Shown here: positions 1-41,894 of the stretch, one piece after another
Layout of the letters: each line of letters begins with the position of its first letter
How positions within the stretch are numbered: position 1 is the first letter of the stretch
Source of the DNA: a virus
Direction: 5' to 3' (one strand)
Virus record (IMG/VR): IMGVR_UViG_3300005613_000144
Span: 1-41,894 of that record
Length of the DNA: 41,894 nt
The notes under the pieces: model-generated
What the model was told of the DNA's origin: nothing
What the model saw: only the letters and a program-made list of their open reading frames with translations
The model's database searches: none
Translations under genes and position numbers: made by a program

Positions 1-723
1 ACAAGAGGCTCGGCTGAAGAAGGCGCCCGTGCATCTGTCGACAAATTGATCTCTGACGCGCTTGACGTTGAAGAATCTGTCCGCCTCGCTGCTGACGGTT
101 CCTTGACAACAAGAATCGGCGCTGAAGAGACAGCACGCCAGTCTGCTGTTACTTCTGTTGACGCAAGAGTCTCCGGTGAAGAGTCTACACGCCTTGCTGC
201 TGACGATTCTATCGTCGCACGCTTCTCCGCAGTTGACGCTTCCTTGGAAACAAGAATCGGCAACGAAGAAGCTGCACGTCAGTCTGCTGTCACATCTGTT
301 GACGCAAGAGTTTCTGCTGCTGTCTCTTCCCTCAACGCTGCTGATTCCTCTCTTGAGACAAGAATCGCTGCTGAGGAAACAGCACGTCAGAACGCAGACA
401 ATTCCTTGGAAACAAGAGTTTCTGCTGAAGAATCTGCTCGCGCCTCCGCAATCACAGCATTGCGCGCTGACATCAACAACATCGACAGACACTTCGAGGA
501 CAAGGCAGTTGTCTCTACCTTCACATCAGCGAATACGCAAATTGCGCTTTCCACAAATGCGAAGGAAATGATGTTCGTCGTCGTTAATGGTCTTATGATG
601 TACGAAGGTATCGATTACAACGTGGTAACATCTTCTGGTGAGATCACACACATCGTCTTCAACTTCAACCTTAACGTTGGTGACTCTTACATCCTTAAGG
701 GTGTTGAGGCTACATCTCTCTAA
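1..723 (+). CDS. Tail-fibre-like coiled-coil repeat protein, 5'-partial
   Basis: The reading frame is open from base 1, so the N-terminus lies outside the window. Most of the visible part (about residues 1-160) is a degenerate alpha-helical repeat rich in Ala, Glu, Ser and Arg, built around units such as SLETRI, EETARQ and SAVTSVDARVS, which suggests a long coiled-coil shaft. The last 65 residues change to a beta-rich cap (containing VNGLMMYEGIDYNV) of the type found at the end of phage fibre or neck-fibre proteins. It sits upstream of the sheath and tube genes and is followed by a strong terminator. A tail-fibre or whisker role is inferred from composition and position; receptor specificity cannot be read. 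Confidence 0.65.
   Translation, partial: TRGSAEEGARASVDKLISDALDVEESVRLAADGSLTTRIGAEETARQSAVTSVDARVSGEESTRLAADDSIVARFSAVDASLETRIGNEEAARQSAVTSVDARVSAAVSSLNAADSSLETRIAAEETARQNADNSLETRVSAEESARASAITALRADINNIDRHFEDKAVVSTFTSANTQIALSTNAKEMMFVVVNGLMMYEGIDYNVVTSSGEITHIVFNFNLNVGDSYILKGVEATSL
58..450 (+). repeat. Degenerate in-frame tandem repeats encoding coiled-coil units
   Basis: Related DNA segments recur in frame, for example around 136-180 and 277-320 (both encoding ARQSAVTSVDARVS) and around 97-129, 238-270, 343-375 and 400-423 (encoding S-L-x-T-R-I/V). Copies differ at third positions. They encode the shaft of the fibre-like protein and could recombine to change its length. Confidence 0.7.
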
Positions 724-771
724 GATAGGCTTTTCGATTACAGTTTAAATAGATAATTTATTTATCTTGCC

Positions 772-801
772 CCCCTCCCACAAAAGTGGGAGGGGCGCTT
801 T
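772..801 (+). terminator. Rho-independent terminator after the fibre-like gene
   Basis: A perfect 10-bp GC-rich stem (CCCCTCCCAC at 772-781 with GTGGGAGGGG at 786-795) closes an AAAA loop. It is followed by a T-containing stretch (CGCTTTACTTTTG). It lies 48 nt after the stop codon and separates the fibre gene from the next tail genes. Confidence 0.85.
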
Positions 802-843
802 ACTTTTGACTACTTATTTTAGCGTTGAATGGAGGATAATCGC

Positions 844-1224
844 ATGTTCAAAAAGTTAGCTAAGCTTTTCAAAGAAGAGTTCGAAGAGAAAGAAGAAACA
901 AAAGAAATTGAACAGGCTCCAGAACCAGAGCCAGAACCTGCTCCCCCGCCACCACCTGAGATCATCGAAGTTCCTTACAAGATCGCAGTGAGAATAAAAA
1001 ATGCAGATGATACCATAAATAAAATACATTCTGACTTGAAAGATTTCTTTTATAGTGTTAAGATAAAGGAGAAAGAGGCTTTTGACGCAATAGACAGAAT
1101 GAAAGATCTTAAGAAAGATATCATCAAGGAAATTAGAAATGCTTACAATGCCCCAGAGTCTGAATATGACTTTGAGCCTTCTGAGACACCGGGCAAGCCA
1201 GCCTTTCTAAAAAGAAAGAAATAA
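844..1224 (+). CDS. Small acidic proline-rich protein, function unknown
   Basis: The 126-residue product starts MFKKLAKLFKEEFEEKEE. It has a charged N-terminus, a Pro/Glu linker around residues 27-44 (PEPEPEPAPPPPPE), a predicted helical middle rich in Lys, Asp and Glu, and a basic C-terminus. The ATG at 844 is chosen because GGAGG at 831-835 is well placed; the in-frame ATG at 829 overlaps that Shine-Dalgarno sequence. It lies between the fibre terminator and the sheath gene, so a structural or assembly role is possible. No family was recognised. Confidence 0.7.
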   Translation: MFKKLAKLFKEEFEEKEETKEIEQAPEPEPEPAPPPPPEIIEVPYKIAVRIKNADDTINKIHSDLKDFFYSVKIKEKEAFDAIDRMKDLKKDIIKEIRNAYNAPESEYDFEPSETPGKPAFLKRKK

Positions 1225-1254
1225 ATAAATATAAAGATTTTGGAAAAATATTAA

Positions 1255-1265
1255 ACTATTTACTA
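1255..1265 (+). promoter_or_regulatory. Candidate late promoter motif ACTATTTACTA
   Basis: One of at least seven copies of ACTATTTA(C/A)TA or close variants just upstream of genes in this window (also 4165, 5893, 20419, 25654, 32563 and 34933). This copy is 38 nt before the sheath start. It resembles neither the TTGACA/TATAAT pairs found further right nor exactly the T4 late sequence TATAAATA. The assignment is by recurrence and position. Confidence 0.45.
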
Positions 1266-1302
1266 TGTGAATTTAACCATCCTAAGATAAGGAGATTCCT
1301 AG

Positions 1303-4152
1303 ATGTCAGTTAAAAAGTTCAAATTTGTCTCCCCTGGTGTTTTTATCAGCGAAGTAGACAACTCCCAATTGCCAGCAGCTTCCGAAGTTGTTGGTCCAAT
1401 GATTGTTGGTAGATTGCCTTATGGTCCAGCAATGACCCCTGTTAAGGTTGAGTCATTCTCAGAGTTTATCGAAATCTTCGGTCAGCCAGTTCCTGGATCT
1501 TCTGGTGGTGATGTTTGGAGAGATGGGAACCTTCAGGGTCCAACATATGCTGCCTATGCCGCACAAGCATACTTGAATGCTGATGTCGGTCCAGTCACAA
1601 TGTTTAGATTGCTTGGACAAGAGAACGCAAACTATACTGGTGGAACCTCTTTGGAAGACAAGGGTGCTGCTGGTTGGACACTTGCTGGTGACGCTTCTAT
1701 TGGTGATGGTGGTCCTTACGGTCTTGTTTTGATTGACTCTGGCTCCGGCGCAAGAAATGCTTATCTTGCTGCTGTTTGGTATGTTAACTCTGGCTCAGTC
1801 GAACTTACAGGCTCACTCGCAGGCGGCGGAGCACAAGCACAAGGAACATACGGAATGTTCGCTAACCAAGGCACTTCAACTCAGCCAGAATACACAATTG
1901 TTGTAAAAGATCCAGCAGGCACAGTTGTTCACAAGACAGCATTTAACTTCAATAAGAACTCTGATAAGTTCATTAGAGAAGTCTTTAACACCAATCCACA
2001 ATTGGTAAACTCTGATGTTGTTAATACCAGTGTCCTGGCAAACGGTGAACAATACTATTGGCTTGGAGAGACTTATGAAGACGGTTACGCAAAGGTTGGT
2101 AACACAACAGTAAGAATCTTGGATTTGGCTGATCCTCATGCTATGATTATTGCTCTTTCCGATGGAGCAACAGATCGCTCCGAGATGAGAAAAAGCTTCG
2201 AATATCCAGCCACAGGTTGGTTCATTTCTCAGGATGTTACAAATAACTTCACAGCATATGACCCAAGAAACATGACTCAATTGTTTAGGCTTGTTTCTCT
2301 TGGGGGCGGAGAGTGGCCACAAGCTAACTTGAAGGTCTCTATTGAAAATATCGCCGCTTCCACAAGTATTCAAGACCCATATGGTTCTTTTGATGTTGTT
2401 GTTCGCTTGGCAAATGATTCTGATAATGTAGTCAGATATGTTGAAAGATTCTCCGGTGTTAACTTGAACCCAGCTTCCGATAAGTACATTGGTGCTGTTA
2501 TTGGTGACAAATACACTGAATTCGACACAACTCAAAATAGATTGAGAGAATACGGTGAATTCAATAATCAATCCAAGTACATCAGAGTCGAGGTAAAGGA
2601 AGAGGTTGCTTCTGGTCTTGCTAACCCATCCTTCCTTCCATTCGGTGTCTATGGTCCTAAACGTCCAGGTGCCATTCAGATCACTTCTGGCTCTGCTGCT
2701 CAGACAGCACTTCAGAGCACTGATTCAATCATTCTTAGTGGCGCTGCGGCAGCAAACTCCTTGGCAGGATCGAACCAGTACAATGCTGGCGGATATACTG
2801 ATCACACTGCTTCAATTTACTTCCCAAGCGTTCCAACAAGAGTTTCTGCTTCCGCAGGCGGCTTGGCTAACCCAACAGATGCCTTCTTCGGAGCAACAAC
2901 TGCCCAAGACTTGGAAGATGAGAACATTAAGTTCCAAAAGGGCTATGGAGATTATCTCCGCTCTTATCCAGCAGGTCTTCAAAGTACACTCACAGACTCT
3001 TGGGTGTTCTCTCTTGATGATGTTGTTACTTCTGGTTCTGCCACATCTTTCCACGAATTTGGATCTCGTGCTGCGGGAGCATCTACAACAGCACAGGGTA
3101 CTGGTTATAGGGCGATTCTTGACGCTGGTTATGACAGCTTCACCGCTCCTATGTTCGGCGGCTTCGATGGTCTTAAAATTACAGAAATGGAGCCATTCAG
3201 AAACTCTGCGATGTCTTCCACAGACACTGAGTTTACAAACTATGCGTTCAACTCTATCAAGCAAGCGCTTCAATCAGTCGCAGATCCAGAAGTTGTTGAA
3301 TATAACATTCTTGCGATCCCTGGCTTGACAAATACAAAACTTACGCAACAAATGATTGATATCTGCGAAGATAGAGCAGATGCTCTTGCGATCATCGATC
3401 TTGAAAATGTATATGAACCATTTACAGAAACTACAAATGCTTTCAAGGATAGAATTAGCACCCCAGCACAAGCTATCTCTTCTTTGAGAGCAAGACAGAT
3501 TGATTCCTCTTACGCTTGTACCTACTTCCCATGGGCTCAGGCAAGAGACACCATCAATTCAAGACTTCTCTGGGTTCCACCTTCTGTCGTCGCTATCGGT
3601 ACAATGGCTAACTCTGAGGCGAAGTCCGAGCTTTGGTTCGCACCAGCAGGCTTCAATAGAGGCGGTCTCTCCGAAGGCGCAGCAGGTATCCCAGTCACAA
3701 ACTTGACTTACAAGTTGACTTCCAAGGATAGAGATCAATTGTATGACGCCAATGTTAACCCAATTGCCTCCTTCCCATCTGAGGGTATTGTAGTCTTCGG
3801 ACAAAAGACAATGCAAGTTCAAAGATCTGCTCTTGATCGTATCAACGTCCGCCGCTTGATGATTTTCGTCAAGAAGGAGATTTCCAGAATCGCATCCGGA
3901 TTGTTGTTCGACCAAAACGTTCAAACAACTTGGACAAGATTTACAAACCAAGTAAATCCATTCTTGTCCAGTGTTCAATCCAGATTGGGCTTGACAGAAT
4001 TCAGAGTCATCCTTGACGAGACTACAACAACACCAGACCTTGTTGATCAAAACATTATGTACGCGAAGATCTTCCTTAAGCCAGCAAGAGCTATCGAATT
4101 CATCGCTATTGACTTTGTTATTACAAGATCTGGCGCATCTTTTGAAGATTAA
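1303..4152 (+). CDS. Tail sheath protein (T4 gp18-like)
   Basis: The 949-residue protein forms the contractile outer sheath of the tail. The N-terminus (FVSPGVFISEVDNS...VVGPMIVGRLPYGP) matches the start of phage sheath proteins. The C-terminal 150 residues (NVRRLMIFVKKEISRIA..., FLSSVQSRLGL, ARAIEFIAIDFVI) match the conserved sheath core that forms the handshake strands. It is longer than T4 gp18 (about 660 residues), and the extra length lies in the central Gly/Ser/Thr-rich surface region. A good Shine-Dalgarno sequence (AAGGAG) precedes the ATG. The tube gene follows, as in most myoviruses. Confidence 0.95.
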   Translation: MSVKKFKFVSPGVFISEVDNSQLPAASEVVGPMIVGRLPYGPAMTPVKVESFSEFIEIFGQPVPGSSGGDVWRDGNLQGPTYAAYAAQAYLNADVGPVTMFRLLGQENANYTGGTSLEDKGAAGWTLAGDASIGDGGPYGLVLIDSGSGARNAYLAAVWYVNSGSVELTGSLAGGGAQAQGTYGMFANQGTSTQPEYTIVVKDPAGTVVHKTAFNFNKNSDKFIREVFNTNPQLVNSDVVNTSVLANGEQYYWLGETYEDGYAKVGNTTVRILDLADPHAMIIALSDGATDRSEMRKSFEYPATGWFISQDVTNNFTAYDPRNMTQLFRLVSLGGGEWPQANLKVSIENIAASTSIQDPYGSFDVVVRLANDSDNVVRYVERFSGVNLNPASDKYIGAVIGDKYTEFDTTQNRLREYGEFNNQSKYIRVEVKEEVASGLANPSFLPFGVYGPKRPGAIQITSGSAAQTALQSTDSIILSGAAAANSLAGSNQYNAGGYTDHTASIYFPSVPTRVSASAGGLANPTDAFFGATTAQDLEDENIKFQKGYGDYLRSYPAGLQSTLTDSWVFSLDDVVTSGSATSFHEFGSRAAGASTTAQGTGYRAILDAGYDSFTAPMFGGFDGLKITEMEPFRNSAMSSTDTEFTNYAFNSIKQALQSVADPEVVEYNILAIPGLTNTKLTQQMIDICEDRADALAIIDLENVYEPFTETTNAFKDRISTPAQAISSLRARQIDSSYACTYFPWAQARDTINSRLLWVPPSVVAIGTMANSEAKSELWFAPAGFNRGGLSEGAAGIPVTNLTYKLTSKDRDQLYDANVNPIASFPSEGIVVFGQKTMQVQRSALDRINVRRLMIFVKKEISRIASGLLFDQNVQTTWTRFTNQVNPFLSSVQSRLGLTEFRVILDETTTTPDLVDQNIMYAKIFLKPARAIEFIAIDFVITRSGASFED

Positions 4153-4164
4153 AAAAAATAAAAT

Positions 4165-4175
4165 ACTATTTAAGT
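4165..4175 (+). promoter_or_regulatory. Candidate late promoter motif ACTATTTAAGT
   Basis: Variant of the recurring ACTATTTA motif in the short gap between sheath and tube, 20 nt upstream of the tube ATG and followed by the AAGGAG ribosome-binding site. A promoter here would raise tube over sheath transcripts. Inferred from recurrence only. Confidence 0.45.
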
Positions 4176-4195
4176 AAAGAAGGAGTTAATACAAC

Positions 4196-4783
4196 ATGGC
4201 ATTCTGGACAGACGCACAAAACAAAGATCCAAAAAGAAAATATAGATTTGTGGTTATTTTGGGTAACATGCCAAATGGTGCTACATGGTATGCTAAAAAC
4301 GTTCAAAAGCCTTCTCCATCATTGACTGAGGAAGAACACAGCTTTTTGAATCACAAATTCTATTATCCAGGCAGAGTTGAGTGGAACGAAATTCAAGTCA
4401 CACTTGTTGATCCGGTCTCTCCTGATGCCGCAGCCGCAACTGCCGCCATTCTTCAGGCAAGTGGCTACACTCCTCCGAGAAATGTTAATTCCAGAGAAAC
4501 CATTTCTAAGCAAAAGTCCGTCAACGCACTTGGTGGCGTTACAATCGAACAAATCGATTCTGATGGTCGCGCTGTTGAAACCTGGACTCTCTGGAATCCA
4601 TTCATCAAGGGAATCGAATATGGCGATCTAAGCTATGATGAAGATGCCCTTGGCGAGATTACATTGACACTCAGGTATGATTGGGCTGTTCTCGAAACAG
4701 CTAATGCTGCTGAGGCTGCTGGCACCGCTGCGGCATTCAATGGAAGAACATTCTTCAAACCAGGTTCCGGTGGAACTCGATAA
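4196..4783 (+). CDS. Tail tube protein (T4 gp19-like)
   Basis: The 195-residue product has the length and layout of T4-type tail tube monomers. It begins MAFWTDAQNKDPKRKYRFVV, has the NEIQVTLVDPV strand in the middle, and ends with a beta-rich section (ETWTLWNPFIKGIEYGDLSY...EITLTLRYDW) typical of gp19-family proteins. Stacked rings of this protein form the inner tube through which DNA passes. It follows the sheath gene directly, with its own ribosome-binding site and candidate promoter. Confidence 0.93.
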   Translation: MAFWTDAQNKDPKRKYRFVVILGNMPNGATWYAKNVQKPSPSLTEEEHSFLNHKFYYPGRVEWNEIQVTLVDPVSPDAAAATAAILQASGYTPPRNVNSRETISKQKSVNALGGVTIEQIDSDGRAVETWTLWNPFIKGIEYGDLSYDEDALGEITLTLRYDWAVLETANAAEAAGTAAAFNGRTFFKPGSGGTR

Positions 4784-4817
4784 GATAATTTTTTGATATA
4801 ACAACGAGAGGTGTTAT

Positions 4818-5666
4818 TTGGCTAGAAATAAAGACAGGCTTGGTCTGGACAATAGTCCAGAACATGACAGTCCTGCTGCCGCTTTCCAAAATCCAGGTGG
4901 ACCACTCACATTTTCTACACCTACGGAATTTGTTGAGTTACCATCTGGAGGAAAGTTTTATCCAGAAGGTCACCCGCTTTTTGGACAAGAGACAATAGAA
5001 ATCAGACACATGACGGCAAAAGAGGAAGATATTCTTTCTTCCAGAACTTTGCTCAAAAAGGGTCTGGCTTTAGATAGGTTCATGCAGAGCGTCGTCGTCG
5101 ACAAGAGTATCAACGTCCAAGATTTGCTCGTCGGCGATAGAAACGCTATCCTGATTGCCGCAAGGGAAACAGGGTATGGGGAAGAATACGAAACACAAGT
5201 AGTATGCCCATCTTGCTCTCAATCCTCAAGATACACATTTGACTTGGGGCAAAAATCCATAAATAAAGGAGGTGATGAATTAGAAAATATAGCTTGGACA
5301 AATAACGGAACTTTCATTACAAAGTTGCCTGTTCTCGACGTAGACGTAGAAATGCGTCTATTAACAGGCAAAGATGAAAGCTATCTGACAAGGTTAAACC
5401 AAAATAAAAAGAAAGGAAACCTTGCAGATACCTTCTTAACAGATCAACTCAAAATGACGATTGCTTCTGTCTCAGGAAGAACCGATCCAGCTACTATTAA
5501 TTCTTTGGTAAATCACCTTCCAGCTAAGGATTCAAGACATTTGAGAAAGATATACGCTCAGGCGGTCCCAAATGTTAGCATGGCGCAGACTTTTGAATGC
5601 TCCCATTGTAATCACGAAGGTGTAGTGGAGGTTCCGCTTAACGCGGAGTTTTTTTACCCTAAGTGA
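4818..5666 (+). CDS. Tail assembly / baseplate hub protein (T4 gp26-like), upstream frame
   Basis: The 282-residue protein starts at a TTG (4818) preceded by GAGAGGTG. It has an N-terminal region with FVELPSGGKFYPEGHPL and EIRHMTAKEEDIL, as in T4 gp26-type baseplate proteins, and two CxxC pairs (C130/C133 and C261/C264) that may bind zinc. It sits between the tube and tape measure genes, exactly where tailed phages encode tail assembly chaperones. Its last codons contain seven T residues, and a second open frame follows immediately, so an extended product is likely (see the downstream entry). The gp26 link is by motif memory; the chaperone role comes from position. Confidence 0.75.
   Translation: MARNKDRLGLDNSPEHDSPAAAFQNPGGPLTFSTPTEFVELPSGGKFYPEGHPLFGQETIEIRHMTAKEEDILSSRTLLKKGLALDRFMQSVVVDKSINVQDLLVGDRNAILIAARETGYGEEYETQVVCPSCSQSSRYTFDLGQKSINKGGDELENIAWTNNGTFITKLPVLDVDVEMRLLTGKDESYLTRLNQNKKKGNLADTFLTDQLKMTIASVSGRTDPATINSLVNHLPAKDSRHLRKIYAQAVPNVSMAQTFECSHCNHEGVVEVPLNAEFFYPK
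5649..5666 (+). other. Probable programmed frameshift site (T7 run before TGA)
   Basis: The upstream frame reads GAG TTT TTT TAC CCT AAG TGA. The seven-T run (5649-5655) allows slippage into the frame that reads TTT TTT ACC CTA AGT GAT GAA. That shift is +1 or -2, not the common -1. The shifted frame stays open to 5853 and has no start codon before 5693. Tail assembly chaperone genes in many tailed phages use such a frameshift between the tube and tape measure genes; the Mu-type version is -2. Confidence 0.6.
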
Positions 5667-5853
5667 TGAATACATCCAAAACGTCTATGAAGAGATGTTT
5701 CTTTTAAAATATCACGGTGGATGGTCTTTCATAGAAAGTTATAATCTACCAATTCAAATTCGTAGATGGTTCTTGAACCGACTCGCAAAGCAGTTTGAAC
5801 AAGAAAAGAAAGAGATGGAAAAGAATTCTAAAAAGAAAACCAACTCACGATAA
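5650..5853 (+). CDS. Frameshifted C-terminal extension of the tail assembly protein
   Basis: The frame encodes about 65 residues beginning FFTLSDEYIQNVYEEM, then a segment with YHGGWSF and YNLPIQIRRWFLNRL, and a Lys/Glu-rich helical tail. Its composition is protein-like throughout. There is no ATG, GTG or TTG with a ribosome-binding site at the beginning; the first ATG (5693) would cut off the conserved part. Translation by frameshift from the 4818-5666 gene, giving a protein of about 344 residues, is the simplest reading. The stop codon overlaps the following terminator stem. Confidence 0.65.
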   Translation, partial: FFTLSDEYIQNVYEEMFLLKYHGGWSFIESYNLPIQIRRWFLNRLAKQFEQEKKEMEKNSKKKTNSR

Positions 5854-5888
5854 AACCGAAAGCAAATCGTTTTCGGTTTTATTTTTTT
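5852..5888 (+). terminator. Rho-independent terminator after the tail assembly gene
   Basis: A 10-bp stem (AAAACCGAAA at 5852-5861 with TTTCGGTTTT at 5871-5880) closes a 9-nt loop and is followed by A and then T7. It starts within the stop codon of the frameshifted frame. A candidate promoter motif lies 5 nt after the T-run, so this is a transcription-unit boundary. Confidence 0.88.
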
Positions 5889-5892
5889 AAAA

Positions 5893-5903
5893 ACTATTTA
5901 ATA
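5893..5903 (+). promoter_or_regulatory. Candidate late promoter motif ACTATTTAATA
   Basis: Copy of the recurring ACTATTTA motif directly behind a strong terminator and 22 nt before the next start codon. Its position right after a terminator is good circumstantial support that the motif is a promoter. Confidence 0.5.
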
Positions 5904-5924
5904 TATAAAATGAAAGGATTTAAT

Positions 5925-6269
5925 ATGCTCCTGAATGAAGACCAAATTGTTGAATTAGAGATTGACTTGGAAGAGCTTAAAAAAAACAAGCTTGACGAAA
6001 GTTTTCTTTCAATGTTTGGTAGTGCTTTGAAGCTCCTTATGGGATATATGTTTGGTCCCCCACAACCTCTTTCTCGTAGATATAGAGTTAAGGGGAGAAA
6101 AGAAGATGTTGAATCCCTCGCCAGAACTCTTGGAAGAGAGAAGAGATATCTTGAAGCACTTAAAAAGCATGGACTCGATGATCCAAAAACATTTAAATCA
6201 AAAGCTTCTTTGGATAAAGCCATAAAAGGCTTCGAAAAAGGCACAGGTCTCAAATGGCCATTTAAATAA
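5925..6269 (+). CDS. Hypothetical protein upstream of the tape measure
   Basis: The 114-residue product begins MLLNEDQIVELEIDLEEL. It has an acidic helical N-terminus, a short hydrophobic stretch (LKLLMGYMFGPP, near residue 40) and a basic C-terminal half. The ATG at 5925 is chosen because AAAGGA lies 7 nt upstream; the ATG at 5910 has no ribosome-binding site. It is first in the transcription unit that carries the tape measure and baseplate genes. No family was recognised; a tail-completion role is only suggested by location. Confidence 0.65.
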   Translation: MLLNEDQIVELEIDLEELKKNKLDESFLSMFGSALKLLMGYMFGPPQPLSRRYRVKGRKEDVESLARTLGREKRYLEALKKHGLDDPKTFKSKASLDKAIKGFEKGTGLKWPFK

Positions 6270-6283
6270 GGGGGGAATGTTAA

Positions 6284-8527
6284 ATGGCACAATTTGACGA
6301 CTTCGCAAAAATCCTTAAAGAAGCTGGCAAAGACGCGCAAGAGATAGAAAAGATTCTCAAAAGTCTCAGAGAAGAAGCAAAAAAGACTGCCGAAGAATTA
6401 GAAGAAGAACTTGAATCACTTAAAGTCAAGTTATCGCTTGCTAAATCAATTGTTGAGCAACAAGAACTCCAAAGAGATATTCAAGAAAAACTTCTTGAAA
6501 TTGAAGTATCCCAAGGCAGAGCCACCAAAGAGCAATTAGAGTCTTTGAGGCAAATCAATGCGACGACAGAAAAGGTCGCAGACAGATTTGATAACATATT
6601 TGATTCTCTTACAGGCGTAAATTCAAAGCTGCAAGACTCGATTTTTGCTGAGATGATGAAGCCAGGCGGTATGCAAGGCTTAATAGATTCCTTCCAGAGA
6701 ACCTTTACAGCCACAAATATTCTCGCATCTGGTCTTTCAAAAGTTGTTGAAATGTCGGTAGCGCTTTCTTTGGCAACCGATAATGTCTTAGTTGAGTTCA
6801 ATAGGGCAACAGGCGCTTCCAGTTTATATAATAACGAAATCATGGCATTAGAGCAAAACATGTATGAGCATGGCGTAGGAATCGATAACGCCGCTTCTGC
6901 TTATGCCAGCTTGGTTACGAATGTTACCTCTTTCAATAATATGTCGGCATCAACAAGGCAAGATATAGCAGAAACAACTGCTCTTCTTGATAAGTTTGGT
7001 GTAAGCGCTGATTCAACTGCTCAAAATATTCAGTTAATGACTTCGGTTATGGGATTGAGTGGCGAAGAAGCTGCTGCAACTTCGAGACAAATGTTTACTC
7101 TTGCCCAGTCGCTTGGTATGCCTCCTGCTGAAATGGCAGCAGCCTTCCAGAGCGCCGCGCCACACATGGCTAAATTTGGCTCTATGGGAGTTGAAGTGTT
7201 CATGGATGTTGCTGCCGCAGCCCGTGAAGCTAATATGTCAGTTGATCAGCTTTTAAGAATAACGGAACAATTTGATACATTCGAAGGCGCTGCCCAAGCC
7301 GTTGGAAAATTAAATGCTATCCTTGGTGGTCCTTTCTTGAATTCATTGGAAATGGTTACAGCTACAAACCCTGTTGATAGAATGAGAAATCTATCTGATG
7401 CGATTGCGCAAGCAGGTTTGAGCTTCGATGAAATGGGGTATTACGAAAGACAAGCAATCGCAAACGCAGCAGGCTTACAGGATGTTAGTGAATTAGCACT
7501 CGTAATGGCAGGTGAGTTTGATGGTCTAAGTGATAGCATGGCGAACATGTCTCAGTCTGAGCTTGTTAATCTTCAAAAGCAAAATGCCCAATTTAATACT
7601 CTTGCTGATAAGACAACTCAAATTATGAGAACTTTGGCGCTTCAATTCCAGCCAGTTGTGGATTTTATAAAAGAAGCAGCGGATTTGTTCTTGTACCTTA
7701 ATAAGCAAACAAATGGTCTTTTGCCTTATTTGGTCATTGCCGCCTCCGCCATGGGTGCTTTGGCTTTGGCAGCCATGATGGTTCTCCCGCCGATCATCAC
7801 TATGGGTGCCTCCTTAGCGACTCTTACAGTTACAGCCGCACCAGCAGGGGCAAGTTTGGCTGGTTTGGCTCCGGTTGTCTCGGCAGCAGGCGCTGCAATG
7901 GCAGCAGGTGCCCCAGGTATTTTGGCTCTTGGTGCCGCATTCCTTATGCTTGGTGCTGGTATCGGGCTCGCCGCCGCTGGTATGGCGCTCTTCGTCTTGT
8001 CTATGAGGCAACTTTTTGAGGTGGCAACACCAGATCAAATGTTGGCATTCGGAGCATCGCTAATTATGATCGGGATTGGTATGCAGGCTCTCGCCGCCGC
8101 GTCGATTTTCTTGGGTCCGGTTCTTGTCCTTTTGGCGGGTCTTAGTGCTGCTTTGCTTGGTGTTTCTTACGCAGTCAGTCTGATGAACTTTGAAAACCTT
8201 CTTCCTCTAACAAATTTGTTCCAAGCTATCGCAACAATCATAACTGGTGAGATGGATAACTTGACAGAAACGATTGAAGCGGTTACAAATATGGCAGACG
8301 CTATTAGTAACGTTGATGACGCAAGAAAGATAGTTGCCGTAAGACAGGTTATAGATTCGATAAATGGAAGACCCCCACCCCCCGCTGCTGCTGCTCCTGC
8401 TGCCGCTGCTCCTGTTGCTGCTGGTGGAAATAGACAACCAATCTATTTAAGAGTAGAGCTTGGTAATAGATATTTTGATCAGTATGTTGGCGAGCTTGTT
8501 AACGGAATGATTAATCCATTCGGATAA
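6284..8527 (+). CDS. Tail tape measure protein
   Basis: The 747-residue protein has the tape-measure pattern: a charged coiled-coil N-terminus (about residues 1-110, Lys/Glu/Leu-rich), a long Ala-rich helical middle, several strongly hydrophobic segments around residues 475-640 (for example LVIAASAMGALALAAMMVL and AAFLMLGAGIGLAAAGMALF), then a Pro/Ala linker and a short C-terminal domain. Tape measures set tail length and their hydrophobic segments help DNA cross the inner membrane. It follows the tail assembly gene and precedes the baseplate genes, the standard order. A strong ribosome-binding site (GGGGGGAA) is present. Confidence 0.85.
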   Translation: MAQFDDFAKILKEAGKDAQEIEKILKSLREEAKKTAEELEEELESLKVKLSLAKSIVEQQELQRDIQEKLLEIEVSQGRATKEQLESLRQINATTEKVADRFDNIFDSLTGVNSKLQDSIFAEMMKPGGMQGLIDSFQRTFTATNILASGLSKVVEMSVALSLATDNVLVEFNRATGASSLYNNEIMALEQNMYEHGVGIDNAASAYASLVTNVTSFNNMSASTRQDIAETTALLDKFGVSADSTAQNIQLMTSVMGLSGEEAAATSRQMFTLAQSLGMPPAEMAAAFQSAAPHMAKFGSMGVEVFMDVAAAAREANMSVDQLLRITEQFDTFEGAAQAVGKLNAILGGPFLNSLEMVTATNPVDRMRNLSDAIAQAGLSFDEMGYYERQAIANAAGLQDVSELALVMAGEFDGLSDSMANMSQSELVNLQKQNAQFNTLADKTTQIMRTLALQFQPVVDFIKEAADLFLYLNKQTNGLLPYLVIAASAMGALALAAMMVLPPIITMGASLATLTVTAAPAGASLAGLAPVVSAAGAAMAAGAPGILALGAAFLMLGAGIGLAAAGMALFVLSMRQLFEVATPDQMLAFGASLIMIGIGMQALAAASIFLGPVLVLLAGLSAALLGVSYAVSLMNFENLLPLTNLFQAIATIITGEMDNLTETIEAVTNMADAISNVDDARKIVAVRQVIDSINGRPPPPAAAAPAAAAPVAAGGNRQPIYLRVELGNRYFDQYVGELVNGMINPFG

Positions 8528-8541
8528 GATAGAGATTTAAA

Positions 8542-9564
8542 ATGCCAGATTATAAAAAAACCCCACCACCAAAGCCAAATTTTGGAATCGTCTCTGGAAA
8601 TCCTCGCTCCACCACGGCACAAAGAGGATATTTCTCAGATGCGACAGATAATTTGGCAAACGGCTCTCAATATTATATTCAATTTGAATATATCCACGGT
8701 GAACCATCAGTTCGGTTTGTTGCTTTTAAAGCATTCTTGACAAGCTTTCAAGACAGTGTTACATCAAATTGGAACGAAGAAGAGGTTTATGGTAGAAACG
8801 ATCCGATTTATACATTCCAGGGCAACAAAAGAACAGTAACAATAAGCTGGGATGTCCCAGCGGCAAGTGTTTCGGAAGCACAACAAAATTTAGCAAGAAT
8901 GTCAAAGATGATGAGATTTTTATATCCATCTTATAAAGTATCAGGCGAAGCTTCCTCGATTTCGAAGCCACCACTTTTAAGAATCAAGTTTACTAACTTG
9001 CTTAAAAGAGATGACGTAACGGGATTATTGGGCAAATTGAATGACTTCTCTTTTGAGCCAGATGTTGAATCAGGATGGTTTCAGACCGATGTTGCTGAGC
9101 TATATCCAAAGTTGTTAAGATGCTCTTGTACTTTTGATGTTATTCATGAACAACATTTAGGCTGGAACGAGGGCGGACCCAACGGCGGTTCGATGTGGGA
9201 AAGAAAATCTATTAAGGTTGGAAAAGACAAAGAGATTGTTGCCGAAACTGCCGAAAGGCAATCTTGGCCATTTATGCCTTATGGAACTTCCGCAGATAGA
9301 GTTCAAATCAATCCGAACAATACAAATGGTACAAACACAGTAAACCCAGGACCACCAACAACAGATCCAGACGCCGAGCCAAACCAAGGAAGGCAGAAGC
9401 CATCCAAAAATTCTACTGTAAATGCCCAAGGCACAACCAAGTCTAACGAAGTGAAAAACCAGGAAACAACCAATCCAACAGAAAGAGACGAGCAGGTTGA
9501 AAATACAGAAGTCAATAGACAAGAAGAAGAAGCTCGCCAACAAACAGCATTGAATAACAGGTAA
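8542..9564 (+). CDS. Tail tube/baseplate structural protein
   Basis: The 340-residue protein has an ordered N-terminal part (about residues 1-250) with beta-strand-rich motifs FQDSVTSNWNEEEVYGRNDP and TVTISWDVPA, a pattern seen in tube-like baseplate proteins of T4-related phages. The last 85 residues are low-complexity Asn/Thr/Gln/Glu and probably disordered. It lies between the tape measure and the LysM baseplate gene. A role as tube initiator or hub adaptor (T4 gp48/gp54 position) is an inference; the sequence clearly supports only a virion structural protein. Confidence 0.65.
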   Translation: MPDYKKTPPPKPNFGIVSGNPRSTTAQRGYFSDATDNLANGSQYYIQFEYIHGEPSVRFVAFKAFLTSFQDSVTSNWNEEEVYGRNDPIYTFQGNKRTVTISWDVPAASVSEAQQNLARMSKMMRFLYPSYKVSGEASSISKPPLLRIKFTNLLKRDDVTGLLGKLNDFSFEPDVESGWFQTDVAELYPKLLRCSCTFDVIHEQHLGWNEGGPNGGSMWERKSIKVGKDKEIVAETAERQSWPFMPYGTSADRVQINPNNTNGTNTVNPGPPTTDPDAEPNQGRQKPSKNSTVNAQGTTKSNEVKNQETTNPTERDEQVENTEVNRQEEEARQQTALNNR

Positions 9565-9568
9565 GAAT

Positions 9569-9928
9569 ATGGGAAATAGATACGACAACAGAATTATAAG
9601 AACCAATGCCCAAGAGATTCACAAAGATCTTTTAGAGAGGAGAGGTTTGCGAAAGGTAAAGCAATATACAACGCCTACCTTGAATGATATTACTGCGCAA
9701 GAAAGAGCATCACTTCAAAGAGTCGAACATGTTTGGAAGGTTGGAGACAGGCTTTACAAACTCGCAGCACAATATTATGGTGACCCAGAACTCTGGTGGC
9801 TTATTTCATGGTACAATCAAAAGCCAACAGAAAGTCACTTTAAGATTGGGGACATTGTTTTAATACCTCTCCCTCTCGAAGATGTCAGTTATTTATTTTC
9901 TAAATCGAAGAACAAGAGGAACAGTTAA
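9569..9928 (+). CDS. LysM-domain baseplate wedge protein (T4 gp53-like)
   Basis: The 119-residue product carries a LysM-like module in its C-terminal half (VWKVGDRLYKLAAQYYGDPE followed by LWWLISWYNQ and IGDIVLIPLP), the arrangement found in T4 gp53 and in small LysM tail proteins. In contractile tails this module binds other baseplate proteins rather than peptidoglycan. Its stop codon overlaps the next start (TAATG), indicating translational coupling. Confidence 0.78.
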   Translation: MGNRYDNRIIRTNAQEIHKDLLERRGLRKVKQYTTPTLNDITAQERASLQRVEHVWKVGDRLYKLAAQYYGDPELWWLISWYNQKPTESHFKIGDIVLIPLPLEDVSYLFSKSKNKRNS

Positions 9929-12900
9929 TGGCTAAGCCTTGGAAGGAAAGTCGCTGGGGCGCTTATTATGATAAGGCTTTCGGCTATTCATGGTATGGGG
10001 AGACTGGGTATCTTGATAAGGTACCAGAATTTTCTTCCACAACTCCCCTGGAAACTCTTCATCGCCCCCATATTGAACTCATTTTTAAAGAAGATCTATG
10101 GGGATCTGTTAGATCCACCAAAGACTTAGAAAGACTCCTTCCAGACGCGATTAGTCGTGCTGCCGGTGGTGACAGTGAGTTGGCTCAAAGGCTAAGTCTA
10201 CCAGAAAACTTTTATAGCGAATTCGTAAAGATATGTGAAGAGATCCGTGGAAAGTGTAATTTTGAAACACTCGCAGAGTTGGGCGAAGTATACCGCAGGT
10301 TTTATTATAAAGAAACGTTGGCTTATAAAGATAGTAGTGGAAAGTATTACTTAGATAAGCCAGCCGGAATAGACACTGAGCCCGTAGAGTCTGCTGTCGT
10401 TGGGAATGTTTTAGATTTTGATGGTCGAAATTTCAACAATCTTATGGCTGTCACGGGATTACAAAGTGGCGCTTACGGAACATTTTTGAGCCCACTTCCG
10501 GTAAATGGGAATGGTTCTCCGCTATGGAGTAGTAACCCTAACTTGCCTAATAGTTCTACTGGCGGATATGGCTATGGTCCGCAGTATGCTTTGATATGGC
10601 AATTTGCTCAAACAAATACATATACTCAGTTGGTGGAGCGATTATCGGGAACAGGCTATAAGGGCACGGTTCTCGGCACCGACACGTTTCTTGGTCCAGG
10701 CGGCGGTGTGGCTCAGGCATTTGAAGATGCCAGACTCAGAGAAGCTGGGAAACAAGAAGAGATAGATAAGCGCCTCGCCCAGCGCACCGCCGAAGCCGCC
10801 CGACTTGAAGAAGGGCAAAAAGCCGAAGATCTAACAGAAGAAGAGATTAGGCAAGCAATCTCGTTTGAGCACCAAAGGCTTTTGGCTCAAAACGTTGGTC
10901 AACTTGCGGACGCAAACATACGTCGTGGGTACGATAAAGAGAAATATAGAAGATCTTATATGATCGATGGTGATCCCTACAAATTAATTAACCTACTTAC
11001 TCTAAGAGAAAATGGTGCTGACTTTTCGAAAATAACGGTTCCACAAGCTTCCGCATTGGTCCCTCAGATTAGTCTTTTTAAAGTGTTGTATAACGACAAC
11101 GGAAGCTATGAAGGTGAAACACGAATACTTTTCAAAACATTTTTAGAACTTCAAAAACAAACAAGTCAGGCTACTGGCGTAGAAACAACATTAGGCGGCG
11201 CTCGTTCTGGCGTTGGCATAAAATCTTTTGAATGGGAACTTAACGGGACAAATATTGCGAACGTCAAAAGCGATATTACAGCCAAACTTGTGCTGTATTT
11301 CCAGAATTTTGATGATCTTTTACAAACCAACGAAGAAGGATTTAGGTATGTTGATCTTCTTGTTCGACCATCGAAAGAAGACCTCGAAGATGACAGCATA
11401 GATACCAAAGAGACAGCAGAATTTATCAATGTTGATACAAAAGAATTAGATCCAAAATTTTATGAAATAAAAGCAGAAGTTGGATGGGCAAGCAATGATT
11501 CTTATCTTGGCAGCCCAATTAACAAGAAAGCCATTCAAAATGCTATTAAGAGCCAGAAACATACATTTTTCTTGACTCTTGTTGACCATGAATTTGAAAT
11601 CAACCAAGATGGAACATTCATGCTAACAATTAATTATCGAGCAAGATTGGATGGTATGTTAAATGATGTCCGCGCTGATGTTTTGATGACGGAAGAATCA
11701 AAAAGAAAGATATCTGAACTCACAGACAGGCTCGATGACGCCAAGAAGAAAGACCCCGACCGAGAAAAGAGAATAAAAGAAGAAATAAAACAAGTAAAAG
11801 ATGAACAAAGACACGCAAGTAATACGGACATACTGAACAAGCTGCTTACCCAAGATAAGATTTTTGTTGGATATTATGACAAAGATACTATCCGAAGTGT
11901 TGGTTATGATCTTGGCAAGCTTGACGCAAAAACTCTAAATCTTACGACGGATGGGCTACCGACACCAGCCAATGAGGATTTCTTACAAAGAATCACCGAA
12001 GATGCTGTAAGTCAGGCCAATGCTGACGCTGCGAAAGCTCGCGGCGCACTGGTTGTTGATGAGGATAGGTGTGCTGTCACGAATTCATCTGTGTCAGGTG
12101 TAGCGCTCACCACTGGCGCTACGTTGCTCACCCCCGGTGGCGTCGGCGGTATCATTGCGGGAGGCATCGCACTTTACAACGACTCGGAAGGGACTTCCAA
12201 TGTTGCTGGTCAGGTTCTTGGTGGTGTCGTAACTGGGGCATCCACAGTCGGTTCCGCAGTCGTGAATTTCTTCGGCGGCTCATCTCCCGTTGAAGAAGAG
12301 TCACCGGATATACAAGAGATTGATTCCGATGAATACAGTTGCTTTGGAATCGGATACGCATCACAGACAGGAACAGAAGTTGTCCGCAAACCAAAATCTC
12401 TGGATGATCTTGAAGAACTTGGACTATATCAATCTAATGGCAGATATTTCATTCCATATTTCTTTTTGGGTGATCTCATAGATATTGTTGCCCAAAAAGC
12501 ATTGGATGTTTTGGCGGCAGACGAGGACAGTTCCCCTGGGATATTCAGTGATCCAAGAACAAAGAACATTAAGATTATTTTAGGCAGCATCGGAGTCCAA
12601 AATCTTTTGAGTGATGTTTCTCCTGGTCGCAAAATTGTCAACATCGGAGACATTCCTGTATCGGTTGACATGTATCGAGATTTTTGGGCGAGAAGAGTGA
12701 CAAAGAAAGAAAGAGATTCTTATAGCTTAAATCAGTTTATCAAAGACTGCTTGGAAGAGTTTGTCTTGGACGCAATTGGATATCAGGACTTTGACGGACA
12801 AAGAAAACAAATGTTTCGTGTGACCGACGCGACAATATCTTTGCCTGCCAAAATGGCTGGTGGGTCTCCTTTGGATCCTCTTTATGATAGAATCAAAGAG

Positions 12901-13632
12901 ACAAATGGCAACGGTTTAGTACTGGCTAATTTCGCACCCGTCGTCCGTGCCGCAGATACATTGACATTGGGATCCAGAATAAATATCGATGCTCTAAAAG
13001 ACCCAACACCACTCCTTAAAGTTGGTGAAGCCAGGTTCACAGCCGAAGATACATTCCAATATAAAGTCTTCTATATTCAAAATGTCTTGTCCTCAAACAT
13101 GAGAGGAAACAGAAAAGAAGATGAATCTAATGGTATTATGCATTTGGGGCTTGGTGAAGATAGGGGACTTGTAAAGCAAGCAAGTTTTTCCAGGACAGAT
13201 CTTCAAGGTTTGCGCGAGCAAAGAGTTGTTGAAAGAGATAGATTGGACCCACTTAGCCACCTTGCTGATGTGTATAATGTAAACTTTACCATGTTTGGTA
13301 ATACATTATTCTGGCCAGGGCAGTATTTATTTTTCAATCCCATTGGTTTTGGTTCCAGGTTTGGAAGCCCATTAGATCCAAGATCTGTATCCAGAGTTAT
13401 GGGGCTTGGGGGATATCATATGGTTGTTAAGGTTTCGTCCTTTATTGAGGCAGCAAAGTTTGAAACAACTGTTGAAGCACTTTACGAAACTTCTGGTGGT
13501 GATAAGTCCGAACTCGCCCATGGTCCAGTTGAAGGCACTGAATCTAATGACTCAGGAAATATTCAATCCGCTCAGGTCTCGCAGCCGATAGCAGCACAAT
13601 CTAACGTTGGCGACATCAACAAGAAGGAATAA
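9928..13632 (+). CDS. Very large baseplate-region structural protein
   Basis: The 1234-residue protein is the largest in the window and lies in the baseplate cluster. Visible features are an N-terminal aromatic-rich section (ESRWGAYYDKAFGYSWYGET), a Glu/Lys/Arg coiled-coil part near residues 265-325, a second charged helix near 590-630, an unusual Gly/Ala/Val-rich hydrophobic stretch around residues 713-775, and a beta-rich C-terminal domain containing FGNTLFWPGQYLFFNP and GGYHMVVKVSSFIEA. It is probably a baseplate hub or wedge component that joins adaptor and tail-tip functions. No specific T4 counterpart could be recognised with confidence. Confidence 0.6.
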   Translation: MAKPWKESRWGAYYDKAFGYSWYGETGYLDKVPEFSSTTPLETLHRPHIELIFKEDLWGSVRSTKDLERLLPDAISRAAGGDSELAQRLSLPENFYSEFVKICEEIRGKCNFETLAELGEVYRRFYYKETLAYKDSSGKYYLDKPAGIDTEPVESAVVGNVLDFDGRNFNNLMAVTGLQSGAYGTFLSPLPVNGNGSPLWSSNPNLPNSSTGGYGYGPQYALIWQFAQTNTYTQLVERLSGTGYKGTVLGTDTFLGPGGGVAQAFEDARLREAGKQEEIDKRLAQRTAEAARLEEGQKAEDLTEEEIRQAISFEHQRLLAQNVGQLADANIRRGYDKEKYRRSYMIDGDPYKLINLLTLRENGADFSKITVPQASALVPQISLFKVLYNDNGSYEGETRILFKTFLELQKQTSQATGVETTLGGARSGVGIKSFEWELNGTNIANVKSDITAKLVLYFQNFDDLLQTNEEGFRYVDLLVRPSKEDLEDDSIDTKETAEFINVDTKELDPKFYEIKAEVGWASNDSYLGSPINKKAIQNAIKSQKHTFFLTLVDHEFEINQDGTFMLTINYRARLDGMLNDVRADVLMTEESKRKISELTDRLDDAKKKDPDREKRIKEEIKQVKDEQRHASNTDILNKLLTQDKIFVGYYDKDTIRSVGYDLGKLDAKTLNLTTDGLPTPANEDFLQRITEDAVSQANADAAKARGALVVDEDRCAVTNSSVSGVALTTGATLLTPGGVGGIIAGGIALYNDSEGTSNVAGQVLGGVVTGASTVGSAVVNFFGGSSPVEEESPDIQEIDSDEYSCFGIGYASQTGTEVVRKPKSLDDLEELGLYQSNGRYFIPYFFLGDLIDIVAQKALDVLAADEDSSPGIFSDPRTKNIKIILGSIGVQNLLSDVSPGRKIVNIGDIPVSVDMYRDFWARRVTKKERDSYSLNQFIKDCLEEFVLDAIGYQDFDGQRKQMFRVTDATISLPAKMAGGSPLDPLYDRIKETNGNGLVLANFAPVVRAADTLTLGSRINIDALKDPTPLLKVGEARFTAEDTFQYKVFYIQNVLSSNMRGNRKEDESNGIMHLGLGEDRGLVKQASFSRTDLQGLREQRVVERDRLDPLSHLADVYNVNFTMFGNTLFWPGQYLFFNPIGFGSRFGSPLDPRSVSRVMGLGGYHMVVKVSSFIEAAKFETTVEALYETSGGDKSELAHGPVEGTESNDSGNIQSAQVSQPIAAQSNVGDINKKE

Positions 13633-13633
13633 G

Positions 13634-14920
13634 ATGGCAAACAGAGAAGTAAACATAGAGAGAATTAGACAAAGAGCGAAAGCCAATAATAATCTTGGTT
13701 CAAGGCAGCTTTTTGATCAGAGATTGACTTATTCCGCATTCGCTTATGAAAACCTTAGAGAAGAAATAAAGCCAGTTATAAAAGATTTCAACCGAGATGA
13801 ATTTATTCTTTACGGAAGAGTGGACAAGAATTATAGAGCAGTCACAGTTAATCAATCCTCTCTGGTTGCTATACCGGATACAGACGAACAGTTTGCTTTG
13901 CCTTTCGTCGCATCTGCGATAACTGAATTTATAAAGCAAGTCAAGATCGATTTAAACAAAAAGAAGCTTGCGAATTTTCCGTTTTTCAGGAACTTGGAAG
14001 TTGTAAGATCTTATGTTCCATATGATTATGTCCAGGTTGATATGTTAAACCGTGCGTTTGACGCTTTCTTGTATTCGCAAAGGGCACTAAACAAAGCGAA
14101 AGATATTATGAATATTGATATCTTCATCCAAAGGTTTGTTGATTTTCTTATGGAGTATGCGCAAGAAAACCCACTTTCTTCTCAGGCGTTTATTACATCA
14201 AGATTCTATGATATGAGTTGTAGTGGGTTGTGTATTGATTTCCGAGAAGAAGACTTTTCGAATGATGCTGTTAAAATGGCTTTTATTGATTCTCCGCATT
14301 TTGATTATTACGCAAGCCTTGCGGCAAAGTTCGGTTTCTATGTTGATAAGAATATGCCCACCAGGCTTGTTAGCAATCTTTCTTCCTCGGCAACAAAGAA
14401 GTTTATTTTGGCGACAGGTCAAACAAATCCTTCTCCTTCGAATGTTTTTATTCAAAACTATAATACGGCTTATAGAAAAGACATTGAGATATTTAAGAAC
14501 TTTATGTTTATTAGTTATCGCCGTTATGCGACAACAAGACCAACAGTCAAAGAAGTATTCGTCCAGGATGGGAACCTTTTTACAAGATATCACCAGAGAG
14601 AGTTTGAATTAGCCGCCGAGTATGAAAAGAAATATACAAGTGAATTCTGGACAGACTTTTACGTCAAGCTAAGAAATGTTGAGTCCCAACTTGATTTCTC
14701 AGAGAATCAAATTCGAACAATCACAAATAATGCTATTCAAATTGAAAAAAGTATTGACAGGTTGGCTTCTTTGAATTATATTAACAGAGTGTTTATGGAT
14801 ATTCCTATCAAAGAGGGCTCATCGAACGATAGAATTTATCGAGATTACCTTCGCGGCATGACCGAAATGCCATTTGAAAATTACCCAGAATATCTTAAAG
14901 AAGTCTATAAAACGAGGTAA
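13634..14920 (+). CDS. Structural protein of the baseplate cluster, function unknown
   Basis: The 428-residue product starts MANREVNIERIRQRAKANNN. The ATG at 13634 is preceded by AAGGA; an in-frame TTG at 13607 lies inside the upstream gene and is less likely. The protein is rich in Phe, Tyr, Asn and Arg, with no membrane segment and no repeated motif. It directly follows the large baseplate protein (1-nt gap) and is the last gene before enzymes appear, so it is probably a virion protein. No family was recognised. Confidence 0.6.
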   Translation: MANREVNIERIRQRAKANNNLGSRQLFDQRLTYSAFAYENLREEIKPVIKDFNRDEFILYGRVDKNYRAVTVNQSSLVAIPDTDEQFALPFVASAITEFIKQVKIDLNKKKLANFPFFRNLEVVRSYVPYDYVQVDMLNRAFDAFLYSQRALNKAKDIMNIDIFIQRFVDFLMEYAQENPLSSQAFITSRFYDMSCSGLCIDFREEDFSNDAVKMAFIDSPHFDYYASLAAKFGFYVDKNMPTRLVSNLSSSATKKFILATGQTNPSPSNVFIQNYNTAYRKDIEIFKNFMFISYRRYATTRPTVKEVFVQDGNLFTRYHQREFELAAEYEKKYTSEFWTDFYVKLRNVESQLDFSENQIRTITNNAIQIEKSIDRLASLNYINRVFMDIPIKEGSSNDRIYRDYLRGMTEMPFENYPEYLKEVYKTR

Positions 14921-14922
14921 GG

Positions 14923-16107
14923 TTGCTCTTCCAGACGCTTGACGAAAAACAAGAATGCGTTGGGATTTATTTTGGTGATGAGTTGATTTTCAATCAGCCT
15001 CTTCCCGAAAATCTTTCTCATACTTGGTCTTATTCGGCTTTCTTGGCTGACTTGGACGTGGAGTATGCTAAGCTCTATTGCGGCTCTCAAACGCTGGATG
15101 ACGTATGTCCTGAGTCACTTAGAGACCAGTGGGATGATGTTAAAGAAAGGCTGCTTGCTTTCCATAAGTCCTTGCGAACAGCAAGGGTTGATCTTTCACA
15201 AAATTGCTTTTATGACCTGGTGCCGCAACGATTTTTGATTGAATATTGTTATGTTCGAAACCTCATAACAGATTGGGTTTTCCAGAACTTTGAGAAGCCA
15301 AAGAACTACGATTACATGCTTGATCTTACAAGAGAAATTGATCGCATTAAACATACGAAGCTTAAAATTGATTTAAGAGAACTCAATATGGTAAAGCGAG
15401 ACCATCGAGAATTCGCAAAGAAGATTCGCAAACTTAATCCTTATTGTCGTTTCAATATCAATGGAACAAGAACAGGAAGGCTAACAACAACAAAGGGAAG
15501 CTTTCCTATTCTTACATTCAAGCACGAATACAGAAGCATTCTCAAACCAAGCAATGATTTCTTTGTTGAACTTGACTTTAACGCAGCAGAAATCCGAACT
15601 CTCCTGTCTCTTCAAAACAAGCCACAACCACAAGAAGATATTCACGAGTGGAATATCAAAAATGTTTTCAGTGGAAAGGAGACCCGAGAAGAGGCTAAGC
15701 AGCGCATTTTTGCCTGGTTATATAATCCTGAGAGCACAGATCATGCCTGTGAAAGAGCGTATGACCGAAAAAATATCTTGACAAAATACTTCTCAGGTGA
15801 TAAGATTATAAACGCATTCGGAACAGAAATAGAATCAGAAAAGCGAACGGCTCTCAACTACATTATCCAAAGCACTTGTGCTGAAAACGTTTTAAGGCAA
15901 ATGATTAAAGTCTCAAAGGCTCTTCAAGGCAGCAAATCATATGTCGCTTTTCCTATTCATGATTCGATTGTGATAGACTTTTCAATGGAAGACAAAGGCA
16001 AATTGAAAGAACTTGTGAAAATCTTTTCTCAAACAGAGCTTGGCGATTTTATGGTGAACATTCGAGCAGGAAAAGATTTCGGCAACTTAAAGGATATTGA
16101 GGTTTAG
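14923..16107 (+). CDS. Short exonuclease-less family A DNA polymerase-like protein
   Basis: The 394-residue protein has the three polymerase motifs of family A. Motif A is FVELDFNAAEIRTLLS (D218), motif B REEAKQRIFAWLYN (K259) and motif C FPIHDSIVID (H346, D347). An RTGRLTT motif lies ahead of motif A. There is no 3'-5' exonuclease domain and the fingers are short, so it is less than half the length of Pol I. The start is a TTG at 14923 behind GAGGTAAGG, two nt after the upstream stop. With a Pol III alpha gene also present, it may serve in repair or gap filling. All catalytic residues I can identify are present. Confidence 0.82.
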   Translation: MLFQTLDEKQECVGIYFGDELIFNQPLPENLSHTWSYSAFLADLDVEYAKLYCGSQTLDDVCPESLRDQWDDVKERLLAFHKSLRTARVDLSQNCFYDLVPQRFLIEYCYVRNLITDWVFQNFEKPKNYDYMLDLTREIDRIKHTKLKIDLRELNMVKRDHREFAKKIRKLNPYCRFNINGTRTGRLTTTKGSFPILTFKHEYRSILKPSNDFFVELDFNAAEIRTLLSLQNKPQPQEDIHEWNIKNVFSGKETREEAKQRIFAWLYNPESTDHACERAYDRKNILTKYFSGDKIINAFGTEIESEKRTALNYIIQSTCAENVLRQMIKVSKALQGSKSYVAFPIHDSIVIDFSMEDKGKLKELVKIFSQTELGDFMVNIRAGKDFGNLKDIEV

Positions 16108-16108
16108 G

Positions 16109-16945
16109 ATGAATATTGTAGGACTCGGCGGCGCTGGTTGTAACATTGCTGATGCTTTTTCGCAATATCCGCAATACAATATCTTTAAGATCGACGTGGG
16201 TATTTCAGGCGAGCGATGCTATGGGGTTCCAAAGCTTTCCGGAGCAGAAGAATATGAGAAGCACTCGTTTCCAAAGTTGGACACTTTCTTCGGAGACATA
16301 AGAAAGAACAAAGAAGAAGTCATGTTCATTGTTGGTGGTTCCGGAGAGATCTCGTGCGCTTCTCTTAAAGTTCTCCAAAAATTAAAGAGAAATGATATCA
16401 CCGTAGTTTATGTTCAGCCAGACCTTAACATTCTAAACGAGCGACAAAAGATGCTTGAAAGGCTTGTTCGAGGAGTCTTTCAAGAATACGCGAGGTCAGG
16501 AGTATTCAAAAGACTTTTTCTAATTTCAAATCAGGCTTTGGATAACATGCTCGGCGGAGCACCAATCATTGGTTATTATGATACCTTGAATGAACTTCTT
16601 GTATCTTCTATCCATATGATCAATGTGTTCGAAAACACAAAACCTCTTGTGGGCAGTTCAAACTTCGGGAAAGAAACTCACAGAATTGTTTCCCTTGGTA
16701 TGCTCATTATGGAAGAGAATACAGAAAAAATGTTTTTTAACATTGACAACCCCCGATCAAAATGTTATCTTTATAGCATAGCCGAGGAAGAACTCAAAAC
16801 AAATAAAGAGTTATTTTCAAGGCTTAAACTTCAAGTCAAATCGAAAGAAGAGGAGAACCTTGAAGTTTCGTTCGCAATATATCCAAATGATTTTGGGCGC
16901 AATATTGCGTACATTGTTGAGAAGACACCAAGCACACAAAACTAA
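16109..16945 (+). CDS. Divergent FtsZ/tubulin-superfamily protein
   Basis: The 279-residue protein begins MNIVGLGGAGCNIADAFSQY, closely matching the first nucleotide-binding loop of FtsZ (GxGGxGxN). Residues 71-82 (VMFIVGGSGEIS) fall where FtsZ has its GGGTGTG signature, followed by a hydrophobic strand (DITVVYVQPD) and by NQALDNM (N141, D145) where FtsZ has NDxL. Order and spacing match the FtsZ GTPase domain. The T4 loop is degenerate, and no NxDxxD T7 loop is visible in the second half, so GTP hydrolysis may be lost or altered. It is coupled to the polymerase gene (1-nt gap, GAGG ribosome-binding site). Confidence 0.7.
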   Translation: MNIVGLGGAGCNIADAFSQYPQYNIFKIDVGISGERCYGVPKLSGAEEYEKHSFPKLDTFFGDIRKNKEEVMFIVGGSGEISCASLKVLQKLKRNDITVVYVQPDLNILNERQKMLERLVRGVFQEYARSGVFKRLFLISNQALDNMLGGAPIIGYYDTLNELLVSSIHMINVFENTKPLVGSSNFGKETHRIVSLGMLIMEENTEKMFFNIDNPRSKCYLYSIAEEELKTNKELFSRLKLQVKSKEEENLEVSFAIYPNDFGRNIAYIVEKTPSTQN

Positions 16946-17002
16946 AACGGCAGAGCAGGATATTTGCTGACTCTGTACTTAACCAACCAATAGGAGAAAA
17001 TA

Positions 17003-17770
17003 ATGGCACTTGATATTAATAAGATTAGGCAACGACTCGAAGAAGCAAAGGGAAATGGTTCAAAGTCTAACGGGACTTATTTCTGGCGACCAACTGATGG
17101 AACCCAGGATATTCGCATTATCTCCCCAGAAGATGGCGACCCCTTCAAGGATTACTGGTTCCACTACAATCTTGGAGCAGAAAACCGTGGCGGTATTCTG
17201 TGCCCCAAGAAGAATCACGGTGAGGATTGCCCAATCTGTGATTTCAAAGACCAACTTTGGAAGGAATTTAACGAGAGCCAAGACCCTGATACCATGAAGA
17301 TGGCAAAAGACTTGACTCCTCGCCAGCGATTCTTTTCTCCTGTTGTCGTTCGCAACGAAGAAGAAAGTGGCGTTCGAGTATGGGGATATGGAAAGGAAGC
17401 TTACACTTCGCTTCTGAACCTTGTTCTTAACCCAGAATATGGTGACATTACTGATACCGAAGACGGCACCGACCTTACTCTTACATATGGTAAGCCACCA
17501 GGTGCTAATTACCCAAAGACAACTCTGACTCCTCGTCGTCGCTCTTCTCCTCTTAGCGAAGACAACTCTCGGACCCGAGAGCTTATTGGGAGTATTCCAG
17601 AATTTGACAAGCTTTTCGTTCAAAAGAGCCGGGACGAAATCCAAGGTATTCTGGATAACTTTATGAGTTCTTTGGAAGGGGCAGCCGAAGAAGACGCAAC
17701 TCCCCGCGCATCTTCTTCTGAAACCCAGACTGATGTGAACGCAGTATTCAACGAGCTTATGAACTCGTAA
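17003..17770 (+). CDS. Single-stranded DNA-binding protein (T4 gp32-like)
   Basis: The 255-residue protein has a basic N-terminus, an OB-type core with a zinc-ligand motif (CPKKNHGEDCPICDF) like that of gp32, aromatic residues typical of ssDNA contacts, and an acidic Ser/Glu-rich tail ending in FNELMNS, the usual partner-binding tail of SSBs. It coats single-stranded DNA during replication and recombination and would work with the UvsX, helicase and polymerases encoded nearby. The ribosome-binding site is AGGAG. A hairpin follows the gene. Confidence 0.88.
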   Translation: MALDINKIRQRLEEAKGNGSKSNGTYFWRPTDGTQDIRIISPEDGDPFKDYWFHYNLGAENRGGILCPKKNHGEDCPICDFKDQLWKEFNESQDPDTMKMAKDLTPRQRFFSPVVVRNEEESGVRVWGYGKEAYTSLLNLVLNPEYGDITDTEDGTDLTLTYGKPPGANYPKTTLTPRRRSSPLSEDNSRTRELIGSIPEFDKLFVQKSRDEIQGILDNFMSSLEGAAEEDATPRASSSETQTDVNAVFNELMNS

Positions 17771-17788
17771 GTCACATCAAACCGCAGG

Positions 17789-17812
17789 GGGGCATGGGTT
17801 CAAAGATGCCCC
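17789..17812 (+). terminator. Hairpin after the SSB gene, possible attenuator
   Basis: A 7-bp GC-rich stem (GGGGCAT at 17789-17795 with ATGCCCC at 17806-17812) closes a 10-nt loop in the gap between the SSB and methylase genes. It lacks a following T-run, so it is more likely a leaky or Rho-assisted stop or an mRNA 3' stabiliser than a strong terminator. Confidence 0.45.
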
Positions 17813-17834
17813 AACACTTATTGTGAGAAAAGAA

Positions 17835-18734
17835 ATGACAAGCAAGACACCACTTAGATATCCAGGCGGCAAGTCTCGTGCCGTTAAGCACATTCTTCCA
17901 CATATTCCTGAAAATTGTGAAGAACTTTGCTCGCCTTTTCTTGGTGGCGCATCGGTAGAGCTTGCTGTTGCCGCAAGGGGGACGAGGGTATACGGATATG
18001 ACATCTTCGTCCCTCTTGTTTGGTTTTGGCAAGCATTGCTCAAAGACCCAGATCATTTAGCCGAACTATCAGATTCATTCAGGGTGGAAAAAGAATACGA
18101 GCACCAAGGCAAAATTGAAAAGAAAAGAGGGCTTCCTCCGGAAGCTTTTCGTGAATTCAGGAAAGAGATAAGAGAGGAGATAGAAAAAGAAGATCCTCAG
18201 TTCAGTTTTGATTTGGCAGCAAAGGTGTACGCAATCAATCGGTCCAGCTTTTCGGGAGCAACCCTTTCAGGCGGATTTTCAAAAAGAGCTTCCTATGCTC
18301 GGTTCACGGACAGTTCCATCGATAGAGTGAGAGATTTTCGTCAACCAAACTTGTCGGTTCAACAAATGGATTTCAAAGAATCTATCGCCAAACATCCTGG
18401 TGCTTTTCTTTACTTGGATCCTCCCTATATGTTCGACAAAGAGTGGATCCCAAAACATACTGATGAGAGAACAGGAAAAGTTATTGAAGGATATTGGATG
18501 GATAGAGACAAACTGTATGGCAAGGATGGTGATCTTCATTCCAGCTTTGATCACAAAGGTCTTTATGATATCCTTAGTCAAAGAGGCAATTGGGTTCTTT
18601 CATACAATGATACCCCAGAAATAAGAGATCTATATAAAGATTACGAAATCGTTGAGGCAGCATGGGCATACGGCATGAAGAATGTTACAACGAAGAAGAT
18701 GGGAAAATCATCAGAAATTTTAATTATCGCTTGA
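17835..18734 (+). CDS. D12-class DNA adenine N6-methyltransferase (Dam-like)
   Basis: The 299-residue product contains the D12-class hallmarks: KTPLRYPGGKSRAV at the N-terminus, PFLGGASVEL (AdoMet-binding motif I), AINRSSFSGATLSGGF, and FLYLDPPYMF (catalytic DPPY, motif IV). It methylates adenine in DNA, probably to protect phage DNA from host or phage nucleases. The recognition sequence cannot be deduced. The start is ATG 17835; an in-frame GTG at 17823 is possible. A methylase in the replication cluster without an adjacent nuclease is common in T4-like phages. Confidence 0.88.
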   Translation: MTSKTPLRYPGGKSRAVKHILPHIPENCEELCSPFLGGASVELAVAARGTRVYGYDIFVPLVWFWQALLKDPDHLAELSDSFRVEKEYEHQGKIEKKRGLPPEAFREFRKEIREEIEKEDPQFSFDLAAKVYAINRSSFSGATLSGGFSKRASYARFTDSSIDRVRDFRQPNLSVQQMDFKESIAKHPGAFLYLDPPYMFDKEWIPKHTDERTGKVIEGYWMDRDKLYGKDGDLHSSFDHKGLYDILSQRGNWVLSYNDTPEIRDLYKDYEIVEAAWAYGMKNVTTKKMGKSSEILIIA

Positions 18735-18758
18735 CATTTAAGTCAGGCTTGTTATAAT
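18731..18758 (+). promoter_or_regulatory. Sigma70-type promoter upstream of uvsX
   Basis: TTGACA (18731-18736) and TATAAT (18753-18758) are both perfect consensus hexamers with a 16-bp spacer. The -35 overlaps the methylase stop codon. The predicted transcript begins about 15 nt before the recombinase ribosome-binding site (GGAG). Confidence 0.88.
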
Positions 18759-18780
18759 ACACATCAACTTGGAGAAATGA

Positions 18781-19923
18781 ATGGCAAAAGCAAAGGCAAA
18801 GGCAGGCAAGCTTTCACTTGCGGAAATACAAAAGAACATTAATAAAAAAGCGGGTATGAATGTCGCTCACAATTTGAATGAGGCAAACCCAACAGAAGTA
18901 AAGCAGTGGATCCCGACTGGCTCTCGTTGGCTTGATTCAATTATTTGTAAGGGTCAATATGCGGGTATTCCGGTTGGAAAGATTGTAGAAATCGCAGGAT
19001 TAGAAGCAACCGGAAAGTCTTATATGGCTGCCCAAATCGCCGCTAATGCTCAGAAAGAAGGAATAGATGTTGTTTATTTTGATTCCGAGTCCGCCATTGA
19101 CCCCAGCTTCTTGGAAAGAGCAGGATGTAATTTAGACAACCTGCTTTATATCCAGGCAAAGTCTGTCGAGTTTGTTCTTGAAACAATTGACGATCTCCTG
19201 AAAGTTGATAATCAATTTCTTTTTGTTTGGGATTCCTTGGCTTTGACTCCGGTTGAACAAGAAGTCCAAGGCGACTTTGACCCTATGTCTCAGATGGCGA
19301 TGAAGGCTCGTGTTCTCGCTCGTGCGATGTCTAAGCTTACAATCAATATCGCAAACAAGCAAGCTACTTTGCTCGTCTTGAATCAGTTGAAGACGAACAT
19401 TACGAGAATCGCAGCAGAGGCAATGACAACGCCATATGTCACTCCCGGTGGAAAAGCTATGGCTTATGCTTATTCTTTACGGATTTGGCTCACTGGTCGA
19501 AAAGCAAAAGCAAGCTATGTGTTAGACGACAACGGCTTCCGTATCGGATCCGAAGTAAAGGTGAAACTTGAAAAGTCTCGCTTTGGGACTGCCGGTCGTC
19601 AGTGTAACTTCCGTATTCTTTGGGGGACTGATGATGCCGCTATCCAAGATGATGAATCACTGTTTGACGCAGTAAAAGGCTCAAACAGCATTCTTCAATC
19701 TGGTGCTTGGTATGCTTTGGTTCACGATGATGGACAAGAAGAAAAGTTCCAAGCCGCCAAGTGGGTTGAGAAGATGCAAAATGATAAATTCCGACAACGT
19801 GTTTATCAGATCATGGATGAAGAGGTCATCATGAAATTCCATACTCGTGAGGGTAACGCAGAAGATTTCTACGATAACGATGATGATGCCCAAGTAGAAG
19901 AAAATACTTTTGCTGTTGAATAA
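18781..19923 (+). CDS. uvsX: UvsX/RecA-like recombinase
   Basis: The 380-residue protein has a basic N-terminus and a RecA fold. Walker A is GLEATGKS (K79, S80); Walker B lies at FLFVWDSLAL; an L1/L2-type region precedes TPYVTPGGKAMAYAYS; and there is an acidic C-terminal tail (NDDDAQVEE). It forms filaments on ssDNA and drives strand exchange, replication restart and repair, acting with the SSB. It has its own consensus promoter immediately upstream. The symbol follows T4 usage; RecA-type naming would be equally valid. Confidence 0.93.
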   Translation: MAKAKAKAGKLSLAEIQKNINKKAGMNVAHNLNEANPTEVKQWIPTGSRWLDSIICKGQYAGIPVGKIVEIAGLEATGKSYMAAQIAANAQKEGIDVVYFDSESAIDPSFLERAGCNLDNLLYIQAKSVEFVLETIDDLLKVDNQFLFVWDSLALTPVEQEVQGDFDPMSQMAMKARVLARAMSKLTINIANKQATLLVLNQLKTNITRIAAEAMTTPYVTPGGKAMAYAYSLRIWLTGRKAKASYVLDDNGFRIGSEVKVKLEKSRFGTAGRQCNFRILWGTDDAAIQDDESLFDAVKGSNSILQSGAWYALVHDDGQEEKFQAAKWVEKMQNDKFRQRVYQIMDEEVIMKFHTREGNAEDFYDNDDDAQVEENTFAVE

Positions 19924-19966
19924 AAGCGAAAGCTTATCGTCTACTTAGGAAAAGGAGCGAACGCTT

Positions 19967-20395
19967 ATGTTGACCAAGATTTTTACAATGATTATTTTCC
20001 TGCTGATGTCCTCTGTGGCAAATGCCCATGGACCAACTGGACACCGACACATTCAGCAGCACGTTCAGTGTGATGAGCGATTCATTCATATTCCTGGTCA
20101 ATATGATACCTTCGGTCGCTGGATTCCAGGGACAACCTTTTATGGAATTCAGTGCTGGGACTCAATGGGGAATATCATTTCCCAAACTCCCATCACCAGA
20201 CCTGCTGTTCGTCAGCCTGTTTTTATTCCTCGTCGTCCTCCCGTTAGGGTCGTGGTGGTTCCGAGAGTCAGGATTCCCCCCGTGGTTCGCCATGTTCCAG
20301 TCCGCCCTCCTGTCCGTCGGGCACCGCCACCACGCGCTCGCCGAGCCCCACCACCCCGAACTCGCCGAACATCGCCGCGAACAAATCGTCGATAA
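19967..20395 (+). CDS. Exported proline/arginine-rich small protein
   Basis: The 142-residue product starts with a clear signal peptide (MLTKIFTMIIFLLMSSVANA, likely cleaved after ANA). It is followed by a His-rich segment, a small domain with two Cys (C54 in VQCDE region and the Cys in GIQCWDS), and a 55-residue C-terminus made almost only of Pro, Arg and Val (repeats such as RRAPPPRARRAPPPR). The mature protein would be very basic and periplasmic or envelope-bound. A strong ribosome-binding site (AAGGAG) is present. It lies between uvsX and a J-domain gene, away from visible lysis genes. Function is unknown. Confidence 0.7.
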   Translation: MLTKIFTMIIFLLMSSVANAHGPTGHRHIQQHVQCDERFIHIPGQYDTFGRWIPGTTFYGIQCWDSMGNIISQTPITRPAVRQPVFIPRRPPVRVVVVPRVRIPPVVRHVPVRPPVRRAPPPRARRAPPPRTRRTSPRTNRR

Positions 20396-20415
20396 GAAGC
20401 CATTTTAAGATTCCT

Positions 20416-20434
20416 CATACTATTTGTTAGTATG
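20416..20434 (+). promoter_or_regulatory. Inverted repeat overlapping the J-domain start codon
   Basis: CATACTA (20416-20422) and TAGTATG (20428-20434) form a perfect 7-bp stem with a 5-nt loop, and the last three bases are the start codon. The loop region contains a variant of the recurring ACTATTTA motif. It could hide the start codon in mRNA or be a protein-binding palindrome; no ribosome-binding site precedes this ATG. Confidence 0.4.
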
Positions 20435-21082
20435 GGAAAGCAGTCTTCAAAAGCAAAATATGAAAAGATGGTTTCTGAGTTGGGCTACCTTGAAGCTGAC
20501 TTGGAATATCACAAGACTTTGATGAACGAAAGTCAAGCAGCTTTCGAAGATGCTCTTGATGAAACGGCAAAAAAGAAAGGCGTTAATTTAAACAGAGGCA
20601 AGCCAAAGTCAAAGAAAGGTCCACCCCCTCAGAGAAGCACCAAAAAGAACAAGAAGAGAAAGCCAAGAAAGAAAACAAAAGATCTTTACAAGAAGATCGC
20701 AAGCGCTGCTCATCCAGATAAACTTCTTGATTGCTCCGACGAAGAAAGGGAAAGAAAGCAAAGGCTTTTTGTTGAGGCTTCCAAGGCACTTGAAGAAGAT
20801 ATGATCTTGACTCTTCACAAGCTTGCCAAGGAAGTTGGAGTTGATCCAGGTGACCTTGACGATGAAGACCTTGAAACTTTCAAAGTCCAAATCGAAGACT
20901 TAAAGAAAAAGATTTCACAATTAGAATCGACTTGGATATGGGCTTGGATCAACGCCGAAGAAGAGCAACAAAGAGACCACATCATAGAGAAATTTTTAGA
21001 ATCACTCTTGACAGCACAGCAACAAGAAGATAAGATAGAAGAACATGGAGAGGAAGAAAATGAAGAGGCTGGTGGTAATTGA
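20432..21082 (+). CDS. J-domain (DnaJ-like) protein
   Basis: The 216-residue product has a coiled-coil N-terminus, a Lys/Pro-rich linker (about residues 50-85), and a J-domain-like segment DLYKKIASAAHPDKLLDCSD with the HPD signature at residues 94-96, followed by helices and an acidic C-terminus. J domains stimulate Hsp70 ATPase, so it may recruit host DnaK for phage assembly or replication. The ATG at 20432 lacks a ribosome-binding site and lies in an inverted repeat; an alternative ATG at 20468 also keeps the J domain. The C-terminus overlaps the next gene by 23 nt. Confidence 0.78.
   Translation: MGKQSSKAKYEKMVSELGYLEADLEYHKTLMNESQAAFEDALDETAKKKGVNLNRGKPKSKKGPPPQRSTKKNKKRKPRKKTKDLYKKIASAAHPDKLLDCSDEERERKQRLFVEASKALEEDMILTLHKLAKEVGVDPGDLDDEDLETFKVQIEDLKKKISQLESTWIWAWINAEEEQQRDHIIEKFLESLLTAQQQEDKIEEHGEEENEEAGGN
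21008..21036 (+). promoter_or_regulatory. Weak sigma70-like promoter before the 5' nuclease gene
   Basis: TTGACA (21008-21013), 17-bp spacer, TAAGAT (21031-21036), inside the end of the J-domain gene and 24 nt before the nuclease start. The -10 matches only four of six positions, so this is tentative. Confidence 0.35.
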
Positions 21083-22016
21083 TGCTCTTAATGCTTATTT
21101 CAGGGCTTACATTGTAAATCCCAGTCTTTCTACCAGTGGTCAGCCAATTGGTGGCTACAAGGGCTTTATTGGTATTTTACAGAAGCTTTGTAGAGAGATG
21201 CGACCTGATGAGATTGTAATTGCTTGGGACGGCGCAGGCGGTTCTGCGAGAAGAAAAACTGTTAACAAGAACTACAAAGAAGGCAGAAAGCCTATTCGTC
21301 TCAATCGCGGAGTCAAGAATCTCACAGAAGACCAAGAAATGCATAATAAAGTCTGGCAACAGCAAAGGCTCATGGAGATGCTTAACTATTGCCCAGTAAT
21401 TCAACTAATGGTCGATGGTACAGAAGCAGATGATATCATCTCATATGTTTGTCAGCATCACAAGTATGATGGTTGGCAAAAGATTATTGTATCCAGTGAT
21501 AAAGATTTCTTTCAACTTTGCGATGACGAGACGGTTATTTACAGACCAATCCAGAAAACCTTTATGAATAAGCCAAGAATCATTGAAGAGTTTGGTATTC
21601 ATCCGGAAAACTTTGCTCTCGCCCGTGCTATCGCTGGCGATGCTTCTGATAATCTCGAAGGTGTTCCCAGCGTTGGATTGAAAACGATTTCCAAAAGAAT
21701 GCCCTTCTTCATTGAGGAAGAGCAGGTAACATTCAATAAGTTATTTGAGCACTGTAAGAACGACAACACAAGATTAAAAGCTTACAACTCTATTTTGGAA
21801 TCAGAAGAGATCATAAAAGAAAACTATAAGATTATGCAGTTATACACGCCAAGCATCTCTGTTGACGGAACAATGAGAATAGATTACGCGCTTGAAAACT
21901 TTGAACCAGAATTTAACAAAACAGAAATTATTGTAAGAATACAAGAAGACGGGTTCGACAAATACAACTTCGATGACCTCTTTGCGACTTTCAAAAGAAT
22001 CATAAAAGATCATTGA
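21060..22016 (+). CDS. 5'-3' exonuclease / RNase H (FEN family, T4 rnh-like)
   Basis: The 318-residue protein has the acidic metal-binding motifs of the 5' nuclease family: VIDALNAYFRAY at the N-terminus, IAWDGAGGSARR, VDGTEADDIISY, VSSDKDFFQL and IAGDASDNLEGVPSVGLKT (helix-hairpin-helix). It removes RNA primers and flaps during lagging-strand synthesis. ATG 21060 is chosen because GGAGAGGAAG lies just upstream; the upstream in-frame ATG at 21045 would leave no ribosome-binding site. It overlaps the J-domain gene. Confidence 0.9.
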   Translation: MKRLVVIDALNAYFRAYIVNPSLSTSGQPIGGYKGFIGILQKLCREMRPDEIVIAWDGAGGSARRKTVNKNYKEGRKPIRLNRGVKNLTEDQEMHNKVWQQQRLMEMLNYCPVIQLMVDGTEADDIISYVCQHHKYDGWQKIIVSSDKDFFQLCDDETVIYRPIQKTFMNKPRIIEEFGIHPENFALARAIAGDASDNLEGVPSVGLKTISKRMPFFIEEEQVTFNKLFEHCKNDNTRLKAYNSILESEEIIKENYKIMQLYTPSISVDGTMRIDYALENFEPEFNKTEIIVRIQEDGFDKYNFDDLFATFKRIIKDH

Positions 22017-22041
22017 CAGAGCAAAATAATCATGTTATATT
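22013..22041 (+). promoter_or_regulatory. Sigma70-type promoter upstream of the helicase gene
   Basis: TTGACA (22013-22018), 17-bp spacer, TATATT (22036-22041). The -35 overlaps the stop codon of the nuclease gene. The leader shares the string ACTTGGAG with the uvsX promoter leader, suggesting a duplicated promoter cassette. Confidence 0.85.
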
Positions 22042-22061
22042 ATTGGGCACTTGGAGCATAG

Positions 22062-23417
22062 ATGTCAAAAGAAGACTTTAGCCAATATGGAAAAAGTTTT
22101 CAAGAAAGCTTATGTCATTTGATTTTGATAGATCGTCCCTTTGCGGATCAGATCTTTGAAGTAATGGACATCAACTTCCTTGAATTAAAATACCTTCAGA
22201 CTTTTGTTGAACTTGTGGTGAATTATAGAGAGAAGTTCTCTGTTCACCCTTCTCAGGAAATCATGAAGTCGGTCCTGAGAACAGAACTTGAGAAGTACCC
22301 AGAAGCAATCCAGGAACAAGTTCGCCATTATTTTGCGAGGATTCACAAGTCTGATCCAGCGGATACTGAATATATCAAGCATACTTCTCTTGATTTTTGT
22401 AGGAAGCAGAAATTAAAAGAGGCAATGCTCAAATCTGTGAAGCTGCTGAAAAGCTCTTCCTTTGATGAGATCTCGGATGTAATCAATAAGGCTCTTATTC
22501 TTGGCTCTAATTCTGATCTTGGCTACGATTATATCAAGGACTTCGAGAAAAGATTCGAGTTCAAATCCCGAGACCCAATCTCAACAGGTTGGCCAGAAGT
22601 TGATGCTATTACTCACCAAGGGCTTGGAAAGGGCGAACTCGGTGTTGTTATCGCCCCAACTGGTGCTGGTAAGTCTATGGCTCTTGTTCATCTTGGTGCT
22701 CAGGCGGTCAAGGCAGGAAAGAATGTGGTTTATTATACGTTGGAATTATCAGAAACTGTAATTGGTTCTCGTTTTGATAGTTGTATTACAAAAGTACCAC
22801 TTAATGATTTGAGGATGTTCAAGGAAGAGATCTACGAAAAGGTCCAAATGATCGAAGGCAAGCTGATTGTCAAAGAGTATCCAACCAAGTCAGCCAGCAC
22901 AAATACGCTGAAAGCGCACCTTGAAAAGTTAAAAAATAGAGATTTTAAGCCCGATATGATTCTCGTTGACTATGGAGATTTATTACGTCCTTCTTCGAAT
23001 TTAAGGGAGAAAAGGCACGAGTTGGAGACTATTTACGAACAGCTTCGCGGCTTAGCGCAAGAGTTTGAATGCTGCATTTGGACTGCCTCGCAAACAAACA
23101 GATCTGGGCTAAACGCAGAAGTTATTACGATGGAATCAATTAGCGAGGCATTCAATAAGTGTTTTGTAGCGGACTTTATCTTTTCAATTTCGAGAACCCC
23201 AGAGGACAAGAAATTGGACACAGGTAGAATCTTCATAGCAAAGAACAGGAACGGCGCAGACGGTATCATCTTCCCGATCAAGATGAGCACCAGAAACGTC
23301 TCTATCGAAGTTTTGGCTTCTACTGGCGAAAGCATAGGAGAAGTTCAGCAGGATGCCAAGAAGAGACAAGAGAAGAAATTAGTTGAACTTTATAGAAAGA
23401 ACAAAAAGGGGAAATAA
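22062..23417 (+). CDS. Replicative DNA helicase (DnaB/T4 gp41-like)
   Basis: The 451-residue protein has an N-terminal helical domain and a RecA-type ATPase core with Walker A APTGAGKS (K204), an E-bearing segment (YYTLELSE), Walker B MILVDYGDLL, and WTASQTNRSG (motif H3/sensor region). It matches DnaB-family hexameric helicases without a primase domain. It unwinds the fork ahead of the phage polymerase. No intein or insertion is seen here, although the equivalent gene is a known intein site in some phages. Confidence 0.92.
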   Translation: MSKEDFSQYGKSFQESLCHLILIDRPFADQIFEVMDINFLELKYLQTFVELVVNYREKFSVHPSQEIMKSVLRTELEKYPEAIQEQVRHYFARIHKSDPADTEYIKHTSLDFCRKQKLKEAMLKSVKLLKSSSFDEISDVINKALILGSNSDLGYDYIKDFEKRFEFKSRDPISTGWPEVDAITHQGLGKGELGVVIAPTGAGKSMALVHLGAQAVKAGKNVVYYTLELSETVIGSRFDSCITKVPLNDLRMFKEEIYEKVQMIEGKLIVKEYPTKSASTNTLKAHLEKLKNRDFKPDMILVDYGDLLRPSSNLREKRHELETIYEQLRGLAQEFECCIWTASQTNRSGLNAEVITMESISEAFNKCFVADFIFSISRTPEDKKLDTGRIFIAKNRNGADGIIFPIKMSTRNVSIEVLASTGESIGEVQQDAKKRQEKKLVELYRKNKKGK

Positions 23418-23418
23418 T

Positions 23419-25662
23419 ATGTCAATTAGCACGCTTCAAGAGTATACAAGAATCGCAAAGTACGCAAAGTACTTGCCGGATATGCAGAGACGAGAAACTT
23501 GGAAAGAACAAGTCAATCGCGTTTTCGATATGCATAGGGAACAGTTCGCCGATATCGAAGGTATCGAGCAGTATATCGCAGAAGCAGAAGCCGCTGTTAT
23601 GAGGAAGGAAGTCCTTGGCTCACAGCGCATCCTTCAGTTTGGCGGCAAGCCAATCTTCAAACACAATGCTCGTGTTTATAACTGTGGTTTTGGTCACATC
23701 AATCGAGTCCGCGCATTTCAAGAGTTGATGTATCTTTTGCTTTGTGGCTGCGGCATTGGATTTTCTGTCCAGCAGCATCACGTTGCCGAACTTCCCCATA
23801 TCCAAAGGGTTGATAAGTCTGATACGGCAACCTTCGTTGTTCCAGATACAATTGAAGGCTGGGCTGATGCTATTGGCGTTGTGATGACAAGCTATCTTGG
23901 AGACAATCCAGACTTCCAAGAGTATTACGGAAAGAATGTTATTTTTGATTACTCCGAGATTCGTCCCGAAGGTTCCCCGCTTTCTTCTGGAACAAAGGCT
24001 CCGGGACCAGATGGTCTTCGTCGTTCCATCGAGAAGATCCGCGAAGTTCTTGAAAGGAGAGTCGGCACACAAGAGACTACCCCAATCCGACCAATTGATG
24101 TCTACGATGTCATTATGCACGCTGCTGACGCTGTTATCTCTGGCGGCGTTCGTCGTTCAGCAACCATCGCACTCTTCTCCCCAGAAGACGAAGAGATGGC
24201 GACGGCGAAGACTGGTGCTTGGTTTATGGAGAATCCTCAACGTGGTCGCTCCAATAACAGCGCCCTCTTGGTTCGCAACAAGACTACAAAGGCACAATTC
24301 GACAAGCTTATGAAGAGTGTTCGTGAGTTTGGTGAGCCTGGTTTTGTTTGGGCAGAGAGCACAGAGATGGGATTCAACCCTTGTGTTGAAATCGGTCTTT
24401 ATCCTGTCGATGTTGAAACTGGAAAGTCTGGTTGGCAATTCTGTAACCTCGCAGAGATCAACGGCAAGAAGGCAAACACGCCAGAAAAGTTCTATGATGC
24501 TTGTCGTGCTGCTTCTATTATTGGAACCCTTCAAGCTGCCTACACAAGTTTCCCTTACGTTGGTGAGACGACAGAAAGAATCACAAGACGAGAAGCCCTC
24601 CTTGGAGTTTCGGTCACAGGTTTGATGGATAATCCTGATGTCCTTTTTGATGCCGATGTTCAAAAGCAAGGAGCAGAGATTGTAAAGCAAACCAATGCTC
24701 ACATTGCTGACATCCTCGGTATTAATCACGCAGCAAGAACTACTTGCGTCAAGCCAGCAGGTTCTACAAGTTGTATTCTTGGTACAGCTTCTGGTATTCA
24801 CCCACATCATGCTAAGCGATACTTCCGCCGAGTTCAGGCAAATGTTCAAGAAAACCCAGTTCAACACTTCAAGCAGTTCAATCCGCGAGCAGTTGAGCAA
24901 TCTGTTTGGGATCCAAATGGAGTCACAGAAGTCATCACTTTCCTTTGTGAAGTTCCAGTCGGAGCAAAGACAAAGAATCAAATTGATGCTCACAAGCTTC
25001 TTGAAAGCGTCAAGGCAACTCAGCAGAACTGGGTTCTCAATGGGACAAACAAGGAACTCTGCGCTCAGCCGTGGCTCTCTCATAATGTTTCCAACACCAT
25101 TCACGTTCGCGAAGACGAATGGGAATCTGTTGCGGACTACATTTATGAAAACCGCGCACACTTCGCAGGCATCTCCCTCCTTCCAGCATCTGGCGACAAG
25201 GACTATCCACAGGCTCCATTCTGTGCCGTTCCTTATCCAACAGATATTTTGAGAGAATACGGAGCGGGTTCCTTCTTCGCTTCCGGAATCATCGAGAGCG
25301 CTCTCGCAGCGTTTGACGGAAACCTCTGGGAAGCAACAAGTTGTCTTCTTGGTATGGGGCAGCCAATCGAAGAACTCTCGCCAGTTCGCCGCGAATGGGT
25401 CACAGCAGCCATTAAGTTTGCTGACAGCCACTTCGAAGGCAATACAAGAAAGATGACTTACTGTTTGAAGGATGTCTATAACCTCAAGCTCTGGGAAAAG
25501 CTTTCACAAGAATACCAAGATGTTGACTGGACTCTTATGACCGAAGAGGATGACCAGGTAGATTTCCAGCAAGAATCTGCTTGCGCAGGAGGGGCTTGCG
25601 AGTTACCTGCTGAATATCTTGAGGCAATTAGGTCCGAGACAACCCAAGAAGAAACTATTTAA
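23419..25662 (+). CDS. nrdJ: Adenosylcobalamin-dependent (class II) ribonucleotide reductase
   Basis: The 747-residue protein resembles monomeric class II reductases. Seen are CGCGIGFSVQ, the SGGVRRSA loop, the radical-site motif FNPCVEI (N320, C322, E324), ARTTCVKPAGSTS and a C-terminal redox pair CAGGAC (C722, C727). It converts ribonucleotides to deoxyribonucleotides using B12 and works with or without oxygen. ATG 23419 follows AAGGGG; the in-frame TTG at 23383 is inside the helicase gene. It supplies precursors for the replication genes around it. No intein interrupts it. Confidence 0.93.
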   Translation: MSISTLQEYTRIAKYAKYLPDMQRRETWKEQVNRVFDMHREQFADIEGIEQYIAEAEAAVMRKEVLGSQRILQFGGKPIFKHNARVYNCGFGHINRVRAFQELMYLLLCGCGIGFSVQQHHVAELPHIQRVDKSDTATFVVPDTIEGWADAIGVVMTSYLGDNPDFQEYYGKNVIFDYSEIRPEGSPLSSGTKAPGPDGLRRSIEKIREVLERRVGTQETTPIRPIDVYDVIMHAADAVISGGVRRSATIALFSPEDEEMATAKTGAWFMENPQRGRSNNSALLVRNKTTKAQFDKLMKSVREFGEPGFVWAESTEMGFNPCVEIGLYPVDVETGKSGWQFCNLAEINGKKANTPEKFYDACRAASIIGTLQAAYTSFPYVGETTERITRREALLGVSVTGLMDNPDVLFDADVQKQGAEIVKQTNAHIADILGINHAARTTCVKPAGSTSCILGTASGIHPHHAKRYFRRVQANVQENPVQHFKQFNPRAVEQSVWDPNGVTEVITFLCEVPVGAKTKNQIDAHKLLESVKATQQNWVLNGTNKELCAQPWLSHNVSNTIHVREDEWESVADYIYENRAHFAGISLLPASGDKDYPQAPFCAVPYPTDILREYGAGSFFASGIIESALAAFDGNLWEATSCLLGMGQPIEELSPVRREWVTAAIKFADSHFEGNTRKMTYCLKDVYNLKLWEKLSQEYQDVDWTLMTEEDDQVDFQQESACAGGACELPAEYLEAIRSETTQEETI

Positions 25663-25677
25663 TATCAGGAGTACAAA

Positions 25678-25956
25678 ATGAATCCATTTATTCCATGTAA
25701 TCGCTATGTCCTCATTGAACGCGGAGTTCAAAATAAGAGGCAAAGTTTAATCGAACTGCCGGAAGATGCTTTCCCAGACCAGACTCACGAAAGAGTTACT
25801 ATCAAGGGCGTATCTTCAGGTATCCGCCCACCAATCTCACCAGGCAACCAAGCCGTTGTTCTTTCTCATATGATTGAGGAAGTTGAGTTTGAGGGTGAAA
25901 AGCTTAACTTGATTCTGGAAAATCACATTCTTGGTATCTTCGAAAAGGAAACTTGA
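25678..25956 (+). CDS. GroES/gp31-like co-chaperonin
   Basis: The 92-residue product has the length and strand pattern of GroES: NPFIPCNRYVLIERGVQ (compare the GroES start RPLHDRVIVKR), IELPEDAF, VTIKGVSSGIRP, SPGNQAVVLSHMIEEVEFEG and a C-terminal NLILENHILGIFEKE matching GroES VLIMSESDILAIVEA. A mobile-loop-like variable segment lies near residues 19-40. It probably caps host GroEL to fold large phage proteins such as the major capsid protein. The ribosome-binding site is AGGAG. Confidence 0.78.
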   Translation: MNPFIPCNRYVLIERGVQNKRQSLIELPEDAFPDQTHERVTIKGVSSGIRPPISPGNQAVVLSHMIEEVEFEGEKLNLILENHILGIFEKET

Positions 25957-25959
25957 TAA

Positions 25960-26121
25960 ATGAACACAAAAGAGTTTGCAATGTTGATCAAAGAAATGAT
26001 CAAAGAAGAGATGGAAAAGAGAAGTGTTTTGCTTGAAACCCCAATTAAGAGCAATGTTGATAAGCTTTTGACAGAAAGAATCAACAAGCTCTTTGGCGGG
26101 GGAGAAGATCAAACTAAATAA
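25960..26121 (+). CDS. Small charged helical protein, unknown
   Basis: The 53-residue product (MNTKEFAMLIKEMIKEEMEK at the N-terminus) is an amphipathic Lys/Glu-rich helix followed by a second short helix (NVDKLLTERINKLFGG). It lies 3 nt after the co-chaperonin stop and overlaps the next gene by 29 nt. Phage proteins of this type often begin with a similar short helix, but no function can be assigned. Confidence 0.55.
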   Translation: MNTKEFAMLIKEMIKEEMEKRSVLLETPIKSNVDKLLTERINKLFGGGEDQTK

Positions 26122-26956
26122 ACACATATTTCATTTCGATAATATTGTAGTTGGCGGGAGTTTGGATGCTTTATTGTATTCTTACTTCACCCACTCTAAG
26201 TGTATCTTTGTCAAAGACAGACCTCCTTTCGAGTTTGATAATCTTGATGAGAGCCTAAAAGAAAGATTCGGAGTCCAAACAGAAAGAGAGTTGTGGGAAA
26301 GATTAATTTTTTCACTCTCTCTTGAAGGTTTGCTCCCTCTTTCTGACAAGGCAGCAACAATCTCGATAACAGATAAAGAAGTAAAAGCAGTAAGTCATAA
26401 CTCAAGATTGTTCAAGTTTAGTTTTGATAAGATGGTTGTGTTTGACGATGAAGGTATCTCAGGTCTTCCCTTGAAAGAGGAGGCAAAGAATCAGAAAGTC
26501 AAGGTCGCTGATTGGTTTCATGTTCGCTCTGGAATGAAACATGACCACTGGCTTTTGGAATCCGGAGATGACTTTGTAAATCAAATCATCTTTTATCCCT
26601 CAAAGAGATACGGCAAGCAAAAGCCCGATACAAGAAGAAAAGATCTTGTCTCAGTTTCTTATATCGACGAGCAACAGTTAAAAGAATTTGATTATTCAAA
26701 CACAATGGTCAAGTTTAAAGTTGTTGAGATGATGAAGGAAGCAGGGATTAAAGGCGCAAGAAACGGAAGAGACCAGCAAAATCCAGAGAAGTACAAGTAT
26801 TATGCGGTAAAAGTAGAGCACGTAGAAAGAGAAATCTTACACAAACCTAAAGCCACATTTAAGGAAGATGAGAGGTTTGAGTTCTATCCAGATGTAAAAA
26901 GTTTGATTTGCGAGAACAAAAGGCTTGACAAGATATACAATCTTTTGGTAAAATGA
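26093..26956 (+). CDS. Hypothetical protein with a Rossmann-like N-terminus
   Basis: The 287-residue product contains FDNIVVGGSLDALLYSYFTH near the N-terminus, a beta strand-Gly-helix pattern like the start of a dinucleotide-binding fold, followed by IFVKDRPPF. The remainder is charged and shows no catalytic motif I recognise. The only usual start is TTG 26093, inside the preceding small gene; a GGGGGAG lies slightly downstream of it, so the true start is uncertain by several codons. It lies between co-chaperonin and membrane-protein genes. Confidence 0.6.
   Translation: MAGEKIKLNKHIFHFDNIVVGGSLDALLYSYFTHSKCIFVKDRPPFEFDNLDESLKERFGVQTERELWERLIFSLSLEGLLPLSDKAATISITDKEVKAVSHNSRLFKFSFDKMVVFDDEGISGLPLKEEAKNQKVKVADWFHVRSGMKHDHWLLESGDDFVNQIIFYPSKRYGKQKPDTRRKDLVSVSYIDEQQLKEFDYSNTMVKFKVVEMMKEAGIKGARNGRDQQNPEKYKYYAVKVEHVEREILHKPKATFKEDERFEFYPDVKSLICENKRLDKIYNLLVK
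26925..26954 (+). promoter_or_regulatory. Probable sigma70 promoter before the 26972 gene
   Basis: TTGACA (26925-26930), 18-bp spacer, TAAAAT (26949-26954), within the last codons of the upstream gene. Weaker than the others in -10 and spacing but in the same kind of place (over a stop codon). Confidence 0.5.
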
Positions 26957-26971
26957 TATATACTTATAGGC

Positions 26972-27175
26972 GTGGGACACCTTAGAGACATTGGCGAATC
27001 TTATTTCGAACATATGTATCACGCATCAGCAATCGCTCTTCATCTTATCAAGTGCGGCTTCTGTCAACTAATCCACGCTATCTTTCCAGATGTCAAGCCA
27101 CCTTTCAAGTCAGATTTGAACTCAGTGATTGACTTCTTGGAATCTAAAAAGGCGGAGAACAGAAAGAATGCTTAA
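26972..27175 (+). CDS. Small HIV-free DUF6356-like protein
   Basis: The 67-residue product, started at GTG 26972, reads MGHLRDIGESYFEHMYHASA, then a hydrophobic helix with IKCGFCQLIHAIFPDVKPPF and a charged tail. The pattern of a short amphipathic helix, a hydrophobic Cys/His-bearing helix and FPDVKPPF resembles the small DUF6356-type proteins; this match is from memory and not certain. The name in the call only denotes that resemblance, with no link to any other virus. It overlaps the next gene by 8 nt, so the two are probably translated together. Confidence 0.55.
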   Translation: MGHLRDIGESYFEHMYHASAIALHLIKCGFCQLIHAIFPDVKPPFKSDLNSVIDFLESKKAENRKNA

Positions 27176-27515
27176 AGAACCAATTTTTGTAGAGAACAGT
27201 AAAGTCCCAGGAATGCTTAGCTGGGTCGTTAGAATCTGGGCAATCACCCTTTTCCCATTTGTATTCTGCCGTGGATTGATCGGAGAGGTCACAAGAAGGC
27301 ACGAGACCATTCACCACAAACAATATATTGAAACGCTTGTGATTGGATTCTTGCTTATCTATCTTATTGATTGGATTCACGGTTTGATTAAGTATCGCAA
27401 TGGCGCATATGCTTATAGGCGAATTCGTTTTGAGCAAGAAGCTTTTGAATACGAAAAGACCGAGAATTATTTAGAACAAAGAGTACCTTTTAAGTGGACG
27501 CAGTACAGAGTGTAA
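27168..27515 (+). CDS. Membrane protein with HExxH motif
   Basis: The 115-residue product has two hydrophobic segments (about residues 15-37 and 54-75) separated by RRHETIHHKQYIETL. HETIH fits the HExxH zinc-protease signature, and the following Gln and Glu could complete a metal site. The C-terminus is Tyr/Glu/Arg-rich and soluble. ATG 27168 is preceded by GGAGAAC. Whether it is a peptidase or only metal-binding is unknown; with the preceding gene it forms a small two-gene unit of probable envelope proteins. Confidence 0.65.
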   Translation: MLKEPIFVENSKVPGMLSWVVRIWAITLFPFVFCRGLIGEVTRRHETIHHKQYIETLVIGFLLIYLIDWIHGLIKYRNGAYAYRRIRFEQEAFEYEKTENYLEQRVPFKWTQYRV

Positions 27516-27516
27516 T

Positions 27517-28398
27517 TTGAAGGGAAGTTTTCATTTAGCAGGAATAATTCCTGTATCTGGTCAAGAGTTAGACTTCGGAATGGATTGGCACGATTCAATG
27601 ATGCCAATTGCTCCAAACTATATGGCAGTTGAACGTGCCGTATGGGAATGCTTGTGGGCTGGATGCGAGACTATATGGATTGTTTGCGGAGATGATATGT
27701 CTCCGCTTATCCGTCATCGTATTGGTGAATGGGCACTTGACCCTGTGAGTGTCGGAAGAATGGATCCTCGCCCTTCTCACACAAGAAGGCAGGTTCCGAT
27801 ATATTATGTGCCCGTCCGAGCAAAAGATGTTGGTAAGCGAGACTGCTTATCTTGGAGCGTCATCCAAGGGGTAATCACAGCTTACAGTATTTCAATGAGA
27901 TTGAGCCGCTGGGTTGCGCCAGAAAGATATTACATTGCGTTTCCTTATGGAGTCTATGACCCTGAGATTCTTCGAGAACATAGAACTAAGATTTCCAGCA
28001 GTAGACCTTTTATGTTGAGGCACGACGGTAAGACCGTGAAAGACAATGAGTATCTTGGGTTTACGATTGGTCGAGAAGACTTCATCTCTGCGCGCCGCGA
28101 GATCCGCAAGGGTACGGGGAGATGGACCTCGGCGGTGTTGGCGGACGGGATATATCCCAGGGGCACCCTCCCGAAAGAAGAAAGATATTCCGCCAAATTT
28201 TTTTCCCTTGACAAAGTGTTCCAATCGGTTATAATAGAAGAGGAAAACATAGTTGAAGTGCCTTGGTACTACAACATCTCATCTTGGGATGATTACTGTA
28301 ATTTCCTAAGCTCAGAAGAGCGAAAAACTGTTAAGAGACCACATCCACTTTTTATGAAGTATCACGAATGGAACGAGATAGGGGTTGATGATGAGTAG
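27517..28398 (+). CDS. Nucleotidyltransferase-like protein (GT-A/NTP-transferase fold)
   Basis: The 293-residue product begins (TTG 27517) KGSFHLAGIIPVSGQELDFG, followed by DSMMPIAPNYMAVERAVWEC and AGCETIWIVCGDDM. This order matches sugar-1-phosphate nucleotidyltransferases (GIIPAAGxGTRL, MLPIxxxPxIE, AGxxxIxIVTG), but the GxGTR loop is altered. It may make or bind an NDP-sugar for DNA or surface modification, or have lost activity. The start has a weak ribosome-binding site; the fold match to the N-terminus supports it over ATG 27580. A promoter for downstream genes lies inside its 3' part. Confidence 0.6.
   Translation: MKGSFHLAGIIPVSGQELDFGMDWHDSMMPIAPNYMAVERAVWECLWAGCETIWIVCGDDMSPLIRHRIGEWALDPVSVGRMDPRPSHTRRQVPIYYVPVRAKDVGKRDCLSWSVIQGVITAYSISMRLSRWVAPERYYIAFPYGVYDPEILREHRTKISSSRPFMLRHDGKTVKDNEYLGFTIGREDFISARREIRKGTGRWTSAVLADGIYPRGTLPKEERYSAKFFSLDKVFQSVIIEEENIVEVPWYYNISSWDDYCNFLSSEERKTVKRPHPLFMKYHEWNEIGVDDE
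28208..28235 (+). promoter_or_regulatory. Internal sigma70 promoter driving the small-gene cluster
   Basis: TTGACA (28208-28213), 16-bp spacer, TATAAT (28230-28235), both hexamers perfect, inside the nucleotidyltransferase-like gene and about 150 nt upstream of the next start. It would express the nuclease-like gene and the small genes after it independently. Confidence 0.75.
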
Positions 28399-28936
28399 CA
28401 CCAAAGCAGCATTCATGGAAGACTTTAAGCATTATTCCGAAATTGTTAATACCCCTCAATTTAAGGAGGTCTTGTATGCTGATTACATTTCGGGCAAGCA
28501 AAGCTTCGATATGGAGCTTTATCTTGCTTTGAAGACGGGACAAGCTTATGGACCCTTGATGGAGGGTTTTTGTATAAAAAGCCGAAATGCCAAGAAGGTT
28601 CCTTCAAAAGAAGATCGTGGTGATTTCAAAATTGATGAAGAAAAATACTATGAACACAAATTTTCATATGCCAAAAAAAGCACAAATTTTAAATTCAATT
28701 TTGTACAGATTAGACCATGGCAGAATCTTCTTTGTGAGGTTTTCGAGGTATATCAAGAGGGCGTTGGATTGTTTTCTTTTGAAGTGCCTCACTCTGATGT
28801 TTTGGATTTGTTGGATAAATATGGGAACTTAGCTCATGGAACTATCGAGAGCAATAAGAACGAGAAGAAAGAGTACGCTTTGAGAGGAAACATCGGCGGA
28901 CCACTTTGGAATGATTTACAAAAATATAAAATTTGA
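28388..28936 (+). CDS. PD-(D/E)XK restriction-like endonuclease candidate
   Basis: The 182-residue product has RGDFKIDEEKYYEHKFSYAK: D79 followed by E89-H-K91 on consecutive strands, the spacing of a PD-(D/E)XK active site. NFVQIRPWQN then supplies the Gln/Arg (Q107, R109) seen in many restriction-fold nucleases. Upstream E59 (PLMEGF) could be a further ligand. It probably cuts DNA, for example host or competing phage DNA, with phage DNA protected by one of the methylases. AGGGG precedes the start; ATG 28391 is an alternative. It overlaps the upstream gene by 11 nt. Confidence 0.6.
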   Translation: MMSSTKAAFMEDFKHYSEIVNTPQFKEVLYADYISGKQSFDMELYLALKTGQAYGPLMEGFCIKSRNAKKVPSKEDRGDFKIDEEKYYEHKFSYAKKSTNFKFNFVQIRPWQNLLCEVFEVYQEGVGLFSFEVPHSDVLDLLDKYGNLAHGTIESNKNEKKEYALRGNIGGPLWNDLQKYKI

Positions 28937-28952
28937 CCAACAGGAGATAGTA

Positions 28953-29126
28953 ATGAAGAGTAAGACAAAGAAAGAAATCTTGGAAGATTACGAAACTGCT
29001 CTTGAGCAGAAGAACCAAATGAAGTGGATTATTGGAGAGCTTCGTTATCAAGTCTATAATTCCAAGCTCGAAGCAAGTGAGAAGAAGAAGATTCTCGCAA
29101 AGATTGACCAACTGTTGGCAATGTGA
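28953..29126 (+). CDS. Small coiled-coil protein, unknown
   Basis: The 57-residue product (MKSKTKKEILEDYETALEQK...) is almost entirely predicted helix, with Leu/Ile heptads and high Lys/Glu content. ATG 28953 has an excellent ribosome-binding site (CAGGAG). Its stop overlaps the next start (TGATG). No family was recognised. Confidence 0.65.
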   Translation: MKSKTKKEILEDYETALEQKNQMKWIIGELRYQVYNSKLEASEKKKILAKIDQLLAM

Positions 29127-29341
29127 TGAAACCAGGTGATCGCATTCGCCAATGCATTAAACCAGACGTTCACATCAAACCCATTGAGGCAACCGTGATT
29201 AAGGTTCTTGAGAGGGGTGAAAGTTCTTATACCCCCGAGGGCTTAGGTGCGGTGGTCGAGTTTGAACATATGGGGGAAACCCTTCAACAAACTTGGCCTC
29301 TTTGGTGGGACTTCGAAGTAATTGAGGAGAACGAAGAATGA
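29126..29341 (+). CDS. Small MKxGDxI-type beta-barrel protein, unknown
   Basis: The 71-residue product starts MKPGDRIRQC and continues with short strands (EATVIKVLERG, GAVVEFEHMG) ending in an acidic tail. The MKxGDxV/I start and strand pattern resemble small SH3/KOW-like folds that bind nucleic acid or protein. Similar starts occur at 30308 and 31919, so this may be a family of related small proteins. ATGA overlaps couple it to both neighbours. Confidence 0.6.
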   Translation: MKPGDRIRQCIKPDVHIKPIEATVIKVLERGESSYTPEGLGAVVEFEHMGETLQQTWPLWWDFEVIEENEE

Positions 29342-29811
29342 CTGACGAAACCAAAGAACTCAAAAAGCAAGTAGAAGAACTCAAAAAAGAGAATACAGAA
29401 CTACAACGAGAGTTATCAGTTCATAATTTTCTTGATACTGGCGTTCCACAAGAGCGACTTGATTATCAGCGAGAGTTAAAAAAAGAAATCATTCGCTTGA
29501 AATCTCTTTGTCGCAGAGCAGCAGATGAGATTAGAGATTTAGACAACATTATTATTGATTTTGTTGAAGGTAATGCTTTTCCTCATAAGAACGAAGATGA
29601 CTTATGGATTGGTTATTCGTCAGCCAATCTTCTAAGCCGACTTGACGGCAGAACCAAAGGTGGTTATGTTGAGAACTATGATGATCTTCAATTAGAAATG
29701 AAAGTTCTTGACGGACATTATCAATTTGATGACTCAAAATGGTATAACTGTGCTCACCACGATGCCGGTTATCCAGACCAAGAATGTACTTGTGAGGAGA
29801 ACGAAGAATGA
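29338..29811 (+). CDS. Coiled-coil protein with C-terminal Cys/His segment
   Basis: The 157-residue product has an N-terminal coiled coil (about residues 3-65, ELKKQVEELKKENTELQREL), a middle region without a recognised fold, and a C-terminal segment with three Cys and three His (WYNCAHHDAGY...ECTCEE) that may bind metal. Its first 50 residues are encoded by a 143-bp segment duplicated at 31035-31177. Overlaps both neighbours by ATGA/GAATGA junctions. Confidence 0.6.
   Translation: MTDETKELKKQVEELKKENTELQRELSVHNFLDTGVPQERLDYQRELKKEIIRLKSLCRRAADEIRDLDNIIIDFVEGNAFPHKNEDDLWIGYSSANLLSRLDGRTKGGYVENYDDLQLEMKVLDGHYQFDDSKWYNCAHHDAGYPDQECTCEENEE
29345..29487 (+). repeat. 143-bp direct repeat, copy 1
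   Basis: Matches 31035-31177 with four mismatches by eye in 143 bp (at 29351, 29391, 29405 and 29421). It encodes the coiled-coil start of the 29338 gene. The high identity in a coding region indicates a recent duplication or conversion. Confidence 0.9.
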
Positions 29812-30311
29812 CAAAGAAAATATTTGAAAACTGGCAAAAATATCTTGAAGAAGTAGAAAGAGAAGATATTTCAATTATGCCTATTGACCCCGAACTTCCT
29901 ATTCAAGAATGGGAAGAAGACGAAGCAGAAGAAGACGAAGATTATGAATCCGCAATGGATCAGGCTTATAAGATTACCAACATTCGCCCCTCTTCTTCGA
30001 ATGAGTTGTCCTTTGTGGCTGTGGATCTTAACGATAACAACAAGGTCTATGGAGCGATTTATTCTGGCGTCTCTGGTAATACTTATTCTTTTGACTTGGA
30101 AGTTAGCCCAGAAGCACAAGGAATGGGGGTTGCTTCAAGTTTGATCAACGAAGTTATGGAACACTACGAAGATTACAAAGAAGCTTATGGCGACGAATTG
30201 AAAATGCAAGTTCATGTCATAAACGAGGTTTTGGTCAATCACTTAATCAAGAAAGGATTTGAGATTGTTGAAGAATCCAATGGCGAATGGTTATTGGAGT
30301 TTGCGGAATGA
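29808..30311 (+). CDS. GNAT-family N-acetyltransferase-like protein
   Basis: The 167-residue product has an acidic N-terminal extension (about residues 1-50, with EEDEAEEDEDYE) and then a GNAT-like domain: strands around SFVAVDLNDNNKVYGAI, then FDLEVSPEAQGMGVASSLIN, in which QGMGVA corresponds to the acetyl-CoA pyrophosphate-binding motif Q/RxxGxG/A. The C-terminal half (VHVINEVLVNHLIKKGFEIV) fits the final GNAT strands. It could acetylate a host protein or toxin; the substrate is unknown. Confidence 0.72.
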   Translation: MTKKIFENWQKYLEEVEREDISIMPIDPELPIQEWEEDEAEEDEDYESAMDQAYKITNIRPSSSNELSFVAVDLNDNNKVYGAIYSGVSGNTYSFDLEVSPEAQGMGVASSLINEVMEHYEDYKEAYGDELKMQVHVINEVLVNHLIKKGFEIVEESNGEWLLEFAE

Positions 30312-30508
30312 AACGAGGTGATTTGGTACAAACAAAACAAAATTATCGTGCGAATGAGCGCTTCCTTGGAATAATAACAAAAGTAGAAAAAGATTTTTAT
30401 GGCAAAAGCTATAACGATTATTTATCTGACCGCTTGACCATTTATTGGTTTCACGGAGAGACAACATTAGAACCAGGAACTTATGTTCAAATTTTGAGTG
30501 AAGCATAA
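30308..30508 (+). CDS. Small MKRGDLV-type protein, unknown
   Basis: The 66-residue product starts MKRGDLVQTKQNYRANERFL and continues with beta-prone segments (LGIITKVEKDFYG, LTIYWFHGE, TYVQILSE), suggesting a small SH3-like barrel. It overlaps the acetyltransferase stop codon. Related in its start to the genes at 29126 and 31919. No function assigned. Confidence 0.58.
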   Translation: MKRGDLVQTKQNYRANERFLGIITKVEKDFYGKSYNDYLSDRLTIYWFHGETTLEPGTYVQILSEA

Positions 30509-30516
30509 AAGAAAAA

Positions 30517-30534
30517 CTTTACAACTTTGTGAAG
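30517..30534 (+). other. Short hairpin just upstream of the ncRNA promoter
   Basis: CTTTACA (30517-30523) and TGTGAAG (30528-30534) form a 7-bp stem with one G-U pair and a 4-nt loop, flanked by A-rich DNA. It lies 8 nt before the -35 box, a promoter-plus-stem-loop arrangement. A terminator is unlikely on the + strand because no T-run follows. Confidence 0.4.
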
Positions 30535-30542
30535 CAAAAAGA

Positions 30543-30571
30543 TTGACACCCGATCCCAGACAGGGTATATT
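30543..30571 (+). promoter_or_regulatory. Sigma70 promoter for the tRNA-like RNA
   Basis: TTGACA (30543-30548), 17-bp spacer, TATATT (30566-30571). The expected start site, about 7 nt beyond the -10, falls at 30578-30580, exactly at the first base of the acceptor-like stem of the RNA. The RNA may therefore need no 5' processing. Confidence 0.82.
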
Positions 30572-30578
30572 ATGAATA

Positions 30579-30694
30579 TAGAGTGAGGCGGTATTACGCA
30601 GGGTTCTACTGAGACGATATACGACCCGGACCAAGGAATAAGAGTCTTAAAAAGGAATACTTGGTCAATTGCAGGTTCAAATCCTGCCACTCTA
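30579..30694 (+). ncRNA. 116-nt tRNA-like RNA with enlarged anticodon and variable arms
   Basis: The ends pair in a perfect 7-bp acceptor-like stem (TAGAGTG at 30579-30585 with CACTCTA at 30688-30694). Directly before the 3' strand lies a perfect T arm (GCAGG, loop TTCAAAT, CCTGC, 30671-30687) with the internal GGTTCAAATCC box. The rest can fold as a 3-bp D-like arm (GCG/CGC, 30588-30599), a 5-bp arm (GGGTT/GACCC, 30601-30627) with a 17-nt loop, and a 7-bp arm (GACCAAG/CTTGGTC, 30629-30666) with a 24-nt loop. No ordinary 7-nt anticodon loop can be placed and no CCA is encoded. It may be a stable tRNA-derived RNA or an intron-bearing tRNA. Confidence 0.65.
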
Positions 30695-30711
30695 TTGCAT
30701 AATGAAGTTAC

Positions 30712-30726
30712 CCCTCTTGTAGAGGG
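30712..30726 (+). other. Hairpin downstream of the tRNA-like RNA
   Basis: CCCTCT (30712-30717) and AGAGGG (30721-30726) form a 6-bp stem with a TGT loop, 17 nt after the RNA 3' end. No T-run follows, so it may be a processing or pausing signal rather than a terminator; readthrough would express the 30761 gene. Confidence 0.4.
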
Positions 30727-30760
30727 TTGGTTGCCTAACACCTTTTTAGGAGAGAAGAAA

Positions 30761-30979
30761 ATGAAGTTTATCATTACAGATAGAGACGACTGTGGTTATT
30801 ACACCGAAGATGGATTTGTCGAATACCCTGAAAAGGCGCTGGAGTTTGATTCTTTGGAGAGCTTTGTAAGTTGGGCTACCGAAATGAATATCCCACGCTT
30901 CAAGATTTATGCCCCAAAAGAAGGTAAAAACGAAAATGGCGAACATCATATGATTTATTGTATGAGCGATTATGATTGA
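30761..30979 (+). CDS. Small acidic protein, unknown
   Basis: The 72-residue product starts MKFIITDRDDCGYYTEDGFV and has alternating short strands and a helix (LESFVSWATEMN). Start ATG 30761 is preceded by TTTTTAGGAGAG, a strong ribosome-binding site; the in-frame upstream region overlaps the RNA gene and is not coding. No family was recognised. Confidence 0.6.
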   Translation: MKFIITDRDDCGYYTEDGFVEYPEKALEFDSLESFVSWATEMNIPRFKIYAPKEGKNENGEHHMIYCMSDYD

Positions 30980-30997
30980 TTTTATAAGGAGAATAAA

Positions 30998-31342
30998 ATG
31001 AGCGGAGTATTATCGTGGCGGGAAAAGCAAGCTAACGAAATCAAAGAACTCAAAAAGCAAGTAGAAGAACTCAAAAAAGAAAATACAGAACTACAGCGAG
31101 AGTTATCAGTCCATAATTTTCTTGATACTGGCGTTCCACAAGAGCGACTTGATTATCAGCGAGAGTTAAAAAAAGAACTAAACGAATTTCGTTATCTCTA
31201 CGGAAGTGTCATTTCTCGCATCAACAAGTTGGAAGACGACACAAGAGCAGCGATAGAGTTTGCCGACCTCGCAGAAGACGATAGGGGAACTGAAATAATT
31301 TTAGAGTTCTGCGACGACATTACAAAGTTGGTTGGAGAGTAA
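30998..31342 (+). CDS. Coiled-coil protein sharing a duplicated N-terminus
   Basis: The 114-residue product starts MSGVLSWREKQANEIKELKK. About residues 14-60 are nearly identical to residues 3-50 of the 29338 product (same 143-bp repeat). The remainder is a different helical region with acidic composition. A strong ribosome-binding site (AAGGAG) is present. The shared coiled coil could allow the two proteins to form mixed oligomers; function unknown. Confidence 0.62.
   Translation: MSGVLSWREKQANEIKELKKQVEELKKENTELQRELSVHNFLDTGVPQERLDYQRELKKELNEFRYLYGSVISRINKLEDDTRAAIEFADLAEDDRGTEIILEFCDDITKLVGE
31035..31177 (+). repeat. 143-bp direct repeat, copy 2
   Basis: Second copy of the segment at 29345-29487, 1690 bp downstream in the same orientation and same reading frame relative to its gene. 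The sequences differ at four positions by eye; outside the repeat the two genes are unrelated. Confidence 0.9.
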
Positions 31343-31345
31343 AGA

Positions 31346-31915
31346 ATGAACAATATTGAGGACATTAAAAACAAATGGGAGAACACAAGGCTTCTAGAAG
31401 ATCTACCAGAAGACGAGCAATATTCTATGAGTCAATTGTTAGAAAATGAAGCAAGACATATTCTATCTACTTACCAAGATGTAAATGAAAGTCAATTAGC
31501 ATACATTTGTTTTCCTTTAATTCGCAGGATATTCCAATCATTAGGTTTTTTTGAAGAAGGTGATTGCCCACTCACTTTCACATACGAAACAAGTGCTCTT
31601 CCCGCATTTACCTACTTCAAGCCAGACGAAGAAGAATCAAGTGTTGCAACAACTCAGGTTTATGATTTTGAATCCTCGCCAAGCAAAGAAGTAGTTGAGA
31701 AAATCTGTTCTAATTGTTATTATGCTCTGGATGCGGAAGTTGGACTAACAGCAGAACTCGCTGAAAGATTCAGAAACGAACTTAACGAGAAACACAAAGG
31801 AAAACATCTTATTTTTGGAGATCCAATTATGATGAGAGAAGAAGACGGCGAATCGATTTATTCTTATCGTTGTGCGGTTTTACCGGGAGGTTCAAGATTA
31901 CACGAAGGAGAATAA
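31346..31915 (+). CDS. Hypothetical phage protein
   Basis: The 189-residue acidic product starts MNNIEDIKNKWENTRLLEDL. Features are an N-terminal helical region with MSQLLENEARHIL, a central beta-prone region (PLTFTYETSALPAFTYF), two closely spaced Cys (ICSNCYY) and a C-terminal segment with LIFGDPIMMREE. The pattern of a helical N-terminus and FGDPI-type end resembles uncharacterised proteins common in T4-like phages, but no function is known to me. Confidence 0.6.
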   Translation: MNNIEDIKNKWENTRLLEDLPEDEQYSMSQLLENEARHILSTYQDVNESQLAYICFPLIRRIFQSLGFFEEGDCPLTFTYETSALPAFTYFKPDEEESSVATTQVYDFESSPSKEVVEKICSNCYYALDAEVGLTAELAERFRNELNEKHKGKHLIFGDPIMMREEDGESIYSYRCAVLPGGSRLHEGE

Positions 31916-31918
31916 AGA

Positions 31919-32107
31919 ATGAAAGTCGGTGATTTGGTAAAAAACGGACAAGGCAGTGTTGGCATAGTATACGGCATTGGATACGGTGGCAGATGCCGGA
32001 GCAAGGACAAATGCCCCTTCCCCAACCCAGACATTCACGTCTATGCTTCAAGTGGATATGCGATTTGGAGCTATAACGCTTTGGAAGTTATCAGTAAGGC
32101 AACCTAA
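31919..32107 (+). CDS. Small MKVGDLV-type protein, unknown
   Basis: The 62-residue product starts MKVGDLVKNGQGSVGIVYGI, has a Gly-rich turn, two Cys (GRCRSKDKCPF) and beta-prone ends (HVYASSGYAIWSYN). This fits a small SH3-like barrel like the 29126 and 30308 products. Excellent ribosome-binding site (AGGAG). No function assigned. Confidence 0.6.
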   Translation: MKVGDLVKNGQGSVGIVYGIGYGGRCRSKDKCPFPNPDIHVYASSGYAIWSYNALEVISKAT

Positions 32108-32123
32108 TCAAAGAGAGTGAACA

Positions 32124-32291
32124 ATGATTGTAAAAGCAGAAAAAAATGAGAACGGTGAACTATTTGTAATCTTCCCCCAAGAGTTTGTTGAAAGACTCAA
32201 ATGGAATGAAGAAACAGAAGTAAATATGGACATTGGTGTCGCTTTATTTGACAAGACACCGACGACAGTTGTACTAACAAAAAAGGATTAA
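32124..32291 (+). CDS. AbrB/SpoVT-like small protein
   Basis: The 55-residue product reads MIVKAEKNENGELFVIFPQE followed by FVERLKWNEETEVNMDI. A strand with NGE, a hydrophobic strand ending in PQE, a short helix, then a strand is the pattern of swapped-hairpin AbrB-like DNA-binding domains found in antitoxins and transition regulators. No toxin gene can be recognised next to it. ATG 32124 is preceded by AGAGAG. It may regulate nearby genes or be a stray antitoxin; the fold call is tentative. Confidence 0.5.
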   Translation: MIVKAEKNENGELFVIFPQEFVERLKWNEETEVNMDIGVALFDKTPTTVVLTKKD

Positions 32292-32294
32292 CAA

Positions 32295-32531
32295 ATGACC
32301 AGAGATGAACTAATCAAAGAAGAAATGCTAAATGCTCTGATTTCGGAACTTACCGCTCGCGAAGCAAAGGCGAAGTCAACAATTCGTATTTATTTGAACA
32401 AACCAGTTGCAATTGCTGACCATAGTGATATACTAGATGAGGTTGCCAAGTGGGCAAACTATGGTGCTGAGGCTCGTGATGCGAAGGAATTCCTAATCAG
32501 CGAGTTTCTTGTCAAGGAAGATGAAAAATAA
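32295..32531 (+). CDS. Small helical protein, unknown
   Basis: The 78-residue product (MTRDELIKEEMLNALISELT...) is predicted mostly helical, with Glu/Ala/Lys-rich amphipathic segments. It is 3 nt after the AbrB-like gene and preceded by AAAAAGGA. It ends before the regulatory hairpin of the GIY-YIG gene. No family was recognised. Confidence 0.58.
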   Translation: MTRDELIKEEMLNALISELTAREAKAKSTIRIYLNKPVAIADHSDILDEVAKWANYGAEARDAKEFLISEFLVKEDEK

Positions 32532-32548
32532 AGTGAGAAGTTAGTTCG

Positions 32549-32591
32549 TTTTAGTTCTCTTGACTATTTACTATAAAGGGGAACTAAAATG
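32549..32591 (+). promoter_or_regulatory. RBS-occluding hairpin enclosing a candidate late promoter
   Basis: TTTTAGTTC (32549-32557) and GAACTAAAA (32581-32589) form a perfect 9-bp stem. The 3' arm ends at the A of the GIY-YIG start codon and abuts its AAGGGG ribosome-binding site. The loop holds ACTATTTACTA (32563-32573) followed by TAAA. TTAGTTC also occurs once more at 32541-32547. In T4, I-TevI-type genes are silenced in readthrough mRNA by such a hairpin, while late transcripts beginning inside it are translated; the layout here matches. Confidence 0.6.
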
Positions 32592-33344
32592 AGAAATGTT
32601 ATTTACAAGATACGAATCGAAGGATGTGAAAGGTTTTACATAGGATCGGCGGTTGACTTCAAAAAGAGAAGACTTCATCACCTATCAGAACTCCGCCGCT
32701 CTGCCCACAACAACAGACACTTACAAAGAATATTTGAAAAATATGGAGAAGACAGTTTCTCTTTTCAAATTCTGGAAGAGGTTTCAAAATCTGAGTATCT
32801 TTTAGAGGCAGAGCAGAAGTGGATTGATAAATTCGATTTCTCCCTGCTAATAAACATTTGTCAGAAGGCGGGCAACACTTTGGGTAGGAAACATACAGAA
32901 AGTGCAAAGCAAAAAATAAGCGAGAATCATCACGATGTTTCTGGCGAGAATAACCCAATGTTTGGGAAAAGAGGAAACCTTAGTCCGAACTATGGTAAGT
33001 CTCACTCCGAAGAGACAAAGAGAAAAATCTCAGAAGCCACCAAGGGCAGAGAGAGTGTCTGGAAAGATAAAAAAAGACCAGAGCATTCTGAACTTATGGC
33101 AGGTGAAAACAACCCATTTTATGGAAAGAGCCATTCCGATGAGGCAAGGGCAAAGATATCAAGCAAAGCAAAAGAAAGAGTAATGTCAAGAGGTGGTCAG
33201 AAAATCAACATAGACATTGCTCGTGAGATCAGAGCGCGTTATAATGAAGGTGGGGTTACAATCACCGCACTCGCAAAAGAATACGGACTATCAAGAACTT
33301 ATTGTGGAAAACTTTTAAAAGGAGAATATTGGAATGAAGATTGA
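32589..33344 (+). CDS. GIY-YIG homing endonuclease with NUMOD3 repeats
   Basis: The 251-residue protein has a GIY-YIG catalytic domain at the N-terminus ([20 protein letters not shown], then a charged helix with [11 protein letters not shown]). At least three NUMOD3-type DNA-binding repeats follow ([44 protein letters not shown]), and a C-terminal helix-turn-helix ([20 protein letters not shown]). It is a free-standing mobile endonuclease; its target is probably the adjacent dnaE gene, whose start it overlaps by 11 nt. Confidence 0.9.
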
Positions 33345-34920
33345 TCCGGTCGCTGACAAAGTACCATACGTTAACCTACACGCCCACACAGTTATGGGTT
33401 CTATTTTTGATGCTATTGGGTATCCCGAAGAGCATTTTAATTTTTGCTATGAGAATGGTGGCGATGCGATGGCGATCACGGATCACGGAAATATGAATTC
33501 CGTTCCTGCTGCTGTCCTACACGTCCAGAAAATGAAAGCGGAAGGCAAGAACTTTAAGCCAATCTTTGGTGTAGAAGCTTATTTCATTCCATCAATTGAA
33601 GAGTGGAAGCACGAATATGAAGAAGCAAAGAAAGACAAAAAGCGAAGTAAAACACTTGCCAAAGAAGTTACTGCGACGACTGTTGAGGACGAAGCTGCGA
33701 GTAAGAAAGCAGTTCGAAACATTCTCAATAGAAGGCGACATCTTATTCTCCTTGCGCAAGATCAAGAAGGATTGAACAATCTCTTCGGTCTAATCTCAGA
33801 ATCGTTCAAGCCAGGGAATTATTATCGATATCCCCGTGTCGATTATAAGATGCTAAAAAAGTATTCTAAGGGCGTCATGGCGGCATCTGCTTGCTTGGGC
33901 GGTGTCTATGCTGGAAACTTCTGGGAAAACCGCGAGGAGGGCGAAGAAGCGGTCCTGAACGCAATGCGAGACACCACAAGGAACATGATGGACATCTTTG
34001 GTGATCGCTGGTTTGGCGAGCTTCAATGGAACAATGTCCCAGAACAACATCAGCTTAATAAACATATCATTCGGATGCACAAAGAGTTTGGAATCAAGCT
34101 TATCTCGACTTCTGACTCGCACTATCCAAACCCAGATGCTTGGAAGGACCGCGAACTTTATAAGCGTCTTGGTTGGCTTGGTAAGTCAAAGCCTGCTTAT
34201 GAAAGCTCGGATCTTCCAGAGGGGACCGAAGAAATTGGATATGAACTCTTCCCTCGTAATGGAAATCAAATGTGGGAAGCTTACAAGAAGTATTCTCAAG
34301 AGTGTGGAGTTGAATACGATGACAATCTTGTATTGGAATCTATCACGAACACTCACATGATCGCACATCAAATGGTGGATGATTTCCTTCCAGACAACGA
34401 AGTTCGTCTGCCTGACTTTGTTGTTCCTGCTGGTGAGACTTCTGACTCTGCTTTGGAAAAGTTCTGTATGGAAGGTCTTCGCCTCAAAGGTCTTCATGAT
34501 AATGAAGAATACACTGAACGACTTCGTATGGAGCTTGGAGTTATCGCTGCTCGTGGTTTCTCAAAGTACTTCCTAACAATGGAGCAGATCAGCACAAAAG
34601 CAAAGCAAATGATGCTTACCGGACCTGGACGTGGTTCTGCTGCTGGCTCTCTTGTTGCTTATGCTCTGGACATTACCCAAGTAGATCCTCTCAAATATGG
34701 TCTTCAGTTCTCTCGCTTCATGATTGCTACGCCTCTCATCGGTATTATTGATGAAAATAGCGATACGAAACAAAAGACAGAGGCGGTCCAATTCGAGACA
34801 GACAGTGGTAAGACCATCACGCTCTCGCCAGAAGTAGAGATAAAGGTAAAAAGAAACGATAGTATCATCTCGACTCTCGTCAAGAACTTACAAATAGGTG
34901 ATGAAATATTATCGGCATAA
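33334..34920 (+). CDS. dnaE: DNA polymerase III alpha subunit, N-terminal half (split)
   Basis: The 528-residue half contains the PHP domain ([38 protein letters not shown]), the thumb/palm region, and [20 protein letters not shown]. Homology to DnaE ends at FSRFM (residues 459-463), just before where PDIDYD should follow. The last 65 residues are intein-like and end at TAA 34918. The remaining catalytic part is encoded from 35928. Alone it lacks the catalytic aspartates. The start overlaps the GIY-YIG gene; AAGGAG precedes it. Confidence 0.9.
34726..34917 (+). other. Reduced intein-like segment at the end of the DnaE N-half
   Basis: About 64 residues after the polymerase homology include [20 protein letters not shown] and [12 protein letters not shown]. 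These resemble intein block B and its following strands (GxxIxLTPxH ... LKxGDEI). The usual block A (Cys or Ser first residue plus about 30 residues) is missing, and the block B His is Val. If polymerase spacing is kept as in E. coli (six residues between FL/FM and MPD), the intein would begin at A465. Confidence 0.5.
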
Positions 34921-34932
34921 AAAGGCTACCCT

Positions 34933-34943
34933 ACTATTTACTA
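34933..34943 (+). promoter_or_regulatory. Candidate late promoter motif ACTATTTACTA before the LAGLIDADG gene
   Basis: Exact copy of the motif found before the sheath and GIY-YIG genes, followed directly by ATAGGAGGATAGG, the ribosome-binding site region. CTACCCTA (34926-34933) can pair imperfectly with TAGGAGGATAG, so a weak RBS-hiding structure like that of the GIY-YIG gene is possible. Confidence 0.45.
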
Positions 34944-34961
34944 ATAGGAGGATAGGCGATT

Positions 34962-35927
34962 ATGAGATATCAAAATAAGAACGAAGAATACTTCACTAAA
35001 ACTAACAAACATAACTCTTACTGGGCAGGCTTTATTGGAGCAGACGGTTATGTAAACGAGGACAAGAATACTCTACAAATAAGTCTTTCCGCAAAAGATA
35101 AAGAGCATTTAGAAAAGCTAAAAAATGAATTAAACAAGGACTATGAAATAAAAACCAGAAAGAATACTGGTCCTTGGGCAGCAGAGGAAACCTATTACTG
35201 CTCGCTTTGTTTTATTTCTGAGCGAACTGTGGAGGCACTAAAAAGAAACTGGAAGATTCATCAAAGAAAAACACATACCTTAACCTTTCCGCAAGACATC
35301 TCAATAGAAGAAAAGAAAGGTTATTTGTGTGGATACATCGATGGAGATGGTTGTATAAATGTGAAAAAGAACTCTCGTGGAAAAATACAACTTTCCATAA
35401 ATGGAAATGAAGAATTCTTAGAAGGTGTAGTGAAGTTTCTAAAAGAAGAAGGCGGAATAAAAATAAAGAATAATCTTTATCCAAGCAGGAATATTTTCGT
35501 TTTCTCGGTACTTGGTAAAACAGCACTTTCAGTTCTGGACTTTCTATATGATGAACATTTACCATTAATGGAGAGAAAGTGGGCGAAGTATCTGGACAAC
35601 AAGGAGAGGAGATTTGGACAATACATTCCATGGACGAAGGAAGAAGAAATAGTATTGCGTGAGAACTATGAAAAAAGTAGTTCAGTAGAACTTCATAAGA
35701 AGTTTTTCAGCAACAGGAGTTTCTTCTCAGTAGAAAAAAAGATAACAGAAATGGGATTAACGAAGAGACCTCAGCCACAGAAGATCTGGACAGAAGAGGA
35801 AGATGAGAAATTTGTTGAAGCATTAAAAAATAACTTGACTTCCAGAGTCATTCATGAGACACTATTTCCGTATCGCACTTTTAGTTCAATAAGAAACAAG
35901 AGAAACAAATTAGTAAAGAGAGGATAA
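34962..35927 (+). CDS. LAGLIDADG homing endonuclease between the dnaE halves
   Basis: The 321-residue protein has two LAGLIDADG-type motifs, SYWAGFIGADGYV and GYLCGYIDGDGCI, about 105 residues apart, each with its catalytic acidic residue. The C-terminal third has two Trp-bearing Myb/SANT-like helical units (IPWTKEEEIVLRENY and KIWTEEEDEKFVEAL), probably extra DNA-binding modules. It has its own motif and ribosome-binding site and is not fused to the polymerase. Its site between intein-like halves is where an endonuclease domain sits in a full-length intein. The stop directly abuts the GTG of the C-half. Confidence 0.88.
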   Translation: MRYQNKNEEYFTKTNKHNSYWAGFIGADGYVNEDKNTLQISLSAKDKEHLEKLKNELNKDYEIKTRKNTGPWAAEETYYCSLCFISERTVEALKRNWKIHQRKTHTLTFPQDISIEEKKGYLCGYIDGDGCINVKKNSRGKIQLSINGNEEFLEGVVKFLKEEGGIKIKNNLYPSRNIFVFSVLGKTALSVLDFLYDEHLPLMERKWAKYLDNKERRFGQYIPWTKEEEIVLRENYEKSSSVELHKKFFSNRSFFSVEKKITEMGLTKRPQPQKIWTEEEDEKFVEALKNNLTSRVIHETLFPYRTFSSIRNKRNKLVKRG

Positions 35928-36029
35928 GTGAAAATAACGAACATTACTTTTTTGGAAGAAGCAGAGAGGGGTATCGTTCCGGTTCCTGCGGGTACATCAA
36001 AGACTATCGAAGGCATACAAGTAAGGAAT
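35928..36029 (+). other. Reduced intein-like segment at the start of the DnaE C-half
   Basis: The 34 residues before the polymerase homology end in IEGIQVRN, followed by TKDTNMPDIDYD. This resembles the intein C-terminal block (xxGIxVHN, then Cys, Ser or Thr), with Asn34 as last intein residue and Thr35 as +1 nucleophile. The penultimate His is Arg, and the block F consensus is poorly kept. The match is suggestive, not proven. Confidence 0.5.
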
Positions 36030-38075
36030 ACAAAAGATACCAATATGCCTGATATAGATTATGACGTAGCAGACTCCATGCATTTGAAGGAAACTCTTGT
36101 TCAAGACTGGGGTGATGATAAGGTTGCTCCTATCTCAAACTGGAATACACTTCAGCTTAAATCTCTTATCAAGGACATCTCAAAGTTCTACGGCATTCCG
36201 TTCACAGAAGTTAATTCTGTCACATCGGCAATGGTTGGAGAAGCAATTGGTCCAGCTAAGAAGAAGCACGGTCTTGCGGCTGGTCTTTACAATCCAACCT
36301 TTGAAGACCTTATGGAGTTCAGCGATTCTTTGAAGAACTTCTTGGCGAAGTATCCAAATGTGAAGACTCACGTTGAAACACTTGTTGGTCAAGTTCGGAG
36401 TTGTTCCCGACATGCTGGCGGCGTTGTGGTTGCTGAGAGCTTGGACTCCCGTATGCCGTTGATTAACTCTGGTGGTGTTCGCCAAACTCCTTGGTCTGAG
36501 GGGCAGAACGTTCGACACCTTGAACCAATGGGTTTCATTAAGTTCGACCTTCTTGGATTATCAACCTTGAAGATGATTGAGGGTGCTATCTCTCATATCC
36601 TTCGTCGCCATCACGGGATTGAAGACCCAACATTCGAAGACATTAAGAAATACTACGATGCTAACCTTCATCCAGATGTGATTGACCTGAACGACCAAAA
36701 GGTATATGAAAACATTTTCCACAAAGGAAAGTGGGCAGGAGTGTTCCAATTCACAGAGACTGGTGCTCAAAACTTCTGTGTTGAGGCTAAACCAAAGAAT
36801 CTGATTGACTTGGCGGCTATTACTTCCATCTATCGTCCTGGTCCGCTCTCTGCGAATGTCCACGTTGATTATGTTGAGTCGAAGAATAATCCTCAGTATG
36901 TCAAGTATATCAACAAAGAACATCAAGATATCACAGAAGAGACCTATGGATATCTTATCTTCCAAGAGCAGATTGCTTCCATGGCTCATCGTCTTGGAAA
37001 GAATATCAGTCTTGATGAAGGTAATCTTCTTCGTAAGGTCTTGACCAAGAAGGGTACAGGTAAGGGCGCACAGGTCAAAGAATCACTGCGAATGCGATTC
37101 ATTGAGGGCTGTGTAGAAAAAGGAATGAAGAAGACAACTGCTCAAAGGCTTTGGGAAAAGTTTGAATACTTCAATGCCTACGGCTTCAACAAGTCTCACG
37201 CAGTTTCTTACTGTATTATTTCTTACCAGTGTGCTTGGCTTCTGAACTATTACCAGTCAGAATGGATGGCAGCATTCCTCGACAAAGAACCAGAGTCAAG
37301 AAAAGAAAAGGCAATCAACATCGCGAAGTCTTTCGGCTTCAAGATTCGCAGCCTGAACGTCAACTCTTCGGGTCGTGTCTGGGAAATCTCAGAGGATGGT
37401 ACAACCCTCATTCAGCCATTGTCTTCTGTCAAGGGATTAGGTGATTCAGCGATTGACCAGATTGTTCGTAACCGACCATTCAATACAATCGAGGACTTCC
37501 TGTTCAATGAAAACGTGGTTTACTCAAAGCTGAACAAGAAGGCGCTTGATGTTCTTTGTCGCTCCGGTGCTCTTGATTCCTTGATGGATGATCGCTTCAC
37601 TGGTGGAAAGCATTTCTGGTCTGCTATTTGTGTTGACCGACCTCGGAAGCCAAAGAACCTGGAAGAGAACATTGTTCTTTATCGTCCAGAAGGCGCATTC
37701 TCAGATGAGGAAAAGATTAGTTATCTTGTTGAGCTAACTGGTGTTTTCCCGTTCGACCGAGTGATGAAGGAAGATCTTTACAAGAAGCTAAAAGAAAATA
37801 TGATCCCATCCATCGCAGAATATAATCCAGATTACGGAGATGTTGTTTGGTTTATTCCTCGCAAGGTTGTTCCAAAGAAGACAAAGAATGGAAAGGATTA
37901 CTGGATTCTCGAAGTTATTGACGATACAAACAGTCTTACAAAGGTTCGATGTTGGGGCATTGGTGAACACGACATGGTTCACCTGAATCGTCCTTACATG
38001 GCGAAGCTGGACTACAATGGCAAGTGGGGATTCTCGACAAGAAATTTACGAAGGAATTTTAGGATTCTTGCTTGA
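35928..38075 (+). CDS. dnaE: DNA polymerase III alpha subunit, C-terminal half (split)
   Basis: The 715-residue half starts at GTG 35928. After a 34-residue intein-like lead it carries MPDIDYDVAD (D42, D44 equal the catalytic E. coli D401 and D403), SRHAGGVVVAES, FIKFDLLGLSTL, GVFQFTETGAQNF, SIYRPGPLSA, QEQIASMA and AYGFNKSHAVSYCIISYQ. Helix-hairpin-helix (PLSSVKGLGDSAI) and OB-fold (near residues 625-710) domains follow. All conserved polymerase motifs I can check are intact. It must join or pair with the N-half to work. Confidence 0.92.
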   Translation: MKITNITFLEEAERGIVPVPAGTSKTIEGIQVRNTKDTNMPDIDYDVADSMHLKETLVQDWGDDKVAPISNWNTLQLKSLIKDISKFYGIPFTEVNSVTSAMVGEAIGPAKKKHGLAAGLYNPTFEDLMEFSDSLKNFLAKYPNVKTHVETLVGQVRSCSRHAGGVVVAESLDSRMPLINSGGVRQTPWSEGQNVRHLEPMGFIKFDLLGLSTLKMIEGAISHILRRHHGIEDPTFEDIKKYYDANLHPDVIDLNDQKVYENIFHKGKWAGVFQFTETGAQNFCVEAKPKNLIDLAAITSIYRPGPLSANVHVDYVESKNNPQYVKYINKEHQDITEETYGYLIFQEQIASMAHRLGKNISLDEGNLLRKVLTKKGTGKGAQVKESLRMRFIEGCVEKGMKKTTAQRLWEKFEYFNAYGFNKSHAVSYCIISYQCAWLLNYYQSEWMAAFLDKEPESRKEKAINIAKSFGFKIRSLNVNSSGRVWEISEDGTTLIQPLSSVKGLGDSAIDQIVRNRPFNTIEDFLFNENVVYSKLNKKALDVLCRSGALDSLMDDRFTGGKHFWSAICVDRPRKPKNLEENIVLYRPEGAFSDEEKISYLVELTGVFPFDRVMKEDLYKKLKENMIPSIAEYNPDYGDVVWFIPRKVVPKKTKNGKDYWILEVIDDTNSLTKVRCWGIGEHDMVHLNRPYMAKLDYNGKWGFSTRNLRRNFRILA

Positions 38076-38100
38076 CGTGACCTAAAATAAGTGCTATATT
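38072..38100 (+). promoter_or_regulatory. Sigma70-type promoter upstream of the UvdE-like gene
   Basis: TTGACG (38072-38077), 17-bp spacer, TATATT (38095-38100). The -35 overlaps the dnaE stop codon, as in other promoters here. About 40 nt of leader precede the start codon. Confidence 0.78.
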
Positions 38101-38142
38101 GTATTTGTTCGCAGCACCCTCACCCAAACAAGAGAGCAACAA

Positions 38143-39081
38143 ATGCAAACACTCGGATATGCCTGCATCTGCATGAACCTTTCCAATGGACCTAAGAGCA
38201 CCAGGATCACCACTAACCGCAGCATGATCAAGCGAACATTCCAGCAGAAGGGTTTGCCCTATGCTTCCGAGCTTGCTTTACAGAACTGCAAGGATCTTAT
38301 CAAGATTCTCAAATGGAATCACCAAAATGATATTCACTTCTTCCGCATGTCTTCTGAGATCTTCCCATGGGCATCCGAGTATCAGCTAAGCGATCTTCCA
38401 GATTACAAAGAAATTTGTAAGGCTCTCGAAGAGGCAGGCTCTTTTGCCAGGTCAGTCGGTCAGCGATTGACTTGTCACCCAGGTCCATTCAACAAGCTTA
38501 CGAGTCCAAAGGAGCACGTTATCAAGAATACAATCCGTGATCTTGAGATTCATGGCGAGCTTATGGACCTTCTTGGTATGCCAAGAACTCCCTGGGCAAA
38601 GCTCAACATTCATGTTGGTGCGACCTATGGTGACAAACCATTCGCAATAAGTAACTTCTGCCGTAACTTTGAGAAACTACCTGAGTCAGTCAAGACTCGT
38701 TTGACCGTGGAGAATGATGATAGGGAGTCTTTGTATTCAACAGCAGAACTGGTAGATGAAATCCATTCAAGGATTGGAATCCCGGTTGTGCATGACTTCC
38801 ATCATCATTTGTTCACGAACCGTGGCATGTCCCAGAAGGAGGCTCTTGGGCTTGCCTGTAAGACTTGGGGTGATGTAACCCCAGTGGTTCACTATTCTGA
38901 ATCACGAGCACAAGAGCACAACGACCCCAAGATTAAGCCACAGGCTCACTCAGATATGATTTTCAATTATATTGATACTTTCGGCTATGATGTCCACATC
39001 ATGATCGAAGCTAAGCACAAGGAGCTTGCCCTTCTTGAATACCGCAACATGTATCAACAAAAGATGCTGTTGGCGGGCTGA
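38143..39081 (+). CDS. UV damage endonuclease (UvdE/UvsE-like)
   Basis: The 312-residue product matches the UvdE TIM-barrel family: LGYACICMNL at the N-terminus, FFRMSSEIFPW, TCHPGPFNKLTSPKE, LNIHVGATYGDK, LTVENDDRESLY, PVVHDFHHHLF and PVVHYSESR. These strands carry the His, Glu and Asp metal ligands of the three-metal site. The enzyme nicks DNA 5' of UV lesions, an alternative excision-repair start useful in sunlit water. It is transcribed from its own promoter, with the Smr-like gene coupled behind it. Confidence 0.88.
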   Translation: MQTLGYACICMNLSNGPKSTRITTNRSMIKRTFQQKGLPYASELALQNCKDLIKILKWNHQNDIHFFRMSSEIFPWASEYQLSDLPDYKEICKALEEAGSFARSVGQRLTCHPGPFNKLTSPKEHVIKNTIRDLEIHGELMDLLGMPRTPWAKLNIHVGATYGDKPFAISNFCRNFEKLPESVKTRLTVENDDRESLYSTAELVDEIHSRIGIPVVHDFHHHLFTNRGMSQKEALGLACKTWGDVTPVVHYSESRAQEHNDPKIKPQAHSDMIFNYIDTFGYDVHIMIEAKHKELALLEYRNMYQQKMLLAG

Positions 39082-39335
39082 TGAGTGATGGTTGGATTTA
39101 TCTGGACCTACACGGTGTTCTCCATGAGGATGCTGATTTCATTATTGAAAAGTTCGTCACAGATCATTTCGACCATCTACCTGTAAAGATTATTACAGGC
39201 TACTCTAAGTTCTTCATCGATAAAGTGAAAGAATACTCAGAAAAATATGAACTTGAATGTTGCCAGGAAACCTGGTATAACTACGGGTGCTGGATTGTTT
39301 ATGAAACAAATCGTCCCAAAGTGCTTGACAAATAG
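39081..39335 (+). CDS. Smr-like small protein
   Basis: The 84-residue product begins MSDGWIYLDLHGVLHEDADF, containing the DLHG motif of Smr domains, followed by a helix and VKIITGYSKFFIDKVKEYSE in place of the usual IIHGKGxGxLR. Smr domains are nicking or RNA-cleaving nucleases; the second motif is changed, so activity is uncertain. It overlaps the UvdE gene start-to-stop (TGATG), linking it to repair. Confidence 0.65.
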   Translation: MSDGWIYLDLHGVLHEDADFIIEKFVTDHFDHLPVKIITGYSKFFIDKVKEYSEKYELECCQETWYNYGCWIVYETNRPKVLDK

Positions 39336-39352
39336 AAATCATCTGTTATAAT
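39325..39352 (+). promoter_or_regulatory. Sigma70 promoter of the restriction-modification-like pair
   Basis: TTGACA (39325-39330), 16-bp spacer, TATAAT (39347-39352), overlapping the Smr-like stop codon. Nearly the same sequence occurs at 41132-41159 at the far end of the pair, including the stop codon within the spacer. Confidence 0.88.
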
Positions 39353-39379
39353 AAGAAAGTAAATTAGCAAGGAGTTGTG

Positions 39380-40186
39380 ATGGCGTTCAAGACAGACGGC
39401 AGTTCTCATAAGAACGGTGTAAAATTAGAAGAAAAAACCATCGATATTCTCGGCAGCAACAAAAAACTTCAGCGCGCCGTCTGCGGAGAATTTGAATTTC
39501 GCAATGCAGAAAAGGTCGGAGGTACAAGATTTTTAGAAGATATTCGAGTCGATACTACATCTGGTCCAATCGGGCTTTCGGTAAAGCGACGTAAGGGGAA
39601 ATCTGGAACCTTTGATTGGGCGAATACTTCTAAGCTCGCTAAGGTTTTATTAAATGAGAATCACGATTTGAGCGCTCTTATGCACACCTTGAAAGGTAAA
39701 TATAAGCATACCCCGCGCAACGTGCTCATCAAGGAAAAGTATGAGAAGGAGTTGGATAATCATTTTTCAGAAGCAGTCCAGTCTCTATCACATCAATCAA
39801 TAAAATCCATGCTTTCTTATGTGGTAGGAAAATACACTGACATAAACATGAACATGAAGGTGTGCGTTTATCGAGAGTTTTCGAGTCAATATGTAGTTTA
39901 TGACTTTGAGGATATTTGGTGGACTGATTTGATGAATTGTGAAGGCAGCTTCTTTACAAAAGGAAAGCCCAATTCTAAATCTAGAGTAATATGGTTCAGG
40001 CACGCTGATGGTCAAGAAGTCAATACTCATTTGCGTATTCGAGTTGGATTAAATAATGGAGTCTCCGCCCTACTTGGAGGAAAAGACTGGAGTTCAAATT
40101 CGACCTCGCAAGTAGTAGTAAAGATTCAGCAAGATAAGACACACTCTATTGTTCCAGTATCAGCAAAAGTGGTGGACATGCAATGA
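39380..40186 (+). CDS. Candidate restriction endonuclease (PD-(D/E)XK-like)
   Basis: The 268-residue product has KVGGTRFLEDIRVDTTSGPI followed by GLSVKRRKGKSGTFDW: D54, then S67-V-K69 on the next strand, matching a PD-(D/E)XK core in which Ser replaces the first acidic residue, plus Glu17/18 upstream. GTFDWANTSK resembles DNA-contact loops of some type II enzymes. It overlaps the downstream methylase by 4 nt (ATGA) and shares its promoter, the usual order of a restriction-modification operon. ATG 39380 has AAGGAG 5 nt upstream. Enzyme identity is inferred, mainly from the coupling to a methylase. Confidence 0.55.
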   Translation: MAFKTDGSSHKNGVKLEEKTIDILGSNKKLQRAVCGEFEFRNAEKVGGTRFLEDIRVDTTSGPIGLSVKRRKGKSGTFDWANTSKLAKVLLNENHDLSALMHTLKGKYKHTPRNVLIKEKYEKELDNHFSEAVQSLSHQSIKSMLSYVVGKYTDINMNMKVCVYREFSSQYVVYDFEDIWWTDLMNCEGSFFTKGKPNSKSRVIWFRHADGQEVNTHLRIRVGLNNGVSALLGGKDWSSNSTSQVVVKIQQDKTHSIVPVSAKVVDMQ

Positions 40187-41142
40187 GCTTTAAGATAATT
40201 CATGGAGACTCATCAGAGATTTTAAAATCTATCGAGGAAAGCTCCTGCGTCGATGCAATATATTTTGATCCTCCCTTTAACACAGGTAGGGATTTTACTC
40301 TAAATCCAGACAACGATTTGGGTTTTGGAGATAAGTTCGATTCTGATGGGGATTATGAAAGTCTAATTGAGTCCGTAATATCGGAATGCGCTCGTCTCTT
40401 GAAAAAAGATGGCTCTTTGTTTTTCCACATTTCAGCAGAAGAGATGCTTATTCCACACAAGGTTTGTAGTAAATATTTTACCCGCATTCAGCCGATATTC
40501 TGGCAAAGGTCTCGCTCGAAAAATAATGTAAAGAAAAAATTAGGATCTGTGGTAGATGTGATATTCTGGTGTTCTAAGTCCAAAACACCAAAATATAACT
40601 TAATTTATCAGCAGCTAGATGAATATTACGCACAAAATTCTTACAAGAATGAGGATGAAAGGGGCTTCTACGCCCTTGGGCACATTGTCTACAGCAAAAC
40701 ACAGAAATCAAAGGATCCAGCCAGATATTATAAGATTGAAGTCGCTGGCAGAACATTTGAGCCATCTTATGGATGGAGAGTACCAAAAGAAGAATTAGAT
40801 GCCCTCTTGGCAGAAAATAAAATTCATATTCCACAAAAGAAGGGAAATCTGTACCGAAAAATTTACAAGCACGAATCAAAAGGAAAGCCAGCAACAAACC
40901 TGTGGGATGATATACACTCGATTGCGATGGGCAGCGAGGAAAGAAAATATCCAACGCAAAAGCCACTGTCTTTATTGGAGAGGATCATTTCAATGTCTAG
41001 CGACCCTGGCGATGTAATCCTGGATCCTATGGCTGGGTCAGGAACCACCGGAGTTGCTGCCCTTCGCATGGGTAGAAAAGTAATTCTAATAGATAAAAAT
41101 CCAGATGCAATAAAAATAATGAAAGAAAAGTTTGACAAGTAG
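40183..41142 (+). CDS. DNA methyltransferase, beta class (N6-adenine or N4-cytosine)
   Basis: The 319-residue product has motif IV early (AIYFDPPFNTG, DPPF at residues 29-32) and the AdoMet motif I late (VILDPMAGSGTTGVAALRMG), with YPTQKPLSLLERII between them. This permuted order defines the beta class of amino-methyltransferases. DPPF does not separate adenine from cytosine specificity. It probably protects DNA against the enzyme encoded just before it. It is unrelated in class to the D12 methylase at 17835. Confidence 0.9.
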   Translation: MSFKIIHGDSSEILKSIEESSCVDAIYFDPPFNTGRDFTLNPDNDLGFGDKFDSDGDYESLIESVISECARLLKKDGSLFFHISAEEMLIPHKVCSKYFTRIQPIFWQRSRSKNNVKKKLGSVVDVIFWCSKSKTPKYNLIYQQLDEYYAQNSYKNEDERGFYALGHIVYSKTQKSKDPARYYKIEVAGRTFEPSYGWRVPKEELDALLAENKIHIPQKKGNLYRKIYKHESKGKPATNLWDDIHSIAMGSEERKYPTQKPLSLLERIISMSSDPGDVILDPMAGSGTTGVAALRMGRKVILIDKNPDAIKIMKEKFDK

Positions 41143-41159
41143 AAACATCTTGTTATAAT
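41132..41159 (+). promoter_or_regulatory. Sigma70 promoter after the methyltransferase
   Basis: TTGACA (41132-41137), 16-bp spacer, TATAAT (41154-41159). The -35 and spacer overlap the methylase stop codon. It and the 39325 promoter share the pattern TTGACAA-TAGAAA---GTTATAATAA and a similar AAGGAG leader, which points to duplication. Confidence 0.88.
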
Positions 41160-41184
41160 AACAGAGTAAAACAAAGGAGACAAT

Positions 41185-41496
41185 ATGTCCAGCAACCTAG
41201 AAATCTTTCCGTCCTTCGAGGCGGCAGAGCATCAGACTGATAACCAAGTAGAAGCAAGCCCAAAAGAAGAAAAGATGATTGATTACATCCGAGAGCTTCA
41301 AATGATTGAAGAGGAAATGGAACCACTCAAGGAGCAAAAGCGAGATCTAAAGGCTGCATACAAGGAAGCCGGATGGCTTACGGGTGATGAAATTTCGATG
41401 ACAGTAAAGGCTTATCGTATGCTCAAGTCTAAGGATTTTGACTTTGATGAGTTCGCAAAGGTCTACCAATCTCTTGCTAAGATCGCGGGGCGCTAA
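41185..41496 (+). CDS. Small coiled-coil protein, unknown
   Basis: The 103-residue product has a disordered acidic start, then a Glu/Lys-rich coiled coil (about residues 30-55) and a short helical C-terminus (FDFDEFAKVYQSLAKIAG). A loose likeness to small nucleoid-binding GapR/DUF2312-type coiled coils is seen, but not enough to assign. It has its own strong promoter and AAGGAG ribosome-binding site and is followed 2 nt later by the dUTPase gene. Confidence 0.62.
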   Translation: MSSNLEIFPSFEAAEHQTDNQVEASPKEEKMIDYIRELQMIEEEMEPLKEQKRDLKAAYKEAGWLTGDEISMTVKAYRMLKSKDFDFDEFAKVYQSLAKIAGR

Positions 41497-41498
41497 TT

Positions 41499-41894
41499 AT
41501 GATGCTTGAATACTGTCGCGCTCGTCCGGATGTTATCCCACCAACACGAGCAAACCCATCCGATGCGGGATTAGATATCCATTTCAATCCAGAAGACGCA
41601 TCAGTGACAGGAGTGATGCTTTACCCAGGTGAGAGCAAGCTTTTCCAGACTGGTCTCAAGTTTGGGATTCCCCATGGGTACATGCTTGAAGTGAAGAACC
41701 GCAGTGGTAATGCTTCAAAGCGCAGCTTGATTGTTGGTGCTTGCGTTGTAGATTCAGGTTATGATGGTGAAGTATTTGTCAACCTTCACAACATTGGACG
41801 CGAGCCACAACTGATTGAGAAAGGAATGAAGATTGCTCAGGTCGTAATGATTCCAGTTGTTCACTTCCGAGCACTTGAAACAAGTAATGATAAT
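41499..41894 (+). CDS. dut: dUTPase, 3'-partial
   Basis: The frame runs from ATG 41499 (or 41502) to the window end without a stop (132 codons visible). Conserved dUTPase motifs are PTRANPSDAGLDI (motif I), EVKNRSGNASKRSLIVGACV (motif II/III, with the catalytic Asp in VVDSGYDGEVFVN) and KGMKIAQVV (motif IV). Motif V would lie beyond the window. The trimeric enzyme converts dUTP to dUMP, keeping uracil out of phage DNA and feeding dTMP synthesis alongside NrdJ. Confidence 0.92.
   Translation, partial: MMLEYCRARPDVIPPTRANPSDAGLDIHFNPEDASVTGVMLYPGESKLFQTGLKFGIPHGYMLEVKNRSGNASKRSLIVGACVVDSGYDGEVFVNLHNIGREPQLIEKGMKIAQVVMIPVVHFRALETSNDN

Follow-up and report, generated by a model that had tools for sequence, protein, structure and literature searches.

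The window analysed here is the whole 41,894-nucleotide stretch of the virus record IMGVR_UViG_3300005613_000144. Positions 16109..16945 of its plus strand encode a protein, referred to here as TUB, for which a minimal tubulin/FtsZ fold is predicted. The open reading frame begins at an ATG (16109), a start methionine common to the full-length homologues, and specifies 278 amino acids followed by a stop codon ending at 16945. An earlier note had given 279 residues; the reading frame is real, but the stop had been counted as a residue.

TUB lies within a series of replication genes, all on the plus strand. The core of an A-family DNA polymerase (14923..16107, 394 amino acids; Pfam PF00476, E 1.2e-15; PHROG DNA polymerase) precedes it, and the polymerase stop (16107) falls one base before the TUB ATG. 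Downstream are a gp32-type single-strand DNA-binding protein (SSB; 17003..17770; Pfam PF08804, E 4.6e-14; PHROG 1192), an accessory DNA methyltransferase (17823..18734; PHROG 56) present in 9 of 108 loci, a UvsX/RecA-type recombinase (18781..19923; PHROG 97), a 5’-3’ exonuclease (21045..22016; Pfam PF02739), a DnaB-type replicative helicase (22062..23417; PHROG 19) and a ribonucleotide reductase (RNR; 23383..25662; PHROG 367). A second DNA methyltransferase gene is found at 40183-41142, in addition to the one at 17823-18734. Upstream, the window encodes a tail sheath and a tape-measure-like protein, which in a 41.9-kb virus record indicates that it comes from a contractile-tailed phage.

Scanned with the single TUB protein, IMG/VR yielded 38 loci at 32–96% identity; with the TUB alignment it yielded at least 594 matching stretches. 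Records carrying TUB include contigs of up to about 204 kb. Compared with close homologues, TUB has a dN/dS of 0.055–0.068 (about 0.06), similar to the 0.053 of the DNA polymerase, and is therefore under strong purifying selection. Together with the number of IMG/VR relatives and a predicted tubulin/FtsZ fold spanning the full length, this ratio indicates that the reading frame did not arise by chance. In one locus (L163) the HMM of the TUB family matched twice, each time partially, which possibly reflects a frameshift or a broken copy.

Searches of Pfam, PHROGs and PDB sequences with the TUB protein and with its profile gave no significant match. The best Pfam Tubulin (PF00091) score, E 0.019 in 2 of 25 family members, lies below the gathering cut-off, and the window’s own TUB did not match this family. 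In the INPHARED copy used, tblastn with the TUB protein, its consensus or its polymerase returned no match, and no isolated phage there was found to carry TUB. A pattern scan of GTDB genomes found no relative and so gave no clue to the host; psbA was absent from 12 TUB-carrying relatives in which it was sought, so that cyanophage hosts are not indicated. A full-text literature search, in which subscription papers and preprints are thinly covered, found no description of the family.

Predicted fold and nearest relatives

An AlphaFold2 model of TUB, built from a 25-sequence alignment, reached a pLDDT of 94.0 and a pTM of 0.92. A second model, of a family member 32% identical to TUB, again gave the tubulin/FtsZ fold (pLDDT 91.7). 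Foldseek comparison with the PDB returned 470 matches below 1e-3, with E values down to 1.4e-12, and the best 50 of the 470 were all FtsZ, TubZ or tubulin. VIA-align spanned residues 1–278 with Z scores of 24.6 for CetZ, about 23 for TubZ, about 22 for FtsZ and about 21 for tubulin; in both models the scores lie at 21–25 over the full length. The GTPase domain, core helix H7 and activation domain that define the fold are thus all present in the predicted structures, and by modelled fold TUB is a member of the tubulin/FtsZ superfamily. This strongly supports the superfamily assignment of the earlier note, which had named structure prediction as a check; an NAD-binding or Rossmann enzyme, the outcome that would have spoken against it, is rejected by the same matches.

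The best structural match is the archaeal cell-shape protein CetZ (3zid, 4b45), which aligns along the full length (255 residues at 3.0 Å for 3zid). However, identity is only 12–15%, TUB lacks T3, a full T4 and T7/H8, and it is encoded in a phage replication operon. TubZ (2xka, 4ei7) shares the two-domain fold and, like TUB, is found on extrachromosomal replicons, but TUB has neither the T7 acid nor the long C-terminal helices or tail. Nor is there an adjacent tubR, as a tubZRC system has; in every locus that could be tested, the neighbours of TUB are polymerase and SSB. FtsZ resembles TUB in fold (TMq about 0.7), in the T1-like GLGxAGCN, in the T2 aspartate and in an IPN-type asparagine, whereas its GGGTGTG, GAGA, N.DFAD and C-terminal peptide are missing from TUB. 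The FtsZ-like start that had been attributed to TUB therefore holds for the T1 loop; the nearest folds by Z score are CetZ and TubZ, and the signature motifs of FtsZ are not found.

Known phage tubulins are PhuZ, from jumbo phages, and TubZ, from plasmid-like phages. A survey of 224 jumbo phages reported two distinct representatives of the phage tubulin family (PMC7824862). TUB shares with PhuZ a phage-encoded tubulin fold and, by hhalign, a similar T1 region (GGAG..I, ID), but it has no LDxxD in T7 and no acidic C-terminal tail, and the structural match is weaker (TMq about 0.5). Among viral structures the best match was A0A6J5RW92 (TMq 0.78), annotated ‘FtsZ’ in an uncultured Caudovirales phage; at 452 amino acids and 10% identity to TUB, it belongs by sequence to a separate family. 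Judged by its motifs, TUB is neither FtsZ, PhuZ nor TubZ.

Nucleotide-site motifs and missing elements

Conservation was counted over 74 non-redundant TUB members; all positions given here are on the plus strand. In the T1-like loop GLGGAGCN (residues 5–12, 16121..16144), G5 and G7 are invariant and A9, G10 and C11 of the family form GLGxAGC nearly so. D29 (16193..16195), the T2-loop aspartate, is kept in 73 of 74 members; it follows strand 2, aligns with the aspartate of FtsZ NTD and is paired by hhalign with the PhuZ ID. N141 (16529..16531) is invariant and aligns by profile with N165 (IPN) of E. coli FtsZ, a position occupied by asparagine in all nine FtsZ control sequences. Core helix H7, assigned from the secondary structure of the model (residues 156–175, 16574..16633), contains N161, which is also invariant (74/74). 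N161 aligns with an H7 position of FtsZ and tubulin (186 in the E. coli FtsZ numbering used) that is aspartate or asparagine in the FtsZ sequences fetched. The two positions, that of FtsZ N165 and this one in H7, contact guanine in FtsZ and tubulin.

The T1 glycine loop, T2 aspartate, asparagine before H6 and asparagine or aspartate in H7 that characterize the superfamily are thus all found in TUB. The profile alignment between TUB and FtsZ is weak (hhalign probability 3%, P 0.013), while the elements come in the order seen in the predicted secondary structure; the assignment of nucleotide contacts is based on both. The invariant residues suggest that TUB is likely to bind a guanine nucleotide.

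Other parts of the canonical site have been shortened or lost. The T4-like loop GGSGEIS (residues 76–82, 16334..16354) falls two residues short of GGGTGTG when the profiles are aligned. G77 and G79 are each kept in 68 of 74 members and S82 in 61, giving a family consensus of G-x-[IV]-S in place of the FtsZ motif. The T3 GAGA of FtsZ is absent from TUB members. At the place of the T7 loop and H8 (residues 176–192, 16634..16684), the stretch from H7 to the next strand is equally long in all 74 members and contains no helix in either AlphaFold2 model. No conserved acid was found between residues 178 and 192, the best column being acidic in 49 of 74 members. In the controls, D209 and D212 are kept in 9/9 FtsZ sequences and LDxxD in 5/5 PhuZ sequences; neither NxDFAD with a following H8 nor LDxxD occurs in TUB. 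Many members do have an acid at residue 186 or 189, and the catalytic acid may have been relocated. The chain ends 0–12 residues beyond the last conserved glutamine, which leaves no FtsZ linker or C-terminal peptide, PhuZ acidic tail or TubZ helix.

The motif reading of the earlier note therefore stands: GLGGAGCN, GGSGEIS and NQALDNM occur in the order given there and are conserved in the family, the T4 loop is indeed degenerate, and the T7 catalytic loop was correctly reported as not visible.

At the subunit interface of known protofilaments, the same space is taken up by T7, S9 and the base of H8 (PMC3678025). Canonical trans-subunit hydrolysis and dynamic filaments are not likely for TUB, as judged from the alignment and the models. 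With T4 shortened and T3, the T7 acids, H8 and the C-terminal tail missing, TUB probably does not form a canonical GTP-hydrolysing dynamic filament; a non-hydrolysing assembly is possible.

These losses bear on the idea that TUB is a phage cytoskeletal filament, a GTP polymer that positions replicating phage DNA and adjoins the polymerase gene for co-expression. PhuZ and TubZ act in this way (PMC4244570, PMC3678025), the predicted two-domain tubulin-type fold of TUB is complete, and PhuZ-family models are among its viral structural matches. However, the elements that are absent from TUB but retained in the PhuZ and FtsZ controls include those that build the interface of known protofilaments. 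In addition, no relative of the phiKZ chimallin (gp54) was found in nine contigs of 74–194 kb, in a search with one sequence over contigs that are perhaps incomplete. A PhuZ-type dynamic spindle is disfavoured because both catalytic and interface elements are missing, and the filament explanation as a whole is considered unlikely, though it keeps some weight. The DNA-centring filament offered in the earlier note is, given the absence of T7/H8 and the place of TUB in a replication operon, less likely than a role linked to the replisome.

Linkage of TUB to its polymerase

The gene order polA-TUB-SSB-uvsX-exonuclease-dnaB-RNR on one strand recurs across 108 loci. Among 184 loci, a figure in which about a dozen contigs fetched by two scans are counted twice, the polymerase is upstream and SSB downstream of TUB in every locus with enough flanking sequence. 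In nearly half of the loci the end of the polymerase gene overlaps or directly adjoins the beginning of TUB, with offsets commonly of -4, -10, -13 or +1. Most of the others have a gap of about 300 bases, taken up by a MazG-like ORF of about 100 amino acids. An ORF of about 86 amino acids, WYL_2/SH3-like (GTF.K.NG..R.M.FV), is seen between TUB and SSB in some of the relatives (loci L023, L024, L062, L080 and L100).

The MazG/PRA-PH-like ORF (LVRDKIPEIIE..., for example in L010, L013, L014, L053 and L145) raises the possibility that TUB is a non-polymerising guanine-nucleotide sensor or enzyme built on a tubulin fold, acting for instance on nucleotide pools near RNR and the MazG-like gene. The loss of polymer-interface elements would suit such a protein, as would the frequent position of this ORF between polymerase and TUB and the unusual invariants Q125, Y127, R129, S130 and H169, which do not fit FtsZ motifs. 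However, the MazG-like match is below the Pfam cut-off (E 0.015), the gene is missing from about half of the loci, the window included, and we know of no metabolic enzyme with a tubulin fold. This explanation is regarded as improbable.

Loci were also chosen again by polymerase alone, to remove selection bias. TUB was downstream in 78 of 80 such loci, and the contigs of the other two end 15 bases and 1.6 kb past the polymerase, the latter distance being within the range of insertions seen in other loci. Coupling to the DNA polymerase gene, as proposed in the earlier note, is strongly supported by the adjoining A-family polymerase and by this linkage across loci.

Two phages with comparable replication modules were considered as TUB carriers and rejected. 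Flavobacterium phage immuto and Microcystis phage Mel-JY01 both have their modules in the same order, and neither genome contains TUB; 80 immuto-type loci also contained none. The polymerase of immuto shows 19% identity to the alignment's first row. In immuto (L113), positions 1346-2318 contain two unrelated small ORFs where other loci have TUB, with the polymerase on one side and SSB on the other. In these two phages and 80 loci, TUB is absent outside its polymerase lineage.

TUB is thus a core gene of the replication operon and not a moron. It tracks its polymerase wherever contigs permit checking, unlike PhuZ, which is dispensable in part of its family: a third of the nucleus-forming phages lack it (PMC10299810).

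This setting weighs on a further explanation, that TUB acts on host FtsZ during infection, binding or capping it and so preventing septation. An FtsZ fold with degenerate T4 and T7 surfaces could cap a filament. However, TUB has a fixed core place between polymerase and SSB, is under strong purifying selection across a very diverse family and has no FtsZ-like C-terminal peptide. Known phage inhibitors of FtsZ, such as T7 Gp0.4, are by contrast small accessory early proteins. Division inhibition is held to be quite improbable: since TUB is a core replication-operon gene, and given that T7/H8 is absent, the host-FtsZ poison of the earlier note is less likely than a replisome-linked role.

A proposed role in the phage replisome

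The reading preferred here, with middling confidence, is that TUB represents a third, minimal family of phage tubulins and serves the phage replisome as an accessory or scaffold that binds a guanine nucleotide. TUB would be a single-copy core gene in a large lineage of uncultured contractile-tailed phages; its product would be made together with the short A-family polymerase and the gp32-type SSB and would most likely act at the replisome or replication focus. The protein is predicted, with high confidence, to fold as a two-domain tubulin-type molecule. Its invariant residues suggest that it would bind a guanine nucleotide through T1, the T2 aspartate, the shortened T4 and asparagines 141 and 161. 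As T3, the T7 acid and H8 are missing, it would not carry out canonical trans-subunit GTP hydrolysis, and would for that reason be a nucleotide-gated accessory or a static scaffold and not a treadmilling motor. It may then organise or assist the adjacent polymerase and SSB machinery, a step suggested by genomic linkage; the operon position may instead mirror the timing of expression and not physical interaction. A precedent is the actin relative AlpC, a cytoskeletal protein that helps phage replication (PMC4446434).

A more specific version, in which TUB is an obligate, non-hydrolysing, guanine-nucleotide-gated subunit or scaffold working directly with the truncated A-family polymerase and the gp32-type SSB, is put forward only tentatively. 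If true, TUB would be the first tubulin relative to serve DNA synthesis and not movement or division. The family is separate from PhuZ and TubZ and far more stripped down; hundreds of metagenomic phages carry it, no library annotates it and no cultured example was found. It raises the questions of whether a tubulin fold can be functional without T7/H8 and whether a cytoskeletal protein can reside inside replication machinery.

The window carries two DNA polymerases. In addition to the 394-residue A-family core, which has no exonuclease domain match, there is a C-family enzyme (PolIII alpha) at 33334-38075. This DnaE/PolIII-alpha-type gene is fractured, and no Rfam intron was found in the region. 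ORF 33334-34920 has at its end an apparent N-terminal part of an intein and is followed by a free LAGLIDADG ORF (34962-35924); at the beginning of ORF 35928-38075, a possible C-intein (..GIQVRN/T) precedes DnaE sequence. This arrangement resembles the known ‘fractured gene’ layout of split inteins.

Follow-up and report, generated by a model that had tools for sequence, protein, structure and literature searches.

A tRNA-shaped, apparently non-decoding RNA family of environmental phages that occurs alone, with a second conserved element and inside a tmRNA

The IMG/VR virus record IMGVR_UViG_3300005613_000144, analysed here over its full 41,894 bases (the window), carries a 118-nt RNA that folds like a class II tRNA and that belongs, virtually certainly, to a structured noncoding RNA family. 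This family is undescribed and absent from Rfam 15. Its members are almost certainly non-decoding, since the enlarged anticodon loop can pair with the loop of the variable arm and no CCA is conserved. As judged by sequence comparison, the same domain can stand alone with a promoter of its own, beside or inside a second conserved unit (element 2), or within a loop of a phage-encoded tmRNA. We favour, at a probability of roughly 55%, a portable RNA that is shaped like a class II tRNA, does not decode and would work via its conserved inner arms. The family is small and well defined, shows covariation, includes natural nested variants and can be searched with a model already at hand; it opens a direct test of why phages keep tRNA-shaped RNAs that are unable to decode.

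An initial annotation of the locus had described a promoter-locked, tRNA-like RNA of 116 nt that is not a normal tRNA. The RNA proved real, its length being 118 nt instead (Table 1), and its minimum free energy of -35.9 kcal/mol (z = -3.4) was reached by none of 200 shuffled sequences. The architecture described before was found as stated: the terminal stem is perfect and comprises 8 bp (7+1), the base after it is A and not the U of position 8, a CCA is missing, the T arm is perfect, and the two inner loops are enlarged to 17 and 24 nt; that these loops can pair with each other is added here. The loop of the variable-like arm also holds the conserved letters AATAAGA...AGGAATA. ARAGORN, which had been suggested as a check, reported no tRNA or tmRNA in the window by default and none with introns at its normal threshold. 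The RNA had no match to the Rfam tRNA model (RF00005) at gathering or up to E 10, no match to any Rfam 15 family at gathering, and the local stretch gave no relevant match up to E 10. For the product of the small gene downstream, Pfam gave no match.

Table 1. Coordinates of the RNA, its parts and associated elements. Positions refer to the window unless another contig is named.
Feature	Position	Strand	Remarks
Sigma70-type promoter	30543-30571	+	TTGACA (30543-30548), 17-nt spacer, TATATT (30566-30571); 11/12 matches; geometry shared with relatives
tRNA-shaped RNA	30578-30695	+	118 nt; R1 match 147.3 bits (sequence was in the R1 training set); fold z = -3.4; covariation
Acceptor-like stem, 5' strand ATAGAGTG	30578-30585	+	Pairs with 30688-30695; compensatory changes at 6/7 core pairs
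D-like arm GCG-GTATTA-CGC	30588-30599	+	Stem invariant; loop variable in distant members, without tRNA GG
Anticodon-like arm GGGTT/GACCC	30601-30627	+	17-nt loop CTACTGAGACGATATAC; 15-33 nt among relatives
Kissing strand 1, AGAC	30612-30615	+	Maximally TGAGAC (30610-30615); partner 30644-30647
Variable-like arm GACCAAG/CTTGGTC	30629-30666	+	24-nt loop; covariation at 5/7 pairs
Kissing strand 2, GTCT	30644-30647	+	Within the loop of the variable-like arm
T arm GCAGG-TTCAAAT-CCTGC	30671-30687	+	Stem covaries; TTC not conserved across the family
Acceptor-like stem, 3' strand CACTCTAT	30688-30695	+	TGCA next, no CCA
Element 2, short form (AATGAAGTTACCCC...)	30701-30747	+	Closing hairpin GTTGG-TTGC-CTAAC; hairpins compensate between relatives
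Shine-Dalgarno-like AGGAGAG and ATG (30761) of next small gene	30748-30763	+	72 aa
Element 2	L031:13611-13727		Second conserved RNA unit
Element 2	L042:3959-4031		Second conserved RNA unit
Element 2	L096:6701-6900		Second conserved RNA unit
Phage tmRNA hosting the RNA	L084:717-1192		476 nt; E 1.5e-38; tag frame ANNNYFYDSARLAA; complementary ends

An exact 20-mer of the window RNA (GGTTCTACTGAGACGATATA) is present in four other virus contigs, and searches with the patterns GAGGCGGTATTACGC and GGAATNAGAGTCTN6GGAATAC enlarged the set to 26 contigs. Alignment A2 of 19 distinct sequences yielded a covariance model, R1, which scores full-length canonical copies at 135-149 bits. L037, which lies outside the training set, reached 56 bits (E 3e-15), and a last pattern scan of the viral records, scored with R1, added L106 (92 bits), L096 (74) and L103 (70), the other 24 of its 27 new stretches being unrelated sequences. 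All four divergent members left out of R1 were thus recovered, at E 1e-15 to 1e-27, by the kind of covariance search for homologues that had been proposed at the outset. Altogether the family comprises 31 copies in 30 virus records (the window and 29 environmental virus contigs) and 23 distinct full-length sequences; one 280-kb contig (L042) has two of these copies at a distance of 2.5 kb. Further relaxed patterns brought up these members again and otherwise chance matches only. Isolate phages, plasmids and 85,000 cellular genomes gave no convincing homologue with exact patterns or blastn, searches that very divergent relatives could escape. Among cellular genome contigs the 20-base pattern had 0 matches, and a shorter pattern gave six, compared with about seven estimated by chance and none with a convincing fold. 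A match in a Fusobacterium phage (E 0.06) was rejected as it lacked the other arms, as were blast matches to ordinary phage tRNAs, which covered the T arm only. Relatives of the DNA polymerase from isolate phages are all less than 60% identical (best about 30% among the matches listed), so that no cultured system is at hand; a MYXO-CTERM-like protein end suggested a guess at the host, which could not be confirmed.

In alignment A2, 98% of cells are paired under the proposed structure and 9 pairs change on both sides, and sliding the partners by 1-3 columns as a control lowered pairing to 34-43%. With the four divergent members included (23 sequences), 613 of 619 cells pair (99%) and 15 of 27 pairs covary, in an alignment where these members were placed on the structure by hand, a fit that favours pairing counts. 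Covariation is found in the acceptor, the variable arm and the T stem, the acceptor and T arm being maintained through pairing and not through their letters. The inner part behaves differently: the D-like stem GCG/CGC never varies, the anticodon-like stem has one pair changed on both sides, and both stems are nearly invariant together with their flanking loop letters. Part of this conservation reflects recent descent, since most canonical copies are close relatives. The segment lengths (7-2-3-1-5-x-5-1-variable arm-4-5-7-5-7) are those of a class II tRNA, with a 7-bp acceptor, a 5-bp T stem and a T arm that abuts the acceptor with zero nucleotides between them. The anticodon loop measures 15-33 nt in all 23 sequences, compared with 7 nt in tRNA. 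T loops read TTCAAAT in the window and TGARAAY, TTTAAAC or TAAAAAT elsewhere, usually retaining T at the first and A at the fifth position; D loops are without the tRNA GG, and a conserved CCA was not found after the acceptor, where TGCA, TCCA, TTTT, TATA or TCAA follow. The view of a tRNA-like RNA that is not a normal tRNA is borne out by this layout, and conservation, on which the initial annotation had made its proposal depend, is present in the form of a covarying family. Covariation also rules out a chance promoter followed by chance hairpins. A coding frame (MIYDPDQGIRVLK...) was found in 8 loci and is broken elsewhere by TAA (GTC TAA in many members), and non-synonymous and frame-shifting changes rule out a protein-coding gene. 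Antisense ORFs across the RNA follow from its conserved letters, and for a 16S-like motif (GCGGTATTACG) Rfam gave no rRNA match.

The anticodon loop is complementary to the loop of the variable arm in nearly all members, by means of differing, compensating sequences. Canonical copies combine AGAC with GUCU, one pair varying between C-G, U-G and U-A, and the divergent members have CUGUUU/AAACAG (L037), CUGGU/ACCAG (L096) and CUGGC/GCCAG (L103); the match in L106 is weak, with 3 pairs. As the canonical and divergent sets differ in register by a few bases, the support for kissing consists in recurrence and compensation and not in a column-perfect helix, and the loops could pair within one molecule or between two.

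The promoter was likewise found as described before, its predicted +1 (30578) being the first base of the terminal stem. In a scan of the window alone such a promoter is not significant (8 sites compared with 7.4 in shuffles). It is raised above chance by the relatives, through shared 20-mers, the covarying family and the recurrence of the promoter placement: among 16 scored copies, several of them close kin, a sigma70-like promoter sets +1 within 3 nt of the first acceptor nucleotide in 11, and exactly on it in seven.

Directly 3' of the RNA, or enclosing it, 25 of the 31 copies have element 2, which reads AATGAAG[TAC]TACCC...GGGTGGG, followed by a hairpin, a further hairpin with a TTGG loop and a T run, and then a Shine-Dalgarno sequence; in the window the terminator-like end is a hairpin with a U run at 30743-30747. 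It has three hairpins and a tiny ATG-AAG-NTA-CCC reading frame, and the loop of the first hairpin hosts varied inserts: the tRNA-shaped RNA in some cases and stretches of about 5 or about 42 nt in others. In L031 and at the first copy of L042, element 2 lies 470-650 nt downstream of the RNA with a promoter-like sequence of its own, and it is therefore regarded as a separate unit; at L037 and L106 it is missing. Compensating changes in its hairpins (GTTAGG/CCTAAC, GGTCAG/CTGACC, GGCAGG/CCTGCC and GTGGG/CCCAC) provide comparative support, and this is the only kind, because element 2 of L031 showed no excess stability in a free-energy test (z 0.06). Rfam gave no match for element 2.

Three copies are nested in larger RNAs. 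The first hairpin of element 2 carries the RNA as part of its loop in L096 and L103, and in L084 the RNA fills the loop of the CCTA/TAGG hairpin of a phage tmRNA, whose counterpart in the tmRNA of a 232-kb phage contig is a 7-nt loop. The RNA tolerates such embedding: when refolded, each of the three gives the closed cloverleaf again. For L084 we consider an assembly chimera unlikely, since both tmRNA halves form one gene by order and pairing. Because of the nesting, the acceptor end is not free in these phages unless the RNA is cut out. To our knowledge, and with an incomplete coverage of the literature, no phage tmRNA with an extra closed tRNA-shaped domain has been described; as an RNA domain inside a tmRNA loop it offers a natural example of modular RNA architecture. 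Further phage tmRNAs were seen in L037, G001, G002 and G019. The L084 contig, classed as viral, also has a complete ATP-type phosphoenolpyruvate carboxykinase gene (L084:4397-5854; PF01293, E 2e-168), either an unusual phage metabolic gene or a sign of misclassification.

Some copies lie near tRNA genes. In L037 a tRNA-Gln ends 3 nt before the RNA and a tmRNA follows about 290 nt after it, and several tRNA genes stand beside the divergent copy of L106, a contig in which a group I intron (L106:1899-2091, Rfam 57 bits) was noticed near six tRNA genes. On the minus strand of L058 a tRNA gene is represented by its 5' half (GCGCCCGTAGCTCAGCTGGATAGAGCAACGGC) and breaks off within the anticodon stem shortly upstream of the RNA; this is likely a recombination scar. 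Copies are also frequent at contig ends, with 15 of 28 within 1 kb (e.g. G012, G029 and G031) compared with 3.3 expected; for contigs of at least 20 kb, 6 of 19 copies are near an end compared with 0.9 expected (p about 2e-4, for copies that are not independent). Such clustering is what a repeated, recombining or strain-variable cassette does. No protein gene is a consistent neighbour across the loci beyond genes common to the phage group. In the window, two small coiled-coil genes flank the RNA, and near their starts both contain a 146-nt direct repeat (29342-29487 and 31032-31177, 97% identical) that encodes KELKKQVEELKKENTELQRELSVHNFLDTGVPQERLDYQ; this gene family recurs in most related loci. 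Further downstream (33334-38075) the DNA polymerase III alpha gene is divided into two frames, at 33334-34920 and 35928-38075; an endonuclease-like ORF (34962-35927, GYIDGDGC motif) lies between the halves, and the arrangement is probably that of an intein or split intein.

As most copies have their own promoter and unrelated genes downstream, a free RNA acting in trans is supported, and we consider it fairly probable that the molecule acts as an RNA and not as the leader of one gene. A cis-acting leader, in which the RNA and element 2 would form a riboswitch-like sensor and an attenuator for the downstream small gene, appears unlikely: the window and most canonical copies do have the promoter, then a domain that is closed, resembles an aptamer and has invariant loops, and after it a terminator-like hairpin and a Shine-Dalgarno sequence, but the genes that would be controlled are unrelated among copies, and the remote units of L031 and L042 as well as the tmRNA-embedded copy and the copies free of element 2 are left unexplained. 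In addition, inspection of the window by eye gave no surviving alternative pairing between an acceptor strand and element 2. Where element 2 does follow the RNA, regulation in cis is possible. A trans-acting RNA could, for its part, serve as a tRNA-shaped mimic or scaffold. Since the RNA is also kept in places where its ends are enclosed, a charged CCA end is probably not the working part; and since the invariant letters are in the D-like arm, the anticodon-like arm and the loop of the variable arm, the functional surface is probably made up of these, in the simplest case as a site for protein binding. The acceptor/T-arm half would then mainly be a stable closed end, possibly a handle for tRNA-processing enzymes, and the two kissing inner arms would present a sequence-specific surface to a phage or host protein or ribonucleoprotein. 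That the RNA works by binding a protein which recognises the tRNA-like shape itself is a tentative proposal, to which we give somewhat less than even odds.

The nested copies, in the tmRNA hairpin loop as well as in the first hairpin of element 2, may also be explained by a mobile RNA insert, spread by recombination and cut at its tRNA-like ends by RNase P and a 3' processing nuclease. Such cutting would allow it to occupy the loops of other RNAs without harm, and splicing or an RNA left in two pieces would be possible outcomes. The many different flanks, the excess at contig ends and the two copies in one genome would agree with this. We nevertheless regard it as doubtful, as no catalytic core or splice signal was recognised, the majority of copies stand free behind a promoter, the nested forms may simply be fused domains, and strain mixtures also give clustering at contig ends. 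A module moved by phages into RNA loops, where tRNA-processing enzymes excise it or where it stays, is to be judged with the same reserve; if true, such a module would be mobile at the RNA level while having no ribozyme core. The initial annotation had considered a decoy for host tRNA enzymes or an anti-nuclease sponge. The class II geometry, including the stacking of acceptor and T arm and the T loop, and a phage-borne location sometimes near tRNA genes would suit a decoy that absorbs a host defence nuclease or tRNA enzyme. Yet no anticodon is displayed, which makes anticodon nucleases unlikely targets, the acceptor end is enclosed in the three nested cases, and T-loop TTC and D-loop GG are not conserved, the invariant letters being in the inner arms and not at tRNA landmarks; the idea of a decoy is improbable as a result. 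Least credible of all is a degenerate or intron-containing tRNA gene. The overall geometry would allow it, and ARAGORN at a lowered threshold proposes a tRNA-Ser with a 30-nt intron, but the letters of this 'intron' are among the most conserved and are paired, the Rfam tRNA model finds nothing, and a decaying gene would not covary, so that the covariation already contradicts it. The portable RNA working via its inner arms is thus the reading that we prefer.

Among known RNAs, class II tRNAs (Ser/Leu/Tyr type) share the segment lengths and the T arm placed directly on the acceptor, whereas D-loop GG, U8, a TTC T loop, a conserved CCA and the 7-nt anticodon loop are lacking in the family. Phage tmRNAs are known (PMC9004378) and share the principle of a tRNA-like end on a non-decoding RNA; the family differs from them in its arms, itself lacks a tag reading frame and, taken alone, does not match the tmRNA model (RF00023). 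ROOL and GOLLD are phage-encoded RNAs of unknown function, often near tRNA islands (PMC12286853), but are several times larger, and a Rfam scan of the window and the L037 and L106 loci gave no match to either. The stable RNAs of T4 (species 1 and 2, rnaC and rnaD) are small, come from a tRNA region and have no known function (PMC3014915, PMC9697503). The comparison with T4 made in the initial annotation is apt as an analogy and not as homology, as R1 finds nothing in T4 69.5-74 kb. When folded here, rnaD was not tRNA-like. In rnaC (139 nt, L083:1409-1547) a canonical T arm, CCGGG-TTCGAAT-CCCGG, adjoins an acceptor-like stem of 7 bp that contains two U-U mismatches; unlike the family, its interior consists of one long arm and a variable arm. 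T4 rnaC, which has a long variable-like arm, represents a second tRNA-shaped and apparently non-decoding phage RNA.

What the first reader, a model, noticed from the sequence alone, without database searches (positions are those of the whole stretch)
33334..38075. DNA polymerase III alpha split inside its active site by a fractured, reduced split intein with a homing endonuclease between the halves
Seen: the polymerase is encoded as two genes (33334-34920, 35928-38075). The first ends after the GRGSAAGS region; the second begins just before PDIDYD, so the catalytic aspartates are separated from the rest of the palm. Polymerase homology is extended by about 64 intein-like residues in the first gene ([24 protein letters not shown]) and 34 in the second (ending GIQVRN then Thr). 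A LAGLIDADG gene occupies the middle. Known: fractured genes with split inteins and a free endonuclease between them were described in phage-rich marine metagenomes, and cyanobacterial DnaE has a split intein, but at the GFNKSH region, which is intact here. Unusual: block A with its Cys/Ser is absent, the block B His is Val and the penultimate His is Arg. Spacing to E. coli DnaE suggests joining FMI to TKDTNMPD, with Ala as first intein residue and Thr as +1. Total intein length would be about 98 residues, shorter than known functional inteins I am aware of. Either it is a new minimal, non-canonical trans-splicing intein, or the intein has decayed and the polymerase now works as a two-subunit enzyme.
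Basis: partly seen in the sequence, partly recalled or inferred. Interest (0 to 1): 0.92.

Follow-up and report, generated by a model that had tools for sequence, protein, structure and literature searches.

The report
Phage polymerase split by splicing-dead intein
In this virus of bacteria the DNA-copying enzyme is made as two separate proteins because a small mobile element has landed inside its gene; the element's leftovers of a protein-splicing 'intein' appear to have lost the ability to splice and probably now just help hold the two pieces together.

Summary
Confirmed: DnaE is split at 33334-34920 / 35928-38075, with a LAGLIDADG gene between. A relative with ~95% identical DNA (L001) has the uninterrupted gene: 21 bp stand where the window has 34720-36043. 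The cassette (N-tail, endonuclease, C-lead) is therefore a recent insertion, flanked by a co-conversion-like divergence gradient. I found four more fractured lineages at the same site (L094, L086, L143, L149). Their N-tails align without gaps (59 columns), as do their C-leads (40 columns). They sit scattered among intact polymerases on the tree. In L086 only a remnant of the endonuclease is left; in L143 none. The N-tail is intein-derived (TvoVMA intein E 4.5e-4; it also detects canonical split inteins in sister phages). The C-lead ends NGLLVHN in L149. But block A is absent in 5/5, the B-block His is lost in 5/5, and +1 is T/P/P/R/R. Trans-splicing is very unlikely; tails and both halves are under purifying selection. 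Best reading: a homing cassette that permanently converts DnaE into a two-chain enzyme, its splicing-dead split intein probably kept as a docking module. Docking is inferred: the AlphaFold test was inconclusive. Nearest precedents: Aeh1 NrdA 'genes in pieces'; fractured genes with working split inteins.

The parts
33334..34740 (+). DnaE N-part: PHP domain and N-terminal palm (GRGSAAGS), in register with intact polymerases up to the residues before PDIDYD
   Evidence: Pfam PHP 1.7e-27, DNA_pol3_alpha 3.8e-26; uninterrupted relatives; dN/dS 0.049 against intact L001
34741..34917 (+). N-tail: intein-derived (block B region and following strands), no block A, B-block His replaced by Val; stop at 34918-34920
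   Evidence: 5-row profile: TvoVMA intein 4o1s E 4.5e-4, hedgehog Hint 0.067, KlbA intein 0.3; 3-row profile hits canonical split inteins of sister phages; five lineages align without gaps
34720..36043 (+). the inserted cassette: replaces 21 bp (L001 3837-3857) of an uninterrupted, ~95% identical polymerase gene
   Evidence: blastn window vs L001; divergence 11.6% near vs 4.1% far from the insertion, ratio 2.85 vs at most 1.11 in 25 intact pairs
34962..35927 (+). free-standing double-motif LAGLIDADG homing endonuclease (AGFIGADG, CGYIDGDG) with C-terminal helix-turn-helix-like part
   Evidence: PF14528 4.8e-14 above cut-off, phrog_4645 1.5e-32; 73-74% identical copy in the same place in L094, 42% in L149
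35928..36029 (+). C-lead: 34 residues read as the intein C-terminal region, ends ..GIQVRN; own start codon GTG with AGAGGA upstream
   Evidence: 40-column ungapped alignment with four other lineages, L149 ends NGLLVHN and L143 GVTVHN; sequence profile alone gives no Hint hit
36030..36047 (+). cassette-type extein flank TKDTNM ([DE]T[NS]M in all five fractured alleles; RADAKDY or similar in intact ones)
36048..38072 (+). DnaE C-part: catalytic PDIDYD, FIKFDLLGL, fingers, HhH; stop at 38073-38075
   Evidence: Pfam fingers 6.1e-35, DNA_pol3_alpha 3.6e-18; dN/dS 0.046 against intact L001

Best explanation
A mobile cassette has inserted into the phage's DnaE gene immediately before the catalytic PDIDYD motif. 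It carries a stop for the first half, a free LAGLIDADG endonuclease, and a start for the second half. The endonuclease presumably cuts empty alleles, and repair copies the cassette in together with flanking polymerase sequence. Instead of being removed by RNA or protein splicing, the cassette leaves the enzyme permanently in two chains. Each chain carries one half of a former split intein that no longer has the residues for splicing. The most likely role of these halves is non-covalent docking that brings PHP/N-palm and catalytic palm/fingers together. Shown: insertion against an empty site, recurrence in five lineages scattered on the polymerase tree, persistence after endonuclease loss, loss of splicing residues, purifying selection on halves and tails. 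Inferred: active cutting, two-chain activity, docking by the tails.
For: Empty site in the ~95% identical relative L001. Divergence gradient around the insertion, near/far 2.85 vs median 0.86 and maximum 1.11 in 25 intact pairs, 0 of 5000 shuffles. Five fractured lineages with one family of tails and leads. Fractured alleles nest with different intact ones, at least 3 and best 4 changes on the tree. L086 keeps the fracture with only a remnant of the endonuclease C-terminus between the halves; L143 has none. Splicing residues lost in all five while canonical split inteins (C1, TPDH, HN|C) sit in other places of the same phages. N-tail intein homology. Synonymous change near saturation vs much lower nonsynonymous change in tails and leads; dN/dS 0.05 for both polymerase halves against L001. 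C-half start has its own Shine-Dalgarno-like sequence in L149, L143, L086 and the window, and an 11/12 sigma-70 match in L149. No Rfam intron.
Against: No experiment. The joined tail+lead AlphaFold model was of low confidence (tail and lead pLDDT ~40), so the docking fold is not shown. The C-lead has no significant match to inteins by profile or pairwise score; its ancestry rests on position and the ..GLLVHN/..GVTVHN endings of L149/L143. The window's own allele happens to have Thr at +1. The halves might assemble without help from the tails. Part of the dN/dS signal could predate the insertion.
Confidence: 0.66

Rival explanations
1. The halves assemble through the polymerase's own palm interface; tails and leads are tolerated leftovers with no docking role (plain 'genes in pieces').
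For: Aeh1 NrdA pieces and Aeromonas phage 25 gp43A/gp43B work without an intein (PMC2988022); group 2.2 jumbo phages split minimal Pol III alpha between the NTP-binding and Mg-binding parts, as here (PMC7824862).
Against: Tails and leads stay alignable without gaps in five lineages with strong synonymous excess, also where the endonuclease is gone; useless tails should have been truncated.
Confidence: 0.2
2. A new minimal, non-canonical split intein that still trans-splices the polymerase.
For: Intein homology of the N-tail; terminal Asn present in all five; FMI+TKDTNM has the length of the intact segment.
Against: No block A in any; B-block His is V/L/M/L/L; first tail residue and +1 are not nucleophiles in four of five (+1 P, P, R, R); N-half already contains its own nine-residue pre-PDIDYD segment.
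Confidence: 0.06
3. The polymerase is dying; the phage replicates with its reduced family A polymerase or the host enzyme.
For: A 394-aa reduced family A polymerase gene lies at 14923-16107.
Against: dN/dS 0.05 for both halves, catalytic motifs intact, no frameshifts, five lineages keep both halves.
Confidence: 0.04
4. A self-splicing RNA intron joins the two coding parts.
For: Homing endonucleases often ride in group I introns (general knowledge).
Against: No Rfam match even at E 5; only 128 bp (L086) and ~75 bp (L143) separate the ORFs; tails and leads evolve as protein; the second half has its own start signals.
Confidence: 0.01
5. The lead undergoes Asn cyclisation (C-terminal cleavage) and is shed after the halves have met.
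For: HN ending kept in L143 and L149; Asn invariant in all five.
Against: Pro follows the Asn in L094 and L086; penultimate residue R or N in three of five; B-block changes suggest no catalysis.
Confidence: 0.03

Closest known systems
HEG-made 'genes in pieces': Aeromonas phage Aeh1 nrdA/mobE, T4 topoisomerase/mobA, Aeromonas phage 25 gp43A/43B (PMC2988022)
   Same: A homing endonuclease gene splits an essential phage enzyme into two chains that must assemble without splicing; related phages have the intact gene
   Different: Here the pieces end in tails of intein origin, conserved in five lineages, with LAGLIDADG instead of HNH/GIY-YIG, in a family C polymerase, and the pieces persist after endonuclease loss
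Fractured genes with split inteins and a free endonuclease between them (Dassa et al. 2009, known here through citing papers; MIJ3 PolB, PMC6892783)
   Same: Same layout: N-extein+N-intein / free endonuclease / C-intein+C-extein in a phage replication gene
   Different: Those keep block A nucleophile, TxxH and HN+C/S/T; all are lost or altered here, so no splicing is expected. Canonical examples sit in the same phages (NrdJ in L140, DnaE PHP site in L086)
Split minimal Pol III alpha of group 2.2 jumbo phages (PMC7824862)
   Same: Split between the NTP-binding and Mg-binding subdomains, as here
   Different: Distant genes, minimal domains, no tails or endonuclease reported; here full-length DnaE with PHP, fingers and HhH
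Inactive intein of Arthrobacter FB24 Arth_1007 (PMC3196547, title and abstract only)
   Same: An intein that no longer splices
   Different: A single pseudogene; here conserved, split, mobile and in an essential gene

Membership tests
Protein-splicing intein (classes 1-3) | Hint-type sequence of the N-part | tested here: met
   Profile to TvoVMA intein E 4.5e-4, hedgehog 0.067, KlbA 0.3; canonical inteins of sister phages E 7e-5 and 1.6e-3
Protein-splicing intein (classes 1-3) | Block A with first-residue Cys/Ser (or the class 2/3 substitutes) | tested here: not met
   No block A in any of five; first residue after the polymerase segment K, K, K, R or A
Protein-splicing intein (classes 1-3) | Block B Thr-x-x-His | tested here: not met
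   His replaced by V, L, M, L, L
Protein-splicing intein (classes 1-3) | C-terminal (His-)Asn followed by Cys/Ser/Thr | tested here: not met
   Asn in five of five, His in two, +1 T, P, P, R, R
Protein-splicing intein (classes 1-3) | Hint fold of the assembled halves | tested here: inconclusive
   Tail model pLDDT 60, Foldseek top five all inteins but E above 0.5; joined model of low confidence
HEG-made gene in pieces | Uninterrupted homologue in close relatives | tested here: met
   L001 and over 40 others
HEG-made gene in pieces | Homing endonuclease gene between the pieces with intact motifs | tested here: met
   PF14528 above cut-off, two LAGLIDADG motifs with their Asp
HEG-made gene in pieces | Both pieces keep function | not testable with these tools
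   Only indirect: dN/dS 0.05
Fractured gene with split intein | Split intein competent for trans-splicing | tested here: not met
   Sequence test only: splicing residues missing, see rows above
DnaE / DNA polymerase III alpha (family C) | PHP, palm, fingers and HhH domains, catalytic Asp motifs | tested here: met
   PDIDYD and FIKFDLLGL present
Group I or II intron | Conserved intron RNA | tested here: not met
   No Rfam match

The most novel reading that the evidence does not exclude
A distinct kind of homing element: one that splices neither RNA nor protein but fractures its target gene and supplies the two products with a pair of docking domains made from a splicing-dead split intein, so that an essential polymerase becomes permanently two-chain and tolerates the insertion.
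Probability: 0.55. Interest if true: 0.86.

Novelty: new variant of a known kind. Interest (0 to 1): 0.77.

Why it matters
Mobile elements in essential genes are thought to survive by splicing themselves out. This one apparently survives without splicing, by making the broken enzyme work as two chains. It would show how an intein can lose its chemistry yet be kept for its tight binding, one concrete route from a mobile element to a new subunit interface and from a one-chain to a two-chain polymerase. With empty, endonuclease-bearing and endonuclease-free alleles all known, each step can be tested. Natural intein halves that bind without splicing could also be useful as protein connectors.

Tried and rejected
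Search with the window N-tail alone found no relatives; relatives came only from degenerate DNA patterns at the PDIDYD junction and then from alignments. tblastn of the tail and of the L094 lead against 50,697 phage records: nothing. Matches of Streptomyces phages to residue 528 of the first gene were followed: those DnaE genes are uninterrupted. A canonical intein (HN then MPD.D) at this site was sought in 84,980 genomes and IMG/VR: none in genomes; the one viral hit was the fractured L143. RNA intron: rejected. VIA-align second look gave one row only, a Pho PolII mini-intein at Z 2.3, not usable as proof. Pairwise C-lead vs canonical C-intein scores are not above shuffles.
Full report
What is there. 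The polymerase is encoded by 33334-34920 and 35928-38075, with a 321-aa double-motif LAGLIDADG gene at 34962-35927. Domain searches place PHP and the first palm part in the first gene and the rest of the palm, fingers and HhH in the second. Both catalytic motifs, PDIDYD and FIKFDLLGL, are in the second gene.

The empty site. A scan of IMG/VR with the second gene gave 266 relatives, the best 80 kept. Nearly all are uninterrupted at the site. The closest, L001, matches the window at 95.6% DNA identity over 31907-34719 and 92% over 36044-38867. Where the window has 34720-36043, L001 has 21 bp. L001 therefore shows the state without the insertion: one polymerase of about 1146 residues, RF-LRADAKDY-PDIDYD.

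Mobility. Divergence from L001 is 11.6% within 700 bp upstream and 1100 bp downstream of the insertion, and 4.1% beyond. The ratio of 2.85 is not reached in 5000 shuffles, and in 25 pairs of intact relatives the same ratio has a median of 0.86 and a maximum of 1.11. This is what co-conversion of flanks during homing would leave; other recombination around the site could do the same.

Other fractured alleles. A degenerate DNA pattern, then alignments of tails and leads, found four more lineages at the same site. L094 (also seen as L093 and L118 on separate contigs) has an endonuclease gene 73-74% identical. L086 (also L104) has only 128 bp between the halves, and these encode a remnant of the endonuclease's C-terminus, KFVEALENNLTTQNIYETLFPYRTFSSVKNQRRK. 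L143 has no endonuclease. L149, on a 183,930-base contig, has an endonuclease gene 42% identical. N-tails align without gaps over 59 columns and C-leads over 40. On a tree of the second gene the fractured alleles need four changes, at least three forced by well supported branches. The window groups with intact L002 and L003 (100/100), and L093 with intact L068 (100/100). The cassette has thus moved between polymerases, or has been lost repeatedly by recombination with intact alleles.

Intein origin. A five-row profile of the N-tail finds, among 177,635 PDB sequences, the TvoVMA intein first (E 4.5e-4), then hedgehog Hint domains (0.067) and the KlbA intein (0.3). Run on the phages' own contigs, the earlier three-row profile finds canonical split inteins in an NrdJ-type reductase (E 7e-5) and in the PHP domain of L086's polymerase (E 1.6e-3). 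Pairwise scores against these two are reached by at most 3 of 1000 shuffles. The tail's AlphaFold model (pLDDT 60) has five strands; the first five Foldseek hits are inteins, though none below E 0.5. For the C-lead the evidence is weaker: no profile or pairwise significance, but L149 ends NGLLVHN, identical to the last seven residues of the two canonical inteins in sister phages, and L143 ends GVTVHN.

No splicing. Canonical splicing needs a first-residue nucleophile (with known class 2 and 3 exceptions), the block-B His, the terminal Asn and a Cys/Ser/Thr after it (general knowledge of inteins). Here block A is missing in five of five, the block-B His is V, L, M, L, L, the penultimate residue is R, R, N, H, H, and the next residue is T, P, P, R, R for window, L094, L086, L143, L149. 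The N-half also already carries its own copy of the segment preceding PDIDYD. RNA splicing is excluded as far as Rfam can tell and by the short gaps of L086 and L143.

Still under selection. Between fractured lineages, synonymous differences in tails and leads are near saturation (proportions 0.63-0.97) while nonsynonymous ones are 0.22-0.55 (first three lineages). Against intact L001 the window's halves have dN/dS 0.049 and 0.046. The second half has a Shine-Dalgarno-like sequence before its start in window, L086, L143 and L149, and in L149 an 11-of-12 sigma-70 match with a 17-bp spacer.

How it most likely works. The endonuclease spreads the cassette into empty polymerase alleles. The cassette ends one protein, makes the endonuclease, and starts another. 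The two polymerase chains assemble, probably helped by the former intein halves, which in working split inteins bind each other tightly (general knowledge). Shown are the insertion, the spread, retention without endonuclease, loss of splicing residues and selection; activity and docking are inferred.

Compared with what is known. A homing endonuclease that splits an essential phage enzyme into working pieces is known for Aeh1 nrdA, and split gene 43 products of phage 25 co-purify with activity (PMC2988022). Group 2.2 jumbo phages split a minimal Pol III alpha at the equivalent domain boundary (PMC7824862), and PHROGs families 7513 and 12219 look like such halves, so this break point is tolerated. 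Fractured genes with working split inteins are known (Dassa 2009, cited in PMC6892783 and PMC10448857). I found no report of a conserved, mobile, splicing-dead split intein holding a two-chain enzyme, but the library lacks most subscription journals. Verdict: new variant of a known kind, interest 0.77.

Noticed in passing
L086 2139-5147: The same polymerase gene in this phage is in three pieces: a canonical split intein (CLTGDS..TPDH.. / ..YDITVEDTHNFFANGLLVHN|C) with a Vsr-like free endonuclease ORF (3025-3996) interrupts the PHP domain at SA|CLGG.
   Followed up: partly
L140 1-2811: NrdJ-type ribonucleotide reductase fractured by a canonical split intein (CCLDGDTLV..TPDH / ..NHNFFANGLLVHN|C) with a free nuclease-like ORF between the halves, in the same contig as the L094 fractured polymerase.
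   Followed up: partly
window 14923-16107: A reduced (394 aa) family A DNA polymerase (PF00476, 1.2e-15) with motifs A and C, a second polymerase in the same phage.
   Followed up: no
window 32589-33344: GIY-YIG homing endonuclease gene overlapping the start of the polymerase gene by 11 bases; the matching region is also present in intact relative L001, so it is not tied to the fracture.
   Followed up: no
L149 7186-7214: Near-perfect sigma-70 promoter match (TTGACA, 17, TATATT, TG before the -10) directly upstream of the second polymerase half.
   Followed up: yes
L143 13139-13211: Nine-pair hairpin CCTAAGGTA..TACCTTAGG between the halves, no T-run after it; purpose unknown.
   Followed up: no
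window 33334-38075: PHROGs 7513 (461 aa) and 12219 (823 aa) look like N- and C-halves of phage DnaE split at this same boundary, suggesting a recurrently used break point.
   Followed up: no
L084 3322-6604: Rossellomorea phage phiT1 has its DnaE in two annotated genes with a 49-aa ORF between, at a later break point.
   Followed up: no
window 35600-35924: The endonuclease's C-terminal part resembles phrog_323 (D5-like regulator); the homologous part of L149 is predicted as confident tandem helical units, probably a second DNA-binding module.
   Followed up: no
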